64,000 bases of DNA from Floccularia luteovirens. Taxonomy: Eukaryota; Basidiomycota; Agaricomycetes; Agaricales; Squamanitaceae. The stretch is from contig VSJF01000005.1 in assembly GCA_009739215.1 (NCBI GenBank), positions 1,426,001 to 1,490,000 of the forward strand, read 5' to 3'. Numbering within the stretch: position 1 is the first letter of the stretch; every line of letters begins with the position of its first letter. The notes beneath the pieces were generated by a model that worked only from the letters and a program-made list of their open reading frames with translations, had not been told where the DNA came from and did no database searches. Positions 1 to 64,000 of the stretch are shown piece by piece. The translations under genes were made by a program, and so were the position numbers.

Positions 1-1888
1 CGACGATGGATGCGAGTTCGTTTGCAATGTCTGCATCGGTAATGAGAATGACATCATGGGAGCCGAGCTTGTGGGGGTACGTTCTGTAGGTGTGGAGGCA
101 GTGTCTGGATCTGTGGGTGAACTTGGCAACGGAATATTCGCGGGCTCCCGGGCTTGAATAGAAATTGATGGGGTCGGAGCTAGTGCGCGCGAACGCAACG
201 ACGACGGTGAAACAGACCGATGGACTTGGGGAGCATCATCGGAGACTTCGTCGGTCTCACTGCTTTCCCGTTGTAGATCCGTAGCATTGCTCGCCGAACG
301 CAATCGAGACGGGCCAGCAGACCGGGGTAGGTGGAGGTCCGACGCGGCGGCATCAAAATCAGGCGGCGGCGCTTGTAAATCTAGGCGGGAATTTGACGAG
401 GCAAATGCTATAGCATCAGGACCATAAGGCATCCCGAAGCGCGCAAAGGATTCTCGTGACGATATCAGTTTCAATTGTTCAGGGGTGGGACCTGATTTTG
501 GATATGTAAATTCAGTCCGTATGGCTGTGTGTGTTAATGGAGCGGATATGGAATTGAGTGATATAAGCGATGGGGAATTGAGGTGTGTGGAGTTGAGTGT
601 ATGCGTTGATTTTTGGCGGGAGATTGAACGAAAGACAGAGGATGTTAGTACTGAGCCGGAACCTGAGTGTGATGGCCTATGCGAGGCCCGACTGGCTGTG
701 GTTTCCCGTGAGTGTGTGGTTGTGGTGGTTAGGACAGAATGTGACGATTGTCCGCGGGTGTGCTGGCTTCCTCCATGTATGGAACCAGCCACGGATATCC
801 GGTGAAGGAAGTTCCTTATACCTGATGACCTTGTTTGTCGGGCGGTTGCATGTTCAGGCGCGCTTGGAGGAGTTGGTGACGCTATTGGTCTTGAGACTCC
901 AGATTGCGTTTCATCTGTGGAGCTGGTGTTTAGCTGAAGTGATGAATCCTGTGCAGAACTCAGGTCCACAACTTCGAAGTAAGCAGGCGCTTCACCACGC
1001 GGGTCGGGTTCTTGATTTTGGGCTGAAACATTGCTGTTGATGCGCATTAAGCTACTTGACTCCTCCGAACTATGCATAGAGTCTGTGCTTCGCCGAGGCA
1101 TACCGTCACCAGGGGGTAACAAATGTTGATCAGATGACAGGATAGATGAGTGGTCACCTTGAAGTAGGGGAATGTTGTTGGGTGTCGTAGGCATTGGAGA
1201 ATATCGAGAGGCCTGAGAATGGTCTCTAGAATGGGCTGGATTTTCGTTTTCCTCATCTTCCTCAACAGACGGCATGACGAGAGCTGTGGGCATCGGTACA
1301 TCCTCCATGTCTTGTTGCCCTCTGTAGATAGTTCAAACCAATGAAAGATGTCCAAAAGAATTCATTCACCTGAATATAACAAGCTCATTCTCTCCCTGGT
1401 TCTTTCTGATACTCAGGGAGTGATGTCGTTGAGATTTGTGAGGGAGTACGTCGAGGTCTTCGATTTCTGCGCGCTCGTGGAGGAGCTGGAGTGTTTCCAT
1501 TAGCATTGTTGTTAATGGTTCCTGCTAACTGCTCGGCTGTTATCTCACGTCCCGCAGATCCAGCGGCATTTGTAGACTGCGTAGTTGAATTCCTAGACCA
1601 AGGGCTGATGTTTGATCTTTTAGACCATGCAAGCAACCCTAAGAAGCCAACAGCCAATACAACCACAACTACTGGAACCTTTATGCGCATAAACATTATT
1701 GGAAACCTAAATTTTCATAGAAACTTTTACATTACCCATAATTTGGGGGAAGGTGAATTGTTATTATCTGCGCGTCTGATAATGTTGAGATCACGACTTT
1801 TAGAGACGTTGTTATACAAGGGAGAGCCTTCCACACCGCAGAAGAGGAATGATACGACCACAAGCGCCAGAAAACCTTTCATGTCCAT
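1..1888 (-). CDS. Single-pass membrane protein with long Ser/Thr/Pro-rich tail (partial, runs off left edge)
   Basis: I read three exons on the minus strand: 1888-1736, 1678-1370 and 1322 to the window edge. The start at 1888 opens a signal peptide (MDMKGFLALVVVSFLFCGVEG). After splicing a 57-nt intron the protein reads KLW-VPVVVVVLAVGFLGLLAW, a transmembrane helix followed by basic residues (SKR). An Asn/Arg-rich linker and the motif SQISTTSLPEYQKEPG follow, then an acidic stretch (DMEDVPMPTALVMPSVEEDE) and several hundred Ser/Thr/Pro-rich residues still open at base 1. This layout (signal peptide, short luminal part, one helix, long disordered cytosolic tail) resembles an uncharacterised Agaricomycete family; no enzyme domain is visible. 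The frame changes by one base near 1395, inside EPG-ENELVIF, where GGG would need to be GG. That is either a sequence error or a real lesion. Function unknown. Confidence 0.6.
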
Positions 1889-2426
1889 GGTTACGGGTTT
1901 ACGTGAACTTGCCGGTGACGGATATGTTGAAGATGTTGGGATTATGGAAGAGTCGTGAGGAATAGGGAATTCGTCATGAAGCATTAGAAAGAACGGCAAG
2001 TAAACGTCTTTAAAGTCGTTGAAAGTCGTTAGCGCTGAATAGAAGCAGGACAAGGCTGTACCACTCACTCCCTTCCCGTCAACCGCTTATGGTTCGAAAG
2101 AGTGGGCAAAGCGCACGTGAACGATCCTAAATCAGCTGCGATCATGATGCCGGCATTTCCGCTTGAAAGATTATCATCAAATCATTATTATTAATTAACT
2201 TATGTTTCGAGACCAAATATCCCTTACAATTTTCTACCACAATCCTATCCATAATCCACGGAACAAGATACCCAGAATAATACCAAGCATAAACTAACAG
2301 CAGCTTAACACATGCATCAGCCTAACCTTTTTTGACAAGGATCTTCTCAAAAGCTGACACACTCTGACAGCTCCATGCGATGACAAAGAAGGCATTACGG
2401 TACGGCGATAAAACAATTCCATAAAA
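1889..2426. other. Intergenic region
   Basis: This is the 5' flank of the membrane-protein gene and the 3' flank of the hydrolase that follows; both neighbours are on the minus strand. It is AT-rich near 2190-2300. I see no further gene. Confidence 0.5.
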
Positions 2427-4161
2427 CTATAAGTTAGGTTTACTATAGCTAACAGCCGGTAAATGATGTCGCAGAATGAATTCACCAATATCGCGAGCTA
2501 AGCAGATTGATTCAGAAGAGGTATTGATTTTCTGGTAGTGTGTTCCACTTACCCAATTTATGAGGCTGTTCCTGAGGAATCTGGAGACGTAAGACATCAG
2601 GCACACTTGAACTAATGAAATAAAACCCCATTCTTACCAAATGACCAGCACCTTCAATCCTGATGTTGGATGAATTGACGGGTCGGAGCCAAACTCGGCG
2701 CTGTCTCGAACCTGGCGAACCAAATCTTACAAGACGTCACTCGCTTAACGACTCTCTAAGGAATTTGGAGCATTATACGTACTCATCGGCATCTTCGCGC
2801 CCAGGAACTGCCCATCTGAGGGGAATTCTTTCATCCAAGTCAGGCATTTGTTGGTATACTTCTGCTTCGGTATGAGTTTCTGCAAATACAACAGCTTCTT
2901 GGATGCTGGGCATTTTTAATTTTGCTACTTGTATTCCATCTTCACCGACCGTTTCATAAATACCACATTCCACATATATCTTCAAGGCTGCTGTATCCCA
3001 TATCGCGAAAAACGGGTTATTTTTGAAGCTGTCATATGCTTCTTGTCTGGAACACATGCAATTGGTTACTGAAAGGCTGCAAACCGTATGCTTGAAGTAA
3101 GAAACTGACTTTGAACTCCAAACCTGCCTACGGCCAAGTGCGCTCACTGCCAGATTTGAAGATCGTTTACTGGTTGTTGAAGGTATGACGATAACGGGAT
3201 CAACCAAGAACAGTCCGGAAAAAAGCTTGGGATATAGTATAGCAGCCAAAGCACTATACAGTGTTACTTTTAGTTTATAGGTAAGAGACAACATCAGTAC
3301 CTTGTGCATCCACCATATGAATGTCCGACGGCCATAAACTTGCGATCACGAAAACCATTATGTTGCCTCTCGCTGGATTCCTCAAGAGGGACACGTTGTA
3401 AATGAACTTGTAAAGGTGTATCTAGAGCCTCTGAAGGCATAAAGTTGAAAAGGAAATTCAGAATATCGCGTGTGTTGTCTGTCCAGTCAACTGACGAAGA
3501 GAATATGTGAGGTTACATATGTATACATACATAAAATGCAACCCACAGATGCTAGAAAGATTTTCGCCGTTGATTATTGCAGCATCACCATGTTGTACAG
3601 ATTCCCACTGACCATATTTCGTCTATGTGTTGACCAGCAGGTGAGGACAACAAATCACCTAAGACAGGTTCCCATATCTACAAATACTAAATATCAGACA
3701 CCCATGCTCAGTATTTCTTTCTCACCTCTTTGGGAAACCCGTTTGCGTGCGCAAAAAACAAAGTTAAGCCTTTCTCACTCTTGTTTCGCAGTCCCTTGCG
3801 TACATATCGATTTATACAGTTCCAAAGCACTTGTGGGTATCCATCCGTTATCGTGGATCCGCGTATTTCCATTGATTTTAGTTCATCACTAATCTTCTCC
3901 AAAATCTGGCGTCGTTCTAATTTAGGGAGAGTGCCAGGTGGAAACGGTGGTACCTGATTTGAACCGGGTGGTCCTCAGATACGCGGCAGGACATAAATGA
4001 GTTGATAGCGTAAAGGGTGCATCAAAAGATGGTATCCGAGGTGGTGAAGGGAGGGAAGGCCAGCTCAAAGGCTCAGGTGGTGGATATACAGGCAAAAGCT
4101 TCCTGGGAGGTACATAAGTCCAAGTGAATGGTGGGGGCCTGGGATAAGAACCTTGATCCAT
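2427..4161 (-). CDS. Alpha/beta hydrolase (fungal AB-hydrolase family)
   Basis: This is a multi-exon minus-strand gene. The N-terminus (MDQGSYPRPPPFTWTYVPPR) leads to STHLCPAAYLRTTRF. Next come VLWNCINRYV and the oxyanion-region motif LTLFFAHANGFPKE. Further exons give DEIWSVESVQHGDAAIING, DWTDNTRDILNFLFNF, the nucleophile elbow KFMAVGHSYGGC (Ser in GHSYGG), LFSGLFLVDPVIV with an acidic residue, and the catalytic-His motif RIEGAGHLIPQEQP. The last exon ends RDIGEFILRHHLP...KPNL with a stop at 2427. Nucleophile, acid and histidine are all present, so the fold and triad look complete. The substrate cannot be told from sequence. One join, near 3960, is uncertain: reading through gives VPPFPPGTLPKLERRQ in a frame shifted by one base, while the alternative is an unusually short 37-nt intron. 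Confidence 0.75.
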
Positions 4162-5213
4162 GTTTCTAATCCTATCTGCGATGACCCTCGTTCGTGTAGA
4201 CTTCGTACGCTGAATTACTGCTAGACCGGGGTACTATCACGTGATATGGCAGTATGTCTTAAAGAAGCCAAGAAGATTGTGAACAAACGTCGGCACGGCG
4301 CGATTTCCACATCTTCCAAGTACATACCTCCGTGTACAGTCCAAATTTGCTTCCATTAGCATGGTCGCCAAAGTAATCCACATTTACAAACATACGTCGT
4401 TCTCACCAGAGTAAATCGGCTCTTCGTATCTTCTAGTTTGCTAATCCTCCCGGGAACTCAAGGATATTGTCACGAAATTGTGGGGAAGAGTGTTTACTCT
4501 AAGCTATACTGCTGAACTTGGCTGGCTCACGGTAGTTCTGAATACGGTGAAATCGAACAGCCATTTCTCTTGCGTTACTATGAGGATCGAGATATACGGA
4601 AGAGTCGTATCTCCTGCCTTGAACCCCTCTCTGCGAATACTTCAACGAACCCCCAAACGCAGGACCCCTTTGACAACTGGCGTTGGTAGCTTGTTACTAG
4701 TATCAAGGATGCTTCACGCATCATATAGGCTTTATTACGGTTTCACAATGTAGAGGTGAGCGTCCCTGGTGGTCGTGTGCTATCCAAACCGTTCTTTCAA
4801 ACCTTCAATCTGCATCGCATGGGGTGTGCCGACGGGATATAGACACGAAAGGTCATATTTCAGCACTTGCATACTACAGTAAATGCCAAACGTCTAGACC
4901 CCTTTTCTTGAAACTGGAAACGCACAAAAGTTCACCATAAACGGTGATCCGTTGATCTTGGCGATCGAATGAACGGCATTTATTAGAATGCAAAACTCAT
5001 CGATGCTACCAACGATCTGCCAAGCCGTACCAACCTCATGATTATTGAAACTTGTAGTTGTGACACAACCCGTATCGAAACTGTTTTCATGATCAGCAAG
5101 CAATCCTTATAAGCTGCAAATTATTGTGATTCTTCCACAACAGCTGGACTGTATACCAAATTCTTAACGCTCTCCGATCCTAACTCCTGCTAGATTTCCT
5201 TGCGTCGACATTT
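4162..5213. other. Intergenic region without a supported gene
   Basis: This lies between a minus-strand and a plus-strand gene, so it should carry divergent promoters. Two open frames occur, at 4478-4753 (+) and 4894-5103 (-). Neither shows a recognisable domain, signal peptide or convincing splice structure, so I do not call them genes. Confidence 0.4.
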
Positions 5214-5996
5214 ATGATGACACGATTTACTTTTCTCTCATTTCTAGCTCTTCCAGCTCTGGTTTGCTCGCTGCCAACGGACCAATTGCAGGCACGCGGC
5301 AATGTGACTATTGTTCCCGTTACCACCCGTGGTTTTGAAGACAATGTTATCTATGCTCGGAATTTCGAGGTCGACTCAAGGGATGTTGGCCTACAAGCTC
5401 GAGGTTTCGAACCTAGTATTGTTGAATTAGAAGCTCGTAAGGGAGGTGGTGGAATCGGTGATGTTGTCGAGTTTGTGGTTGATATTGTCAAGGGTATCAA
5501 GGACCAAATCGCTGCTGATAATTCTGTGAATATGACCATAGACCTACTGATTACACTACTGACGGGCTCGTTGTATGTTTGTAGATGCGGGATCAATTTA
5601 CAAAGAAGGTAGTTAGCGAGGGACGTGCCAAAAAACCTGACTTCAACTGGGTTGTTTGTCATGTAAAACACGAAACACATTTCGATGGGACCAGGGGGAC
5701 AGATTGGGATCACCGTCATGAGGAGGTGGATATCAAGATCGGTGGAACCATTGGGTCAGTGTGAAATATCAATTTGTTATGACATTTGTTGAATTCCTGT
5801 TCTAGGTACGAAATTTATTGGTTGAAGTCGGGAACATTCAAGAGAATTGGAGATGGAGGCTACATTAATGTGAGTTTTGATGATATACTCGATTAGACTC
5901 ATCTCAAACTTGTTTCTAATAAAGTGGGCATGGGGCGGTGTAATCTCATCTGTGTCTGGCGATGGAAAGGAGATCCATTTCGTTAAACCATCATAA
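5214..5996 (+). CDS. Small secreted protein of an uncharacterised fungal family
   Basis: There are four exons: 5214-5525, 5585-5754, 5806-5869 and 5925-5996. The start at 5214 gives a signal peptide (MMTRFTFLSFLALPALVCSLP). The pro-region contains repeated short motifs ending in Ala-Arg (LQAR, IYAR, LQAR, LEAR) before a glycine run (KGGGGIGD). The mature domain then reads FVVDIVKGIKDQIAADNS, FTKKVVSEGRAKKPDFNWVV, DGTRGTDWDHRHEEVDIKIG, and GTIGYEIYWLKSGTFKRIGD. I recognise this type of domain (Tyr-Glu-Ile-Tyr-Trp, Asp-Gly-Gly) from small uncharacterised secreted fungal proteins. The Arg-ending repeats could be processing sites. No enzymatic residues can be named. It is probably extracellular or cell-wall associated; role unknown. 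Confidence 0.7.
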
Positions 5997-6356
5997 TCAT
6001 ATATACATATAATTATTTTTGTATAGCTGTAATATGCATTATAATATTATATAAACTTTGTCTACCATCCCGTTACCACCACTTTTGGACAGACCAGATT
6101 TGTTTGATAGACGCAAGGTTTACGTAATCGAAATTCTTTGTAGGTGCTTGTCTAAGCCGTGCTAATCAAGCAACTGCAAGCAAAGTGCTTTGGTTATGGT
6201 AATCGCACTGCTCGGGTTGTGACTATGTTTGTTAGGAACCAATCCTATCCTATCTACTCCCGTCATTAATCAATGCAATTTCCCTTAATATAACGCGAAT
6301 TAACTTCTGTCGAAAGCACTTTTATTCCAGATTAGCATTTACGGAGGTCATATATC
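5997..6356. other. Intergenic region upstream of VPS15
   Basis: This is a 360-bp AT-rich gap between two plus-strand genes. It should hold the terminator of the secreted-protein gene and the VPS15 promoter. No further coding signal is seen. Confidence 0.5.
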
Positions 6357-9300
6357 ATGGGAAATACTCATTCGGGGTCCGCATTTACGCGTTCAACTGG
6401 CGCATTGGACTCATTCGTTGTGGAATTGGCCGGTGATTTGGTCTATGAGAAGAGGTACGCCTGTTATATCTACTCGGTATTTCTGTGGCATAATCTATTC
6501 TCACAGCCTTGGATCCGCTCGATTCCTTAAAACCGCGAAATGTCGTCACCACAACGGACACCTGGTCGTTAAAATCTTCATAAAACCCGACCCCGGCATT
6601 TCCCTGCGGACGTATCACAGAAGATTGAAGAGTGAGTCATGCTTATCTATTAGTGTCAACTGGGATCTAACAGACTATTAGTTGATAAAGAAGCCTTAGC
6701 CGATATTGCAAACGTCTATAACTATCAAACTTTCGTAGAGACCGAGAAGGCTGGTTATATAATTCGTCAATGGGTTGCTAGTAATCTTTACGACCGTATA
6801 AGGTACGTCATTTGACAAAACCCAAACGCTGTCAGTCAACTGAAAGTTGTGTCCTAGCACCCGTCCTTTCCTTAGCATGGTTGAAAAGAGATGGATCGCC
6901 TTTCAACTTCTAAACGCATTGCGAGATGCCAAGAATCGAAAAGTTTCACATGGAGATATCAAGTCCGAGAACATTTTGGTGACATCTTGGAACTGGGTGT
7001 ATCTCACGGATTTTGCATCATACAAGCCTACGTACCTTCCACTGGATGATCCCGCAGATTTCTCCTTTTACTTCGACACGTCTGGAAGAAGAACTTGCTA
7101 CATTGCTCCTGAGCGATTTTATACAGCTGCGACTAATCCTGAAATAAGTGCGAAGAAGTATAAGATGTCGATGGAGGAAGCTGAAGGAAAACGAGATGGG
7201 AAGGTTACAGAATCTATGGATTGTTTTAGTGCTGGATGCGTTATTGCGGAGCTATTCTTGGAGGGAGCGCCACTATTCACGTTGAGCCAACTTTACAAAT
7301 ACAGAGAGGGGGAATATAGCGTGGATAACCACCTTGCCGGTATTGAGGACTCAGGTGTCCGAGTCAGTCCTTGCCATATCTGAATCAGAACATGGCTAAC
7401 TATGGTCAATAGAACATGATAAAACAAATGATTGATCTTGACCCAGCTAAACGTCCAACATTCGACACGCTACTTCATACGTCACGAGGGACAGTGTTCC
7501 CAGAAACGTTCTATTCATTTCTGCATAATTATGTATCATCGATCAATGACTTGTCAAACAACATGCCATTTGCAAATAGTGGCCATTCGACGTCTCTCCC
7601 ATCTGCACCTTCAACAATAGGACCATCAACAGTCTCTACAAATCGACATGTCTCTTCCAATGCTGATGCTCCTAATAAGGACAGTCCCCAAGATATGTTA
7701 CCTAGCGACTCTGACCATAGGTTGGAAAGGATTTGGTCGGATTATGAGAGCATCGAGCCATACATTGTTGTGGATGCTCGTGAAGACAATCCAATACAAA
7801 TGGATGTGAGGATCGACTACTCACCCGCATATCATAGTGTATCAAAACCCTTCCAGGTTCGAGAAACACATTTTTCAGTGGTCGTAAACTTAATGTCCTC
7901 AGGATATCTTACCCGTTGAATTGCATATACCAAATCGCCAGTCAAGTCTACATAGCGCCTTACCTGGGAGGAGATATGCGGCCATTGAAGGTATTCTCCC
8001 TTTTGTCAAAAAAGTACCTTACCAGTCACCCACGCCGCGTTATTAGATGGCCCGGCATTGATCGTTCTGGCGCTAATCACTTCGAATATTCGGAATTCAT
8101 CGATGCCCAGTTCTAAAACCCGAGGGTTGGACGTCTTTCTTGCTCTCTCATGCCATTTGACAGACGAAGCAAAACTCGATCGCATGATTCCATACATCAT
8201 CGAGTTACTTCATGATGATGCCGCAATTGTTCGTCTAGCAGCGTTGCGAACGTTGATACAAGTGGTATGTAGTTTACACTCTTAGTAGGTGGGTGCTAAT
8301 TATCACACACAGCTCATGTTAGTAACGGTCGTTACACCATCAAACGCCGCCATATTCCCGGAGTATATCATCCCAAATATCAGACATCTTGTCCAAGATC
8401 CTGAGATATCAGTGCGGTGCACATATGCACAATGTATCGTACAACTTGCCGATACTGCGGTCAGATTTCTTGAAATGGGTCAGGCTCTAAAAGCCCACGG
8501 AGCATTCAATATAGCACCAGATGCCCAAGATTATGGGGACACACATTATGAGGTAAATCATTCCTTAGTTCTCGTATTTTCTTCCAGTTAACATTCGACT
8601 AGATCTCTTATGACGCAAGTATGCAAGAATTGCAGAATCATATCCAGGAACACCTGTCTGCCATACTTATGGATCCATCTAGTATTGTCAAACGAGCTGT
8701 TCTCCATGACATGTCATCGCTCTGTATATTCTTAGGGCGACAAAGGACCAACGATGTGTTACTAAGTCATATGATCACATACTTGAATGATAGGGACTGG
8801 TTACTTCGATACGCGTTCTTCGAAAGCATTGTAGATGTTGCAGCCTGTGCCGGTGGGAGAAGCTTGGAGGAATACATACTACCATTAATGGTCCAGGCAT
8901 TATCTGGTGAGTCCAAATGTTCCATAATATCGCTGCACTTGATTTCAATTCCCCTGGTCAGATGTGGAAGATACAGTTGTTGCTAGAGTTCTGACTGCAC
9001 TAACGAGCCTTTGCGAATTGGGGCTATTCCAAAAGATGCGAATTTGGGAATTGATGAGTGCGACCCTAGGATTTTTATATCACCCAAATATCTGGATACG
9101 ACAAGGTGAGCGAGTCAGGGAAAAGTATATTTGTCGCATACATTAAAAATAAATAGGGGCTGTTGCATTTATTTCTTCTGCTGCATTACATCTACCTCAT
9201 AGCGACATCTGGTGCATTTTATATCCATCACTGAGACATTTCTTGAAGTGCGACATCGCTACCATTGACGAACAGAGCTTGCTCAGAGCAATGAAACCCC

Positions 9301-12213
9301 CTGTATGTTTCTACATTATGTTTGTCTTTTGGTATACTTATCGGACTTACTAGCTGCGAAGACAAATCCTTGATGCTTCAGTACAATGGGCGATGAAAAG
9401 CGACAAGACAAGTTTCTGGAAGGGACCAAGGAGGGGAAACAATAAAATGGAATCGCCCCGGGAAAGTATGGTATCAATGCGCAAAACTGGAAATAACACC
9501 ATCTCAAGGAATAAATCCGAAGAGTATGTCTGTGTCGTATGTTGTTTGTTCAACTTCTTATCATATGTTCGCTTTGTAGGGATGAAGTACAACTCAAAAA
9601 GTTGCAGCAATTGGGAATGACCTCAGGTGATGAGAGTAAAATTCTAGCTATGCGAGACTATATCATCAAACTCGCTAATGCGACCTCCAGGTATAGTTTT
9701 CAAGCGTATAAATACTACGACTAAGTCTTACCGTCATTTACAGCTTTGCGGCTCGCTTGAGTTACGAGCCAGATACAGGGAAAAGTCTAAAAGTGATTGG
9801 AGATGTTGAATTACAAAAACTTGGGGTGGTGCCTCAGACAGTGTTTCTTAAACATCGTGCTCCAGATTTCACACCTCGCTCCTCCCGACTAAACTCTTTA
9901 TCTATCAAGAAGGACCAACACTGTTTCATCATCTCGGACCCCGATACTCAGCCCACCACGCTCGAATACACTGGCGAGCATTCATACCCAAGGCACTGCG
10001 CCATTCGAAGACCTCCGTCGCAGGCTGGCTACCATCAATGGATCAGTTTCATCCGTCGGTCTTTCTCATACCCCTCGAGAGCCACGGAGTGCTCTCTCCC
10101 CTTTGCAAACATCCTCAAGTTCATCTTTAGCCGTGCCTTCGTTACCAATCACACAGGAAAGACCAAGTAGTCCGACCGAATCGGTTATCTCGACATCGAA
10201 TTCTGTCTCATTCAATCCTCTAAGCCGCTTGCAAATCGGAAGTATGGATGGACAAAAAGCTGCACCTGCAGTTGGATCCTCTAAAATGAATGCAATCGGG
10301 CTTTTGGAGGCACATTCTAAGCTTCGTTCAGATGGATCTCCAGAAAGGTCAGGGAGGTCATCTCCTATATCAATGCCAACAGGTCACCGATCACAACGCC
10401 GGGGATTACCATCCTGCTATAAACATTTCAACTTATGGTACGCTTTGAGTATCGTCACTTCAGTCAACTGAGCCCCTGATTGCGCAACATTTTGAAAGAT
10501 GGACAGGAACCTGGGATCAGTAACTTGTTAGAAAACCTTTATCTTGACAATAATCGGGAGTTACAACTTGATTTTGGGCCCAAAGTTCACGAGGGTCCGA
10601 TCAGACGACGCAATGCCGTGAGACACACTTTCGCGCCCCGAGATGGTACTTCCAAGGGCGTACAGAAGCATCACTAATAGCTAATCTCACCTCACATTCT
10701 GAGGCGATTACAGGCTTCGCTGTGTCCCCTGACCATATGTTCTTTGTTTCTGCTTCGGACGACAAGACTGTCAAGGTATGGGACACTGCCAGATTAGAGC
10801 GTAATGTCACAAGCAAGCCTCGACATACATACGGCCAACATCACGCTCGAGTCAAATGTGTTTGCATCCTCGAAGGGGTTCATTGCTTTGCAAGTGCAGC
10901 AGATGATGGTAGTTTGCATGTTGTTCGCGTTCATATTAATCAGGGTGGGGCCTTGCCGAAATATTCTAAACTACAAGTTATTCGAGAACATCAGCTTGAG
11001 ACTGTTGGCGAGTATATCACCTGCATGACTCACTACAGTACAGGTTACGTCTCAGTGATAGGAGAAAATTGACACATTCATCGAGATGATAATTTTACAG
11101 ATACCACGTCTAACCTTATATATGCGACCACACATTCGGTGATTACCGCTCTTGACTTACGGACAATGCGGGTTCTGCAGACCATGGAGAATCCACGACA
11201 CTACGGACCTATCACATGTATATGCCTTGATCGTAAACGTTCATGGATAGTCGTGGGGACTTCAGCTGGGATACTGACGTTGTGGGATAAAAGATTTGGA
11301 TTGTTATTGAGAAGCTGGCACGTTGGCGCAGGTGCTATCGGCCGGGCAGTCCGAGTTCATCAATGTGTCATCCATCCTTCAAAGGGAAGGGGTAAATGGC
11401 TTGTGGTTGCAGTAGAGACTGCGCGAAAGTCCCCAGACCGTACTACCTCAACCTTGATAGAAGGTCTGGGATATCGAAAAGGCAGTCCTTGTGGAGACTT
11501 TCGTATCTCGAATTGGACCACCGACAGACCCTCTCCCCTGACCCGCAAGAGATTCCTGGACAAGAAGCTGAAACAAGCCCAGCAGTCGCTATCGCTGCTC
11601 TCGTACGTTCACGACAGGGAGGAGAGGCTTTGGATAGGAGGGCGTCGCGGAATCCGGGTGACGAACTAATACCTTCCCCAGCCCCCGACGTTCGCGCAAT
11701 TGTAGCGGGGTCTGACTTTGGTGGATTTTCAGCGATTCATCGGTCCCAATTCGGAGAAGTCATCTCTGAGACACCATCTCGTACTTCAGGTAAAGGATTC
11801 TTAATCACTGGTTCCGAAGATAGAAAGATGCGGTTGTGGGACCTGGGTGGCTTGGAGAGGACAGCTGTACTAAGTGGAACCGAAAATGAGCATGAACGGC
11901 CTTCGTATGGGTACGTGTCCTACGTCTTATCGGTCACATAGATAAGTCAGTTGATTGTAACAATTTTTTTTCTAGAACATTTACGAATGGTTCTGCGTCA
12001 ACGTTTATGGAAAGTTGGCCTGAAAACAGCGGAAGTGGTAACAGACCTCCCCAGCGGATGTCCCTGATCACCCATAATCAGCAGAATCTATTAAGGTCCC
12101 ACCAGGATGTGATCATGGCCCTTGCTTGTATTGACTCACCATTTCGAGGTGGTATTATTAGTGGCGATCGTACTGGTGTAATTAAGATATGGCGTGTGGA
12201 CCAATTAGAATAG
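6357..12213 (+). CDS. VPS15: VPS15-like protein kinase, regulatory subunit of the Vps34 phosphatidylinositol 3-kinase complex
   Basis: The start at 6357 gives MGNTHSGS, with Gly2 placed for N-myristoylation as in Vps15. First exons are 6357-6454, 6507-6631, 6682-6802, 6858-7362, 7413-7856, 7903-7990, 8047-8264, 8313-8552, 8603-8906, 8962-9105, 9157-9302, 9354-9523, 9580-9690 and from 9744. The kinase catalytic loop reads SHGDIKSENILV and the metal loop LTDFASYKP, the atypical HGD/DFA form of this family; IKQMIDLDPAKRPTF closes the domain. HEAT-type repeats follow (LTDEAKLDRMIPYIIELLHD, TVVTPSNAAIFPEYIIPNIR). WD40 blades run from about 10700 (MFFVSASDDKTVKVWDTARL) to the end (GGIISGDRTGVIKIWRVDQL), with last exons 11101-11910 and 11976-12213. 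The family recruits Vps34 for autophagy and endosomal sorting. The region 9840-11550 needs frame changes that I cannot all explain with normal introns, so this copy may be damaged or contain sequence errors. Confidence 0.85.
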
Positions 12214-12544
12214 TGATAACAGGATAGATACTGTTTAACCGCCGTTAGATTTTTTTTCCTGTCTTTTCCTAACCCTATGTGATTCTCGTATGACTACGCA
12301 TATAATCTTTCGCTTCTTCTCCTATTAGGGGTCCGGTAGGTAGGGTGGGTCACACTATTATGGTAAGCTCAACATCTACTTCTACGTGGTCCTCTGATAC
12401 CGATCCGTCTACAAGCTTCTGCGCAGCCTGCTCTCCTATACCGATTCGGAATAAGTTAGGGATACAGAAGCTTTACTTACTTCTCAAGGAATGCTTTCCT
12501 TTTATACTGGTAATTCGAAAAAGTTGTCATATGCGCGCAAGTTC
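12214..12544. other. 3' flank of VPS15
   Basis: No gene is seen. Bases from about 12330, around the words gtgggtcacactattatggt and acaagcttctgcg, have a diverged counterpart near 19160-19260 after the VPS15 pseudogene. The duplicated segment therefore includes VPS15 3' flanking DNA. Confidence 0.5.
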
Positions 12545-13252
12545 TGTAACTTGATGCTTGTCGACAAAACTTGATGGTAGCATGGAGATATTATGATTTT
12601 CACACCAAACGTCTGCTGTTTGATAACATACTGAATGGAACGTTGAAGCGCCGGGTATGACCCGCGGGTCAACCACGAGGCAACTGTGATAGCCCAGCAA
12701 GTTCCTTAAACTAATATGGGTTGATTGGGAGTAAACTGTAAATGAGCTTGAAATGGGATGCAGGGACCTCGATAAAATCTTCCCATGAGAAAACTATCAT
12801 ACTGACTCGGGCGAAGAGCTGTAAAGAGATGAGTGTCATGATCCAGAAGTTTGGACAAAACATATGTAGACTGTCAACACCAGTCAATAGCAGAGACAAA
12901 CATTGGGGTGCTCTTGAACAGCACGTGTAAAAAGAAAAAAAAAATTAGTTCAGCAGGTTGCTGAAGTGTGATATATTCGTAGAGTAATGGAGTTGGGGTA
13001 TAAGCAAGGGATGATCGATGGGCCTTGACTCGAACTTTGCTGTTTCAGAGCAGGTGCCAAGCGATGCGCCATTTTATGGATGCAGTGTCATGTGATGATG
13101 AGGATCCAAATGGTGACGGTGTAAATACGCGAAAATAAGATTTGAGAAAAGGTATATATACAGCTTCATCCATACTGAATTTCAATAAGCAAAGTTTCTA
13201 CATAACCAACAACTTCATCTGCCTACAACACTCAAGTTCTACAACTTTAAAT
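12545..13252 (+). repeat. Long duplicated 5' flank of metallothionein copy 1
   Basis: This 0.7-kb upstream region resembles the upstream regions of the other two metallothionein genes. Shared landmarks, with small differences, are a Tgtctgctgtttgata-like word, a ctgactcggg(c/t)aagagctgt word, a ggtgccaag word, and a ttattttatggatgca or ccattttatggatgca word about 170 bp before the ATG. It is a duplicated promoter-sized block, not a coding sequence. Confidence 0.65.
13153..13160 (+). promoter_or_regulatory. TATA box of metallothionein copy 1
   Basis: The octamer TATATATA lies 93 bp upstream of the ATG at 13253. The same octamer-type box is at the same distance in copy 2 and about 84 bp upstream in copy 3, so its position is conserved. 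Confidence 0.6.
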
Positions 13253-13539
13253 ATGATCGTGCGTATCTATTGCTCTAAGCAATTTGTTCATGTGCTGACC
13301 AAATTCTTTGCTATTTTGTAGTCTACGTACGTTGCAACAGTGCCTTTGGTTTTCATTCATCCTCATAATTGTCCTTTCATATTATAGCGTCACCGTTCCA
13401 GTTAACAACGCCGGCTGCGGCTCTTCTACCTGCACTTGCACCGAGTGAGTATCTCCTTCTAACTTAACACTTTGAATTGCTAATAAAGTTAAACCCCTTC
13501 TGTAGCTGCAAATGCGAGCCAGGCAAATGCAAATGCTAA
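13253..13539 (+). CDS. Metallothionein, copy 1 (33 aa, 7 Cys)
   Basis: Four exons are read: 13253-13258, 13322-13326 (only 5 nt), 13388-13444 and 13506-13539. Joined, they encode MISTVTVPVNNAGC then a cysteine-rich tail ending CEPGKCKC. The seven cysteines at 14, 19, 21, 24, 26, 31 and 33 give C-x4-C-x-C-x2-C-x-C-x4-C-x-C. Seven Cys in about 30 residues, with no aromatic residue, is typical of fungal copper-binding metallothioneins, which bind Cu(I) or other soft metals in the cytosol. The 5-nt exon is required: skipping it puts a stop right after the join. The same structure occurs in the two neighbouring copies, which supports it strongly. The metal bound cannot be told from sequence. Confidence 0.85.
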
Positions 13540-14454
13540 ATGGCTAGCGCTAGGCGCAGACAATGAACCGAATTTCCTGCTATGCGAATTCAATTCTGTA
13601 CATGTCCTGTTATGATATATGATAAATGATTTGTGATTTGTATTGAAGTGAATCTTATCTTGAAATAACCTGTATTGATTTGATGGAGTTGATGAGATAA
13701 GAAAACTGTGATATGATCCAGCAGCCAAACGAATATTTTCAATATGTATCCATTCATCATTCAATTTGCTCCCATATTTCAACTTACTCTGGATCATCAA
13801 TGAGCCTCTGAGTTTGAGAAGATGCAGGAAGAATGCTTCCTGCTTGGAAGGCTATGGCTGCACGCCGTCTTCTACAGCGACAGCACTGGCTATGTTTCTT
13901 GGAAGCTTGGAATCTTCAGAGAATCTAAGAAGTGTATTCAATTCCTCCGAAAAGGTGCAATTTTCCCTTCTGTTGCCGCCCTCGCTGCCTTTCCACTTTC
14001 TTATGTCCGCTAATGCGGACTTTGCTAACACAACGATGGTTTCCGTGTCGATGTCAGATAGATTCTGGGAGCGCACCTGGGCAGAGCTTTGTTGCCACTT
14101 CATTTTTGCACGGGCCGTAGCAATCGTGAAGAGGCATGTCACTAATTAAGAATGTAGGCCTTACATTTCAATTCCTATCTAAGTGCGTCACAGTCTCATC
14201 TACACAAGAAGATTTTGTTGGATCAAACTACAAGACAGGCGGGGGCGGAGATGGGTTAGCAAATATTATGTTGAGTGATGATCAAGTGTCATTAAAGTTC
14301 TCATTTCAGGAACTTCACGTTCCCTATTAGATGACTAGAAATAAGAGCCTGTACAAAAATCAGGTCCACTAGCGCGTCACTATTAAAGGTACTAGTTGGG
14401 TATGATAATGCCCATTATACTAAACACGTGAAAAACGCTTGCTAAATAGCGGAA
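13540..14454. other. Region between metallothionein copies 1 and 2
   Basis: It contains the 3' flank of copy 1. An open frame on the minus strand at 14142-13852 reads like protein (AQVRSQNLSDIDTETIVVLA, FSEELNTLLRFSEDSKLPRN), but no domain is recognised and no flanking exons could be placed. It may be a remnant exon of another gene. The rest shows nothing. Confidence 0.3.
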
Positions 14455-15042
14455 ATGAAGCGTGATACTTGTCGAGATTGATGGTGGCATGGGCAAATCA
14501 CAATATGTCTGTTGTTTGATAATATATTAAATGGGATTTGAAACATCGGGCATAACCTGACTCATCCATGAAGCAAATATGAAATTGTAGCCTGATCGCG
14601 CAACAGTTCCAAAAATATGAATAGGCCTGAAATTGACTCGGGCTAAGAGCTGTGAGGAGTGGGTGTGGCAAAATGCCATTATAAGCACTAAGAAATTAAT
14701 TCAACACGTTGACGGTATGTGATAAGTTCATGGAGCAATTAAGTTGGAGCAAGGACTGCGCCTGAGTCGAACTTGGGCACTTCCATTTGGTGTTTGACGG
14801 GGTGCCAAGTGGATGCGTTATTTTATGGATGCAAGGTCATGTGATGCGCTATTTTATGGATGCAGCTGAATGCGGTGAATTTGGATGCAAGCGGATACAA
14901 GTGGCGTTGATGTAAATACGTGAAAATAAGATTGAAGAAAGATATATATAGCCTAGTCTTTGCTAAATTTCAATAAGCAAAGTTTCTACACAACCAATAA
15001 CTTCATCTTCCTACACAACACTCAACTTTTACAACTTTAAAC
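14455..15042 (+). repeat. Long duplicated 5' flank of metallothionein copy 2
   Basis: It is related to 12545-13252 and 19325-20141. Near 14815-14870 it carries the block with the tail attttatggatgca twice within about 50 bp, while copy 1 has it once. So an extra local duplication has occurred in this promoter. Confidence 0.65.
14942..14950 (+). promoter_or_regulatory. TATA box of metallothionein copy 2
   Basis: An ATATATATA run lies 93 bp upstream of the ATG at 15043. The words after it (aatttcaataagcaaagttt) are nearly the same as after the TATA box of copy 1. Confidence 0.6.
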
Positions 15043-15346
15043 ATGATCGTGCGTATCTAATAGCTATCGCTTCAAGCAATTTACTCATGCGCTGATCTGA
15101 TTTTTTGCCATTTTATAGTCTACGTACGTTGCAACACCGATGCTTAATGTTTATTCATCCTCATGATGGGTCTTTCGTATCACAGCGTCACCGTTCCAGT
15201 TAACAATGCCGGCTGCGGCGCTGCTAACTGCACCTGCACTGAGTGAGCATCTCCCTCTAACCCTGCTTGATACCGAATCACTAACGAAATGAACCTTTTA
15301 CAGCTGCAAGTGCGAAAAGGACAAATGCACCTGCGGTGCGAAATAA
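15043..15346 (+). CDS. Metallothionein, copy 2 (36 aa, 7 Cys)
   Basis: Exons are 15043-15048, 15119-15123 (5 nt), 15186-15242 and 15304-15346. The product begins MISTVTVPVNNAGC like copy 1 and keeps all seven cysteines at the same positions; the tail reads CEKDKCTCGAK, three residues longer. Exon 3 is 57 nt in all three copies and the introns start with the same words (gtgcgtat, gtacgttgcaa, gtgag). The lysine-rich tail differs from copy 1 (EPGK to EKDK), which could alter metal loading but is not interpretable from sequence alone. Transcription is probably metal-inducible, by analogy with the family. Confidence 0.85.
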
Positions 15347-16095
15347 ATGGGAATTCTTGTTCTGTTTTGATACACGATTTGCATGATTTGTATTGATAAT
15401 GAATCTTATATTGATTTGGAGTTGACGTGATAAGATAAAATGTAATGATTGTAAGCGAGAGCGGAGTTCTAACTGATCACTAATGAAAAACCTTTAGTCT
15501 GATGTGAGTTTTGACTCTCAGACTTAAACTCCGCGCGGCAGCTTGCGGGTGCACCAAACGGCCGGGAACGAGACTAAAAAACCTGGCTGCGAAGTGGAGA
15601 GTGAATTCATTCTTGTGACAGACCGAAAGATGTAATGTATGGAGACCTCTGTGCATAAGCAATATACCATATTATTCAAGCCACGCTATGCACTTAATAG
15701 AGCTTGTCCGAAGTCAAGCTTGCCATACTGGAATTTGAATTTCTTGGACGACCAAGTGGAGGTGACCGGCTCCCACATTCGGAGTACATCATCTTTCAGC
15801 TGGTCACACTGGTTCTGCTACATCATCAAGTCCCCTATATTTTTGCTCTAATCGGTTTTCACGCCTCATTCATGTGAGAAATGCGGTGTGTCAGGCATAA
15901 CGGGCCTCCAAGCAAAACAAGGATAGTGGTAAGTAAGCACTACTATCAGATACCTAGTGTTGAAAGTCTTTGAAAGAATCATTTTGCGGCACACCCATAC
16001 TATAAATCTTGGGCCCCTGGCTTCGTACGCTTGCCAGAGTTATCTATATAGATATGTATTAACTTGCTCATTAATTTTCTCGTGAGATCTTTTTG
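15347..16095. other. Intergenic region between metallothionein copy 2 and the VPS15 pseudogene
   Basis: No supported gene. Short open frames at 15480-15662 (-) and 15639-15851 (+) have no recognisable features. The boundary of VPS15 homology lies near 16095. Confidence 0.4.
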
Positions 16096-19050
16096 GAGGG
16101 TAACTCTGGTCAATAAAACCTGACCAAATGATTTATCTTGAGCATCCAACACGCTGCTTTGCTCACCACGCGTCCCAGAAATTGTTATCCAACCAAAATA
16201 TCATTTGGCAACATTCCAGCTAGTGATCAAATATTTGCAAACAATAGCTATTCGCGGCTCTAACATCATCTGTGTCTTTCAACAGCAGTAAGTACCTCAA
16301 CAGTCTTCACAAACTCACGTGTTTCATCCAATGTTGATGCTTCCAATTTGAAGGATGGCCCACAAGAGACATTACCTAGCGACTCTGACCATAGGTTGGA
16401 AAGAATCTGGCCAGTTCATGAGAGTGTCGAGCTGTACATTGTTGCGGACACTCGTGAAGACATTGTAATGGAAATGGACGTGAGTCTCGACATTTCGCCA
16501 TAGCGTATCGAAACCTTCCAGCTTCGAGAAAACACACTTTTTGAATGGCTGTAAACTTAACGTTCCCAGTATATTGCTGCCTTGAGTACCTGTTGAGTTG
16601 CTCCTTACCTAACTTGGGAGATATGCGGCTACTGAAAGTATCCTCCCCTTCTTTTAAGTACCTCACCAGTCATGTTGATGGCCGGAATTGCGCTATAAAA
16701 ACCCAAGGTTGGACGTCTGACGCCTTTCTTGCTCTCTCATCCCATCTAACAGACGAAGCAAAACTCTATCGCATTAATCCTTATGTCGCCGATTTACTTC
16801 ATGATGATGCAGCAACTATTCGTTTAGCAGTGTTAAAGAGCATTGGTATAAGTGGTATGTAATATATACTCTTGCCAGATCCGTGTAACTCACCATGCGT
16901 AGCCCGTGTTAGTAACTGTGGTTACACCTTCGAACACCACCGTATTCCCAGAATATATAATCCCAGATATCACACATCTCGTCCAAGATCCTGTCCACCT
17001 AACACCTATACACTGCAACCATAAGCAGCTGTCACTACCACTGTGTGGTGCCTATATCTTTTACAACTTGTCGACACTACGGCGAGACTTCATGAAACGG
17101 GCCAGGCTCTAATGTATCACGAAGGATTCAATATAGATGCCCAAGATTATGGGGACATATCATACAGTAAATCATACCCCTGTCCTCTTGTTCTCCCCTA
17201 ATTCACCATCATCAGATCCCTTATGATGCAAGCATGCAAGAATTGCAAAGTCATATTTAGGACATAAGTCCATCACACTTATAGATCCTTCTGACGAACT
17301 GTTCTCCAAGACATGTCGCCGCTTTGTATTTCCTTCTGGCGACGAAGGACCAACGATGCTTTACACATATCTATATGGACTGGGTACTTCGATATGTCTT
17401 CTTCGAAAGCGTTGTAGATGTCGCAGCGTATGGTAGTGGAAGAAGCTTGTGGAATACATTCTACCATTAATGGTCCAGGCACTATCTGGTGAGTCCCAAC
17501 CTTCCATAATATTGTTTAGCTTGGTAACAATTCCCTCGGTCAGCTATGGAAAACACAGTTGCTGCTAGAGTTTTGACTTATGTTCTTTGTTTCTGCACCG
17601 GACGAAGTCTGCCAGGATATGGGACATCGCTAGACAGTACGTATTGTCACGAACAATGCTTGACATATACAAGACCGAAATGCTCGAAGAAGTCCGCTGC
17701 TTTGCAAGTGTAGCAGCAGATGGTGGCTTGCATTTGCCCGCGTTCATATTCACTATTAATCATCTGCCGAAATATTTCAAGCAAGAGTTATTCGAGGACA
17801 TCAACTTGAGACTGTTGGGGTGTTTACCACTTGTACGACTCATTGCAGTACAGGTTCGTCTCATGAGTAGGAAATTGACATCTCAACTTAGATGATAATT
17901 TTACAGATACCGTATCTGATCTTATATGCGACGCCACACTCGGTGATCACCGTTCTTGACTTGGAACAATGCGGGTTTTGCAGACCGTGGAGAACCCGCG
18001 ACACTATGAATCTATCACATGTATAGTCTTGATCACAAACGTTCATGCATAGTTCTTGGGACCTCGGCTGGGATAATGACATTGTGGCACCAACGTGCAA
18101 GCTACTCAAACAACCCAAATCTCTTCGCCATCTGCCGGACAATCCAAGTTTGTCAATGTGTCATCCATCATTCAGAAAGAAGGGAGGGGTGGCTTATCGT
18201 TGTGGCGGAGATACACTAAAGCTAATGTACCAGATTACTTCAAACCAAATGGAGGTCTGAGATATTGGGCCCAAGGCTGTTCTTTCGTATCTCGAATATC
18301 CATAATTCAAAAGAAGGGACGGGTGGGTTATCGTTGCGGCGGAGATGCACGAAAGCCAATAGACCAGATTACTTCAAACCCAATGGAGGTTTGGGATATT
18401 GGGAAGGCTGTTCTCGGAAAAAAATTCGTACCTCGAATTGGACCACAGATTGACCCCGAGCGGCCTTCTCCCTGACAAACAAGATGTCCGCTTCTCCCGT
18501 ACGTTCACAGCAGGGATTGATAGAAGGGCATCATGGAGCTGGAAGACGAACTGATATATGCCCCAACCCCCGACGTTCGCGCAACTGTAGCAGGGTCTAA
18601 ATTTGGTGGATTTTCAGTAATTCACAGGTTTCAATTCTGAGAAGTCATCTCGTACTTCAAGTAAGGGATTCTTAATTCATAGTTTATGAGATAGGAAGAT
18701 GCAGCTGTGGGGCCTGGGTAACCCGGAGAGGATAGTTGCAACAGCGGAACCGAATATGGGCGTGAAAGGCCTTCGTCTGGGTACGTCTTTTGTGCTCTGC
18801 CAGTCACATAGATCGTTCTGTTGATTGAAATGTTTTCTAGAACATTTACTTTACCAATGGTTCTATACCAACAGTTATCCTGAAAACAACGGAAGTGGTA
18901 ATCGACCTCCCCAGCAAATGTCCTCGATAACCCAGAATCAGCAGAATCTATTATTATTATTATGATCCCACCAGGATGTGATCCCGTCTCTTGTTTGTAC
19001 CGACCCACCATTTAAAGTGGTATTATTAGGGGCGAACATATGTAACAAGA
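16095..19050 (+). pseudogene. Decayed partial copy of VPS15
   Basis: The sequence follows VPS15 from about 7400 to 12213 in order, with many substitutions, stops and indels. Clear stretches are 16360-16480 (like 7690-7810), 16690-16860 (like 8100-8265; AFLALSSHLTDEAKLYRINP, LLHDDAATIRLAVL), 16906-17000 (TVVTPSNTTVFPEYIIPDIT), and the last WD40 part at 18840-19030. Kinase exons 1-4 are absent. At about 17580 sequence like parent 8995 joins directly to sequence like parent 10738, so some 1.7 kb, including the end of the HEAT region and the linker, is deleted. A 134-nt segment is tandemly repeated (18170-18303 and from 18304). No long frame survives. It has no start codon region and is almost certainly non-functional. 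Confidence 0.85.
18170..18437 (+). repeat. Tandem duplication of 134 nt inside the VPS15 pseudogene
   Basis: Unit 1 begins at 18170 (attcagaaagaaggga) and unit 2 at 18304 (attcaaaagaagggac). Both continue with a shared word, tatcgttg(t/c)ggcggagat, then cagattacttcaaacc. The functional-looking VPS15 has this part once (about 11380-11500). The two units differ by scattered substitutions, so the duplication is not recent. Confidence 0.75.
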
Positions 19051-19324
19051 TAGGTATTGTGATACTGCTGCTAGATCTTTTTTTCTCTTCTCCCATACCT
19101 CAATCCCGCGCGGTGCTCATATGACTGTACAGATAATTTTTGGCTTCCCTTCTGCCGTTAAGCAATTCGGTAGGCAAGGTGAGTCGCTCTATTATGGTAA
19201 GTTTGATATCTATTTTTCCGTGCTCTTTCGATGCCGCTTTGCCACAAGCTTCTGCGTCGTCTGATCTCATGTGGTAATGATTCAAGTCACTCAAAACAAT
19301 AGCTGTCATATGCATGCAGGTTTC
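19051..19324. other. 3' flank homologous to the VPS15 3' flank
   Basis: About 19160-19260 matches 12330-12430 loosely. This shows that the duplication unit ran from inside VPS15 through its 3' flank into the metallothionein region. No gene is seen. Confidence 0.5.
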
Positions 19325-20141
19325 ATGACTTGATACGTACAGAAAACCTCATGGTGACGTGGGGATCTTGTGGCGTGTCTGCTATTTTGATATCATTTGG
19401 AATGTGATGTTCAAAGCGGTGTATGTACTTAGATTGTTCCCTAATAGTCAATAGTTCCACAAACCAATTTGGGTTGATTGTCCACGTCCTAGGCTTTGAA
19501 ATGGACCGTCCATAAAAATTTCCCATGATGTGGATGTGAGAAACCATCTTACAGACTTAGGCTAAGTGCCAGGAGGCGTGGGTATCACGACAGCTAGAAG
19601 TTTGACAAACTGTCAACGCCGGCCAACAGCAGATACAAACATCGCGGGACTCTCGAACTGCGCCAAGGATCACTTCAGCACCTTGCCGAGATCTATGCGA
19701 TCTATTTTGACTCGAACATGCGCCCACTTGCTGTTTGAGGAGTATTATACTAGTCATGTGGTAATAAAGTATTATTGATTATCTTTGGCCCTGGTGGTAC
19801 TAGTGGGTCTCCATACGTTTGAATTTCTGGCAGAAAAAGTATTGAGATAAATATCCGGTATTCCTCACACCTTCTTCTTGGAGAAAAAAGGAAACTTTTA
19901 TTTACCGAAATGGGTGAGGAGGAGATCTGCTTCTGCCAAAGATAGGAAGTACTGAACAATTCGTGAGAAACACCAAACATTTTCTAATCTGTACCTTGTT
20001 CTGCTAGAAACAGCTATTAGCGTTGAGTAAATATGCAAAAACAGCATTTTAGAAACGTATATATACAGCCTCATTCATACTGAAGTACGATAAGCAGAAA
20101 CCAATAATTTCATCTGTCTAAACAACACTCAGCTTTTAAAC
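19325..20141 (+). repeat. Long duplicated 5' flank of metallothionein copy 3
   Basis: It is the most diverged of the three upstream blocks. It shares gtctgct-ttgatat, gggttgattg, gaaactgtcaac-like and cagcagatacaaacat-type words with 12600-12900. It lacks the attttatggatgca block near the TATA box that copies 1 and 2 have, so its control may differ. Confidence 0.55.
20058..20065 (+). promoter_or_regulatory. TATA box of metallothionein copy 3
   Basis: The octamer TATATATA lies 84 bp upstream of the ATG at 20142, followed by cagcctcattcatactgaa, close to the word after the copy 1 box. Confidence 0.55.
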
Positions 20142-20433
20142 ATGATCGTGCGTATTCATTGCTCCGGGCAGTTTATTCATGCGCTGACCTGATTGTTTGC
20201 CATATTATAGTCTACGTACGTTGCAATAGCACCGCTTGGTGTTGATTTATCCTCATAATGGATCTTTCGTATTATAGCGTCACCGTTCCAGTTAACAACG
20301 CCGGCTGCGACTCTACTTCCTGCAACAACGCTGAGTGAGCATTTCCTTTTAACCCTGCTTGAGACCAGGTCGCTAATGAAGTGAACCGTTCTGTAGCTGC
20401 AAGTGCGAGAAGGGCAAATGCACTTGCAAGTAG
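20142..20433 (+). CDS. Metallothionein-like protein, copy 3 (34 aa, 6 Cys)
   Basis: Exons are 20142-20147, 20211-20215 (5 nt), 20278-20334 and 20397-20433. The product starts MISTVTVPVNNAGC as in the other copies, but the central CTCTD of copies 1 and 2 is CNNAD here, so Cys21 is lost and six cysteines remain. The tail is CEKGKCTCK. All splice sites and the reading frame are intact, so it is not an obvious pseudogene. It may be a subfunctional or decaying copy, or one tuned to another metal. The last two are guesses. Confidence 0.8.
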
Positions 20434-20944
20434 TGCTAGCTAGGCGCAGCCTGCAGGCAATGGAACGAATTTCCTTGCTATGCAAATTGAATTCAGAACA
20501 GTGTTGATTGTGATATGTATTACAAAAAATGAATCAGATGGCCATTGATTTGATTGGAGTTGATCGTGAGCGCGTGAACGTTGATAAGATAAGATCACAA
20601 AAGATTAATGACAACTAAACCGTAAATTACAAGCTTAATGGTTCTATTGGTTCCGGCCAACGTCGATGAATTAGTCTTTTTGGGACCCGTCGGGTGCTCC
20701 GCATATGCCTGATTACTTACCTTCTGCACTGGTATGTAAGATTTTTATTTAGGTATCAGGTCCACGACTTATGCTCTTGTAGTGAATTGCATTTTGGAAC
20801 CGAGAGCCATGTCGGTACGCTGTAGGTATACTAGTTGCGGCGCAAGTATATATGCGAGACTTATTATTAGTAGTTGTGTGCACGTGACAATTAAAAAAGT
20901 GAGTTTTACAAAAGCGCGCGAACGTGACTTCGATCGATTTCTGG
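20434..20944. other. Intergenic region upstream of threonyl-tRNA synthetase
   Basis: It contains the 3' flank of metallothionein copy 3 and the promoter area of the synthetase. An open frame at 20769-21044 (-) overlaps the synthetase 5' end and has no recognisable domain, so I do not call it. Confidence 0.45.
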
Positions 20945-23900
20945 ATGTTTGCTCGAAGGCTGAATCGAATTCAGCCTCTAAATAGCCTCCGTAGATTATC
21001 CTACTATCATCACACACCTCATCCGACCCTTCATCGTCGTCCACAGCTCATAAGGCTAGCATCAATGGCTACGCCAGTCGCTTCTTCATCCCAACCAGCA
21101 CAGATCCCAGCACTCCAACAGCATCCCATCGAAGATGCTACACAGAAAGGAAACAAGGAGAAAAAGGGAAAACCTGTGGTAGCAGCCAGCGGTCATCCTC
21201 TCGAAGTACGTCTCGTTCTATAACTAACGAAAAAAGATTAACGTTTCCTGTAAAGCTGCAACCACACCCCTCCTTTTTCGATCACCGTATCAAAATGTTC
21301 GACCAATTGAAAGCTGAATATGACCAGTTTCTCAAGGGTGAGCTTGGTTCAGTTTACCAGATGCATACCATGACAATGAGTCATCTTCCAGAGCAGAAAA
21401 GGGAGGAAATCGTTATCACTATGCCCGATGGATCTGAACGAAAAGCGACAAGTTGGGAGACAAGTCCTATGGATATTGCCAAAGAGGTGTCAAAAAGTTT
21501 GTCAGAACGGATAGTCATTGCCAAGGTTTGAGTCAACCCCTCATCGCTAACTGAACCATTTTGTAATTATGACTCGGAACAGGTGGATGGAAACCTATGG
21601 GACTTAGAACGCCCGCTAGAAAATTCTTGCAAGCTTGAGTTATTAGACTTTGAACATCCCGAAGGCGTGTGGATTTCCAATTTTGACTCACGTTACTCTT
21701 TATACTTATATCTTAACCAATAGGAAAGAAAGTTTTCTGGCATTCGTCGGCTCACGTCCTGGGAGAAGCTGCAGAAAGACATTATGGATGTCATTTGTGC
21801 CTTGGGCCCCCCACAGATGAAGGATTCTTCTATGAAATGGCAATTGAAGACCGGTAGGACTGCCGAATGCTTGCCAGCTCATTTCTCATGACATGATATA
21901 TATAGCCCGGTAACTAACGCTGACTATCCTGCATTAGAAAAGGTTTCAGAGTTAGCTATTAAAGATAAGCAAAAGTTCGAACGTTTGGTTGTGTCGAAAG
22001 AAAAACTACTAGAAATGTTTCATGTTAGTGGTCTGTTTCTCGTTTTGTGAAAATTTGAGCTTAAACTATATTGCAGTACAACAAGTACAAAAAATATCTT
22101 ATAGAAAGCAAGATACCTGATGGGACTTCCACTACTGTGTATCGTTGTGGACCTATGATAGATCTTTGCGTTGGTCCACACATACCTCATACTGGAAAAA
22201 TCAAGGCGTTCATGGTTACAAAGGTTAACACTTTCTTTCTTTCAGATAGCCTGCATTTACAGGTGTGAATAGAGTTCCGCTTCATATTTCCTTGGAGACC
22301 CTAGTAATGATTCCCTACAACGCATATATGGAATCTCTTTTCCAGACAAAAAGCAACTGGCGGATTACAAGACGTTCTTGGCTGAAGCGGCTAAACGTGA
22401 TCATCGAAAAATAGGAAAAGATCAAGAACTTTTCTTCTTCAACGATCTGAGTCCAGGAAGCTGTTTCTTCCTTCCACATGGTACAAGGATATATAATACC
22501 TTGGTAGAGTTCATGCGGGTAAGCCAATACTCGAAAATTCCGTTTGTTGGTCTTAAAATATTGTCATAGTCCGAATATTTCAAGCGAGGCTATCAAGAAG
22601 GTTAGCATTTCTCATATAATCCGAGTTTTAATCTAAAGATACTCTATTATGAAGTGATATCTCCCAACATGTACAACAGTAAACTTTGGGAAACTTCTGG
22701 TCACTGGCAAAACTACAAGGACGATATGTTCGTGCTTGATGTTGAGAAAGAAAAATGGGCCCTCAAACCCATGAACTGCCCAGGTCATGCCTTGATATTC
22801 GACTCACGCGACAGAAGTTACAAAGAACTGCCTATTAGAATGGCAGAATTTGGTATCATTCACAGAAATGAAGCAAGTGGTGCACTCACTGGTTTGACAC
22901 GTGTACGGAGGTTTGTGCAAGATGATACCCATGTATTTTGCATGCCTTCTCAGGTAACTCCGAAATACATCCACTTTTGTCTGTTTTCATAGTGTACCTT
23001 CTTTTCTGTTAGCTGGAAGATGAAATCAGTGCCTTGTTTGATTTCATGCAACATGTATACGGTCTTTTTGGATTTGAATTCAGTCTGGAACTTTCCACGC
23101 GTCCAGACAATTACCTGGGTACAATCGAGACATGGAACCATGCGGAGGAGGTAAGTTCTTGTTCTCATGCATTCGTACATGTTATCATAGCCTGAATGGT
23201 ATTCCCAGCAACTCAAACAAGCCCTCGAGAAACAGTATCCGGGCAAATGGGAATTAAATCCAGGAGACGGTGCATTCTATGGACCGAAGATAGACATCAC
23301 CATTCGAGATGCCCTACGCAGGTCGTTCCAATGTGCCACCATTCAGCTTGACTTCCAGCTGCCAGAACGTTTTGGACTGAAATACCGCGCTGCTGATGAC
23401 TCTGCGAGTGCAGATAAGCCTCCATCAAGACCTGTTATAATCCATCGTGCAATTCTTGGCAGCTTAGAGAGATTCATTGCTATCATCACGGAACATTTTG
23501 CAGGGAAATGGTACGACTTTCAGAATTATTCGATGTTCGTGCTATTGATGACATGTCCTCTAGGCCGTTCTGGCTGTCACCTCGGCAAGTACTCGTCATA
23601 CCTGTCGCAGCACCATATGTATGTATTTTTTTCTTTTCAATTGAACATTCCGAAATGCCATACTGATCGGAAATGACTATGTCAAAACAAAACTTTGCAG
23701 AAAGATTACGCGGCTGAGATTACAGAAAAGCTGACCAGCCTTGGATTATATGCGGACGTGGACAACGGGGATAATACCCTGCCCAAGAAGATCCGGAATG
23801 GAGAGATTGCGCAGTACAATTTCATATTAGGTAATTTTTTTTTTTTTACAGAGGCTGTGTTTCTTGACAAGTGCCAATATAACCAACCCTATTCCTTTAG

Positions 23901-24058
23901 TTGTCGGACAAGAAGAGATCGACGCACGATCGGTAAATGTACGTAATCGTGATGACGTAGGCACCAAATCTAAAGGTGAGATGGTACCCTTGGATGTCAT
24001 TGTGGAGAAATTAGTGGCGTTGAAGAAGTCGAAGAGTTTGGATAACAAGCTTGTATGA
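20945..24058 (+). CDS. THS1: Threonyl-tRNA synthetase, possible dual-start (mitochondrial and cytosolic forms)
   Basis: About fifteen exons read without any frame break to a stop at 24058. It attaches threonine to tRNA-Thr. Domains in order: TGS ([20 protein letters not shown]), the editing/SAD domain with [20 protein letters not shown] and [19 protein letters not shown], then class II catalytic motifs: motif 1 region [35 protein letters not shown], motif 2 [40 protein letters not shown], motif 3 [20 protein letters not shown], and an anticodon-binding domain ([35 protein letters not shown]). The usual cytosolic start is the ATG at 21065 (MATPVASSS). An upstream in-frame ATG at 20945 adds 40 residues ([20 protein letters not shown]...) rich in Arg, Leu and Ser and free of acidic residues, a good mitochondrial presequence. 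One intron, 21665-21723, has a GC donor. Confidence 0.93.
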
Positions 24059-24371
24059 TCACGAAGTTAATGATAGGTACCCTCATTTGAGTACATAAAA
24101 AAGGGGGCTTCGACGTAGTCAAATTTAGCATCTAAAGGGTTGTATTGTAAGGGGAAGTCTTAAGATAGTATTTAACGAAAAGAAGCAAAAGTAAAAAGGT
24201 AAGAAAGCGGTGATGATAATGCAAAATGTCGTGACAAGGTGATTTGTGATTAATGCAAATGATTTGGTGGGAGTAGCGTGTATAGAGCACCTTCTGAAGA
24301 TGCACCGGATGAGTTAACTTGCAAGTCGGGGGACAAGCAAATTTTTTTTGAATGCGAGGACTTCAGCTAGG
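24059..24371. other. Convergent 3' intergenic region
   Basis: This lies between the 3' ends of the synthetase (+) and the CstF64 gene (-). It should contain two facing polyadenylation regions. Nothing else is seen. Confidence 0.5.
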
Positions 24372-26171
24372 TTATGCGCTGAGGTTTCCCATGAATTGGT
24401 TGCGCTGGACAAAGAAGATCCTTGAATAGATGAAACAAGGAAAATAGATCGACATACAAGTTGCAATATTGCTGATCTTTCTGTGTCAGGAAGGGCATTG
24501 ATTTGTTCCTGGGTTAGGCTGAGGACTTGCATCAACATGGTCTAATTATCAAAAAAGAGATTAAACGTAAGTAGGGACTGAAAAGGTGTTTGTAGCAAAT
24601 CAGAACTATACGAACACGCTGGCTTTCACTGATGTCAGGTGGAGTCTGAGTCGGAGCCGGTGCTACTTGAGGTGGAGGTAACGGTGCAGATGGTGGTGGA
24701 GGCCTGTAGTAAGGTGGCATTGGAGGTGGCATAGCAGGCGGATGCATCTGCTGTGGGTGTTGTTGATGAGAGAACATAGCAGACGCGGGTGGTGCAGACA
24801 TTGGTGGAGGAGGAATTCCAGGTACTGGCTGAGGTTGTTGGATACCGGTAGGTGGGAACGGGGGCATGTGTGAGGGGTGTGGAGGGTAGTGTGATGAAGG
24901 AGGTTGATGTTGGAGGTGTGGTGGTGGCATAGGCATCGGAGGTCGTGATGGGGGAGGAGCTTGGGAAGCAGCAGGACCAGAACCTCCAGATGTAGCTTCC
25001 AGCATCCTTTGCAAGATTGCCGAATCGACAATATTGTTTAATAATAGTGCTTGGAACAGCGCGTATGACAGCTGTGGATGTTTCACCAAAAGTGTGCGAG
25101 CTTGTTCCGGATATGTGATAACAAAAGCCTGGTCGTTGATGTATCAGGACAACGTTTAACAACCACTAGATTGGACAGCATTGTTACCTTCATTTGTGCT
25201 AAAACTTCCATAAGTTGACTCGGCTGCATGCTTGCCAGAGTTTGGCTGATGTGATCTAACGATGACATTCCTTTGGGTACTTGGACACCGTGTGGCAATC
25301 CAGATAGAAATGACTCGCTGTCCTGGCCACGGCCACCTCCCCGATAATGGGAACGAGGCTCTGATGGGCCAGGCGCGCCTCCATCGACGAGTTCACCCCT
25401 TACAGTAGTCTTCCCTTCCAGAAATGGATCGGAATCTGCAAGATCAATCCGGAGAGGACGCCCACCAACATCGACATTGTTTAGGTTTCGCACGGCAGAC
25501 GCAGCAGTTTCGTGGTCTGATTATATGATTCACAGCAGCGAGTTGATGCGGTTGTAATGAGAGTGACGAGAGTACAATATTGGTTGTTGCGGCATTCATT
25601 GTAGAAATTTTAGATGAATATCAGATAACACGATGTAATCAAATTGACATAATCCGGATTGTGGGTTGAACGTTTTGAGCGGTGTTTGCGAAGGTGGTTT
25701 CAAAAGCGGGTTTGCATGCATTGACAATAATTATTTTGATGTTTTGAAAAGGTTGAGTTGTTGGGGTTGCGTTGGTTGAGATTCAAAAAAATATAAGATG
25801 AACGAACTTGAAGTCAGACGAATAATATATTCATGCGCTTTAGAATGAACTGGCTGTACCCGCAAATTCACAGAAGCCATAACCTCTGGGTTTTCCTGTT
25901 TCCCTGTCAAATACCAGTCTAAGTCGACAAGTGGCCAAAGAGCTTTAGTTTGAGCAAGAGAAATCTTATTCTAAGAACACTTTGCGAGACAATACCTAAA
26001 GCCTATGACCTGTCCTACGGACTTGAAGACATCGATTAACTGGTCTTCTCCCATGTTATATGGAACATTTCCAACTAGAGAAGTGGCACAGCAAGAACAA
26101 AACCAACTGTGAGTTTTAAGTTGACTATGAAAGAAGCTTGACATTGACGAACCGAAAACCACTTTACTCAT
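24372..26171 (-). CDS. CSTF2: Cleavage stimulation factor 64-kDa subunit (CstF64/Rna15), mRNA 3'-end processing
   Basis: The minus-strand exons start at 26171 with MSKVVF joined to VGNVPYNMGEDQLIDVFKSV, then VFDRETGKPRGYGFCEFA and RNLNNVDVGGRPLRIDLADS: one N-terminal RRM with RNP2 (VFVGNV) and RNP1 (KPRGYGFCEF). A hinge follows (LDHISQTLASMQPSQLMEVL, then KHPQLSYALFQALLLNNIVD), which in this family contacts CstF77 and symplekin. A Pro/Met/His-rich middle (PPPMPPYYRPPPP) and a short C-terminal helix domain (MQVLSLTQEQINALPDTERS, AILQL, RNQFMGNLSA) close the protein. The protein binds G/U-rich RNA downstream of poly(A) sites in the nucleus. All splice joins keep frame. Its 3' end faces the synthetase gene. 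Confidence 0.92.
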
Positions 26172-26893
26172 TGTAACTTCGGTTTTCGTGAGGATAATAT
26201 TATGAGAAATATAGTTTTCTTGTCCCAACGAGACACTCCAAGGTCGTAACGTCGATTTGCTCAGCTTTCAAAATTTACCCAAACCTTCCCATATCACGTG
26301 AAATATCGGAAAAACCAATGTAATCACGTGTAATAGTTTATGCACTTCGTGGGAAGAACCTTCCAGGCGGTTCTAGATGGATTGTCATTAACACTCGTAT
26401 TTTCATCCGACCCCCCGAACCCATCGCTGCCATGGACAGTTGAGTATCATCAAGTATCACGTAGCAGGTCGGTCGCAAAATTGCCCCTACAATTATTTCA
26501 ACCGCAACCGAGCATGTCATGGTGAAGTTGTGATATTTGTTTGGGTTACAAGGCAATGTAAGGCGGAGCCAAACAACCCTAATGGCAGTGAGACTTCCCT
26601 TCCGTTAATTTGCCTTCTGGTGCACCATGAACATTATGACGCATGGTGGCGTTACATTACCGCACCTCGTTCCTCGCGCGCATAGGGCCATCTTTCTCGA
26701 CGTGAAATATTGAACGCATGTCTTAATCTCTTTGTCATTCCGAATGTCCGATGCCCGCTGTATAACACTGCCTCAACTTGCGCAACGTGGCTGTGGGATT
26801 AGGGTAAGTTTTTCAATAGCTAGCTCTTTGCAGCACTTTCTAGACTTTATTATAGCCTTGTCTTGCGGTAGACCTTAACGGAGCATAATCCAG

Positions 26894-26908
26894 GAAGCTT
26901 GAAGATTC
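26894..26908 (+). promoter_or_regulatory. Possible heat-shock element
   Basis: GAAGCTTGAAGATTC contains the inverted pair GAA-ga-TTC and an adjacent imperfect GAA-gc-TTg, as expected for Hsf1 binding (units of nGAAn). It lies about 75 bp before a TATA box and 180 bp before the small heat-shock gene. Such words also occur by chance. Confidence 0.4.
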
Positions 26909-26983
26909 ACCGATCCATATGACTCACACCACATTTCCGGCGTCTGACTAGTCTCTCGGCTATTCCCGATCAATCAAGAAACG

Positions 26984-26990
26984 TATATAA
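26984..26990 (+). promoter_or_regulatory. TATA box of the small heat-shock gene
   Basis: TATATAA sits 99 bp upstream of the ATG at 27083, followed by a C/A-rich leader, which is typical for strongly inducible fungal genes. Confidence 0.5.
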
Positions 26991-27082
26991 TGGACATCCT
27001 CCAACCATGAGCGTCACTGACTCCAAACAAAAACCCCCCACTATACTCCAGCTTCACAACCTAACTTAATATCCAACCAACA

Positions 27083-27831
27083 ATGAACGGCAATTCTACT
27101 TTCTCAACCCACCTCCCACTCGATTTTTCTCAACATCCCGATTTCAGAAGAGCAGTGGAAATCGCCGCGCGTCGTAAATGCATTGCAGCTTTAAGGCGAG
27201 GGCAAATACGCGTGGTTGTACCAAACCATCATGTATCATCAACACCAACGAAATATGTGCCAAGGTAAGCAGTAGTATGCTGTTTTTTCTGTTCCTGACA
27301 ACTTAGTTTATTTTTAGGATGGATCTCATTGACAACCCATCTTCCCCGAATCTTGTTGCCGTCTTTGAACTACCAGGCATAAAGACAGAGGATATTCAGC
27401 TTCATGTTCGCGATGGTAACCTTGTGGTTCATGGCGAAAGACGTTCGCCACACATGAAGCTAGGCGCCAGGAATGCTTCTGCCCCAAATCTCGCTTCTAG
27501 GGGTGACTCTACAGCTATGAACGTGGACACACCTTCCGTTCATGATGGCTCACCCATTCGAGAGCTCCGATACGGTACCTTCCACAGGAGTATACAGGTT
27601 CCTAATGGGATAAAGGTAAGCCCCTGCTCTACACAAAAATGGAATGTTTGACTCAATAATGTAATTTAGGAATCAGAAGTTGCTGCCGGACTCAAAGATG
27701 GCATGCTGACCGTGACTTGGCCTCGGTCATCTGGTGATAGTGCCAACAGTACCTCTTCTGGACCAATGTCACTGCGTTCTGGGGCTGTCACGCCTCCTAC
27801 AAATGTCTCAGCTGCGGCTACTGCTCAGTAG
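27083..27831 (+). CDS. Small heat-shock protein (Hsp20/alpha-crystallin family)
   Basis: Three exons: 27083-27264, 27318-27615 and 27670-27831. The N-terminal part has LPLDFSQHPDFRRAVEIAAR. The alpha-crystallin domain then begins MDLIDNPSSPNLVAVFELPG-IKTEDIQLHVRDGNLVVHGERR. A loop insertion of about 35 residues rich in Ser/Asn follows (GARNASAPNLASRGDSTAMN). The domain resumes with RELRYGTFHRSIQVPNGIKE-SEVAAGLKDGMLTVTWPRS, ending in the A-x-x-x-G-x-L type motif (AGLKDGMLTV). A Ser/Thr-rich tail follows. These proteins hold unfolded proteins in large oligomers in the cytosol during stress. Confidence 0.92.
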
Positions 27832-30800
27832 TTGCATACCGCACTTTCAAAAGGCGGTGTAAGCACCAGTCTTGGTACTAATGGGTACAACCGTCCGATC
27901 AGGATTCAGATTTAATATGTCTTTTCTTCTACCCGGGTAATTATGGACACTTTTATGCTAGTACATAATATAGATTGACGCTCTTCCAAGTAATCGAATT
28001 TTTACCGATACAACAAATATAGTTTACCTGCTCCTCTGTCAGGCTTGTATTTATTACAATTGCATGATGTATTAGTGACCACAGCTCATTCATGATCTTT
28101 TTTTGTTAGGTTAGGTTAGGTTAGGTATACACCATTCCACAGTTTCACAAAATGTATTCTCAACACCATTGTTTATTTAAGAAATGCAAACCCATCAGTC
28201 TCAGGTATCCGTTGTCTTCGTGATACTATTTTTCCCTCCGCGAGTTCCGCTTCTGCGAAGAATGTATAATGAATGCTCTGCCGGAATAGGAAGAGGTACA
28301 CATGTATCTCTTCACCTTAGTCATGCGATGCGATGGTGCAATCGTTTCGGAACCGTATTAATTATTTTTTAGAGTCATGGTGAGGGACTGAATGAGGTTC
28401 TCGTGTTGTAAAGGTATGTCATGTAGACTGAGGGTTCCCGATACAACTGCAGTATCTGATATACATACAAGCAAAACTTGATCATTCTCACCGATCGTTG
28501 GATCGCAACAATAATATTGCTGTTGAATAGGGCCCCGTTACCGAGTCATTGACGACCGTTGTATTAATGCTTAGCGTGACTGTTGTGGACTCCTTAAACG
28601 TTGAGACAGTGAATACAGCAATTTGATCAGTTACCTCTGCCCCTATATCAGAAAACCTGATGGATAATTGACGTGATGACTTGTGTGCATTCTAAGAAAT
28701 ATGATAGACCCGGATCCATAACGACAAAATCACAGAAGGCGGCGGCCATAGAGCTTCAAAATCTCACAAAAGTAGCACCGAAAACTGCGGATACATAGCT
28801 TTTTAAAAAGTTGACATGTTGTTGTTTCCCCGAGGGAAATTTCTGAGCGGCGTATTCTGTTCTGACTCAGACAACGCATCCGAGCCAACTGTTGTCACAA
28901 CACAGGCTAACAGTGAACCTGCGGTAACAACGTATACGAGAAATATAAGAGTTCTTGGCATATTTCCAATTTAGGTTGTAAACTCCTGTAAGGTCGAGGA
29001 CGTGATATTCGATTGGATATCGATTATTTTTACCGGGAACCGCTTTTCGCTAATATTATCTCGCGTCAATCAATACTCCTCCTATGGAAAGAGTTGAAAT
29101 CAAGTTGTCAATACTATATTATAAGCATTTTTGTGAGATAAGTATGTATCTTGAGGGGGACATATTCAATGATACTGACGCTGCGCTCACCTATTTTTAA
29201 ACATAGGGTCGCACGATATGCATGGTACGGATTAGTCCCCTGAGAGAACCCCAGAAAGTAATTCTGTCGGCTGCACAGCTTGTTTCGAATCTACGGTCAG
29301 AAGTAGCCAGTGGCGTAATGTGCCAAGAACACTGAGGAGCAGGTAGAACAGCGTATCTGATAGCCTGCGCAGTATACAGAAAATTTTGTCGGGAGATGTT
29401 TCTGTGGCCCTGTTCTGTGGGAACTACCATGTTCTGTACTGCTAGTACCGGTCGTCGGAAATACCATTCCGACACCCATACACCCCATTTCCCACATGAC
29501 AGGGGTATGTTGACAGAAACTAGTTTCTCAGCTAGATCGCCCTTTTAAATCCTAGTTGTCTAACGAACTGGGACGGAATAATGATGGAATATATTCGTTT
29601 GACTTTGTCGAAGAGATCATGATGCCAGTCTCATGATATATTAATGAGAATGATTTTTCGTTGAAGGATACAAGCCCAGCGCCTGGCCAAGATCCAGAGT
29701 CATGGTGGGGGTTTCTATAGAGATGTTAGTCGCCGAATTACAGCATATATGCTGTTGCCTTGTATAAGATATGTTTCAACGAGACTAACATCGGGCAGCG
29801 GAGCCGACAGAAGGAGTTATTTCCCAAGAAGCACTGTCATAGAAATGCCCACTGTGTCAAACTTATGCATGAGAGTTACACTATATGGAACCAACATAGT
29901 ATAACGTTAACACCATCAAATTTGATGGGATGACCCACTCTGCAATGTCAGGTCATGTGGGTGGCAAGAATCAAGATTTGCACCACTATGATGGGCAAAC
30001 TTTACCAAGAACGACAGGTTGTACGCTATTGTTCAGCTGAATATGACGAAACAGCAGATCTTTGAAGGAAAGTCGGCTGCGGTCCGGTAGACGGAACTGT
30101 AGTCCCCACCGTTTGACCCGAAGGGTAGCATCAAACCGGAGGCAAAGCGTGTTAAACCACTGCTTCCAGCATCAAGCCTCGCCGTATCCTGCAGGTAATA
30201 GTAAATGTGAAACTAGATGCTCCTCGGCGTTTATCACTCTCTACTGTATTCAGAAAGCTAGTGATTACCTCAAGGGCTCAAACTGCGCAACCCACGTTTT
30301 GAGGTCAAATCTGGAAACGCTGAATTAAACTTAAATAGCGATTTCGAACTTCCTGCATACAGTCCATCCGCATTTCGCCGATGATTTGTACTTGATGCAG
30401 CTGGATTTTCTTCGGCCTGATACCCATGGAAACATACTTGCCCACCAATTGACCTCTTCTGGTACCTGAGTGTTACCACGTAGAGGGGATACCACTAGTC
30501 AACGAAAACCACGCTGGTGGCAACAGTAGAGTAATTGGGGACTTTGTCGCGTAGGTTGAAGAAGTAAATTAAGCTTCGGCAAGGGATAGAGTAAGATATA
30601 GTATATAACCAAGAAATAGGAAATGAAAACGGGTACGGAAAGAGATAAGATCGGCTTTTCATCAATCAATCAGGCTGTTAATCAGAAATCACCACGTGTG
30701 AATTCGGAATTTATGGAGGTTGTTGAACGAACACGACGTAATATGTTGTTGCGAAGCTGAAATAACCAATGCCTATAAATCAGCTGGTACAAACTCCTAC

Positions 30801-31080
30801 TCGCTCTTTTAACCAATAAATCATCCAGAATAGCTCTCCACATGTATGCTGGGCTTACCCCCGGTTTTCTGCTTTGTTTTTAACCGATTCTTTAACTTGG
30901 TATTCTTGGTATTATTAGCCTTTCAACAAGGGTGCTAAGTCACCCGCAACTTATCTACTGCGATTATTATCACTGCATGTCTTTTAACCCTTTCCAAAGA
31001 TCCCCACACGGAGAATCTTCTCACCACACTCCTGCCCCAGGAAATATTCTCCCCCCAGGACTCACAAAATACTCCTGTTG
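27832..31080. other. Gene-poor region of about 3.2 kb
   Basis: No complete gene could be assembled. A (GTTAG)4 stretch lies near 28106-28127. On the minus strand about 28660-28495 a coding-like run reads AEVTDQIAVFTVSTFKESTT then VTLSINTTVVNDSVTGPYST, which suggests a fragment of a protein gene, but no start or partner exons are clear. Frames at 29197-29497 (-) and 30062-30328 (+) show nothing recognisable. Confidence 0.4.
28105..28127 (+). repeat. Short interstitial (GTTAG)n repeat
   Basis: Four perfect copies of GTTAG followed by GTA. It resembles a TTAGG-type telomeric unit but is far too short and internal to be a telomere. Confidence 0.6.
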
Positions 31081-34000
31081 ATGACAAGACCACAAATCAG
31101 CACAGAGCACCCCCGAAATCAATTAGGCGTATCAGGTTAGTTCAATGTGGATATGTCCTTGGCATTCTCATAATTCGAGACCAGAGGTGAAATAGCATGT
31201 GCGGAATGTCGCCGACTCAAAATCCGCTGTGATAAAACAGTTCCATGCTCCACATGCGTGAAAAGAGGTTGCGGTGCACTTTGCCCGAATGGTTTGACTA
31301 CATAGCCTTAGTTCTTTGCTCATATTGACCCAGTTGCTCCGCAGGCACTATTCCGCCAGGTGACGGTAGTCGGTAGGATATACGTATTTCCCCCTTACAT
31401 TGGCTGATCAAACCAAAGATTTGTGATGGCAGCTGCGGACCACCTGCGGCATAAACTAGTCCGTATGGAAGCCAGGATGCGGTCGCTGGAAGATGCAATA
31501 GCTATTATAGATCACCCTCCGGCTGGTCAAATGCACCCTCTTCTAAGCGCTATTGATAATGCTGACGAAGATGGAGAGCCTACCACTGAAGATGCAGAAG
31601 AGCCATTAGACTCCTCCTCACTAGCAGATGCACTTGGCACCCTATATCTAGACGGTGAAGGGGGGTCTCGCTTCTTCGGACCTTCTGGAGGATCAGAGGT
31701 GTGGATTCTAATTGATTAAATTGAAAGCAATTAACCACGGTTTGAATAGAGTTTATTGCTCCAGGTAATTCATAAAGAACCTTCTATAGGCATTATCTAA
31801 CTTAATTTCCAGAAATCTCAACAAATGGAAGGACAACATCTTGATGTAAGGACACAGCCGCACCTGCAAGAGTTGGATCCTTCTTATCTCCCGCCAGAGA
31901 TCAATCACTGCTACCAATCTTTCCCATTCACCCCGCCAGGTATCAACAATGCCGATGTGCAAAATGCAATAGCGTCTTGTCTCCCACCAATGAATCGCGC
32001 AATTACTCTTTGTGACACATTTTTAGAACACCTATCGTGGATGTTCAGCATTGTATCTCGTCACCATCTTGTCCAGGAATTGATTCCAATTATCTATACA
32101 CAAAATGAACCTCGTTATGGGCCTCATGATCTTGCGCTGTTGTTGGTTGTGCTTGGAATAGGTTGCCTTGTTGATCTCGATTTAGCTCCATATAATCTTG
32201 AAGCGCAGCATTACTACCGCCTTGCTAGAGCAACCGTATCATTGCAGCCGGTCCTGGCTCAACAGTCAGTCGTTACTATCAAGGTAAATCCTGATTTCTT
32301 TTCTTCCCGATTATTGTTCCTAATACACCCCAGGTCCTACATTTGATGAGTGTGTATAATGGACTCAGTGGAAAAGAGAGCAACCTAGAACAGTCATATG
32401 TTTTGTTGGATCTAGCTGCACAGGTAGCTACAAGAGTGTGTATATTTGTTCTTTTTTAATCTTGTACTTTACTAAAAATTCCCGAACTTCACAGATTGGT
32501 TTCCGTGCGTACGTGTTATACGGTAAACTACTTAACGCTGAACTGCAGCAGACATAGATCCTTCCTTATGGGGTTTTGAGGGAAGGGAAGCTTACGACCG
32601 GCGTGTGTACTTTTGGAATCTCATGGCAGGCGTACTATGGCAGGTAAGTTGGGACATTTGTTGTTGTTCCAACATTAATGGTATCACCATATAGAGTTTG
32701 GCAACCGGCAGACCACCTGGGTTGTTGACTTCGTACATCGACTGCAAAATACCCTCTGCTGAAGAAGAGGATTTATATCAACAAGGGGAAGTTCCTCTAG
32801 GATGTAGGCAACACGTCCTTGATAGTGTCTCCAGCTGACAATCTGTGTATAGTTGGAATATGGGGATATAAAGCGAGCGTTGAATGTTTAATACCTCTAG
32901 CAAAGACCGTTCTAGCCGCTAAACCTCCAACATACAACACCATCCTCGAATTAGATAGCAAAATCCGCAATTTGGCATTGCCAGAGCCAGACAACATACC
33001 AAACCAGACTGAGAGGACAGCTATCTCGATGCAGACGTTCGTTCGATCTCATTACCAGGAACTTAGTTGAGTTGCTTCTTGCTAATATGCAAAATCTGTA
33101 ACTGACACGAACGCCCAGTGCTCATGTTCTTACATAGGGGTTATTTTGCGCAGGCAATGGCAGAAAAAGGCCGTACCCCACTGGATAGCAGATATAGCCA
33201 GTCAGTCCTGGCAGCATATTCCAGCGCCTGCACCGTTCTGCAGGACACGAGGGTGCAGTTCGCGAAAAAGCCGCTTCTTTGTGCTAGGGTTTGGAGGATT
33301 TGGACATTTACTTTTTCAGCCGCTGTACGTGTTTCTATTATAAGCGCATATCATGTCCTGACTAACACAGGTCATTGTGGCGACCATGGCAATTCGAGGT
33401 TATCATCTAAATTTCCGGCCCCCACCTTTGGAGGAATTGGAAGCTATATGTGGTGTGTTTGAGAAGGCTGCAGAAATAAGCAGCAGGGCAGCCCGAGCAT
33501 CGGTTAGTTCCTGTTTAACTTCAAAGTTATAAGCATGTCTATAATATGCGTTGGTGGCAGCCTATCCTGCAGGTTATGCTGCAAAAAGCCCTGCAGGCCC
33601 GAGATGCTTTCTATAGATCAGGCACAGTTGCTTCCGCAGAGGCTCAGGGAGATGACGAGCTTTCACTCTTTGGAGGTAAAACAAGGGTAATTAATACAGA
33701 AGCCTTTTCTCTTGGCACCGACAATCCAGCGTGCCATTCAAACGAACCAGCGAAGATGCAAGTCACAGAGCAAAGTGCAGTACCTCATTATCCACCAAAC
33801 TATAGCACATCAGAGTGTGCGATGCATACTTCAATATCCGATGCTCAGCGATTCAGTGAAACCTATTCCGCCAAGTTCCCAAACACTTCTGTACATCTTA
33901 CTGAGCATGCTAGACCCATAACTGCCTCGACGCAGCACATGCAATCTGGTCCTTCTACAAGTCGGGTAGAGGATTATGGCCACTTTACCACGATCGCAGA

Positions 34001-34190
34001 TTTATCAGGCGGTTGGGATGGCCTGTTTCACGAAATCCCTAATCCCTCCTTCCGGGAGGCTCAAAGCGTCCACCCAACGTATCGACAACCCCCAGGAGAA
34101 AACGCTATGCTTAACGATAGGTGGTCATCTATCATGCACACCCATGGGATCCTTGGAGACCCTACGCTACATCGAGAAAGACCACAATAA
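31081..34190 (+). CDS. Zn(II)2Cys6 transcription factor
   Basis: The start at 31081 (MTRPQISTEHPRNQLGVS) leads, after an intron 31136-31195, into the zinc cluster CAECRRLKIRCDKTVPC-STCVKRGCGALC: C-x2-C-x6-C-x5-C-x2-C-x8-C. A linker and coiled segment follow (FVMAAADHLRHKLVRMEARM-RSLEDAIAII). The middle holds the fungal-specific transcription-factor domain (FLEHLSWMFSIVSRHHLVQE, GPHDLALLLVVLGIGCLVDL, HIDPSLWGFEGREAYDRRVY, SYIDCKIPSAEEEDLYQQGE), then LHRGYFAQAMAEKGRTPLDS. The C-terminal exon from about 33557 is Ser/Thr/Gln-rich and may activate transcription. About eleven introns keep one frame throughout. It acts in the nucleus on CGG-type sites; target pathway unknown, and no enzyme cluster is beside it. 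Confidence 0.9.
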
Positions 34191-34541
34191 CATTCCATTC
34201 CTTATATTATTCAAGTACCTTAATAATCTCATCTTTTTATACTTGTTGGCTTGGGCACCATCTCGTGCAACTAAAAATGCTATTCGACTCCCCAGGGTTA
34301 TTCCGAAGCATTCCGAATCTTACCATTAGATAATTGATATAGACAAAAGCGCTCCAACATTTAAGGCTAAATAGTCTTGTTTGTGTATTATATAGAGAAG
34401 TAATGAGTATAAACGTTCATGTCGAAAGAAGCCGTGCAATCCAGTCTGCGTGATATCACATTAGTTTCATTGGTTCATTTTCTTGATCCCAAATGTCTGA
34501 CGAGTTTAAAAACAGCTCCCGCTCACACGAAATATGTCTCT
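34191..34541. other. Convergent 3' intergenic region
   Basis: This lies between the transcription factor (+) and a cysteine-rich small-protein gene (-). No further gene is seen. Confidence 0.45.
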
Positions 34542-34989
34542 TTAATTCATAATAGCATCCGATTTGGTCGGAGCTGGTGTATCTTCGTTTGTAGCCATAT
34601 TAGCTGTTGGGGTAGGTTGGATACTATTGACTTGAGCATTCGGATCCCTTGTCTTAGCCATGTCTTTCCTGGCTTGCTCGTCCCAAGCATCGCCATCAAA
34701 GGATCTTGAGCAGCAGGAACCGCAACACCCTCTACTATTACAGCAACCATCTGCTCCGTAGGCCGCTGGGAATTTGTTTAGGTGTCATCAAAAGCATTAC
34801 GGCTTTCACCCATGGGAATGAATAATATACTAACTCGTATTCGTCCAACCTCCAAAACCCGAAGTACAGCATACACCTACCCGAACGAGTGACCAAATAA
34901 GATTGTTTCCAATTAGGAAAAATTTGCTCCAACTCACAGAAGAAACCACAAATCGCTGTACAGCAGGTAGCTAATGCATCTTCGGACAT
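34542..34989 (-). CDS. Small cysteine-rich protein, 100 aa, unknown function
   Basis: Three minus-strand exons, 34989-34938, 34876-34850 (27 nt) and 34765-34542, join in frame. The product starts MSEDALATCCTAICGFFCVC and continues with CCNSRGCCGSCCSRSFDGDA: about fourteen cysteines in the first half, many as CC or CxxC pairs. The second half is hydrophilic with many Thr, Pro and Asn and no cysteine. There is no signal peptide of normal type. The same style of N-terminus (Asp/Glu-rich start, CC, C-x-x-C) appears in the next gene, so these two may be distant relatives. CC-rich N-termini of this kind are often palmitoylated and membrane-attached; that is an inference. Confidence 0.65.
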
Positions 34990-35702
34990 GTTGAACAGCT
35001 TGTTGTAGGGTAAGGTGAAGAAGAAGATGAAGGGCTAGTGACTAAATCATAAGAAATGGAGTATTTATGTAACGGTGGTGTGGCTTTATGTGAAATGCTG
35101 TAAAAGGCGCCTAATACCTCATAACAAGTGACAACACCAAAAACAAGGTTGTCGTCTCAAACTCTAAATAAGGGTTGGTACATATGTACGGCAACCAGAA
35201 ATCGATTGGAGTCGATACGTTAACGTTGAGGAAACCAATAAAACTTGCTTCAAGTCAGTATCGATTTTTTTTCCACGATGGTAAGCGTTGAGAAACTTTG
35301 TACCTATGTGAGGTAACTTGCTTGAGACAAGAAGGTGGAAATGCAAATCTGACGAGGCTGTACAAGAACCACAAAGTACTCATGCTTCGTTTGATGGTTG
35401 ATGACACGGAAGAAATCTCTCTATTAATAGGCTGCCTGTGGTGGGAATAAAGTTGTCCCATATTCCAGGAAGCCGAAAAGTACGGTCAAAATTTTTTATT
35501 TGCTCAGACATCATGAAAATGTGATTAGAATTAAAGCAAATTCTTTACAGCTTGTGATATGTTAGGGGCAGAAATTAAACATATTTATAGAATGAATTGA
35601 GTTGCAGTTGAAATTCTGCTGGACATTTCTATTCAAAGTTCATCTGCAAATACACGGGACCCTTTAATCGATGAAAAATAACCTTGGATTGGCAGGCGTA
35701 CC
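34990..35702. other. Intergenic region
   Basis: This is the promoter of the 100-aa cysteine-rich gene and the 3' flank of its neighbour; both are on the minus strand. Open frames at 35164-35461 (-) have no features. Confidence 0.45.
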
Positions 35703-36838
35703 CTAATTGTCATGTTTATCATGTGGTGTTGTCCTGGCTGGGTCAGGGGTTGGCTCATCTGTAGCCGTAGTCACTTTTGACTCTGCATGAGCTTCATGAG
35801 AAACTGCTGCTTGCAGCTTATCGGAAGTCCGGATGTCCCGATCCTTTATTTCGGCAGGTAGTTGATTGTGCTCCACTTTCTGGGACGTGTCCTCGATTGG
35901 GACTGGCGTTTGTTCGGTGATGGGGTCGGCATCTCGATCCTTGGTCAGAGTGGCTATGGCAGATGCTGCGGCACTTAGGATTGATTGGAGTTGTTCAGTG
36001 ATATGGTGATCAGACCCTGAAGGCACTGGCGCGGCCACGTTTGATTTTGGAAAATCTGTGGTTGGACCGAGTTGTGGGTCTTGAGAAGAGTGAGATTCTA
36101 CAATGGTAGACTGGTTATCTCCTGAAGATCCTACTACGACCTCTTTCTTTGTTGGTGTCTCTACTATTGGAGCAACCTGTGAGACTTGAGAAGTAGAAGC
36201 ATTAGGTTGTGCTGTAGTTTGCTGCTTAATCTCTGTAGACACTGCTATGGCTTCTTTTTTTGTTGGCTCTGCAGTTGAAGCAGGTTGTGAAACGGGAGGG
36301 TCAGGCTGTTTGGTTCCCGTAGACACCGGAACGACCTCTTGCTTAGCCGACATTGCTGTAGTTGGAGTGGGCTGCGTGTCTTTGACGGCTGCTGGCTTCT
36401 CTGTATCTTGAACAGCACTAGGAGGCTCGTCCTCTTTAGTTGACATATCTTCGGTTGAAACGGGTTGTGTTCCATTGAAAGCGGAAGGGTTCAAAGCCCT
36501 CGCGATACGCCCCTGGTTTACAGCTTCATCCCAACGATCACGATTGAAGCATATCTCAAAGCAGGGCCCACAAACGCCGGTAGTCCGGATATTGCGAAAA
36601 TAGTTTGCGACGTGGGACACTAAAGTTTGAGGATGCCTAGTTCAATTCCTGCATATACGAGAATAATGCGAACATAATACCGACTCCTATTCATTCCATG
36701 CTGGAAAAGAGGGCCCAAGCACATACTTGCTGATACTGAAAATCAAATAACGAACTAAGCTTGAGTTGGGTGACACATAGTGATGAACTCACAGCAAATG
36801 CTGCAACACGTAGTATAGCACTCATCTAAGTCGTCCAT
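35703..36838 (-). CDS. Protein with cysteine-rich N-terminus and long repetitive Thr/Ser/Pro/Lys-rich tail, unknown function
   Basis: The first exon from 36838 reads MDDLDECYTTCCSICC, with a cysteine cluster like that of the gene at 34542-34989. Small exon choices between 36790 and 36622 are uncertain. The main exon then reads SHVANYFRNIRTTGVCGPCF-EICFNRDRWDEAVNQ, and the rest (about 270 residues) is low-complexity. It contains imperfect repeats of about 40 residues built on PT(K/-)KE-x-VPVSTGTKQ and Q-rich spacers (QEVVPVSTGTKQ, KEAIAVSTEIKQ, KEVVVGSSGDNQ). It ends at 35703. The tail looks disordered. The cysteine block could mark a membrane- or metal-linked N-terminus. No enzyme motif is visible. 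Confidence 0.6.
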
Positions 36839-37320
36839 TTCGAAGGGGGAAATGGAGGTCGACAAACAGGAAAGAAGTAACAAAACGTTCCAACTGGATA
36901 TATCATATCATAGACTTGTTCTGTTTATTTAAACCGTATATTGTTAGCTTATGACTCGAGAGATTTTTGACAAATCTCCTAGAAGTCAGAAAATAAAAGG
37001 ATGGTTTTCTTCAGGAGCTTGCTGTCAAACTGGCGTTAACGTGAACGTTATGAAAGTACCCAAAGTTATTGCTTGTAAAAATAGATTCAACATTGATCAA
37101 AACAATTTCCACAGTTGCTGCATTAATCGTAAACACACCAATGGAGAATATGTATCATGCTCACTTCAGTTGATTGTATACTCGTTGTACGTATCATACA
37201 AATAAGTGATACAAGGCAAACTTCGTAATGGTAACCTGTAGACTGTGAATTAGGGGTATGCTATTAGATATAAAAATCAATTACGTTAATAATGTAAGTA
37301 CAACTGACTCTACATTTCTA
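36839..37320. other. Intergenic region
   Basis: AT-rich. An open frame at 36951-37205 (+) has several cysteines but no signal peptide, splice structure or family resemblance, so it is not called. Confidence 0.4.
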
Positions 37321-38548
37321 TCAATCATGACATGTTAGCGCTTCTTCTAACTTTTGTTCCAGCATTTGACGGTCGTGAATTGTTTCGACAGGCCAATGGT
37401 TACTTTCTGGAGTTGTCGGGACTTTCATCACCCAGTTAGGTGATGGGGTTGACCGGATATGGGAGAAGTCTTGGACTTGAAAGATACTCTAAATAAAGCA
37501 TAGAAAGACAATTAATTACACTAAGGCTCAGTTTCACGTACGGTATCATTGGAATTGTCCCGGAGTAAAGCAGCTGGATATTGAGAGAATCTAATATTCT
37601 TGCAATGCTCTATGATAGGATTTGATGAGATTGATAGATAGATATCAACCAAATTCGACGAGTGCATCCTGAACTACTCATACTTGTATAAGTTTAGTTC
37701 AGAATTTAACAATGTAACAATAACACCTGGTGACATCCGAGGACTAACACACATTGAGACAAGTCATGAATAAGTGCGCTGCCTTTGACCGCGGGGAGTA
37801 GCAGAATGGTGTTAGTCAGATTCCGTACGTGTAGCGCCGTGATCTCTGGGGGTCTTGGTTCATCTGACACAACAGAGCCAAGGCTCGGCGTAAGGAGGTT
37901 AACGATGCAGTGGTCAAGGTCCGATATAGTAAGGTCCGACTGTTGCAATGAACCAGAAAGAGATCCGGCTGTGAGGTACTGATACGAGATATTGGATAAA
38001 ACCAGATTTGTCGTTGAAATCGGCGGTCGCGTCTCAGAGAGGATAGGTGCTAAAGCAACTTTCTCCGTCGAGGATGTAACCACTGGAGATGAAGCATTGG
38101 AAACCGGTGCGACTGCCGGTTTTCGCTTAAAGGAAAATTTTGCTTTTGGTTGTGAAGCCAATTTGAGTTCGTGAAGCGTGGTTTCCAGTTCTTTCAATTG
38201 CTGTGTATCATAGAGAAACCAGCCCAGAAGACAATCAGAATATGTAAACAAGCTAGTATACAACGAAGGTAACAAACTTTTTCATATTGTCTCTGGTCGT
38301 AGCTAGGCAGCGAACCTGTAGCATCCACGAGGGTTTTACTTAATTTAGCCAAATCAACAGAGATACCCTGCAAAAACTCTTGAGAGGGAGAATTGGTATT
38401 AGCAAATTTGATGCGAGCATCGATATCTTCGATCCCCGTTGTTTCAGAAATAAACACCAACGCGACGATGAATTAATAGCAGACCAGAATAAGAAATTTG
38501 AAATTGGTCAGAATATGACTGGGAGAAGGTCCAAATCGTGTCAGCCAT
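37321..38548 (-). CDS. Tubulin-binding cofactor C (TBCC)
   Basis: The minus-strand start at 38548 gives MADTIWTFSQSYSDQFQISY, then after an intron DIDARIKFANTNSPSQEFLQ and VDLAKLSKTLVDATGSLPSYDQRQYEK: the helical spectrin-like N-terminal domain. A variable linker (KFSFKRKPAVAPVSNASSP) precedes the C-CAP/cofactor C-like beta-helix: LTISDLDHCIVNLLTP, ALHVRNLTNTILLLPAVKGS-ALIHDLSQCVLVLGCHQ, MHSSNLVDIYLSISSNPIIE, HCKNIRFSQYPA, VQDFSHIRSTPSPNWVM. It ends at 37321. TBCC acts with cofactors D and E to release folded alpha/beta-tubulin by stimulating GTP hydrolysis on beta-tubulin; in the family an Arg finger in the beta-helix (often QxRxH) is used, but here the join gives QVMH, where the donor site is ambiguous, so the finger could not be confirmed. 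Confidence 0.85.
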
Positions 38549-38883
38549 TGTTTCTGTCAATTCGCGTGTTCTTGGATGGTGTTGGACTCAATACAAGTAA
38601 CACTGATTCATACTTTTAGCAATGAGTTTGCCAAGGACATTAGAACCAAACAAGATCTAAGATAACATCGTGCACGAAGTCTGGAATTTTAAAGTACTAC
38701 TGCTGGCAAGGCGTGTATGATAAGGAGCAAAACATCGCTAACACCTTAGTGATGAGCCGATAATTATCTCGAAACACACAGCCTACACGGCACTTAAAAG
38801 AAAAGAAACTTTGATAGGAGGAAAGTGATATGTTTCTATATCGGATGAATGTACAATACACGGTACTCAATAACAAACTTGAA

Positions 38884-39527
<644 letters not shown>

Positions 39528-39751
39528 TGTTCCTTGGGGTGAGTAGAATTAGGGATTACAAAGGGGAGTAGCTGGTCGTGGTCGTTTACAGTAAGAGACT
39601 GAGCACCGCGTTGATCACCGTCACAATTTTGTGACTTAATGCCTTCTGACGCTATTTCTATCATACAAGCAATTCGAACTTGCTACACAAAGACAACAAG
39701 AAATCCAGAGCAAGCATAAACAATTTAGCTATCACCAACTCCCCAGATGGG

Positions 39752-40988
39752 TCATCTGGTATGCTTAGTGAACCCATCTATAATCTCTTGGTATAATGCA
39801 ACGGCTTTTTCAGGATGATCCCAATGCATCTACGAAGTACAACAACCCGGGATGAAATTTTACAATGTGAAGTCAAAATAAATTGAACTCACGAAATGAT
39901 TGGCACCATCTATAATCCTATATTCAAACTTGTCGCCATCCGCCGCCTCTTCCGCCTTCTGAATAGCCCACATAGCAATTATCGGGGGTGTTAGTGTACA
40001 CCTGCCCACAGTCACCCAACCCTGTGTCAATGGCCACTTACTCCTAGCAGCTCCAAAGCATGCGCTTTCATAAACTTTCAACATGCTATCATGACAATTT
40101 TGCAATATGAGCTCATCAGATCCAAGACCTGGCGCATCACAACCAGTTGCGGAGGTCGGGGGATGTATGGGAACATCTGTTGGTTTGTAGTCAAGTACGT
40201 CGGGATTTTGTGTTGTGAGATCTCCATGGTTGTAGTAAGATTTCAACCACCGGTCGAATTCATTTAGCTTTTGATCCATAGGAATACTTGCATCAGTGGA
40301 AGGTGTCCACATTTTGGGTGTATGGGGCTTCCAAGGCTCCCCTAGAGAATCTGGCACATCTGCACCGATAGATTAAGTCGTGCAAGTCCTCTGGTATTCA
40401 AAAGGAGAATACCTTGGAGGACAAAGGCTCGTACAAACCTCGCCAAACGTGTCCGGACGTCATCAGGGAGTATTGCCTCACTTGCAATCGTCGCAAGAGC
40501 GAAGATACCCCCAGCTGACCAACCTACCAGTGCAGCACCTCCAGCAGTTCCCTCACCCTGCTCATCAAGCGTAAATCCAGGGAGTTTATGCTTCTGGGCA
40601 AATGTGTCGATAAAGAAAGCAATATCTGATCCCCGATTAAGTAGGTATTGCTCCCTTTCGGAAGACGTGCCGTTGTCGAGGACGGCGCGCTCTTCCGAAG
40701 TAAGGGGTGAAGATCCTGGATAGTCCCGGCGGTTGATAGCTACTATCCTCATCCCGCTCTGAGGTGCTAGCGTTACAACCTTCTGGAAGATATCTGCACG
40801 AAAATCATTCAGATATGGGTCATTGTAGATATCGGTAGTCACATACTGTTGGGAAAACACAAACCATGAAGTGTGAAGATTGTAGCATAGTCCGATGTGT
40901 TGTTCAGGGGAACACCTGAGTCTATGTATGATAGCTGAGTGCCATTGCTGTTGATCGTCAAAGTTCCTGTTTGAGTCTTCCCGACCAT
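39752..40988 (-). CDS. Alpha/beta hydrolase fold protein
   Basis: Four minus-strand exons from 40988 (MVGKTQTGTLTINSNGTQLS) to 39752. The strand-turn region reads YATIFTLHD, followed by IFQKVVTLAPQSGMRIVAIN-RRDYPGSSPL. The nucleophile elbow is ALVGWSAGGIFALATIASEA (GxSxG with Ser). A cap segment with DVPDSLGEPWKPHTPKMWTP follows. The acid/His end reads DGDKFEYRIIDGANHFMHWD-HPEKAVALYQEIIDGF, with His in the NHF motif. Serine, acid and histidine are all in place. It is of the general epoxide-hydrolase/esterase type; substrate unknown. No signal peptide is seen. Confidence 0.85.
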
Positions 40989-43900
40989 TGTAAGAATTTT
41001 AGCACGATTAAGATTCTTTTTGAAACAAATGATTTGCCCCCTCAGGCTCAGTCATGAATATATACTTAAATAGAAGGCTGTGATTCCAAATCCATAAATC
41101 TTGATAAGATTGTAATCTATAATAAGGAATATAACCTGCATAAAACCGCATGGTGAGCGAGGTTGAATTTGTGACGAGTATGTATTCCCAAGAGTTGCGA
41201 CTAGCCACTACGTGCAGAGAAGGTTTTCGCACATCAGTAAATCAATACACATCTTGAAAAATTGGGATAAAATACGAAGCCGGCGGGTGGTAGTTACATC
41301 AAGGCCCAGGTCCGAATGAATGTCCGGACCCGTCACCCGACAAGGACATCTGGACCCAAGGTCGCGCATTACGCTTAAACATATATGTATGTGCTAGTCC
41401 CAACATCACTCTGTAGGACAAATGTTCTAGTATCTTTCGTTACATGCGCGCTTATAAATATTGAAAACATTCGGGTTATCTATACACTGTTGAATTTTTA
41501 GTTGTTAGAATTTAGCATTTTTAACTGTCAATCTGGCTTACTAGGTATAGCTTAGGACCACTCGACCCACCTCGATTGTGCAATGAGATGGTATTCAATT
41601 TCAATGTTAGTAAGCACGAATTAAATTGGGTACCTTGGTAATTCTCACATATGGGCGCGCGCAACCTTGATGTGCTTTGTAGATATATTTGAATGATTTT
41701 GAGGGATGCATATTTAGTGAATTGAGGTTATCTTTATGGCATTTGAAACAAATTTGGACTAGAAGAAACATATGTGGGTAGGGATAGAGAATCGCTACTC
41801 GGTCTCTGAATGATGAGAATAGAAAGAAGCTGATGGAAAGACCTAATTTTTTTTACTGCAAGAAGGTGACTTGGTGAATATAAATTAAATTGATCGTAAC
41901 ATGCCAATACCTCCCTAAAGGGCCAATGACTGCTGTATTCATCAATCATGTTTGAGACCATAAAGAAGACAAGAGCTTGTATATCTACACCTTTGATTGA
42001 TTGTCATTTTATGATGTTGGGCGAGTCGTTGCAAAGTGAAAAGTTGCACTGTTCAAGTGAATGTAGGTACAAACATATACAAACTCCTAGTACTTCCGAG
42101 ATACTTTTGGGGCTATTTATAAAAATGAGCTCCAGTCCTGTGATAAATATCGTGCTAGATCACTGCACATTCTTAGACATTAGGGTCCGGCGCGGCCGAA
42201 GCTTGTTTCCCAAAAGTAAGGAACCAGTTTTGCGTAGAGAAAAAACCTCGCATTGGCGATCACGAGGTTGTGATAGATTACTTATTCCATCAAGTTCCAT
42301 GGGAGGGAACAAATAAAGAGACCAAGCTCAGGGTTCGTATCTCCAGAAGCGCTGACGCAGAAGGATCGGATTTGTGTTGGGCATGTGGTAAGGTTTGGAG
42401 ACAGTATTCAATTATCTTGAGAGATTGCTTTGAAGAACCCTCGAGGCTGGAGGAAAATGTCGGACCTCCACGTGACCAGAGACATGTTGATATAGCGTTT
42501 GCAAAGAACAATCCCGAGCTTCGAAGTAATAAGAGATCAAATCAAATGACAAGTCTATGGAGGAGGAAGCGATAAGTATAATACGAAGTGTGGATAAAGC
42601 CGAGGACCGGCAAATTCCAAGGTGAAGGAGTAAGATCGCAAAAAGGGGCTCATCTTGGGAGTGCTCAACCTGGAAATGGATTTGGATGAGTGAATATGAA
42701 AGAAAAGGGCCCTGGATGATATTTCTAATTTCGCATGATGGAAAGAAGGATCATGATCAATGCATGTGAAGAGTAATATATTATTTAGATCCCCAAAGCT
42801 GCGATGCCGAAAAGGAGCTGGAATACACAAGTACCACGACGTCACTCGAGAACACACTGCAAAAAAATTGTCCATATGGGACCCATTTTGTAACAATAAC
42901 AAAAGAAAGGGAGCGGACAGGAGTCAGAAAGATAAAGGAAGAGAGATGTGGGAAAGGGGAAAGCAAAGAGAGGACAGGGAGTCGATGGCACAAGCTACTT
43001 TTACGGAAGGGAAAGCTGTCGGAAGGCTTGTGAGTAAGATCTGATCTCAGATCTGGGCCGTTGCAGCCGTTGAGCCCGCAAGATAGAGCGATATGATTCA
43101 GAGGTTGACATTGCACTTCCAACGGCTTTGGCGATAATTGTGTATTAAGCACGACGACGAGAAGACATACAAGGACGTATTGGACGATGGGCGGGGGGAG
43201 AGTGTGACGGTCACAAAGCCCTGTACCCAGTGACAATGTGACAGTTGTCGTTGTTGTTGAGCAACGAGTGGTTTTGCGCAAAGCTGACTGTTCGAGGCCT
43301 GTAAACGAAAAAGTCATACGCGGCAGACGATCCAAGGCCCGCCAGCGCTGTTCCCTCCTTCCCGCTCACCCGCCGAATCTCTCCCGCCCGCTTCTTCCCG
43401 GTCTCTGCTTCCTTTCTCTGTGTTATCCTCTCTTTGCCCCCTTTGGGTCTCCCACGTCTCACTCACTCATCCTCAAATCCCAATATCCACTCCATCCCTC
43501 TCTTCCGTCACTAAGGTATTCCTCCGTCCCTCTCCCGTCCCCGTCCCGTCCCCGATTCCATTGTCCCGCCCTTCCCTCGCTTCCTCCTTTCTCTCTCCCC
43601 CTCCCCCCTCCCCGACCTCTCAACTCTCAGGTCCTGTCCCTCCTTCAACTCTCCCCTCTCTCTTTCATCTTATTACATCTCTCATACTCACCTCCTGTCC
43701 TTAGGTCCACTGGTCTCGCGTTCCGTTGCCCATTTCACAGAGTAAGCTTTCTCTCCCCTCTACTCCCACGTGTTCCCGCCTTGTGATTGTCGGCGGGCGC
43801 GTTCGACACGTACATCTCCCCATTCACCACCACTTTCACCCTGATATGTATATCCATATTCCGCCCATTCTCCAGCTTCTAGAGGACTAGAGCATACTTC

Positions 43901-44619
43901 ATCCTCGACACGTCACCCATTCATCCAGGACTTGTACTGATTTCCAGTCGACAGTTTCTCTCATTCTTTTTGCTTCTGGCGAAGACTTTGCAAGGATTGT
44001 CACGTTAGATACCAGTTTGGTGAGTATATGCGCCTAAGCTAACTTTGTTTTAGTTCTAATTGGCATTTTTAGTGAACACCTGCCTACTGTATTTCTCATT
44101 TTGGTAAGTAGACACTCGATGAACTATACGCCTTCTGTATCTTCCTTTCGTGGCGCATATATTCACGATCTATCTAGATCTCAAGCTCCTATTATCTGAC
44201 AGTCTCGAACCAATTTTACTGCGCATATAACCACACTTTAAGTATTAAACCAAGTGTGTATTCACTCACTTTACCTACTCTTCTTGACACTCACGTCTCC
44301 TAGTCTTCACGATACCACTCTTGAGCCAAGGATTTCCTGCTGCAGGAAGCTTGGTGTGTCTCCAAGGGTCATTATACTTGACTGCAATTAACTATTCAAA
44401 ATTTAGTTCATTATTACTGTCTGAACTTGCAACATCTACCATCTTTATTATTAGTGAGTAGTAATCTCGTCTTTTCCACATTACCTCACAATAGCTCAAT
44501 GTAGGCTCCCATCACGATACTACTACGACGGAAAACCTAGTTAGTTGCAACTCATCTTTTTTCTTCTTTGCATTTGAAATTTGTTTATCTTGATATAGTC
44601 CTTCACGGTGTAACAGCAA
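40989..44619. other. Long intergenic region, with pyrimidine-rich leader of SNF5
   Basis: No gene is supported in 3.6 kb. Short frames (41734-41961 -, 42270-42575 +, 42555-42902 -) have no recognised domain. From 43340 to 43760 the plus strand is extremely C/T-rich. The last 600 bp probably form the SNF5 5' leader and may carry untranslated introns. Confidence 0.4.
43340..43760 (+). promoter_or_regulatory. Long pyrimidine-rich tract upstream of SNF5
   Basis: About 420 bp of mainly C and T on the plus strand, including runs such as tccccctcccccctcccc near 43600. It lies about 0.9-1.3 kb before the SNF5 start. In fungi such tracts are common near transcription starts of strongly controlled genes. 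Confidence 0.45.
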
Positions 44620-47600
44620 ATGAACTATCCGTCCTCTTTTCAACAGTCGCAGCCAGCTCCACAGAATCCATCGCAACAAAACCAAGGTGTCAATCCAGCA
44701 TTTCTTTCCGGATTACAGGGCTCGGGGCAGAAGTTCGGATTTGGAGGAATGAATATGAATATAGGTGGTGGTGGCAGCGTCACTCCTGCCCAGCTCATGA
44801 ATGGCCAAGCGCCTGACTTGCAGCAACAGCACATGCGAAATATGATGAGTATGGGTGGCATGGGGATGAACGGAAGCAACAATGGAATGCTGGCAGGTGG
44901 AGGAATGAATATGATGGCAGGGGGTATGGGTATGCCAGCAATGGGTGGCATGGGAGGTGCAGGAGCTATGGGAATCAATCCTGCCGCACTTACCGGAGGT
45001 GCTGGTATGTTGCCCAACACCAGGTAGTAACTTGCCTTCAAACAACGCCAACTCTTTGACGGGCCCTTCTGGTATGAACATGAACATGAACATGAATATG
45101 GTTTTGAATGCCCTTGGCATGACACGCGACCAATTCAATTCGCTATCCCCCCAAGAACGTCAGATAGCTGCGTCAAAACTGATGGCGGCCGCACAGCATC
45201 AGCAGCAGCGACAGCAGCAAGAGCAACATAGGCACCAGCAAGAGCACCAGCACCAGCAAAGCAATATCCCACAGCATCTAGTGCATCAGGCTCTCCAACA
45301 AGCACACCAGAATCAGAATCAACAGCCAATGTCAAACATGGGTGGTCTTCCTTTTCCCCAAAGCCAGAGTCAAAATCAGCAGAACGCGGGTCCCGGAGCA
45401 AATAATAACGGCGGCTATTACGAGCGCCCATCGAGCTCAGCATCTTCACACGCGTCAAATTCGATGCAGAATACAGGGATGCAGTCAATGATGCCACCGC
45501 CACCGCCACGGCCTCCAACAGCACAGGGCCATGGGGCTCATACATCAAGACCAGGTACTGCACTCTCGCACCGGTCACCAACCATTCCCGGACCTGGTTC
45601 TATGATTCAGCAACAACAGACAATGTCCACTGGTGCCCAACAAATTCCAGGAAGCCAGCACCAAGGACAGGTGTCTAGTAGCGGGCAGCCCCAAAGGCCG
45701 CCTAGTCGTTTGAACAGTGGTGACTTTCCCAGTGGACAAGTGAGCCTTTTTCTCAGAGTTCTCAGTTCAAGTCATTGAATATTTCTGTCTACAGTCTCAA
45801 AATATGTTCAACAATCAGGGTATAATGAATGGCTTCAATAAACCATCACCCCAACAAACGTTGTTTCCAGGCGTGCCAGCACAACAAGTGCAGTTCTCCA
45901 AACAAAATGCGTTTCCGCAGCCGTTCCCTTCCCAAGCTGGCATGCAGCCAGGTGATCAAGTTAATCACCTTCAAACGAGCCAGAACATACCACAGCAGCA
46001 GATTACCCCGCAAATGCAACAGAACCCGTATCCTCAGAGCCAAGGCTCTCCTCCTCCGCAATTGGGGTCTCCTGGGCCTCATCGCGGCGCTAAACGGAAA
46101 GTGGGTGGTATGGAAAGTCCGCGTCTAGGTGGAGGGATGAACCTCGGTGGCAGCATGGGTGGTATGAATATGAGTGGGGGTATGCCTCATGGCGGCGTAG
46201 GAGGGATGAATGTCGGCGGTGGTATATCTGGCGGAATTAACCTTGCGGGTGGCCTCGGTGTGAATACGAATCTAGCTGGTGCAAGTGGAATGAATTTCAA
46301 TAACGGAATGAATGTCGGTGGGGGAATGTCTGGAATGTTAAGCACTGGTATGGATATAGGCGGTCCTCTCAATATGAATAAAGACAGGAACATGGGTCCC
46401 CCCGTTCTACCTCGAAATATGTCACAAGAAGCCATGGGCAATATGATGAACATGGGAATGGGTGGACCGAGTCATATCGGCGGTCAAGGTATGCCTGGAT
46501 CTGGAAGCACTACTCACAATTTTTTTGTGTACTCACGGTGGAACTACAGGAGTTTCAATGGTCGGCATGCCTGGATCGATGGTGCCGACAATGAACGGAT
46601 TCTCACCTGCTCAAATTCAGGCAACCCAAAGACAATCACCTCGTCCGCAGTCCTCTAACGATATGGGCGGTATGGGGACTGGTTTGATTGGTGAGATGCC
46701 CTCTCGTCAGTCATCGCTATCCAGGCAGTCTTCAATCCCCCCACAATTCCCTCCTCAGCAGTCTGGCGGAGTTCCTCAGATTCCTCAGCAGCAAGGGATG
46801 CGCCAAGCTTCATTACCTCCTTCAGTCATTCCAACGCAACCAAAGAACTTGCACGAATCGATGGCAGTGGGAGTCGGTTTGACGGGGACGGGTCTGAAAT
46901 CTAGCATGGGAGATCTAAGGGGAAGTGTTCCACCATCATTACCAACCCAAAGTGTTACAACTACCTCGGCATCACTTGCTCCTTCCCTGACTGCCACAGC
47001 CGCGGCTTCTCATAGCATTATTCCTCCTCAAGGCATTGCCCCTTCTACGTCGAGTTCATCAACCGCTGGCGGACTTGGTGGCCCTACTGCTCCCACAACA
47101 GCTTCACAACAAATCGTCCCCCAACTGCCTCCACTACCTGCTAACGTTAACATCAATCAGAAGGTTACCCGTGTTACGGTAGTACCACTTGTCGACTCAC
47201 TCAAACTTATTCCGCCTCTGAATGAGGATGAGGTCAAGGACATACAAAAATGGATGAAGACTGATAAAGAATATGAAGCCGTGTACAAGACCATGAAGGT
47301 TCGAATGGAAGAAGAGGCAAAGGAGATATTCGGCCCACCGAGCGCAGCATGGTGGGAGAAAGGCTTTTTAGGAGGAAACTATAACCGATGGAGAAGGGGG
47401 AGGGAAGGGTTCGACGTAAGGTATCCGAAGAAAAAAGATAGGGAGGGTAGAGAGAGGAGGAAAGACAAGCGTAGGGAAGGGTTGCGGCTGTGAGTCGTTG
47501 GCATCTCTACCTTTTAATGATGGACAGCTAATGTGTTTTATTTGGCGTACAGGCCACGGGCTCTAAGTATAGAAGAAACTCACCGTCCGGAACAACTAGT

Positions 47601-50223
47601 TCCTATACGCCTCGAGTTTGATGTGGAACATCATAGAATGCGCGACACATTTGTATGGAACTTGAATGGTCGGTTTTTTAATACGTCATTGGTGCCTGAT
47701 GTTAAAATATTAATAATTTACAGACCCCGTTGTTACACCTGAAAACTTTGCGCAGTCCATAGTGGATGATTATAATCTGGCATCTTCTTTCCATGCTATC
47801 ATTGTCAAATCGATTCAAGATCAGCTCAGTGATTATAAAGCACACTCCGCTAATTATGACGGAGATGGTGGTGAGCTGTCTTCTAACGAAGACCCGGTTC
47901 GAAAAGGAACACTTGACGAGGAGAGCGCAGCGTGGTGGGAGTCTTGGCGAAAGAGAGTCCGGGATGAAGTGCCCTTAAGTGTCAAGGCTGTGAACAATAT
48001 CAATAATAAACGTCGCAATAAACGGAAATTGATCAAGGAGGAAGATGAAGACAGAAAAAAACCAGCCCCTTCCAATACAACGGAACCCGGTGCTCAAAAC
48101 CTTGATAGGTCAATGACCCTAGAGGAGTTTGATATGATGAACGATCAAGCGAAACGCGAAGACATGCGGATCGTAATCAAAGTAAGCATGCCAACAATTA
48201 AATTTCGTTGGTCCAATTCTAAGGGTTGCGTTCAGTTGGACATCATTGTTGGCTCCATGAAACTTGATGATCAATTTGAGTGGGATTTGGAAAACGAGGA
48301 TGCATCCCCCGAAGGCTTTGCAGAAATTTATGCACAAGAACTCGGGTTGGGTGGAGAGTTTAAGTAAGAAAACATTGTCATGAAATTTTTTTTTTTCGAG
48401 GCTCACCGAAATAACCATAGAACCGCCATTGCCCATTCTATTCGGGAACAAGTTCAGATATATCAGAAGTCCTTGTTTCTTATTGGACATCCTTCCGATG
48501 GATCGGGGGTCATTGACGAAGACCTTAAACAGGCCTTCTTACCAAGTCTGACATCCGGAGCACGACCTGTGAACGAAGTTCAGATGTTCACTCCCCTACT
48601 TAACTATATGAGCGATGGGGAGATTGATAGGAGCGAAAAGGAAAGAGACAAGGACATGAATAAACGCAGGAAACGTAACACGCGTGGAAGACGTGGTATA
48701 GCCCTGCCAGATCGTGAACCTATCAGAACGTATCGTACACCTGGTATTGGCTTCCCAGAGCTGGATGCGGCTACTTTGGCCCTCGCCGTTGCTGCAAACG
48801 CACCTATGTCTAGAAGAGCTGCGGCTGCGGCTGCCTCACTTACCATTGCCAATATGGTCGCATCAGAAAATGGAACACCCTTCATGCCTCAAACCATCCC
48901 TTCTACAGTGCAACAGCCACCGCCTACTTCGATTAAAGAGAAGAAACCTAAGGGTTTGTTCAAGGCACCTGCTGTCCCTTCGAACATATTGCGCCCGCGT
49001 GCCCAGGTTGTCGCCCCCACGCCTTCTACTGCTGCAGATGTTTCCAAGCTACCTGTCCCACTCGAAAATGACCCCCCTCCTTCAACGTACACTGCACCTC
49101 CTGACAATAAGGCAGCTAAAATTCTTACTGCGAGACGCGCGAAGGAACTTGAGCGAGAGGCTAAAGAGAAAGAGTTTGTTGATGGACAGCATCCGAACTT
49201 TATTGATGGTGTATGGCACTGCTCAAATTGTGGATGTCCCGAGAGTATCGCAGTGGGAAGAAGGAAAGGACCACTTGGTGACAAATCTCAATGTGGTACA
49301 TGTGGTATGTGACAACCATCAGCTTTGATTTCATTGACGCTAATAATGAACTCTTATAGGTAAATTCTGGCACAGACATAGGCGCCCTAGACCTGTGGAA
49401 TATAATTCGGATCCCGATTTCCATTCGGGTCTTAAGCGTGCAGAAGCAGAGGCTACTAAAACGCCAGCACAAAAGAAAAACCGCGGAGCAGCAGCATTAC
49501 GCGCGCAACACACGGCAGCATCTTCGACGCCAGCAGAAGCTTCGGAGCCTCAGACACCTGCTAAATCGAACGGCGATGTTGAACCACCTTCTCGGAGGTC
49601 TCCGAGCCCTACAAATCCTCCTAATGATGATGACAGAGCAATGTCTCCTGTATCAACCGCTTCTAGTGCCTCAGAACCTCCTCTTGCCCAACGTGTGAGA
49701 TTGAACGGTGCAAATCATACTCAGCCCACAACTCCAGCTCCTGCACCAGCAAACATGTCGGCTCCATCTTCTATTGTACAAACCACACCATCTGGGAATG
49801 TTGCAGCAACCAATTCTGATGGTACAAATCAATCGAGTCCTGCTAGAGCGACGACGGTATGATTTTTATGAAGTAGTTCAAAAAAACATGTATGGTTAAC
49901 GTATCGCTTGTAGCGGCCTCAATGGCTGATAAGTGCGATTCAGGCAATGCAAGCCCGATATTCCAACGATAGATTTGAGGCAATTTTACGAAATGTCAAT
50001 GCGGGATCACCTGAATGGCGCATTAGATGTCTGGATTGCCCTGGGAAGGTACGTTTGAAATTGAATATTAGCTTTCACGTGAATTCGATCCTGAGTGATT
50101 TTACTCTTGCAGCTTTATACGCCAGGGCCTGGAGAAACGTTGTTGAATTATGAAGTTCACTTGAAGAACCGCCTACATCGACAACGTGTCAATGATCGTA
50201 TTAATAGCAGCGCAAATTCATGA
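44620..50223 (+). CDS. SNF5: SNF5/INI1-type subunit of a SWI/SNF or RSC remodelling complex, with C-terminal GATA-type finger
   Basis: This gene has about eleven exons and encodes roughly 1,670 aa. The first 900 residues are low complexity: Met/Gly-rich (GGMNMNIGGGG), Gln/His-rich (QQQRQQQEQHRHQQ) and Pro-rich. The conserved core has two SNF5 repeats: VPIRLEFDVEHHRMRDTFVW-NLNDPVVTPENFAQSIVDDY (introns 47490-47552 and 47669-47723) and LDIIVGSMKLDDQFEWDLEN-EDASPEGFAEIYAQELGLGG, then TAIAHSIREQVQIYQKSLFL. A basic region follows (NKRRKRNTRGRRG). A zinc finger reads WHCSNCG...SQCGTCGKFWHRHRR, C-x2-C-x20-C-x2-C (join at 49305-49359). The end is LYTPGPGETLLNYEVHLKNR. SNF5 binds the nucleosome acidic patch within the remodeller. 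A frame change near 45005-45023 fits an intron ending at 45023; its donor is ambiguous because of Gly/Met repeats. Confidence 0.93.
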
Positions 50224-50490
50224 TGATTATATTGGGAATGAAAGACGGACTGCGCCACCATTTCATGTTTTTTTTGTCTATTTGATAAGTACTGTTGTCT
50301 ATGTCCTATGTTGCTAAGATTTGTATCTTTATCCCGATTTGATTCTGTAATTACAAAACTGGAATTCGAAGCTCAATCATTCAAATAGGCTTGCCCTTAA
50401 AATGACTGATTGATATCGAAGGCTCATGAAGACATTGAGTCTTGAAAATCTGATGTTGGTCGAAGGCTTCGTCTACCATGACTACTTTGT

Positions 50491-51685
50491 TCATCTAGGC
50501 ATGATAGTAAACCTTGAATATATCAGACTTTTGTGGTCGGGAGTTTCCATACCTTCCATTAACTGTTTTCTTTTCTGCACAGCTTTCTTTCCCTTTTTAA
50601 CCTTGAATGGGATTGTTGCTGTACTCTTCGCCTTACGCAACCTTGAACTCTTCCTGCATCCGGAAGGTAATGAGGGTAATGAAGGTGGCACAGATATTTG
50701 GAAGATGCTGGCGTTTGGTTCTTTGAACATGTCACGAAGCTTTTGTCGTGCTTTTTCAGTCGCTTGAACTCGTTGTATTGCTGATATAGTTCATGTCAAT
50801 AATATTGTTTGAAGGGTTTATAAGAAAAATATTGCGAACCTCGTAAAGGTCGACCTTGATCGGTAGGATCAGTTGGGGGCCCATAAATATCTTCCATACG
50901 AGTTATGAACATTTTGCAGTATCCTAGGAGTATATTACTACCAATGGAATTCAGGAGTGGGGGATTTGGTATTGATAAACGTACTTTGTGTTGGCGATGT
51001 CGGGATTGGAGCATGAAGAAATAACGTCCACGACGGATCTCCAATCCATTGGTTCGATTCGATTTTGCATACTTGGAGGTCTCGCGGGGGTATGTGCTGC
51101 AAGCAAGGCGAGAATGGTAGTTAGATATTCGAGTACGACTTTTGTTATATGTCGAGCGTAAGGTGGTGGGTCGGGATCTATGTCTAACCCTGCCTCTGAG
51201 CTATCTTGTGATGGTGACACTCGTTCCGTGGAATTGTCATTGAGTTGGGGTGGGTGTTGGGGTGGACGTAGAGTAAGGGTTTGAGTTATGAGGTGTTCAA
51301 TCTCATCTTGGAACTCCCATTCTGGGGTTGGTATGTCATCTACGGGATGAGGCCAACGTGTCCATAGGTCTCGTTTCAGCTTTCTTTTTTGTGATCCGAC
51401 TTTACTCAATGATAGATGGGAGGGTCCTGCTATTGCGTTATCAGCAGAGTCTGTTGGTGAGGATGGAGCTAATTGAGGTAGACTCGGGGTTCTCGAGACA
51501 TGCCTCGGAAAGGTTTCGTTGTCACTTTCCTGGTCTGTGTCATTACTGTTGGTACTGCCAAGGGAAGCCCTGGCGAGATGTGTGGCAACATCTAGCGTAT
51601 GACTAGTTCTGAGGGCACGTAGAAGGGATGAGTACTCTGTTAGTTCTGAGTGTAATGCTTTTGGAACACGCTTTCGTTTTAACAT
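50491..51685 (-). CDS. Uncharacterised nuclear-looking protein, 362 aa
   Basis: Three exons: 51685-50985, 50937-50840 and 50780-50491. The start at 51685 (MLKRKRVPKALHSELTEYSS-LLRALRTSHTLDVATHLARA) opens a basic, helical N-terminus. A Ser/Asp-rich segment, then RKLKRDLWTRWPHPVDDIPT-PEWEFQDEIEHLITQTLTL, then VVLEYLTTILALLAAHTPAR-PPSMQNRIEPMDWRSVVDVI follow. The last exon has ATEKARQKLRDMFKEPNASI and a Lys/Arg-rich tail (FKVKKGKKAVQKRK) resembling a nuclear localisation signal. I recall similar proteins in other Agaricomycetes but no known function. It might be a nucleolar or polymerase-I related factor; that is a guess. It is convergent with SNF5 and divergent from RSC7. Confidence 0.7.
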
Positions 51686-52596
51686 TTTCGATTTTGTAAG
51701 ACCGGAACAACCTGAAATTGAAATAAGCCGAAGATCCAATGGGAAAGCGTGGTAATCATTACTCAATAACTATATAGTACTACCCCACACCAAATCCCCG
51801 TTCTCACTTTGGAAGACTATCATCGACTTCATAACTCGAACCAGGTATATTGTTTATATTACCATCGAAAAGTAATAGTAATACTAACACTTGCACCGTA
51901 CTCTAGATATGAGAGAGAAGTGGAAGAAAAAGAGATCTCGCAGACTCCGACGCAAACGCAGAAAGATGAGAGCCCGCTCCAGTTCGTGTCGTGCCCCTCT
52001 GAATTACTTTCCTCTATGCTAATCCCATTATCCTTGTACAGAGTAATCGGTCAACCCCGAATCGTGGCATGTCTCAAATTTCTTGAACTCTTGAAAAGTG
52101 GAGCAAACAACTAGCAAAAAAAAACTGTATCATCGCTGTGTTTTTCTTTTCCAACCTTAAAAAGTTCGGGTGTTCTAGTAGTTTGAATAGCATGCTTCGT
52201 GACAAAGAAAAAACAACTGTGTGTCATTATGTTTTTAGGAGCACACATCTTAGGTCCAGGTCCAAAAAAAGAGGCTGAGGGTTGTATTATGTCGGGGTTA
52301 CTGTCATTTATGCATGTCTTGATATTGTACTACAATCAAAACAAAAATCTTCTCGAAGACTGCAAGTAACGAGTTGAATGTATTACTTTTAGCAGTCTCG
52401 TGATAAACGCGTCCATTTCAATTTCAAAACATTTCATTAATCTCATTTCTCGCTAATTCGGGTTCTCAACTTTCAACCAACAATATCAAGGTATCTTTCA
52501 TATATATACAACTTGTCCAGACTTTGTAAACAAGCGCCGGAATTCGTAACAATTGTCTCAGGATTTTAACTCTACGTTATACATAACGATCCCAAA
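51686..52596. other. Divergent promoter region
   Basis: Between the unknown nuclear-looking gene (-) and RSC7 (+). A plus-strand frame at 51809-52114 has no recognised features. The sequence just before RSC7 carries tatatatatac at about 52500. Confidence 0.45.
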
Positions 52597-54524
52597 ATGA
52601 AATCAACCGTTCCAAAAATCATTATTAAACCACGAAACACGGCCGCTTCAACTCGCGCACAACAAAAAGCACCTTCCACCTCTCCTGAACCAGACACTCA
52701 ACTAGATGGTGAGACCGAAGATCGCATAGAAGGAGATGATCCAGCTGCAATGGATGTAGACTCATCAGAGGAGGAGGGTGTAGGAGACACCAGTCGGATA
52801 GGTACACCTACCGTAAGACCTCGAGGACGTCCACGTGGGCGCGGGAGAGGTGCAGGAAGTGGAACAAGCACACCTCGAGCGAGGGGCAGGGGACGTGGGC
52901 GGGGTCGAGGGCGAGGAAGGGGAGCATTGACGATCAAACTTCCGAAGCGAGGTGACGATGACCTAGACGGGAGTGTGGAGGCTGATGTTGAGGCTGATGA
53001 AGCTGAACCCGCGGATGATAATGTTGAAGGAACGCCTATTGAGGGTGATATGGACAACTTGGAGAAGGAGGCGCCTATGGGTGGGGGCAAGCCATTCCGG
53101 AAGATTCAAGGAAAGATATATGTCATCGAGGGTGATGAGTTCACAACCGAAGATGATCCCAAAGGTGACGAGAAGATAGATCCATGGGGAAACCTATTGG
53201 GAGGTATGTCCCCCGACTCAGTTGATATGGTAGTATGGTAATCTGCATGTTCTAATGGGTATCATGATAGGCCGTCGTTTTAAAGCTTCAACTTTCGCCC
53301 TTCCCAACAGACATCCTCAAAGGCAATATATGCTCGCTATTGATGCTGCTCGTACATCAGGTTTCCGGGATTCTTTATACTACTTTCGACGTAACCCGCT
53401 TGCCTTCAAATTAAATGCGACGCAACCAGAAAAAGACTATCTCATCAGCGAAGGAAAACTAGGCTCTCATCTGAGAACCCGTAGTGTAACTCTTGTTACT
53501 GCACGCAGTGCTTTCAAGTTACATGGAAGTAAGATGATCATTGGTAAGTATGACATCCGTCTATTGCCAATGAATAATAATTTATGAATGATAGATGGTC
53601 GCTGGGTGGTGGATGATTACTTCGAGGAGAAATCGTTGGAAGAAATAACGGCTCGCGGACTAAAGGCTGGTGACTTCGTTGGTGAACTACCAGATCCCAA
53701 CGCAACACATCACACTAATGACCTTGGCCTCAATGCTGCCGCAAACGCAAACGCTGCTAATAAAGGTGACCGAGGTGCGGGTGGCGGTGGCATATACCGC
53801 GCAGGTGGACCCACAACAATATTCGGTCCAACTGGGTGGGGACCATATAGTGATGGTCCGCTAAACGCCGTTCGTAAAAGTTTGTTGTCGCGAGATGGCG
53901 TTACAGAAGATAATTGGATGTGGATGATGGCTACGCGAGTGAACGAATCTGGAGAGGAATGGGCAAAGTGGCGAAAAGAGGCGAGGAAAGCTATAGAAGG
54001 AGTCGATGATCTTGTGATGGGTGATGTCACTATCCCAGATCTCACAAGCAAAAGAAAATCTGAAGAGTCAAAAGAAGACGAAGACGAGGCAGACGAGGAT
54101 GACAATCAGGCGAATACCAAAAATGAAGGCGGCACGATATTACCTCCCCCAACAAAAAGAAGGAAGGTTGGGTTCGAAGCTGATCAACGTCCATTGGGTG
54201 TTTATGAACCCCACACGCATATAATACATTGTATGTATTTTCTTGTCTATTGTGGATTTAGTTCCTTACCTCTATTTACTTTCAGACCGTGCTGACTCAC
54301 AACCCACAAGGAGTCGATGGGTAGCACTCCCAGATTCTGCAAATAAACGGCGTATCTTGGGTGGTACAAAGACTGGGAATGGTGCCTGGGGATTGGCATG
54401 GGTAGATACTATAATGGAGCTTCCCAAACCAGATAGTCCTCCATCACCGGGGGCAGAGAGTCGAGATGCAATTTTGCGATTAGTCGCAAGTGAAGATGAT
54501 CATGACAAGCTGGATAGTGTTTGA
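52597..54524 (+). CDS. NPL6: RSC7/NPL6-type subunit of a chromatin remodelling complex
   Basis: Four exons: 52597-53203, 53271-53543, 53595-54230, 54286-54524, giving 584 aa. The N-terminus is acidic, then has an Arg-Gly/AT-hook type block (RPRGRPRGRGRG, later RGRGRGRGRGRGRG), then acidic again. The conserved RSC7/SWP82 domain reads GGKPFRKIQGKIYVIEGDEF, GRRFKASTFALPNRHPQRQY-MLAIDAARTSGFRDSLYYFR, RNPLAFKLNATQPEKDYLIS, GKLGSHLRTRSVTLVTARSA-FKLHGSKMI and DGRWVVDDYFEE. A Lys/Asp/Glu segment with PTKRRKVGF follows. The C-terminal exon encodes RSRWVALPDSANKRRILG and GNGAWGLAWVDTIMEL. In yeast Rsc7 belongs to RSC and Swp82 to SWI/SNF; which complex applies here cannot be told. It lies close to SNF5, a partner subunit. 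Confidence 0.93.
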
Positions 54525-54989
54525 CAAGGTTATTTTATGAGACTTTGTAAATTTCCTGTTATTTTATTTTTATATTGCTTACTCTTGGTGTAGTTTTGTT
54601 CCGTCTTGCTGTATGTTTCTCGGAGTTTCAGACAACATTGCATTATAAAAAAGCCACTGGGGAATGGAAGATACGTGTTTGATTGAAATTTCTAGCACAT
54701 GAGGTATCGATCCTGTCCTGCTGAAAGTACCTTCGTACAGCTCATGAAAGGGAGCTTAGTTACCTAAACAAGTCATACTGAGTCGTGCACTATTTTAAAT
54801 AATAGTAGAATATCATTTGACTGGGATTCTATAATATGTTTGAGTATTATTATAAATAATGAGCTCTAGAAAGTTAAGGATAGTGTAAGTCCCGATTGAA
54901 CAAATAATTTTGGTCTGATGTAAGGTAATAACAATTTTCTCTCGCCGGGTTTTTACAAAGTGCTGTCCTCATTGGGCCAGCTATTTCAC
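54525..54989. other. Convergent 3' intergenic region
   Basis: AT-rich between two 3' ends; no gene seen. Confidence 0.45.
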
Positions 54990-55982
54990 CTAACTCCTGC
55001 GACGAGACGAAGCCTTGGTAGGGCTTGCCTTGCGAGACCTTGAAGATGATGGTTTTGTGGGAGACTCCGAGGAATGAGACCCTGAAGCCGCTCGTACCGC
55101 GGGCGTATCACGGGATCGGGGCTGCCTCTTAGGGGTAGATACCACCCTCTTTCTGGAGCGGGCGGGCGTAGGAGGCTCTGGGGTAACGAGTTGGGGGTCT
55201 ACCCCATCGTAAAGGTGTTTAGGCTGGGAAGAACGGGAAGGAGCAGGCGGTATAGGGGGCAGCGAGGCCACAGCAATTTGTGCTGCACGTCTGGCAGCAG
55301 CTTGTTCGTGATATCTAAAAGGTTCGAAGGATCAATAATGAGGGAAAGACGATTTGAAGAAAGATACACACTCGCAGGTATACCTCGGATCAAATGGAGG
55401 GAGTGGGGAAGGAACGAATTCATTCAAGCCAAATGCATTCATTATAGTCTTTCTTTCTGTATATAGCTCAGAGGGGCTGTAAGAAATGTAAGCAGAGATA
55501 TGTGCATTGATAAAACAGTAAACATACGTCTTGTTCTCGAATTCCGGGACGTAGGATACCATTTGCCCATTGAACACGTCAGAGTCCCTGCGTTGAACGC
55601 AGCGATTACGTTCCATGGCGATATAGAGATCTTGTGAGCGATCGACAGGCTGGCGAGCCTTCATCTCCTCAATCATGTCAAGCGAGATGAGGTTCGAGGC
55701 GACGGCCATGCCAAGGGCACCAGTATAGCCAATATCGATGTTGTCTTCAACCATATTACTGCTAAGTACATCGACGAGCTCCTCACGGGTGGACTGTCTT
55801 CCTAAAGATGCTGAGTAGAATTTTCCGTCGCCAGCGGAGCTGTATCATATTATGAGTTCCTATAGCAAGTAAGCACAATGGTTGTAAACTTACGTCGTAC
55901 TGCGGTTCCTAATGTCCTGCAAGGAATGGAGAAAATCATATTCACGGTGTTCCTCATCAGGTCTTGTGCTGAGGCGTGGCAT
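54990..55982 (-). CDS. Uncharacterised protein with basic Ser/Pro-rich C-terminus
   Basis: Several minus-strand exons from 55982 (MPRLSTRPDEEHREYDFLHS-LQDIRNRSTT). A conserved-looking middle reads SAGDGKFYSASLGRQSTREE-LVDVLSSNMVEDNIDIGYTG-ALGMAVASNLISLDMIEEMK, then DLYIAMERNRCVQRRDSDVF. After an intron comes PSELYTERKTIMNAFGLNEF-VPSPLPPFDPRY. The last exon encodes EQAAARRAAQIAVASLPP then a Ser/Pro/Arg tail with KRVVSTPKRQPRSR and KASPTKASSRRRS at its end, rich in SP and KxSP sites suited to cyclin-dependent phosphorylation. No domain is recognised. The basic tail suggests a nuclear protein. Confidence 0.65.
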
Positions 55983-56594
55983 TTTATTTTCGATTTTGAA
56001 CAGGTATTAAAATGGTGATATGAGAGTGAAAAAGTGGAAAAGGTATAGACTCGATGGTGCAATAGAATGGGGAAGGTAGGACGATAGTTTTATCAGATCA
56101 TCAGGGAGCACTTATATACCTTTCCATGCTTTGACTTCGGCTGGGCAAGGACATAAGACGAAGTGTACCAACAATGCAATCCGCCATTGTGGTGTGTGGC
56201 TGTAATTACAGAATACTAGGCCACCTTAGAGTGAAGGCCACAGGTCGGCAACATCATGCCACACTTTAGGAGCAAATTCGATAATTCAGCGTGATCCAAT
56301 TTTAGCATAATGCAGAAGCATTGTCGGAGTCAAAGCGTTACTGGCTAAATCAAAAACTGGATAAACTGTAAACATACATTCAATGATGCCATGTCTAATC
56401 TTGATGTGAGCTCAGCTTTTTTTAAAAAAAGAATCGGATCCATAAAGAATGTATGTACCATGGATTTTTTCAAGGAAGTTGCGTTAGTGAGTTGTTGCAA
56501 GTGTCACAGGATCCTTGGTTTCAAACATATGCAATCAGTGATGTCGGCGGCGCGCAGGCAAGGACTCAGCTCGAAACACGACAGACGGTTGTAA
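55983..56594. other. Divergent promoter region
   Basis: Between a minus-strand and a plus-strand gene. Upstream in-frame sequence at 56391-56590 overlaps other short frames; no separate gene is supported. Confidence 0.4.
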
Positions 56595-57654
56595 ATGGCG
56601 ACAATAATACGGCCACCGTTCTTCAACTTCCACGTCCTAGGAACGCGTAAATTCGCTTCCTCAACACTTGGTATTTCGGCTTTGAGATGTGGCGTGACTT
56701 TAAGGACCTATTCCTCAAATTGTCCAATCCGGAACAGGACACTTACTGACCATACACGGCTATCATCCACTTTCCTTCAATTCAACAAGACCCTCAACCA
56801 TCCATGGAATGCCACATCCTTTCGTAGCAAAACATATGACGCTGGCCCGACATCTTTTCCGGATCCTGGACGACCCGATTTGTTTTACCATCTCGTTCCG
56901 CCCCCAAATCCGCTATCTCCCGCTCTCCCAGTGTACGCATTATCTTTTCTTCCTGTGCCACCAGCAACGCCAGACTCGAGCACAGTAATTGGCTGGCTTC
57001 CTGCACAAACGTATGAACAACCTGCGAATACGGATGTGGATGTAGCAGAGTCGAGCGTTGTAAATGATGAACAGACCCGTCAGCTTGACGCCGGTTTGCA
57101 TGATTTTAGAGAAAACCGTGAGTTGTTATTGTATGCACTGGCTATAGCGCCTGAAATCAACCCGCCCTATTAAGCTCGTTTTGTTAAATTGCTACATGAG
57201 AGTATTCAGGCAACTTTACGCGACGGTCTCGATGAGATATGGATTAATGGTGCCCTTCAGGTCCAAAAGGGGTGGATGCATATACACGGTCAGCATGTTG
57301 TATTTATTTGAGCGCGAACTAATAATGATGCCAACATACCAGACCAGAGAAACATTCCGGCTCTGGGGCGAATTGGCGATCCGGATGACATCATCGCTTC
57401 TGTACTAGTCGAGGATAGCAAGGTCAGTTCTTATGCGGAGCATGATATGTAAAAATATTCTTGTAAACCTATTTGTATGTACCCCATCACTCATATTTAT
57501 GTTTCAGATTCTAGCAGATACATACCAACCAATGCCTTCTTATAGAGTCTGCACAACTGATGGGATGATCCAACTCACTCCGGGTCTTGCACAGCGTCTT
57601 CATGACGCGTTGTCACAGATTGCGACATTAGAATCAACAACTACAGAGTTATGA
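56595..57654 (+). CDS. Conserved uncharacterised protein, probably mitochondrial
   Basis: Exons start at 56595 (MATIIRPPFFNFHVLGTRKF-ASSTLGISALR), an Arg/Ser-rich, acid-poor N-terminus typical of a mitochondrial presequence. The conserved part reads DPGRPDLFYHLVPPPNPLSP-ALPVYALSFLPVPP and DSSTVIGWLPAQ. After an intron starting at 57118 it continues ARFVKLLHESIQATL-type sequence: VKLLHESIQATLRDGLDEIW-INGALQVQKGWMHIHD. Then QRNIPALGRIGDPDDIIASV-LVEDSK, and finally ILADTYQPMPSYRVCTTDGM-IQLTPGLAQRLHDALSQIA. The stop is at 57652-57654. I recall a similar arrangement in other basidiomycete hypothetical proteins, without known function. The conserved IGDPDDIIASV stretch would be the best search query. 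Confidence 0.75.
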
Positions 57655-58286
57655 AATATAGGTATGCTTTGTTCATATCGTATATCTACAATTGATTCAC
57701 TTGTTGGTACTTTTTCGGTTAGCTTTTTGTTATGTGGACAACAAGAAAAAATCACTTCCGATATGGAGAGTCTGCTACTGACACAACTATTGAAACCTGC
57801 ATTATACATTTCTTCGAATCAAACATTACACCATTACTCTTTTGAACGTAATTGTATCCTTGAAATTTTGGGTAGTTTTTGGTCGGTCGTAAGATGAAAT
57901 CTGTGTCAATGCTATTCAACGGATAAGCATTCGGAGGGTGAACTATGAGGGACTGTTCGATGTCCCGTGAATTCTTGTAACTACAACTCGTGGACCGAAA
58001 TATTCTATTTTATATATCTCTGGTGACCATGTTTGATAGGCTTGGGTCAAGAATGGGATAACAAATAAATTTAATTTTAAAAGTAACAAAATAAATGTAC
58101 AAAACAAGATCCAAACTATCATATGCATTTTATGAGAGGCTATTCCAAAAAGTAGATATTGTTGTAACATATGATAAAGAATGAGAGGAATGTCAGTTAG
58201 TTGTCGTCATCATTATGCGTGAAATTCGTAAAGTCATTATATGGAGGATCAAGATAAAGAAAAATAATGTGATTGTATCAAAACGC
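57655..58286. other. Convergent 3' intergenic region
   Basis: No gene is supported. A frame at 57664-57897 (+) just after the previous stop has no features. Confidence 0.4.
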
Positions 58287-61200
58287 TCATCGATCACCGT
58301 ACATTGACATAGTTGGCGTACGAGGTCCAAACAAACCGGGGCTAGCCCTGGCTGGAACCGCCAGCGTAGGCTCAACGGATGGAGGTGTAGGCGCCAAACC
58401 TGGTTCAGCTGGATTAAAACCATGCCATCAGTTTCTGGAAATTAGAACATCGTATTAAGATTACGTACGTTGCCAAGTAGCCCATGATATTTGTCTCCTA
58501 GGATCTGGTGCGGGAACGACTGCAGGAGGTGCCGTTGCTTGAGTCTGCTGAGCAGCAGCCGACTTCCTTGGTTTACGTCTCCCGGGCATAGTACGCCATC
58601 CGGGCTTGCTTTGTGGTAATACAGGTGGCATAGGAGGCTCTAGGGGGTGGCTGGGGCGCCTCAGCAGGAGGTCCACCCGGAGCACCCGGAGCAGGTTTCC
58701 AATCTGGTTCAAACTCTCCTCCTGGACCATACTTCGACTTCAAGCACAGAAGAAGACCCATTTCACTAAAAAGTCAAAAAATGATCAACACTGCAAATAA
58801 AACGAATATAAACGGAACATACTGTTGAAGGGCGCGCCTTTCTTCACGTAGCTTGCCAACTTCTCCGAGTAGCATGCGCACTTCAGATGCTAATGCTCTA
58901 CTGAACTCGTCGAGATACTGTATGCGAAGTATAAATTAGTTACATAGTGGTTACTATGAAAGTGAAATGACTTACGCCTTCAACATTAAATGGAACTTGT
59001 TCGTTCGCAGTTTTTCGGACCGCATCAATTGTTTCCATGTGATGCTTCTCACAATCAGCACGCCAATCTGGTGTATAGAGTGAGAGAGGTTTGATAGACA
59101 TTTTCGGTTATACTTACCATTGGAAAGCGCTGTCAGTAGTTCTCTCTGTTCTGCATGTTGTCTCGTCAATTCCTCGAGTATTTTTTCAATTCCTGTTTAT
59201 CTTGGTTTAACAACGTCTTTTCCTTTTTGCTTAATGGAATTACTTACCGGGTTTGGATTCTGCAAGGTCTCTTTCCTCTTGTGCTCTTCGCCTGTCAGAG
59301 TCAAGGTCTTCCACAACTTTTTGTACCATCTCTCTCAACTCGATCCACTTGAAATCTTTCTCTTGTCGTCTACCTTGTTTCTCTTCCCATCGCGACTCCA
59401 TCAAATCTTTCTTGTTCTCGACTATATCACGTTGTTCCTGAACCAAATTTGTGATGTCCTCCAATTGTGCTCTGACTGCCTGATCCCGTTCAATTGCCTC
59501 TTGTCGTTCACGTTCTTTTGTCTCTGCTTCGGATACAATCCTTTGCTGCTTCTCGTTCTCAAGTTCTGCACGAACTAAAGCAAGCTCTTCTTCCAATGCC
59601 TTGATACGCAATTCTCGCTCCTCTGCAAATCGTGCTCTCTCTGCCTCTGCATCTGCCCTGAATTTCTCGCGTTCTGCAAATGCCTCTTCCCTTTCGCGAG
59701 CGAACTCCTCCCTTTCGAGTCTAACGACTTCAAGGATATCGTTCACATGACGTGAAGCGGCTTGCTGAGACGCTGTCCTGATGGAGTGCATAGACATAGA
59801 ATCTCTATGAGACATTTGGTCAATATCTGATTCCTCCGTAGGTTGTACAAGTGGTGTGGGCTGGGGCACTGGGGCTGGGGCTGGAACTGGAGCTGGCGTG
59901 ACTGGCGTTGGTAGAGATGCAAGTCTCGAGTCAATAGCTCTCCAGATGCCACTCGCTCGTTCTCTAGCTTCCTGGTCTCTACGCTCTTGATTTTCTAAGA
60001 ATAAACGTTCGCGGTCGTCTTCATTCCTACGAAACTCGACTTCTCTTTGATCCTCTGCTTCTTGAGCTGCGAGAGTCGTATTGTGAAGCTGCAACTCAAC
60101 CTCGTGAAGTCGTTCTAGCCGTTGTCGCTCATCTTCCTCGCGTTGTATATCAACTGGAGTTGCAGTAGCGCGTCGAGGCGGGTAATCAGTAGGTATTATA
60201 CTTGGAGCACGTTCTGTAAAGCGTGCAGAAGGGGTGCGAACCGGAAGGGGAGCATCGTGTTCTGTTGGTATATACTGGCTTGTAATACTGGGGGCACGGC
60301 CAATACGTGATGGATGTCTTTCTATACCTGGTGAGTACTCTTCGCTTGGGTGAATACCAGCTTCAACGATTGTCGGGCGGCGGGAGCGTCTACCGTCATC
60401 TGTCCTGGGGGCGACAGGGAGAACCTCAGGTGTACGGCGGCCATCATGTTCTTCCACATCAGGGTAGTCTTCGTAATGAGACGGGGCGGCGGGGCGGCGT
60501 GCTATAAATATGATGAATTTTCTCAAGTAGTTTACATAGGAATAGATACACACCATCTGACGGACGTCTTGGGGTTGCAGCACGACTCACACTGGGGATA
60601 TAATCTGGATCATGAGGGTGAATAAACTCAGGCTCATGCCCCACTTGTTCGGGTTCAAGCGTAACAACAGTTGGAGGTCTTTGGCGGGAAGGGACAGTGA
60701 CTCTGATTGGTTCTCTGCTTTCGACTGACGATCTGCGAGCCGTCGGACGGCGGGTGAGGGGAGCAGGAACTTGCACAGGACTTGGAGATCTAGATCTATC
60801 TCTCTGGCTCATACCCGTGCGAGCTGGTGAATGTCTTCCCGTATAACTTGGCGAACCTGTTCTTGCTATAACATGGCCAGCAGAGGTGGGTCGGCGGACT
60901 TCTTGGTCGCGATATTCTGGGGATATTGACCGACGAGATCTTGGAGGACCCGCTGTTGATGGGCGGTACCTTTCAGGTGAGACACTTCGTCTTGAGGGAC
61001 CAACTGAAATCGGTCGGTATTCTGTAGGGGATGCAGACCTCCTCGACCTTGGAGAACGTAGATGAGAAGGCTGTTCACCTTCACGATATGTTGGTGAACG
61101 TGATCTATATGTTTCGGGTGTGTGAGAACGGCGACCATGACGTCTGTCTCTGTGGTGGCGCGGTGGGGAATACGAACGAGACCTGCGTGACTCCGGTGAA

Positions 61201-64000
61201 TAGGAATAACGTCTTCTGTGACGGCGATATCCTGGAGAACGTGATCTTCGCGACTCTGGAGAACGAGAACGATGAGGGTCTCGGCGCCGGTAAGATGGGG
61301 AACGTGAGTATCTGCGATGTGGAGAACGCGAGTACCTGCGGTGTGGAGAACGTGAGTACCTGCGATGTGGAGAACGTGAGCGGCGTGGATCATAAGGGGA
61401 TCGATGGCGCCCATAGTAATGTCTTGATGGTGAGCGGGAATCGCGACGTCTTCTATCATCTGATACAACGACTCTCGGAGGGGAATGTGAGTATGACCTC
61501 CTTGATGGATAATGACTCGGGATAATAACTGGGACTTCTGCACGACGAGGGGACCGTGACCGCCTTGAGGATCGGGAATGAGAACGTAAATGAGGACGGT
61601 CATAGAAGGGGGCTTGTGTAGGGACAGTAACGGCAGTTACTGGACGCGACGGCGAATGCGAATGAGACCGTGATCGTGATGTTTGAACTATAATAGGAGC
61701 AGTGGGTGGTGCACCTGTTGGGTAGTACGGACCTGCAGTTGTTGGCGTTGGATACGGCATTTGTCCAGGGGTTTGCATAATGATAGGTTGTGGGGGTGTG
61801 TGACTGCGACTCCTACTACGGCTCCGGCTACGACGACTACGACGACTACGACGGCTCCGGTGGCTTCGAGAAAAATCGCTACTTTGTCCAGAAGGCATGA
61901 CTACAACCTGGGGTTGTGGTTGACCAAATTGCATAGACGGCACTGCGCCACCCGGCACTTGAACATGTACTGGTTGGGCTTGTGGAAGGGGAGTAGGGGA
62001 ATAGGAACGCGACCTTGAGCGCCTTGAGGAGGCAATTATCACTGGAGGTACTGGTTGCTGACGGCTGGGTGAACGTGAACGACTTCTGGAACTTCTTCTT
62101 GAACGGTGGCGACGAGTAGTTCTACTTCTGCTTGTGTGGGTACGACTACGACTTGATGAACTTGAACGACTTCTGCTCTCTTGTATTATAATGGGAGGAG
62201 CTCCTGAGGGTGGCGGTGGATAATAAGTTCCAGACATTGGGGCACCCATCGGTGGCATCATTCCAGGTTGTCCTTGAGCAGGTCCACTGGGCTGGATAAT
62301 AATGGTAGGCTGTTGTTGCTGCATAGGAACATCTGGATGTCGGGGAGAACCAGGAATCATAGGGGATGATGTTGATGGTGGAATAACATTGACAACCGGT
62401 GGTTGCTGAGGTTGATATTGCATTGCATGAGGATCGTGCATCATCGATGGACCGCCAGATGGTGGTTGCACGACAATATGATGAGTTGGGCTACTGGATC
62501 GCGACCTAGAGCTAGGAGAACGACTAGGCCTTCTGCTTCTATGGCTTCGGCTCCTGCTACTACTTCTTCGATGACTAGGTGTTCGGCTCCTGCCACTGTG
62601 TGTTCTCCTACTTGGAGACCTGCTTCTACGTGAGGGTGTGCGGCTACGGGAGTCTCTTGGGTGCCTTGGAGGACTCCTCGATCGCGTACTACTACCACTG
62701 CTACTTAAAGAGCTAGCAGGCACGTGTATTATACTTGGACCCATTCCATGAGAAGGTTGTCGCAACGGGACATAACGAGGAGAGCCTGTACTGTGACTAA
62801 AATCATCGGCACCTGGAGGGACAAATGGAATTTCCTGTTGAGGCATATGTGGCGTTGCGGATTGTCTACCAGAAGTTGGACGGAAACCATCGACGGGAAT
62901 TACCCCTTGGTGGTGTACTGGTGGCTGAAGGACGACCGTGGGACCGGGTGCACCATGCATACCTGGGATAACAGGTTGGAAAGTCGGGGTAGGAGTGTGA
63001 TCACCCCCTGGAGGTACAACTGGTGGTATAACTGGCTGGCCTGGTTGTTGAGGGTAAGGATGGAAGCCTCTAGGGTATTCGAACGGCTGTGGAACAGGCA
63101 TTTGTACTCTTTGACCAGGTATCGTAATTGTCGTCGGCTCAGATTCTTCAGATTCACTTGATTCACTCGACACAGGACGACCACCTAGTGTGAAAAGTCA
63201 GCTGGAACATCGAACAGTGATTATATAAGACCTACTCTGCATTCGCAACCCCTGCACATCGTTACGCAATTGGTCCACTCGGGCAATAACACCTTGGAGC
63301 TCAGATTGTCTATCATAAACATCTCGTTCCAACCAACCATTAAGGTCTCTCATATATCTCATTAATTCACGTTGTTGATCAACCGTAGCAAGTTGCGCAA
63401 GTCGGTTTTCCTAAGAGAATTGAGCCAACTTAGATACTAACAACTGATGTAGACTTACTCTAAGAATTCCCATTAATGAATCAAACAAGGGCGATAGCTG
63501 CGGAAAGTTGACGTTCGTCTAATTTCCATGTTCCATGTTAATTTAAGCCAATCTTCCAAGTGGAAATTACTTACAGGTCCGGCAGGCATGGGTATAAAAG
63601 TAGGACGTCCTGCCTGGCCAGGCGGTTGTTGTGCGTCTGGGCCTGGATCCATTTGCCTACCCCCGGATGGTCCTAAGTCTGGTTGCTGGGGTGCCTAGTA
63701 ATGTTCAATACCAATAAAACAGGCAGATGTTGGAAATATACCTGAGTTGGACGCGGCCTTGCTGGAGGATACCATGTATGGCGAACTCGATCATCAGCAT
63801 CACCTCTGACTGGTGCAGTCTGCGACCTTGCAGGATCATACATAGTTGTTGGCTGCTGCTGACGTTGATATCTTAACAGAATCCTCATGATTGTAAGGAA
63901 GACTTACGAAAATAGGTCGTGGAGTTGGCCCTGGTCCAACATTAAATCTGTCCCTATGTCTACGTGCGACCTCAGCTGCCATGTCAATGGGGCGATATGA
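58287..64000 (-). CDS. Very large RS-rich, coiled-coil protein (partial, runs off right edge)
   Basis: The minus-strand gene enters at the right edge and ends at 58287. Exons at the right encode AEVARRHRDRFNVGPGPTPR, then Gln/Pro-rich sequence, then LATVDQQRELMRYMRDLNGW-LERDVYDRQSELQGVIARVD-QLRNDVQGLRMQ, a helical segment. The exon 63173-60560 has an SSESSESEESE acidic block, long Pro/Gln-rich stretches, many Arg-Ser dipeptides and tandem HRRYSRSP units near 61320-61390. The next exon (60505-59250) has a long Glu/Arg coiled coil (REREEAFAEREKFRADAEAE, LRIKALEEELALVRAELENE). The C-terminal part is a conserved block, VPFNVEGYLDEFSRALASEV-RMLLGEVGKLREERRALQ, then SKYGPGGEFEPDWKPAP and a Pro-rich end. 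A frame change near 58660 fits a 46-nt intron. The RS content hints at RNA/nuclear speckle association; function unknown. Confidence 0.75.
61310..61400 (-). repeat. Tandem repeat coding for HRRYSRSP units
   Basis: On the minus strand the eight-residue unit HRRYSRSP is repeated three times in a row, with related SRSP words around it. The DNA shows matching 24-nt near-repeats at about 61310-61395 (plus-strand words gtgagtacctgcg(g/a)tgtgga). Confidence 0.6.

What the first reader, a model, noticed from the sequence alone, without database searches (positions are those of the whole stretch)
13253..20433. Three-copy metallothionein cluster with a conserved 5-nt microexon
Three genes (13253, 15043, 20142) have identical architecture: exon 1 of 6 nt (ATGATC), exon 2 of 5 nt (TCTAC), exon 3 of 57 nt, and a short last exon. 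The 5-nt exon and its flanking gtacgttgca donor are unchanged in all three copies although the introns have diverged. Without the 5 nt the frame breaks straight away. A tiny internal exon in a 33-36 aa gene means over half the primary transcript is intron, and its inclusion could be a control step for metallothionein output.
Basis: partly seen in the sequence, partly recalled or inferred. Interest (0 to 1): 0.8.

Follow-up and report, generated by a model that had tools for sequence, protein, structure and literature searches.

The report
Metallothionein genes with 5-nucleotide microexon
A mushroom-type fungus carries a small family of metal-binding protein genes whose coding sequence very probably includes a 5-nucleotide exon, but the same genome appears to use equally tiny exons in ordinary housekeeping genes, so the exon is probably routine splicing rather than a special control switch.

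Summary
The three genes (13253-13539, 15043-15346, 20142-20433) share exons of 6 + 5 + 57 nt plus a short last exon and encode Cys-rich peptides of 33, 36 and 34 aa. A fourth copy with this layout lies 585 kb away. From the shared ATG, one splice model only restores the frame in all four copies: ATGATC|TCTAC|exon 3. TAG|TCTAC|GTACGTTGCAA is the longest invariant run (19 nt; intron interiors are 52.5% invariant). Copies A and B match the heptaCys motif of agaricomycete metallothioneins (PMC12508003); C and D have six Cys.

The control step is not supported. In the same genome GAPDH, actin and calmodulin need internal exons of 5, 6, and 7 and 12 nt. Skipping TCTAC gives MIRHRSS* in 4 of 4 copies, but intron retention also gives stops. 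Fungal microexons down to 1 nt are in print (PMC12940212).

Against: in copies B, C and D an ATG inside intron 2 opens the same frame unspliced. Transcripts and other fungal genomes could not be examined. Verdict: very probably real, ordinary for its genome, new only as a detail of gene structure.

The parts
13253..13258 (+). MT copy A exon 1 (ATGATC, 6 nt)
   Evidence: first ATG downstream of the TATA box
13322..13326 (+). MT copy A exon 2, 5-nt microexon TCTAC
13388..13444 (+). MT copy A exon 3 (57 nt)
13506..13539 (+). MT copy A exon 4 with stop; protein 33 aa, 7 Cys
15043..15048 (+). MT copy B exon 1
15119..15123 (+). MT copy B exon 2, microexon TCTAC
15186..15242 (+). MT copy B exon 3
15304..15346 (+). 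MT copy B exon 4 with stop; protein 36 aa, 7 Cys
20142..20147 (+). MT copy C exon 1
20211..20215 (+). MT copy C exon 2, microexon TCTAC
20278..20334 (+). MT copy C exon 3
20397..20433 (+). MT copy C exon 4 with stop; protein 34 aa, 6 Cys
13063..13084 (+). 22-bp upstream element GATGCGCCATTTTATGGATGCA, copy A (candidate promoter element)
14812..14864 (+). two copies of the 22-bp upstream element, copy B (14812-14833 with 1 mismatch, 14843-14864)
13153..13160 (+). TATA box, copy A (TATATATA); also 14943-14950 in copy B and 20058-20065 in copy C
   Evidence: read directly from the sequence

Best explanation
This is a small family of agaricomycete metallothionein genes (three clustered copies and one distant copy) whose coding sequence is cut by three introns of 61-70 nt. 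The second coding exon is a true 5-nt microexon (TCTAC) that gives codon 3 and the first two bases of codon 4 and sets the phase for the Cys-rich exon 3. The two flanking introns are most likely both removed as a matter of course by intron definition, as seems to happen around the equally tiny exons of this genome's GAPDH, actin and calmodulin genes. Shown by sequence: exon layout, frame requirement from the shared ATG, conservation in four copies, and tiny exons needed for conserved housekeeping peptides. Inferred: constitutive splicing, metal binding, and control of output mainly at the promoter.
For: Same layout in 4 of 4 copies. Frame-restoring models from the shared ATG number 10, 1, 6 and 4 in copies A, B, C and D, and one is shared by all four. 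Longest invariant run is TAGTCTACGTACGTTGCAA, 19 nt; the next is the start of exon 3, 18 nt. Intron identity between copies is 0.74-0.79, close to the 77-81% ungapped identity, worked out from the counts, of the four largest pieces of a linked VPS15 duplicate beside copy C. Introns 1-2 carry indels of 7, 2, 1 and 6 nt and exons 1-3 none (the last exon does have gaps). 12 of 12 MT introns have GTRNG donors, YAG acceptors and a YTNAY motif 8-45 nt from the end. Copies A and B match C-x4-C-x-C-x2,3-C-x-C-x4-C-x-C (PMC12508003, section read). In the same genome GAPDH needs a 5-nt exon ATTTG for MSVKVGINGFGRIGR, actin a 6-nt exon TTGCTG for KAGFAGDDAPR, and calmodulin 7- and 12-nt exons for MADQLSEEQISEFKEAF.
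Against: No transcript evidence. In copies B, C and D (3 of 4) an ATG inside intron 2 opens the exon 3 frame without any splicing (MGLSYHS-, MDLSYYS-, MGLSYCS-VTVP...); copy A lacks it. The copies are paralogues, so their agreement is partly shared descent. The 5 nt alone would be invariant with naive probability 0.04, exon 3 as a whole is hardly more invariant than introns 1-2, and between C and D coding identity (0.77) is below intron identity (0.79). No homologue was found in the protein collection and no match in viral or prokaryotic contigs, so exon 2 could not be compared across species. Copies C and D have six Cys, so part of the family may be under relaxed constraint. The housekeeping exons rest on recalled human-type proteins and one spliced-alignment script.
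Confidence: 0.84

Rival explanations
1. Regulated on/off microexon: inclusion of TCTAC is controlled (for example by metal). Skipping gives MIRHRSS* and a transcript open to nonsense-mediated decay, so splicing sets metallothionein output.
For: Skipping stops at the same codon in 4 of 4 copies. The invariant block extends to +11 of intron 2. 7 of 7 fourfold sites in codons 3-9 are invariant. A glucose-controlled 20-nt microexon is known in Trichoderma Xlr2 (PMC11121469, passages read).
Against: Tiny exons occur in genes of the same genome that are expected to be constitutive. Intron 2 lacks CTRAY, but so do 24 of 44 reference introns. Retention of intron 1, 2 or 3 also gives a stop, so the truncated product is not special.
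Confidence: 0.06
2. The invariant block is an RNA or DNA regulatory element rather than an exon, and the protein is made from another transcript form, for example one that starts inside intron 2.
For: Conservation runs beyond the splice-site consensus (GTACGTTGCAA). In copies B, C and D an ATG in intron 2 is in frame with exon 3. An 8-bp helix between the two donor sites can be drawn in 4 of 4 copies and has high pairing probability in A and C.
Against: Copy A has no such ATG, and no other model is shared by all four copies. The shared ATG is the first after the TATA box in 4 of 4 (read). Random pairs of GTRNGT sites form 8 or more contiguous pairs 11% of the time; the helix is weak in B and mixed in D.
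Confidence: 0.05
3. Family of partly decaying duplicates: only one or two copies work, and the shared microexon reflects ancestry or gene conversion more than constraint.
For: Copies C and D have six Cys; C lacks the 22-bp upstream element; D ends in CTLLNTWR without the last CxC; a promoter-only fragment exists on contig C21.
Against: Introns have diverged to 74-79% identity while exon 1, exon 2 and the first 16 nt of exon 3 show no change in four copies. Copy D is 585 kb away.
Confidence: 0.1

Closest known systems
Short agaricomycete heptaCys metallothioneins (AcMT2 of Agaricus crocodilinus, LbMT1, PiMT1 and others; PMC12508003)
   Same: 33-36 aa, one Cys-rich domain, C-x4-C-x-C-x2-C-x-C-x4-C-x-C in copies A and B, duplicated genes, small introns (about 50 bp reported there, 61-70 nt here).
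   Different: AcMT2 is reported with three exons and AcMT1 with four; here there are four exons with a 5-nt second exon. Exon sizes of the published genes are not in the text that I read, so the boundaries cannot be compared.
Single-nucleotide exon of Fusarium CYP621A (PMC12940212)
   Same: Ultra-short internal exon in a fungus, inferred from phase incompatibility and a conserved AG...GT block between two short introns.
   Different: 1 nt, a P450, an ascomycete, confirmed by reads.
Microexons of Phanerochaete chrysosporium P450 genes (PMC1184071; shortest exon 6 bp)
   Same: Basidiomycete, very short exons between small introns.
   Different: Different gene family; 6 bp or longer.
Xlr2 microexon switch of Trichoderma virens (PMC11121469)
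   Same: Internal microexon whose length is not a multiple of three.
   Different: 20 nt, with reported condition-dependent inclusion and two protein isoforms; nothing of that kind is shown here.

Membership tests
Agaricomycete short heptaCys metallothionein | heptaCys motif C-x4-C-x-C-x2,3-C-x-C-x4-C-x-C: copies A and B | tested here: met
   2 of 4 copies match (motif from PMC12508003).
Agaricomycete short heptaCys metallothionein | heptaCys motif: copies C and D | tested here: not met
   6 Cys each; they are diverged paralogues of A and B, not full members by this test.
Agaricomycete short heptaCys metallothionein | length up to 35 aa for short forms | tested here: inconclusive
   33 and 34 aa for A and C; B is 36 and D 38 aa, just over.
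Agaricomycete short heptaCys metallothionein | sequence profile match (Pfam) | tested here: inconclusive
   0 families for 4 of 4 proteins at E up to 1; peptides this short may escape profile searches.
Agaricomycete short heptaCys metallothionein | binds metal and protects metal-sensitive yeast; metal-induced transcription | not testable with these tools
   needs experiment
Microexon (internal exon of about 30 nt or less, spliced into mRNA) | frame from the shared ATG requires the exon, and both flanking introns have splice signals | tested here: met
Microexon (internal exon of about 30 nt or less, spliced into mRNA) | present in transcripts | not testable with these tools
   no RNA reads held
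Regulated microexon switch (Xlr2 type) | condition-dependent inclusion | not testable with these tools
   no RNA reads held
Regulated microexon switch (Xlr2 type) | both isoforms encode a usable protein | tested here: not met
   skipped form is MIRHRSS* in 4 of 4 copies

The most novel reading that the evidence does not exclude
The 5-nt exon is a splicing-based on/off valve for metallothionein: inclusion of TCTAC is the metal-sensed step, and the invariant TAG|TCTAC|GTACGTTGCAA block is the cis element that reads it.
Probability: 0.05. Interest if true: 0.65.

Novelty: new member of a known kind. Interest (0 to 1): 0.24.

Why it matters
Exons this short are often missed in annotation (passages of PMC12940212 and PMC11121469), and metallothionein genes are often misannotated because of short exons (passage of PMC4755600), so genes of this type may be absent from fungal gene sets. 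The finding says that their N-terminal MIST and reading frame depend on a 5-nt exon. The genome also seems to splice 5-12 nt exons in GAPDH, actin and calmodulin, which makes it a convenient place to ask how intron definition copes with exons too short to hold two spliceosomal contacts at once.

Tried and rejected
Donor-donor hairpin: CGTRCGTA at donor 1 can pair with TACGTACG at exon 2/donor 2 in 4 of 4 copies. Rejected as evidence: 11% of random pairs from 245 GTRNGT sites of the window form as long a run, and pairing probability is high in A and C, low in B and mixed in D.

Weak branch site of intron 2 as a sign of control: no CTRAY in 4 of 4 copies. Rejected: 24 of 44 distinct introns from eight reference loci lack it too.

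A further gene copy at C18:1378495 (17-nt pattern, 2 mismatches): taken as chance; I saw no exon 3 on reading L009, and neither nor one search matched there. With up to 3 mismatches this pattern has 41 places against 62 for the reversed control, so loose matches mean nothing. GTACGTTGCAA has 15 exact places in the genome, four of them the MT genes (control 8), so it is not MT-specific by itself.

Solved-structure match (E 8.8) is chance. Pfam: nothing. Protein collection: no candidate. Viral and prokaryotic contigs: no match. Rfam at gathering scores: nothing in the window. The bacterial promoter scan has no bearing on a fungus.

Alternative donor 4 nt downstream (9-nt exon): gives MISTYRHRSS* in 4 of 4.

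Literature: 10 searches. No listing showed a microexon in a fungal metallothionein; the one fungal paper holding both words (PMC8022950) uses them in unrelated places. Subscription journals are mostly not held, so this is no proof of absence. I recall, from no call, that basidiomycete GPD genes have tiny 5' exons.
Full report
What is there. The window lies in a 27.0-Mb genome of 22 contigs. For a SNF5-family neighbour, 120 of 310 hits were listed, most without an organism; the named ones are Arthromyces matolae (73% identity; Agaricales) and Melanogaster broomeanus (65%), so the source is an agaricomycete, perhaps of the Agaricales. The three genes have the reported layout: ATGATC, intron of 63, 70 or 63 nt, TCTAC, intron of 61, 62 or 62 nt, 57-nt exon, intron of 61, 61 or 62 nt, last exon of 34, 43 or 37 nt with the stop. 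The products are MISTVTVPVNNAGCGSSTCTCTDCKCEPGKCKC, MISTVTVPVNNAGCGAANCTCTDCKCEKDKCTCGAK and MISTVTVPVNNAGCDSTSCNNADCKCEKGKCTCK. A whole-genome DNA search gave four matches and a protein search the same four. The fourth, copy D (L003:1501-1808), is 585 kb from copy C on the same contig, keeps the 6 + 5 + 57 layout, and ends in CTLLNTWR instead of a final CxC.

Is the microexon real? From the shared ATG, with any GT and AG, introns of 35-140 nt and one or two introns, copies A, B, C and D allow 10, 1, 6 and 4 frame-restoring models. The longest invariant run of the four-copy alignment is TAGTCTACGTACGTTGCAA (19 nt); next comes AGCGTCACCGTTCCAGTT at exon 3 (18 nt). Intron-interior columns are invariant in 52.5% of 158, so a 19-nt run has a naive probability of 5e-6, and the 5 nt alone 0.04; these figures ignore that the stretch was not chosen in advance. 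Indels of 7, 2, 1 and 6 nt occur in introns 1 and 2, none in exons 1-3. The shared ATG is the first ATG after the TATA box in 4 of 4 copies (read).

What speaks against it. When other ATGs are allowed, copies B, C and D (3 of 4) have an ATG inside intron 2 that opens the exon 3 frame with no splicing at all, giving M[GD]LSY[HYC]S-VTVP...; copy A lacks it. A transcript starting there could make a Cys-rich peptide without the microexon. Region by region, exon 3 (39 of 57 invariant) is hardly more conserved than intron 1 (39 of 63) or intron 2 (40 of 61), and C and D are more alike in introns (0.79) than in coding sequence (0.77): conservation is concentrated in the block described and in exon 1, not in all coding sequence. 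No transcripts were available.

Neutral yardstick. The first MT gene lies downstream of a VPS15 gene (6847-7380 and 11139-11666 match VPS15/PIK3R4 chains). A collinear copy at 16098-19268, with shorter stop-free stretches and about 1.7 kb missing, precedes MT copy C; most simply, copy C came by a segmental duplication of part of VPS15 plus MT, and the VPS15 copy has decayed (inference). Its four largest aligned pieces have 77-81% ungapped identity to the parent, worked out from the counts. MT introns have 74-79% between copies, so they drift about as fast as that copy while exons 1 and 2 have not changed.

Is it special? I spliced eight reference loci of the same genome (calmodulin, a calmodulin-like gene, beta-tubulin, GAPDH, actin, three histone H4) against recalled human-type proteins. 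Internal exons of 12 nt or less appeared in 4 of 8 loci; I checked by eye the 5' parts of three. GAPDH has ATGTCC (6 nt from the ATG; the script's span gave 9), then 20 nt, then a 5-nt exon ATTTG, giving MSVKVGINGFGRIGR. Actin has a 6-nt exon TTGCTG inside KAGFAGDDAPR. Calmodulin has 7- and 12-nt exons inside MADQLSEEQISEFKEAF. I did not enumerate alternatives for these, but the peptides recovered are the conserved ones. GAPDH repeats the MT pattern of a 6-nt first exon and a 5-nt internal exon, with an unremarkable GTCAGT donor after the 5-nt exon, so no extended motif seems needed. The 45 introns (44 distinct) have a median of 55 nt; 31 of 44 have GTRNG donors, 41 of 44 YAG acceptors, 20 of 44 a CTRAY motif and 44 of 44 a YTNAY motif. 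MT intron 2, without CTRAY but with YTNAY, is within this range.

How it most likely works. Both flanking introns are removed constitutively, probably one after the other because two splice sites 5 nt apart cannot be bound at once (inference). The microexon supplies the end of MIST and the phase for the Cys-rich exon. Skipping gives MIRHRSS* in 4 of 4 copies, and retention of intron 1, 2 or 3 also ends in a stop. Splicing errors from the shared ATG therefore lose or shorten the protein, which does not by itself show control. Output is more likely set at the promoter: the 22-bp element GATGCGCYATTTTATGGATGCA with up to 3 mismatches has 7 places in the genome, of which 1 is upstream of copy A, 2 of copy B, 2 of copy D, 1 in a promoter-only fragment on contig C21 and 1 elsewhere; the pattern read backwards has 1. 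Copy C has none. Common descent can explain part of this sharing. A role in metal response is inference.

Against known things. Copies A and B fit the heptaCys motif of agaricomycete metallothioneins; C and D do not (PMC12508003; abstract, passages, and sections 17, 19 and 22 part 1 seen). That paper reports three exons for AcMT2 and four for AcMT1; exon sizes were not in the text I read. Fungal microexons are known: 1 nt in Fusarium CYP621A (PMC12940212, passages), 6 bp and more in Phanerochaete P450s (PMC1184071, passages), 20 nt and regulated in Trichoderma Xlr2 (PMC11121469, passages). A 10-exon metallothionein with exons of 63-105 bp is known in Tremella (PMC4755600, passages). None of the 10 literature searches listed a metallothionein microexon in a fungus.

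Verdict. Observation confirmed. Microexon very probably real. Special regulatory meaning not supported and made less likely by the housekeeping genes. Transcripts and cross-species comparison remain the open tests.

Noticed in passing
G000:C22:1333100-1335400 (L059), G000:C17:2500700-2503200 (L063), G000:C21:709400-711400 (L057): GAPDH, actin and calmodulin genes of this genome contain internal exons of 5, 6, and 7 and 12 nt; tiny 5' exons look like a habit of this genome.
   Followed up: partly
window 16098-19268 versus 7394-12435: Collinear, apparently decayed partial duplicate of a VPS15 (PIK3R4) gene, followed by MT copy C; the duplication probably carried the metallothionein along.
   Followed up: partly
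window 13063-13084, 14812-14833, 14843-14864; L003 about 1304-1359: 22-bp upstream element nearly confined to the metallothionein promoters (5 of 7 genome places with up to 3 mismatches, 1 more in a promoter fragment); candidate metal-response element; not found at copy C.
   Followed up: partly
L037:4821-5144 (minus strand; G000:C21): Orphan metallothionein promoter fragment, 77% identical to window 14628-14971, ending just past the TATA box; no metallothionein match on that contig.
   Followed up: partly
L003:1501-1808: Distant fourth copy keeps the microexon but its last exon reads CTLLNTWR instead of ending in CxC.
   Followed up: yes
intron 2 of copies B, C and D (L003 for D): An ATG inside intron 2 is in frame with exon 3 without splicing in 3 of 4 copies; an alternative start cannot be excluded.
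   Followed up: no
spliced codons 3-9 of all four copies: 7 of 7 fourfold-degenerate sites are invariant although intron interiors are about half variable; could be constraint at RNA level or chance (naive 0.01).
   Followed up: no
window 18163-18283 and 18298-18414: 121-bp tandem duplication (87% identity) inside the VPS15 duplicate.
   Followed up: no
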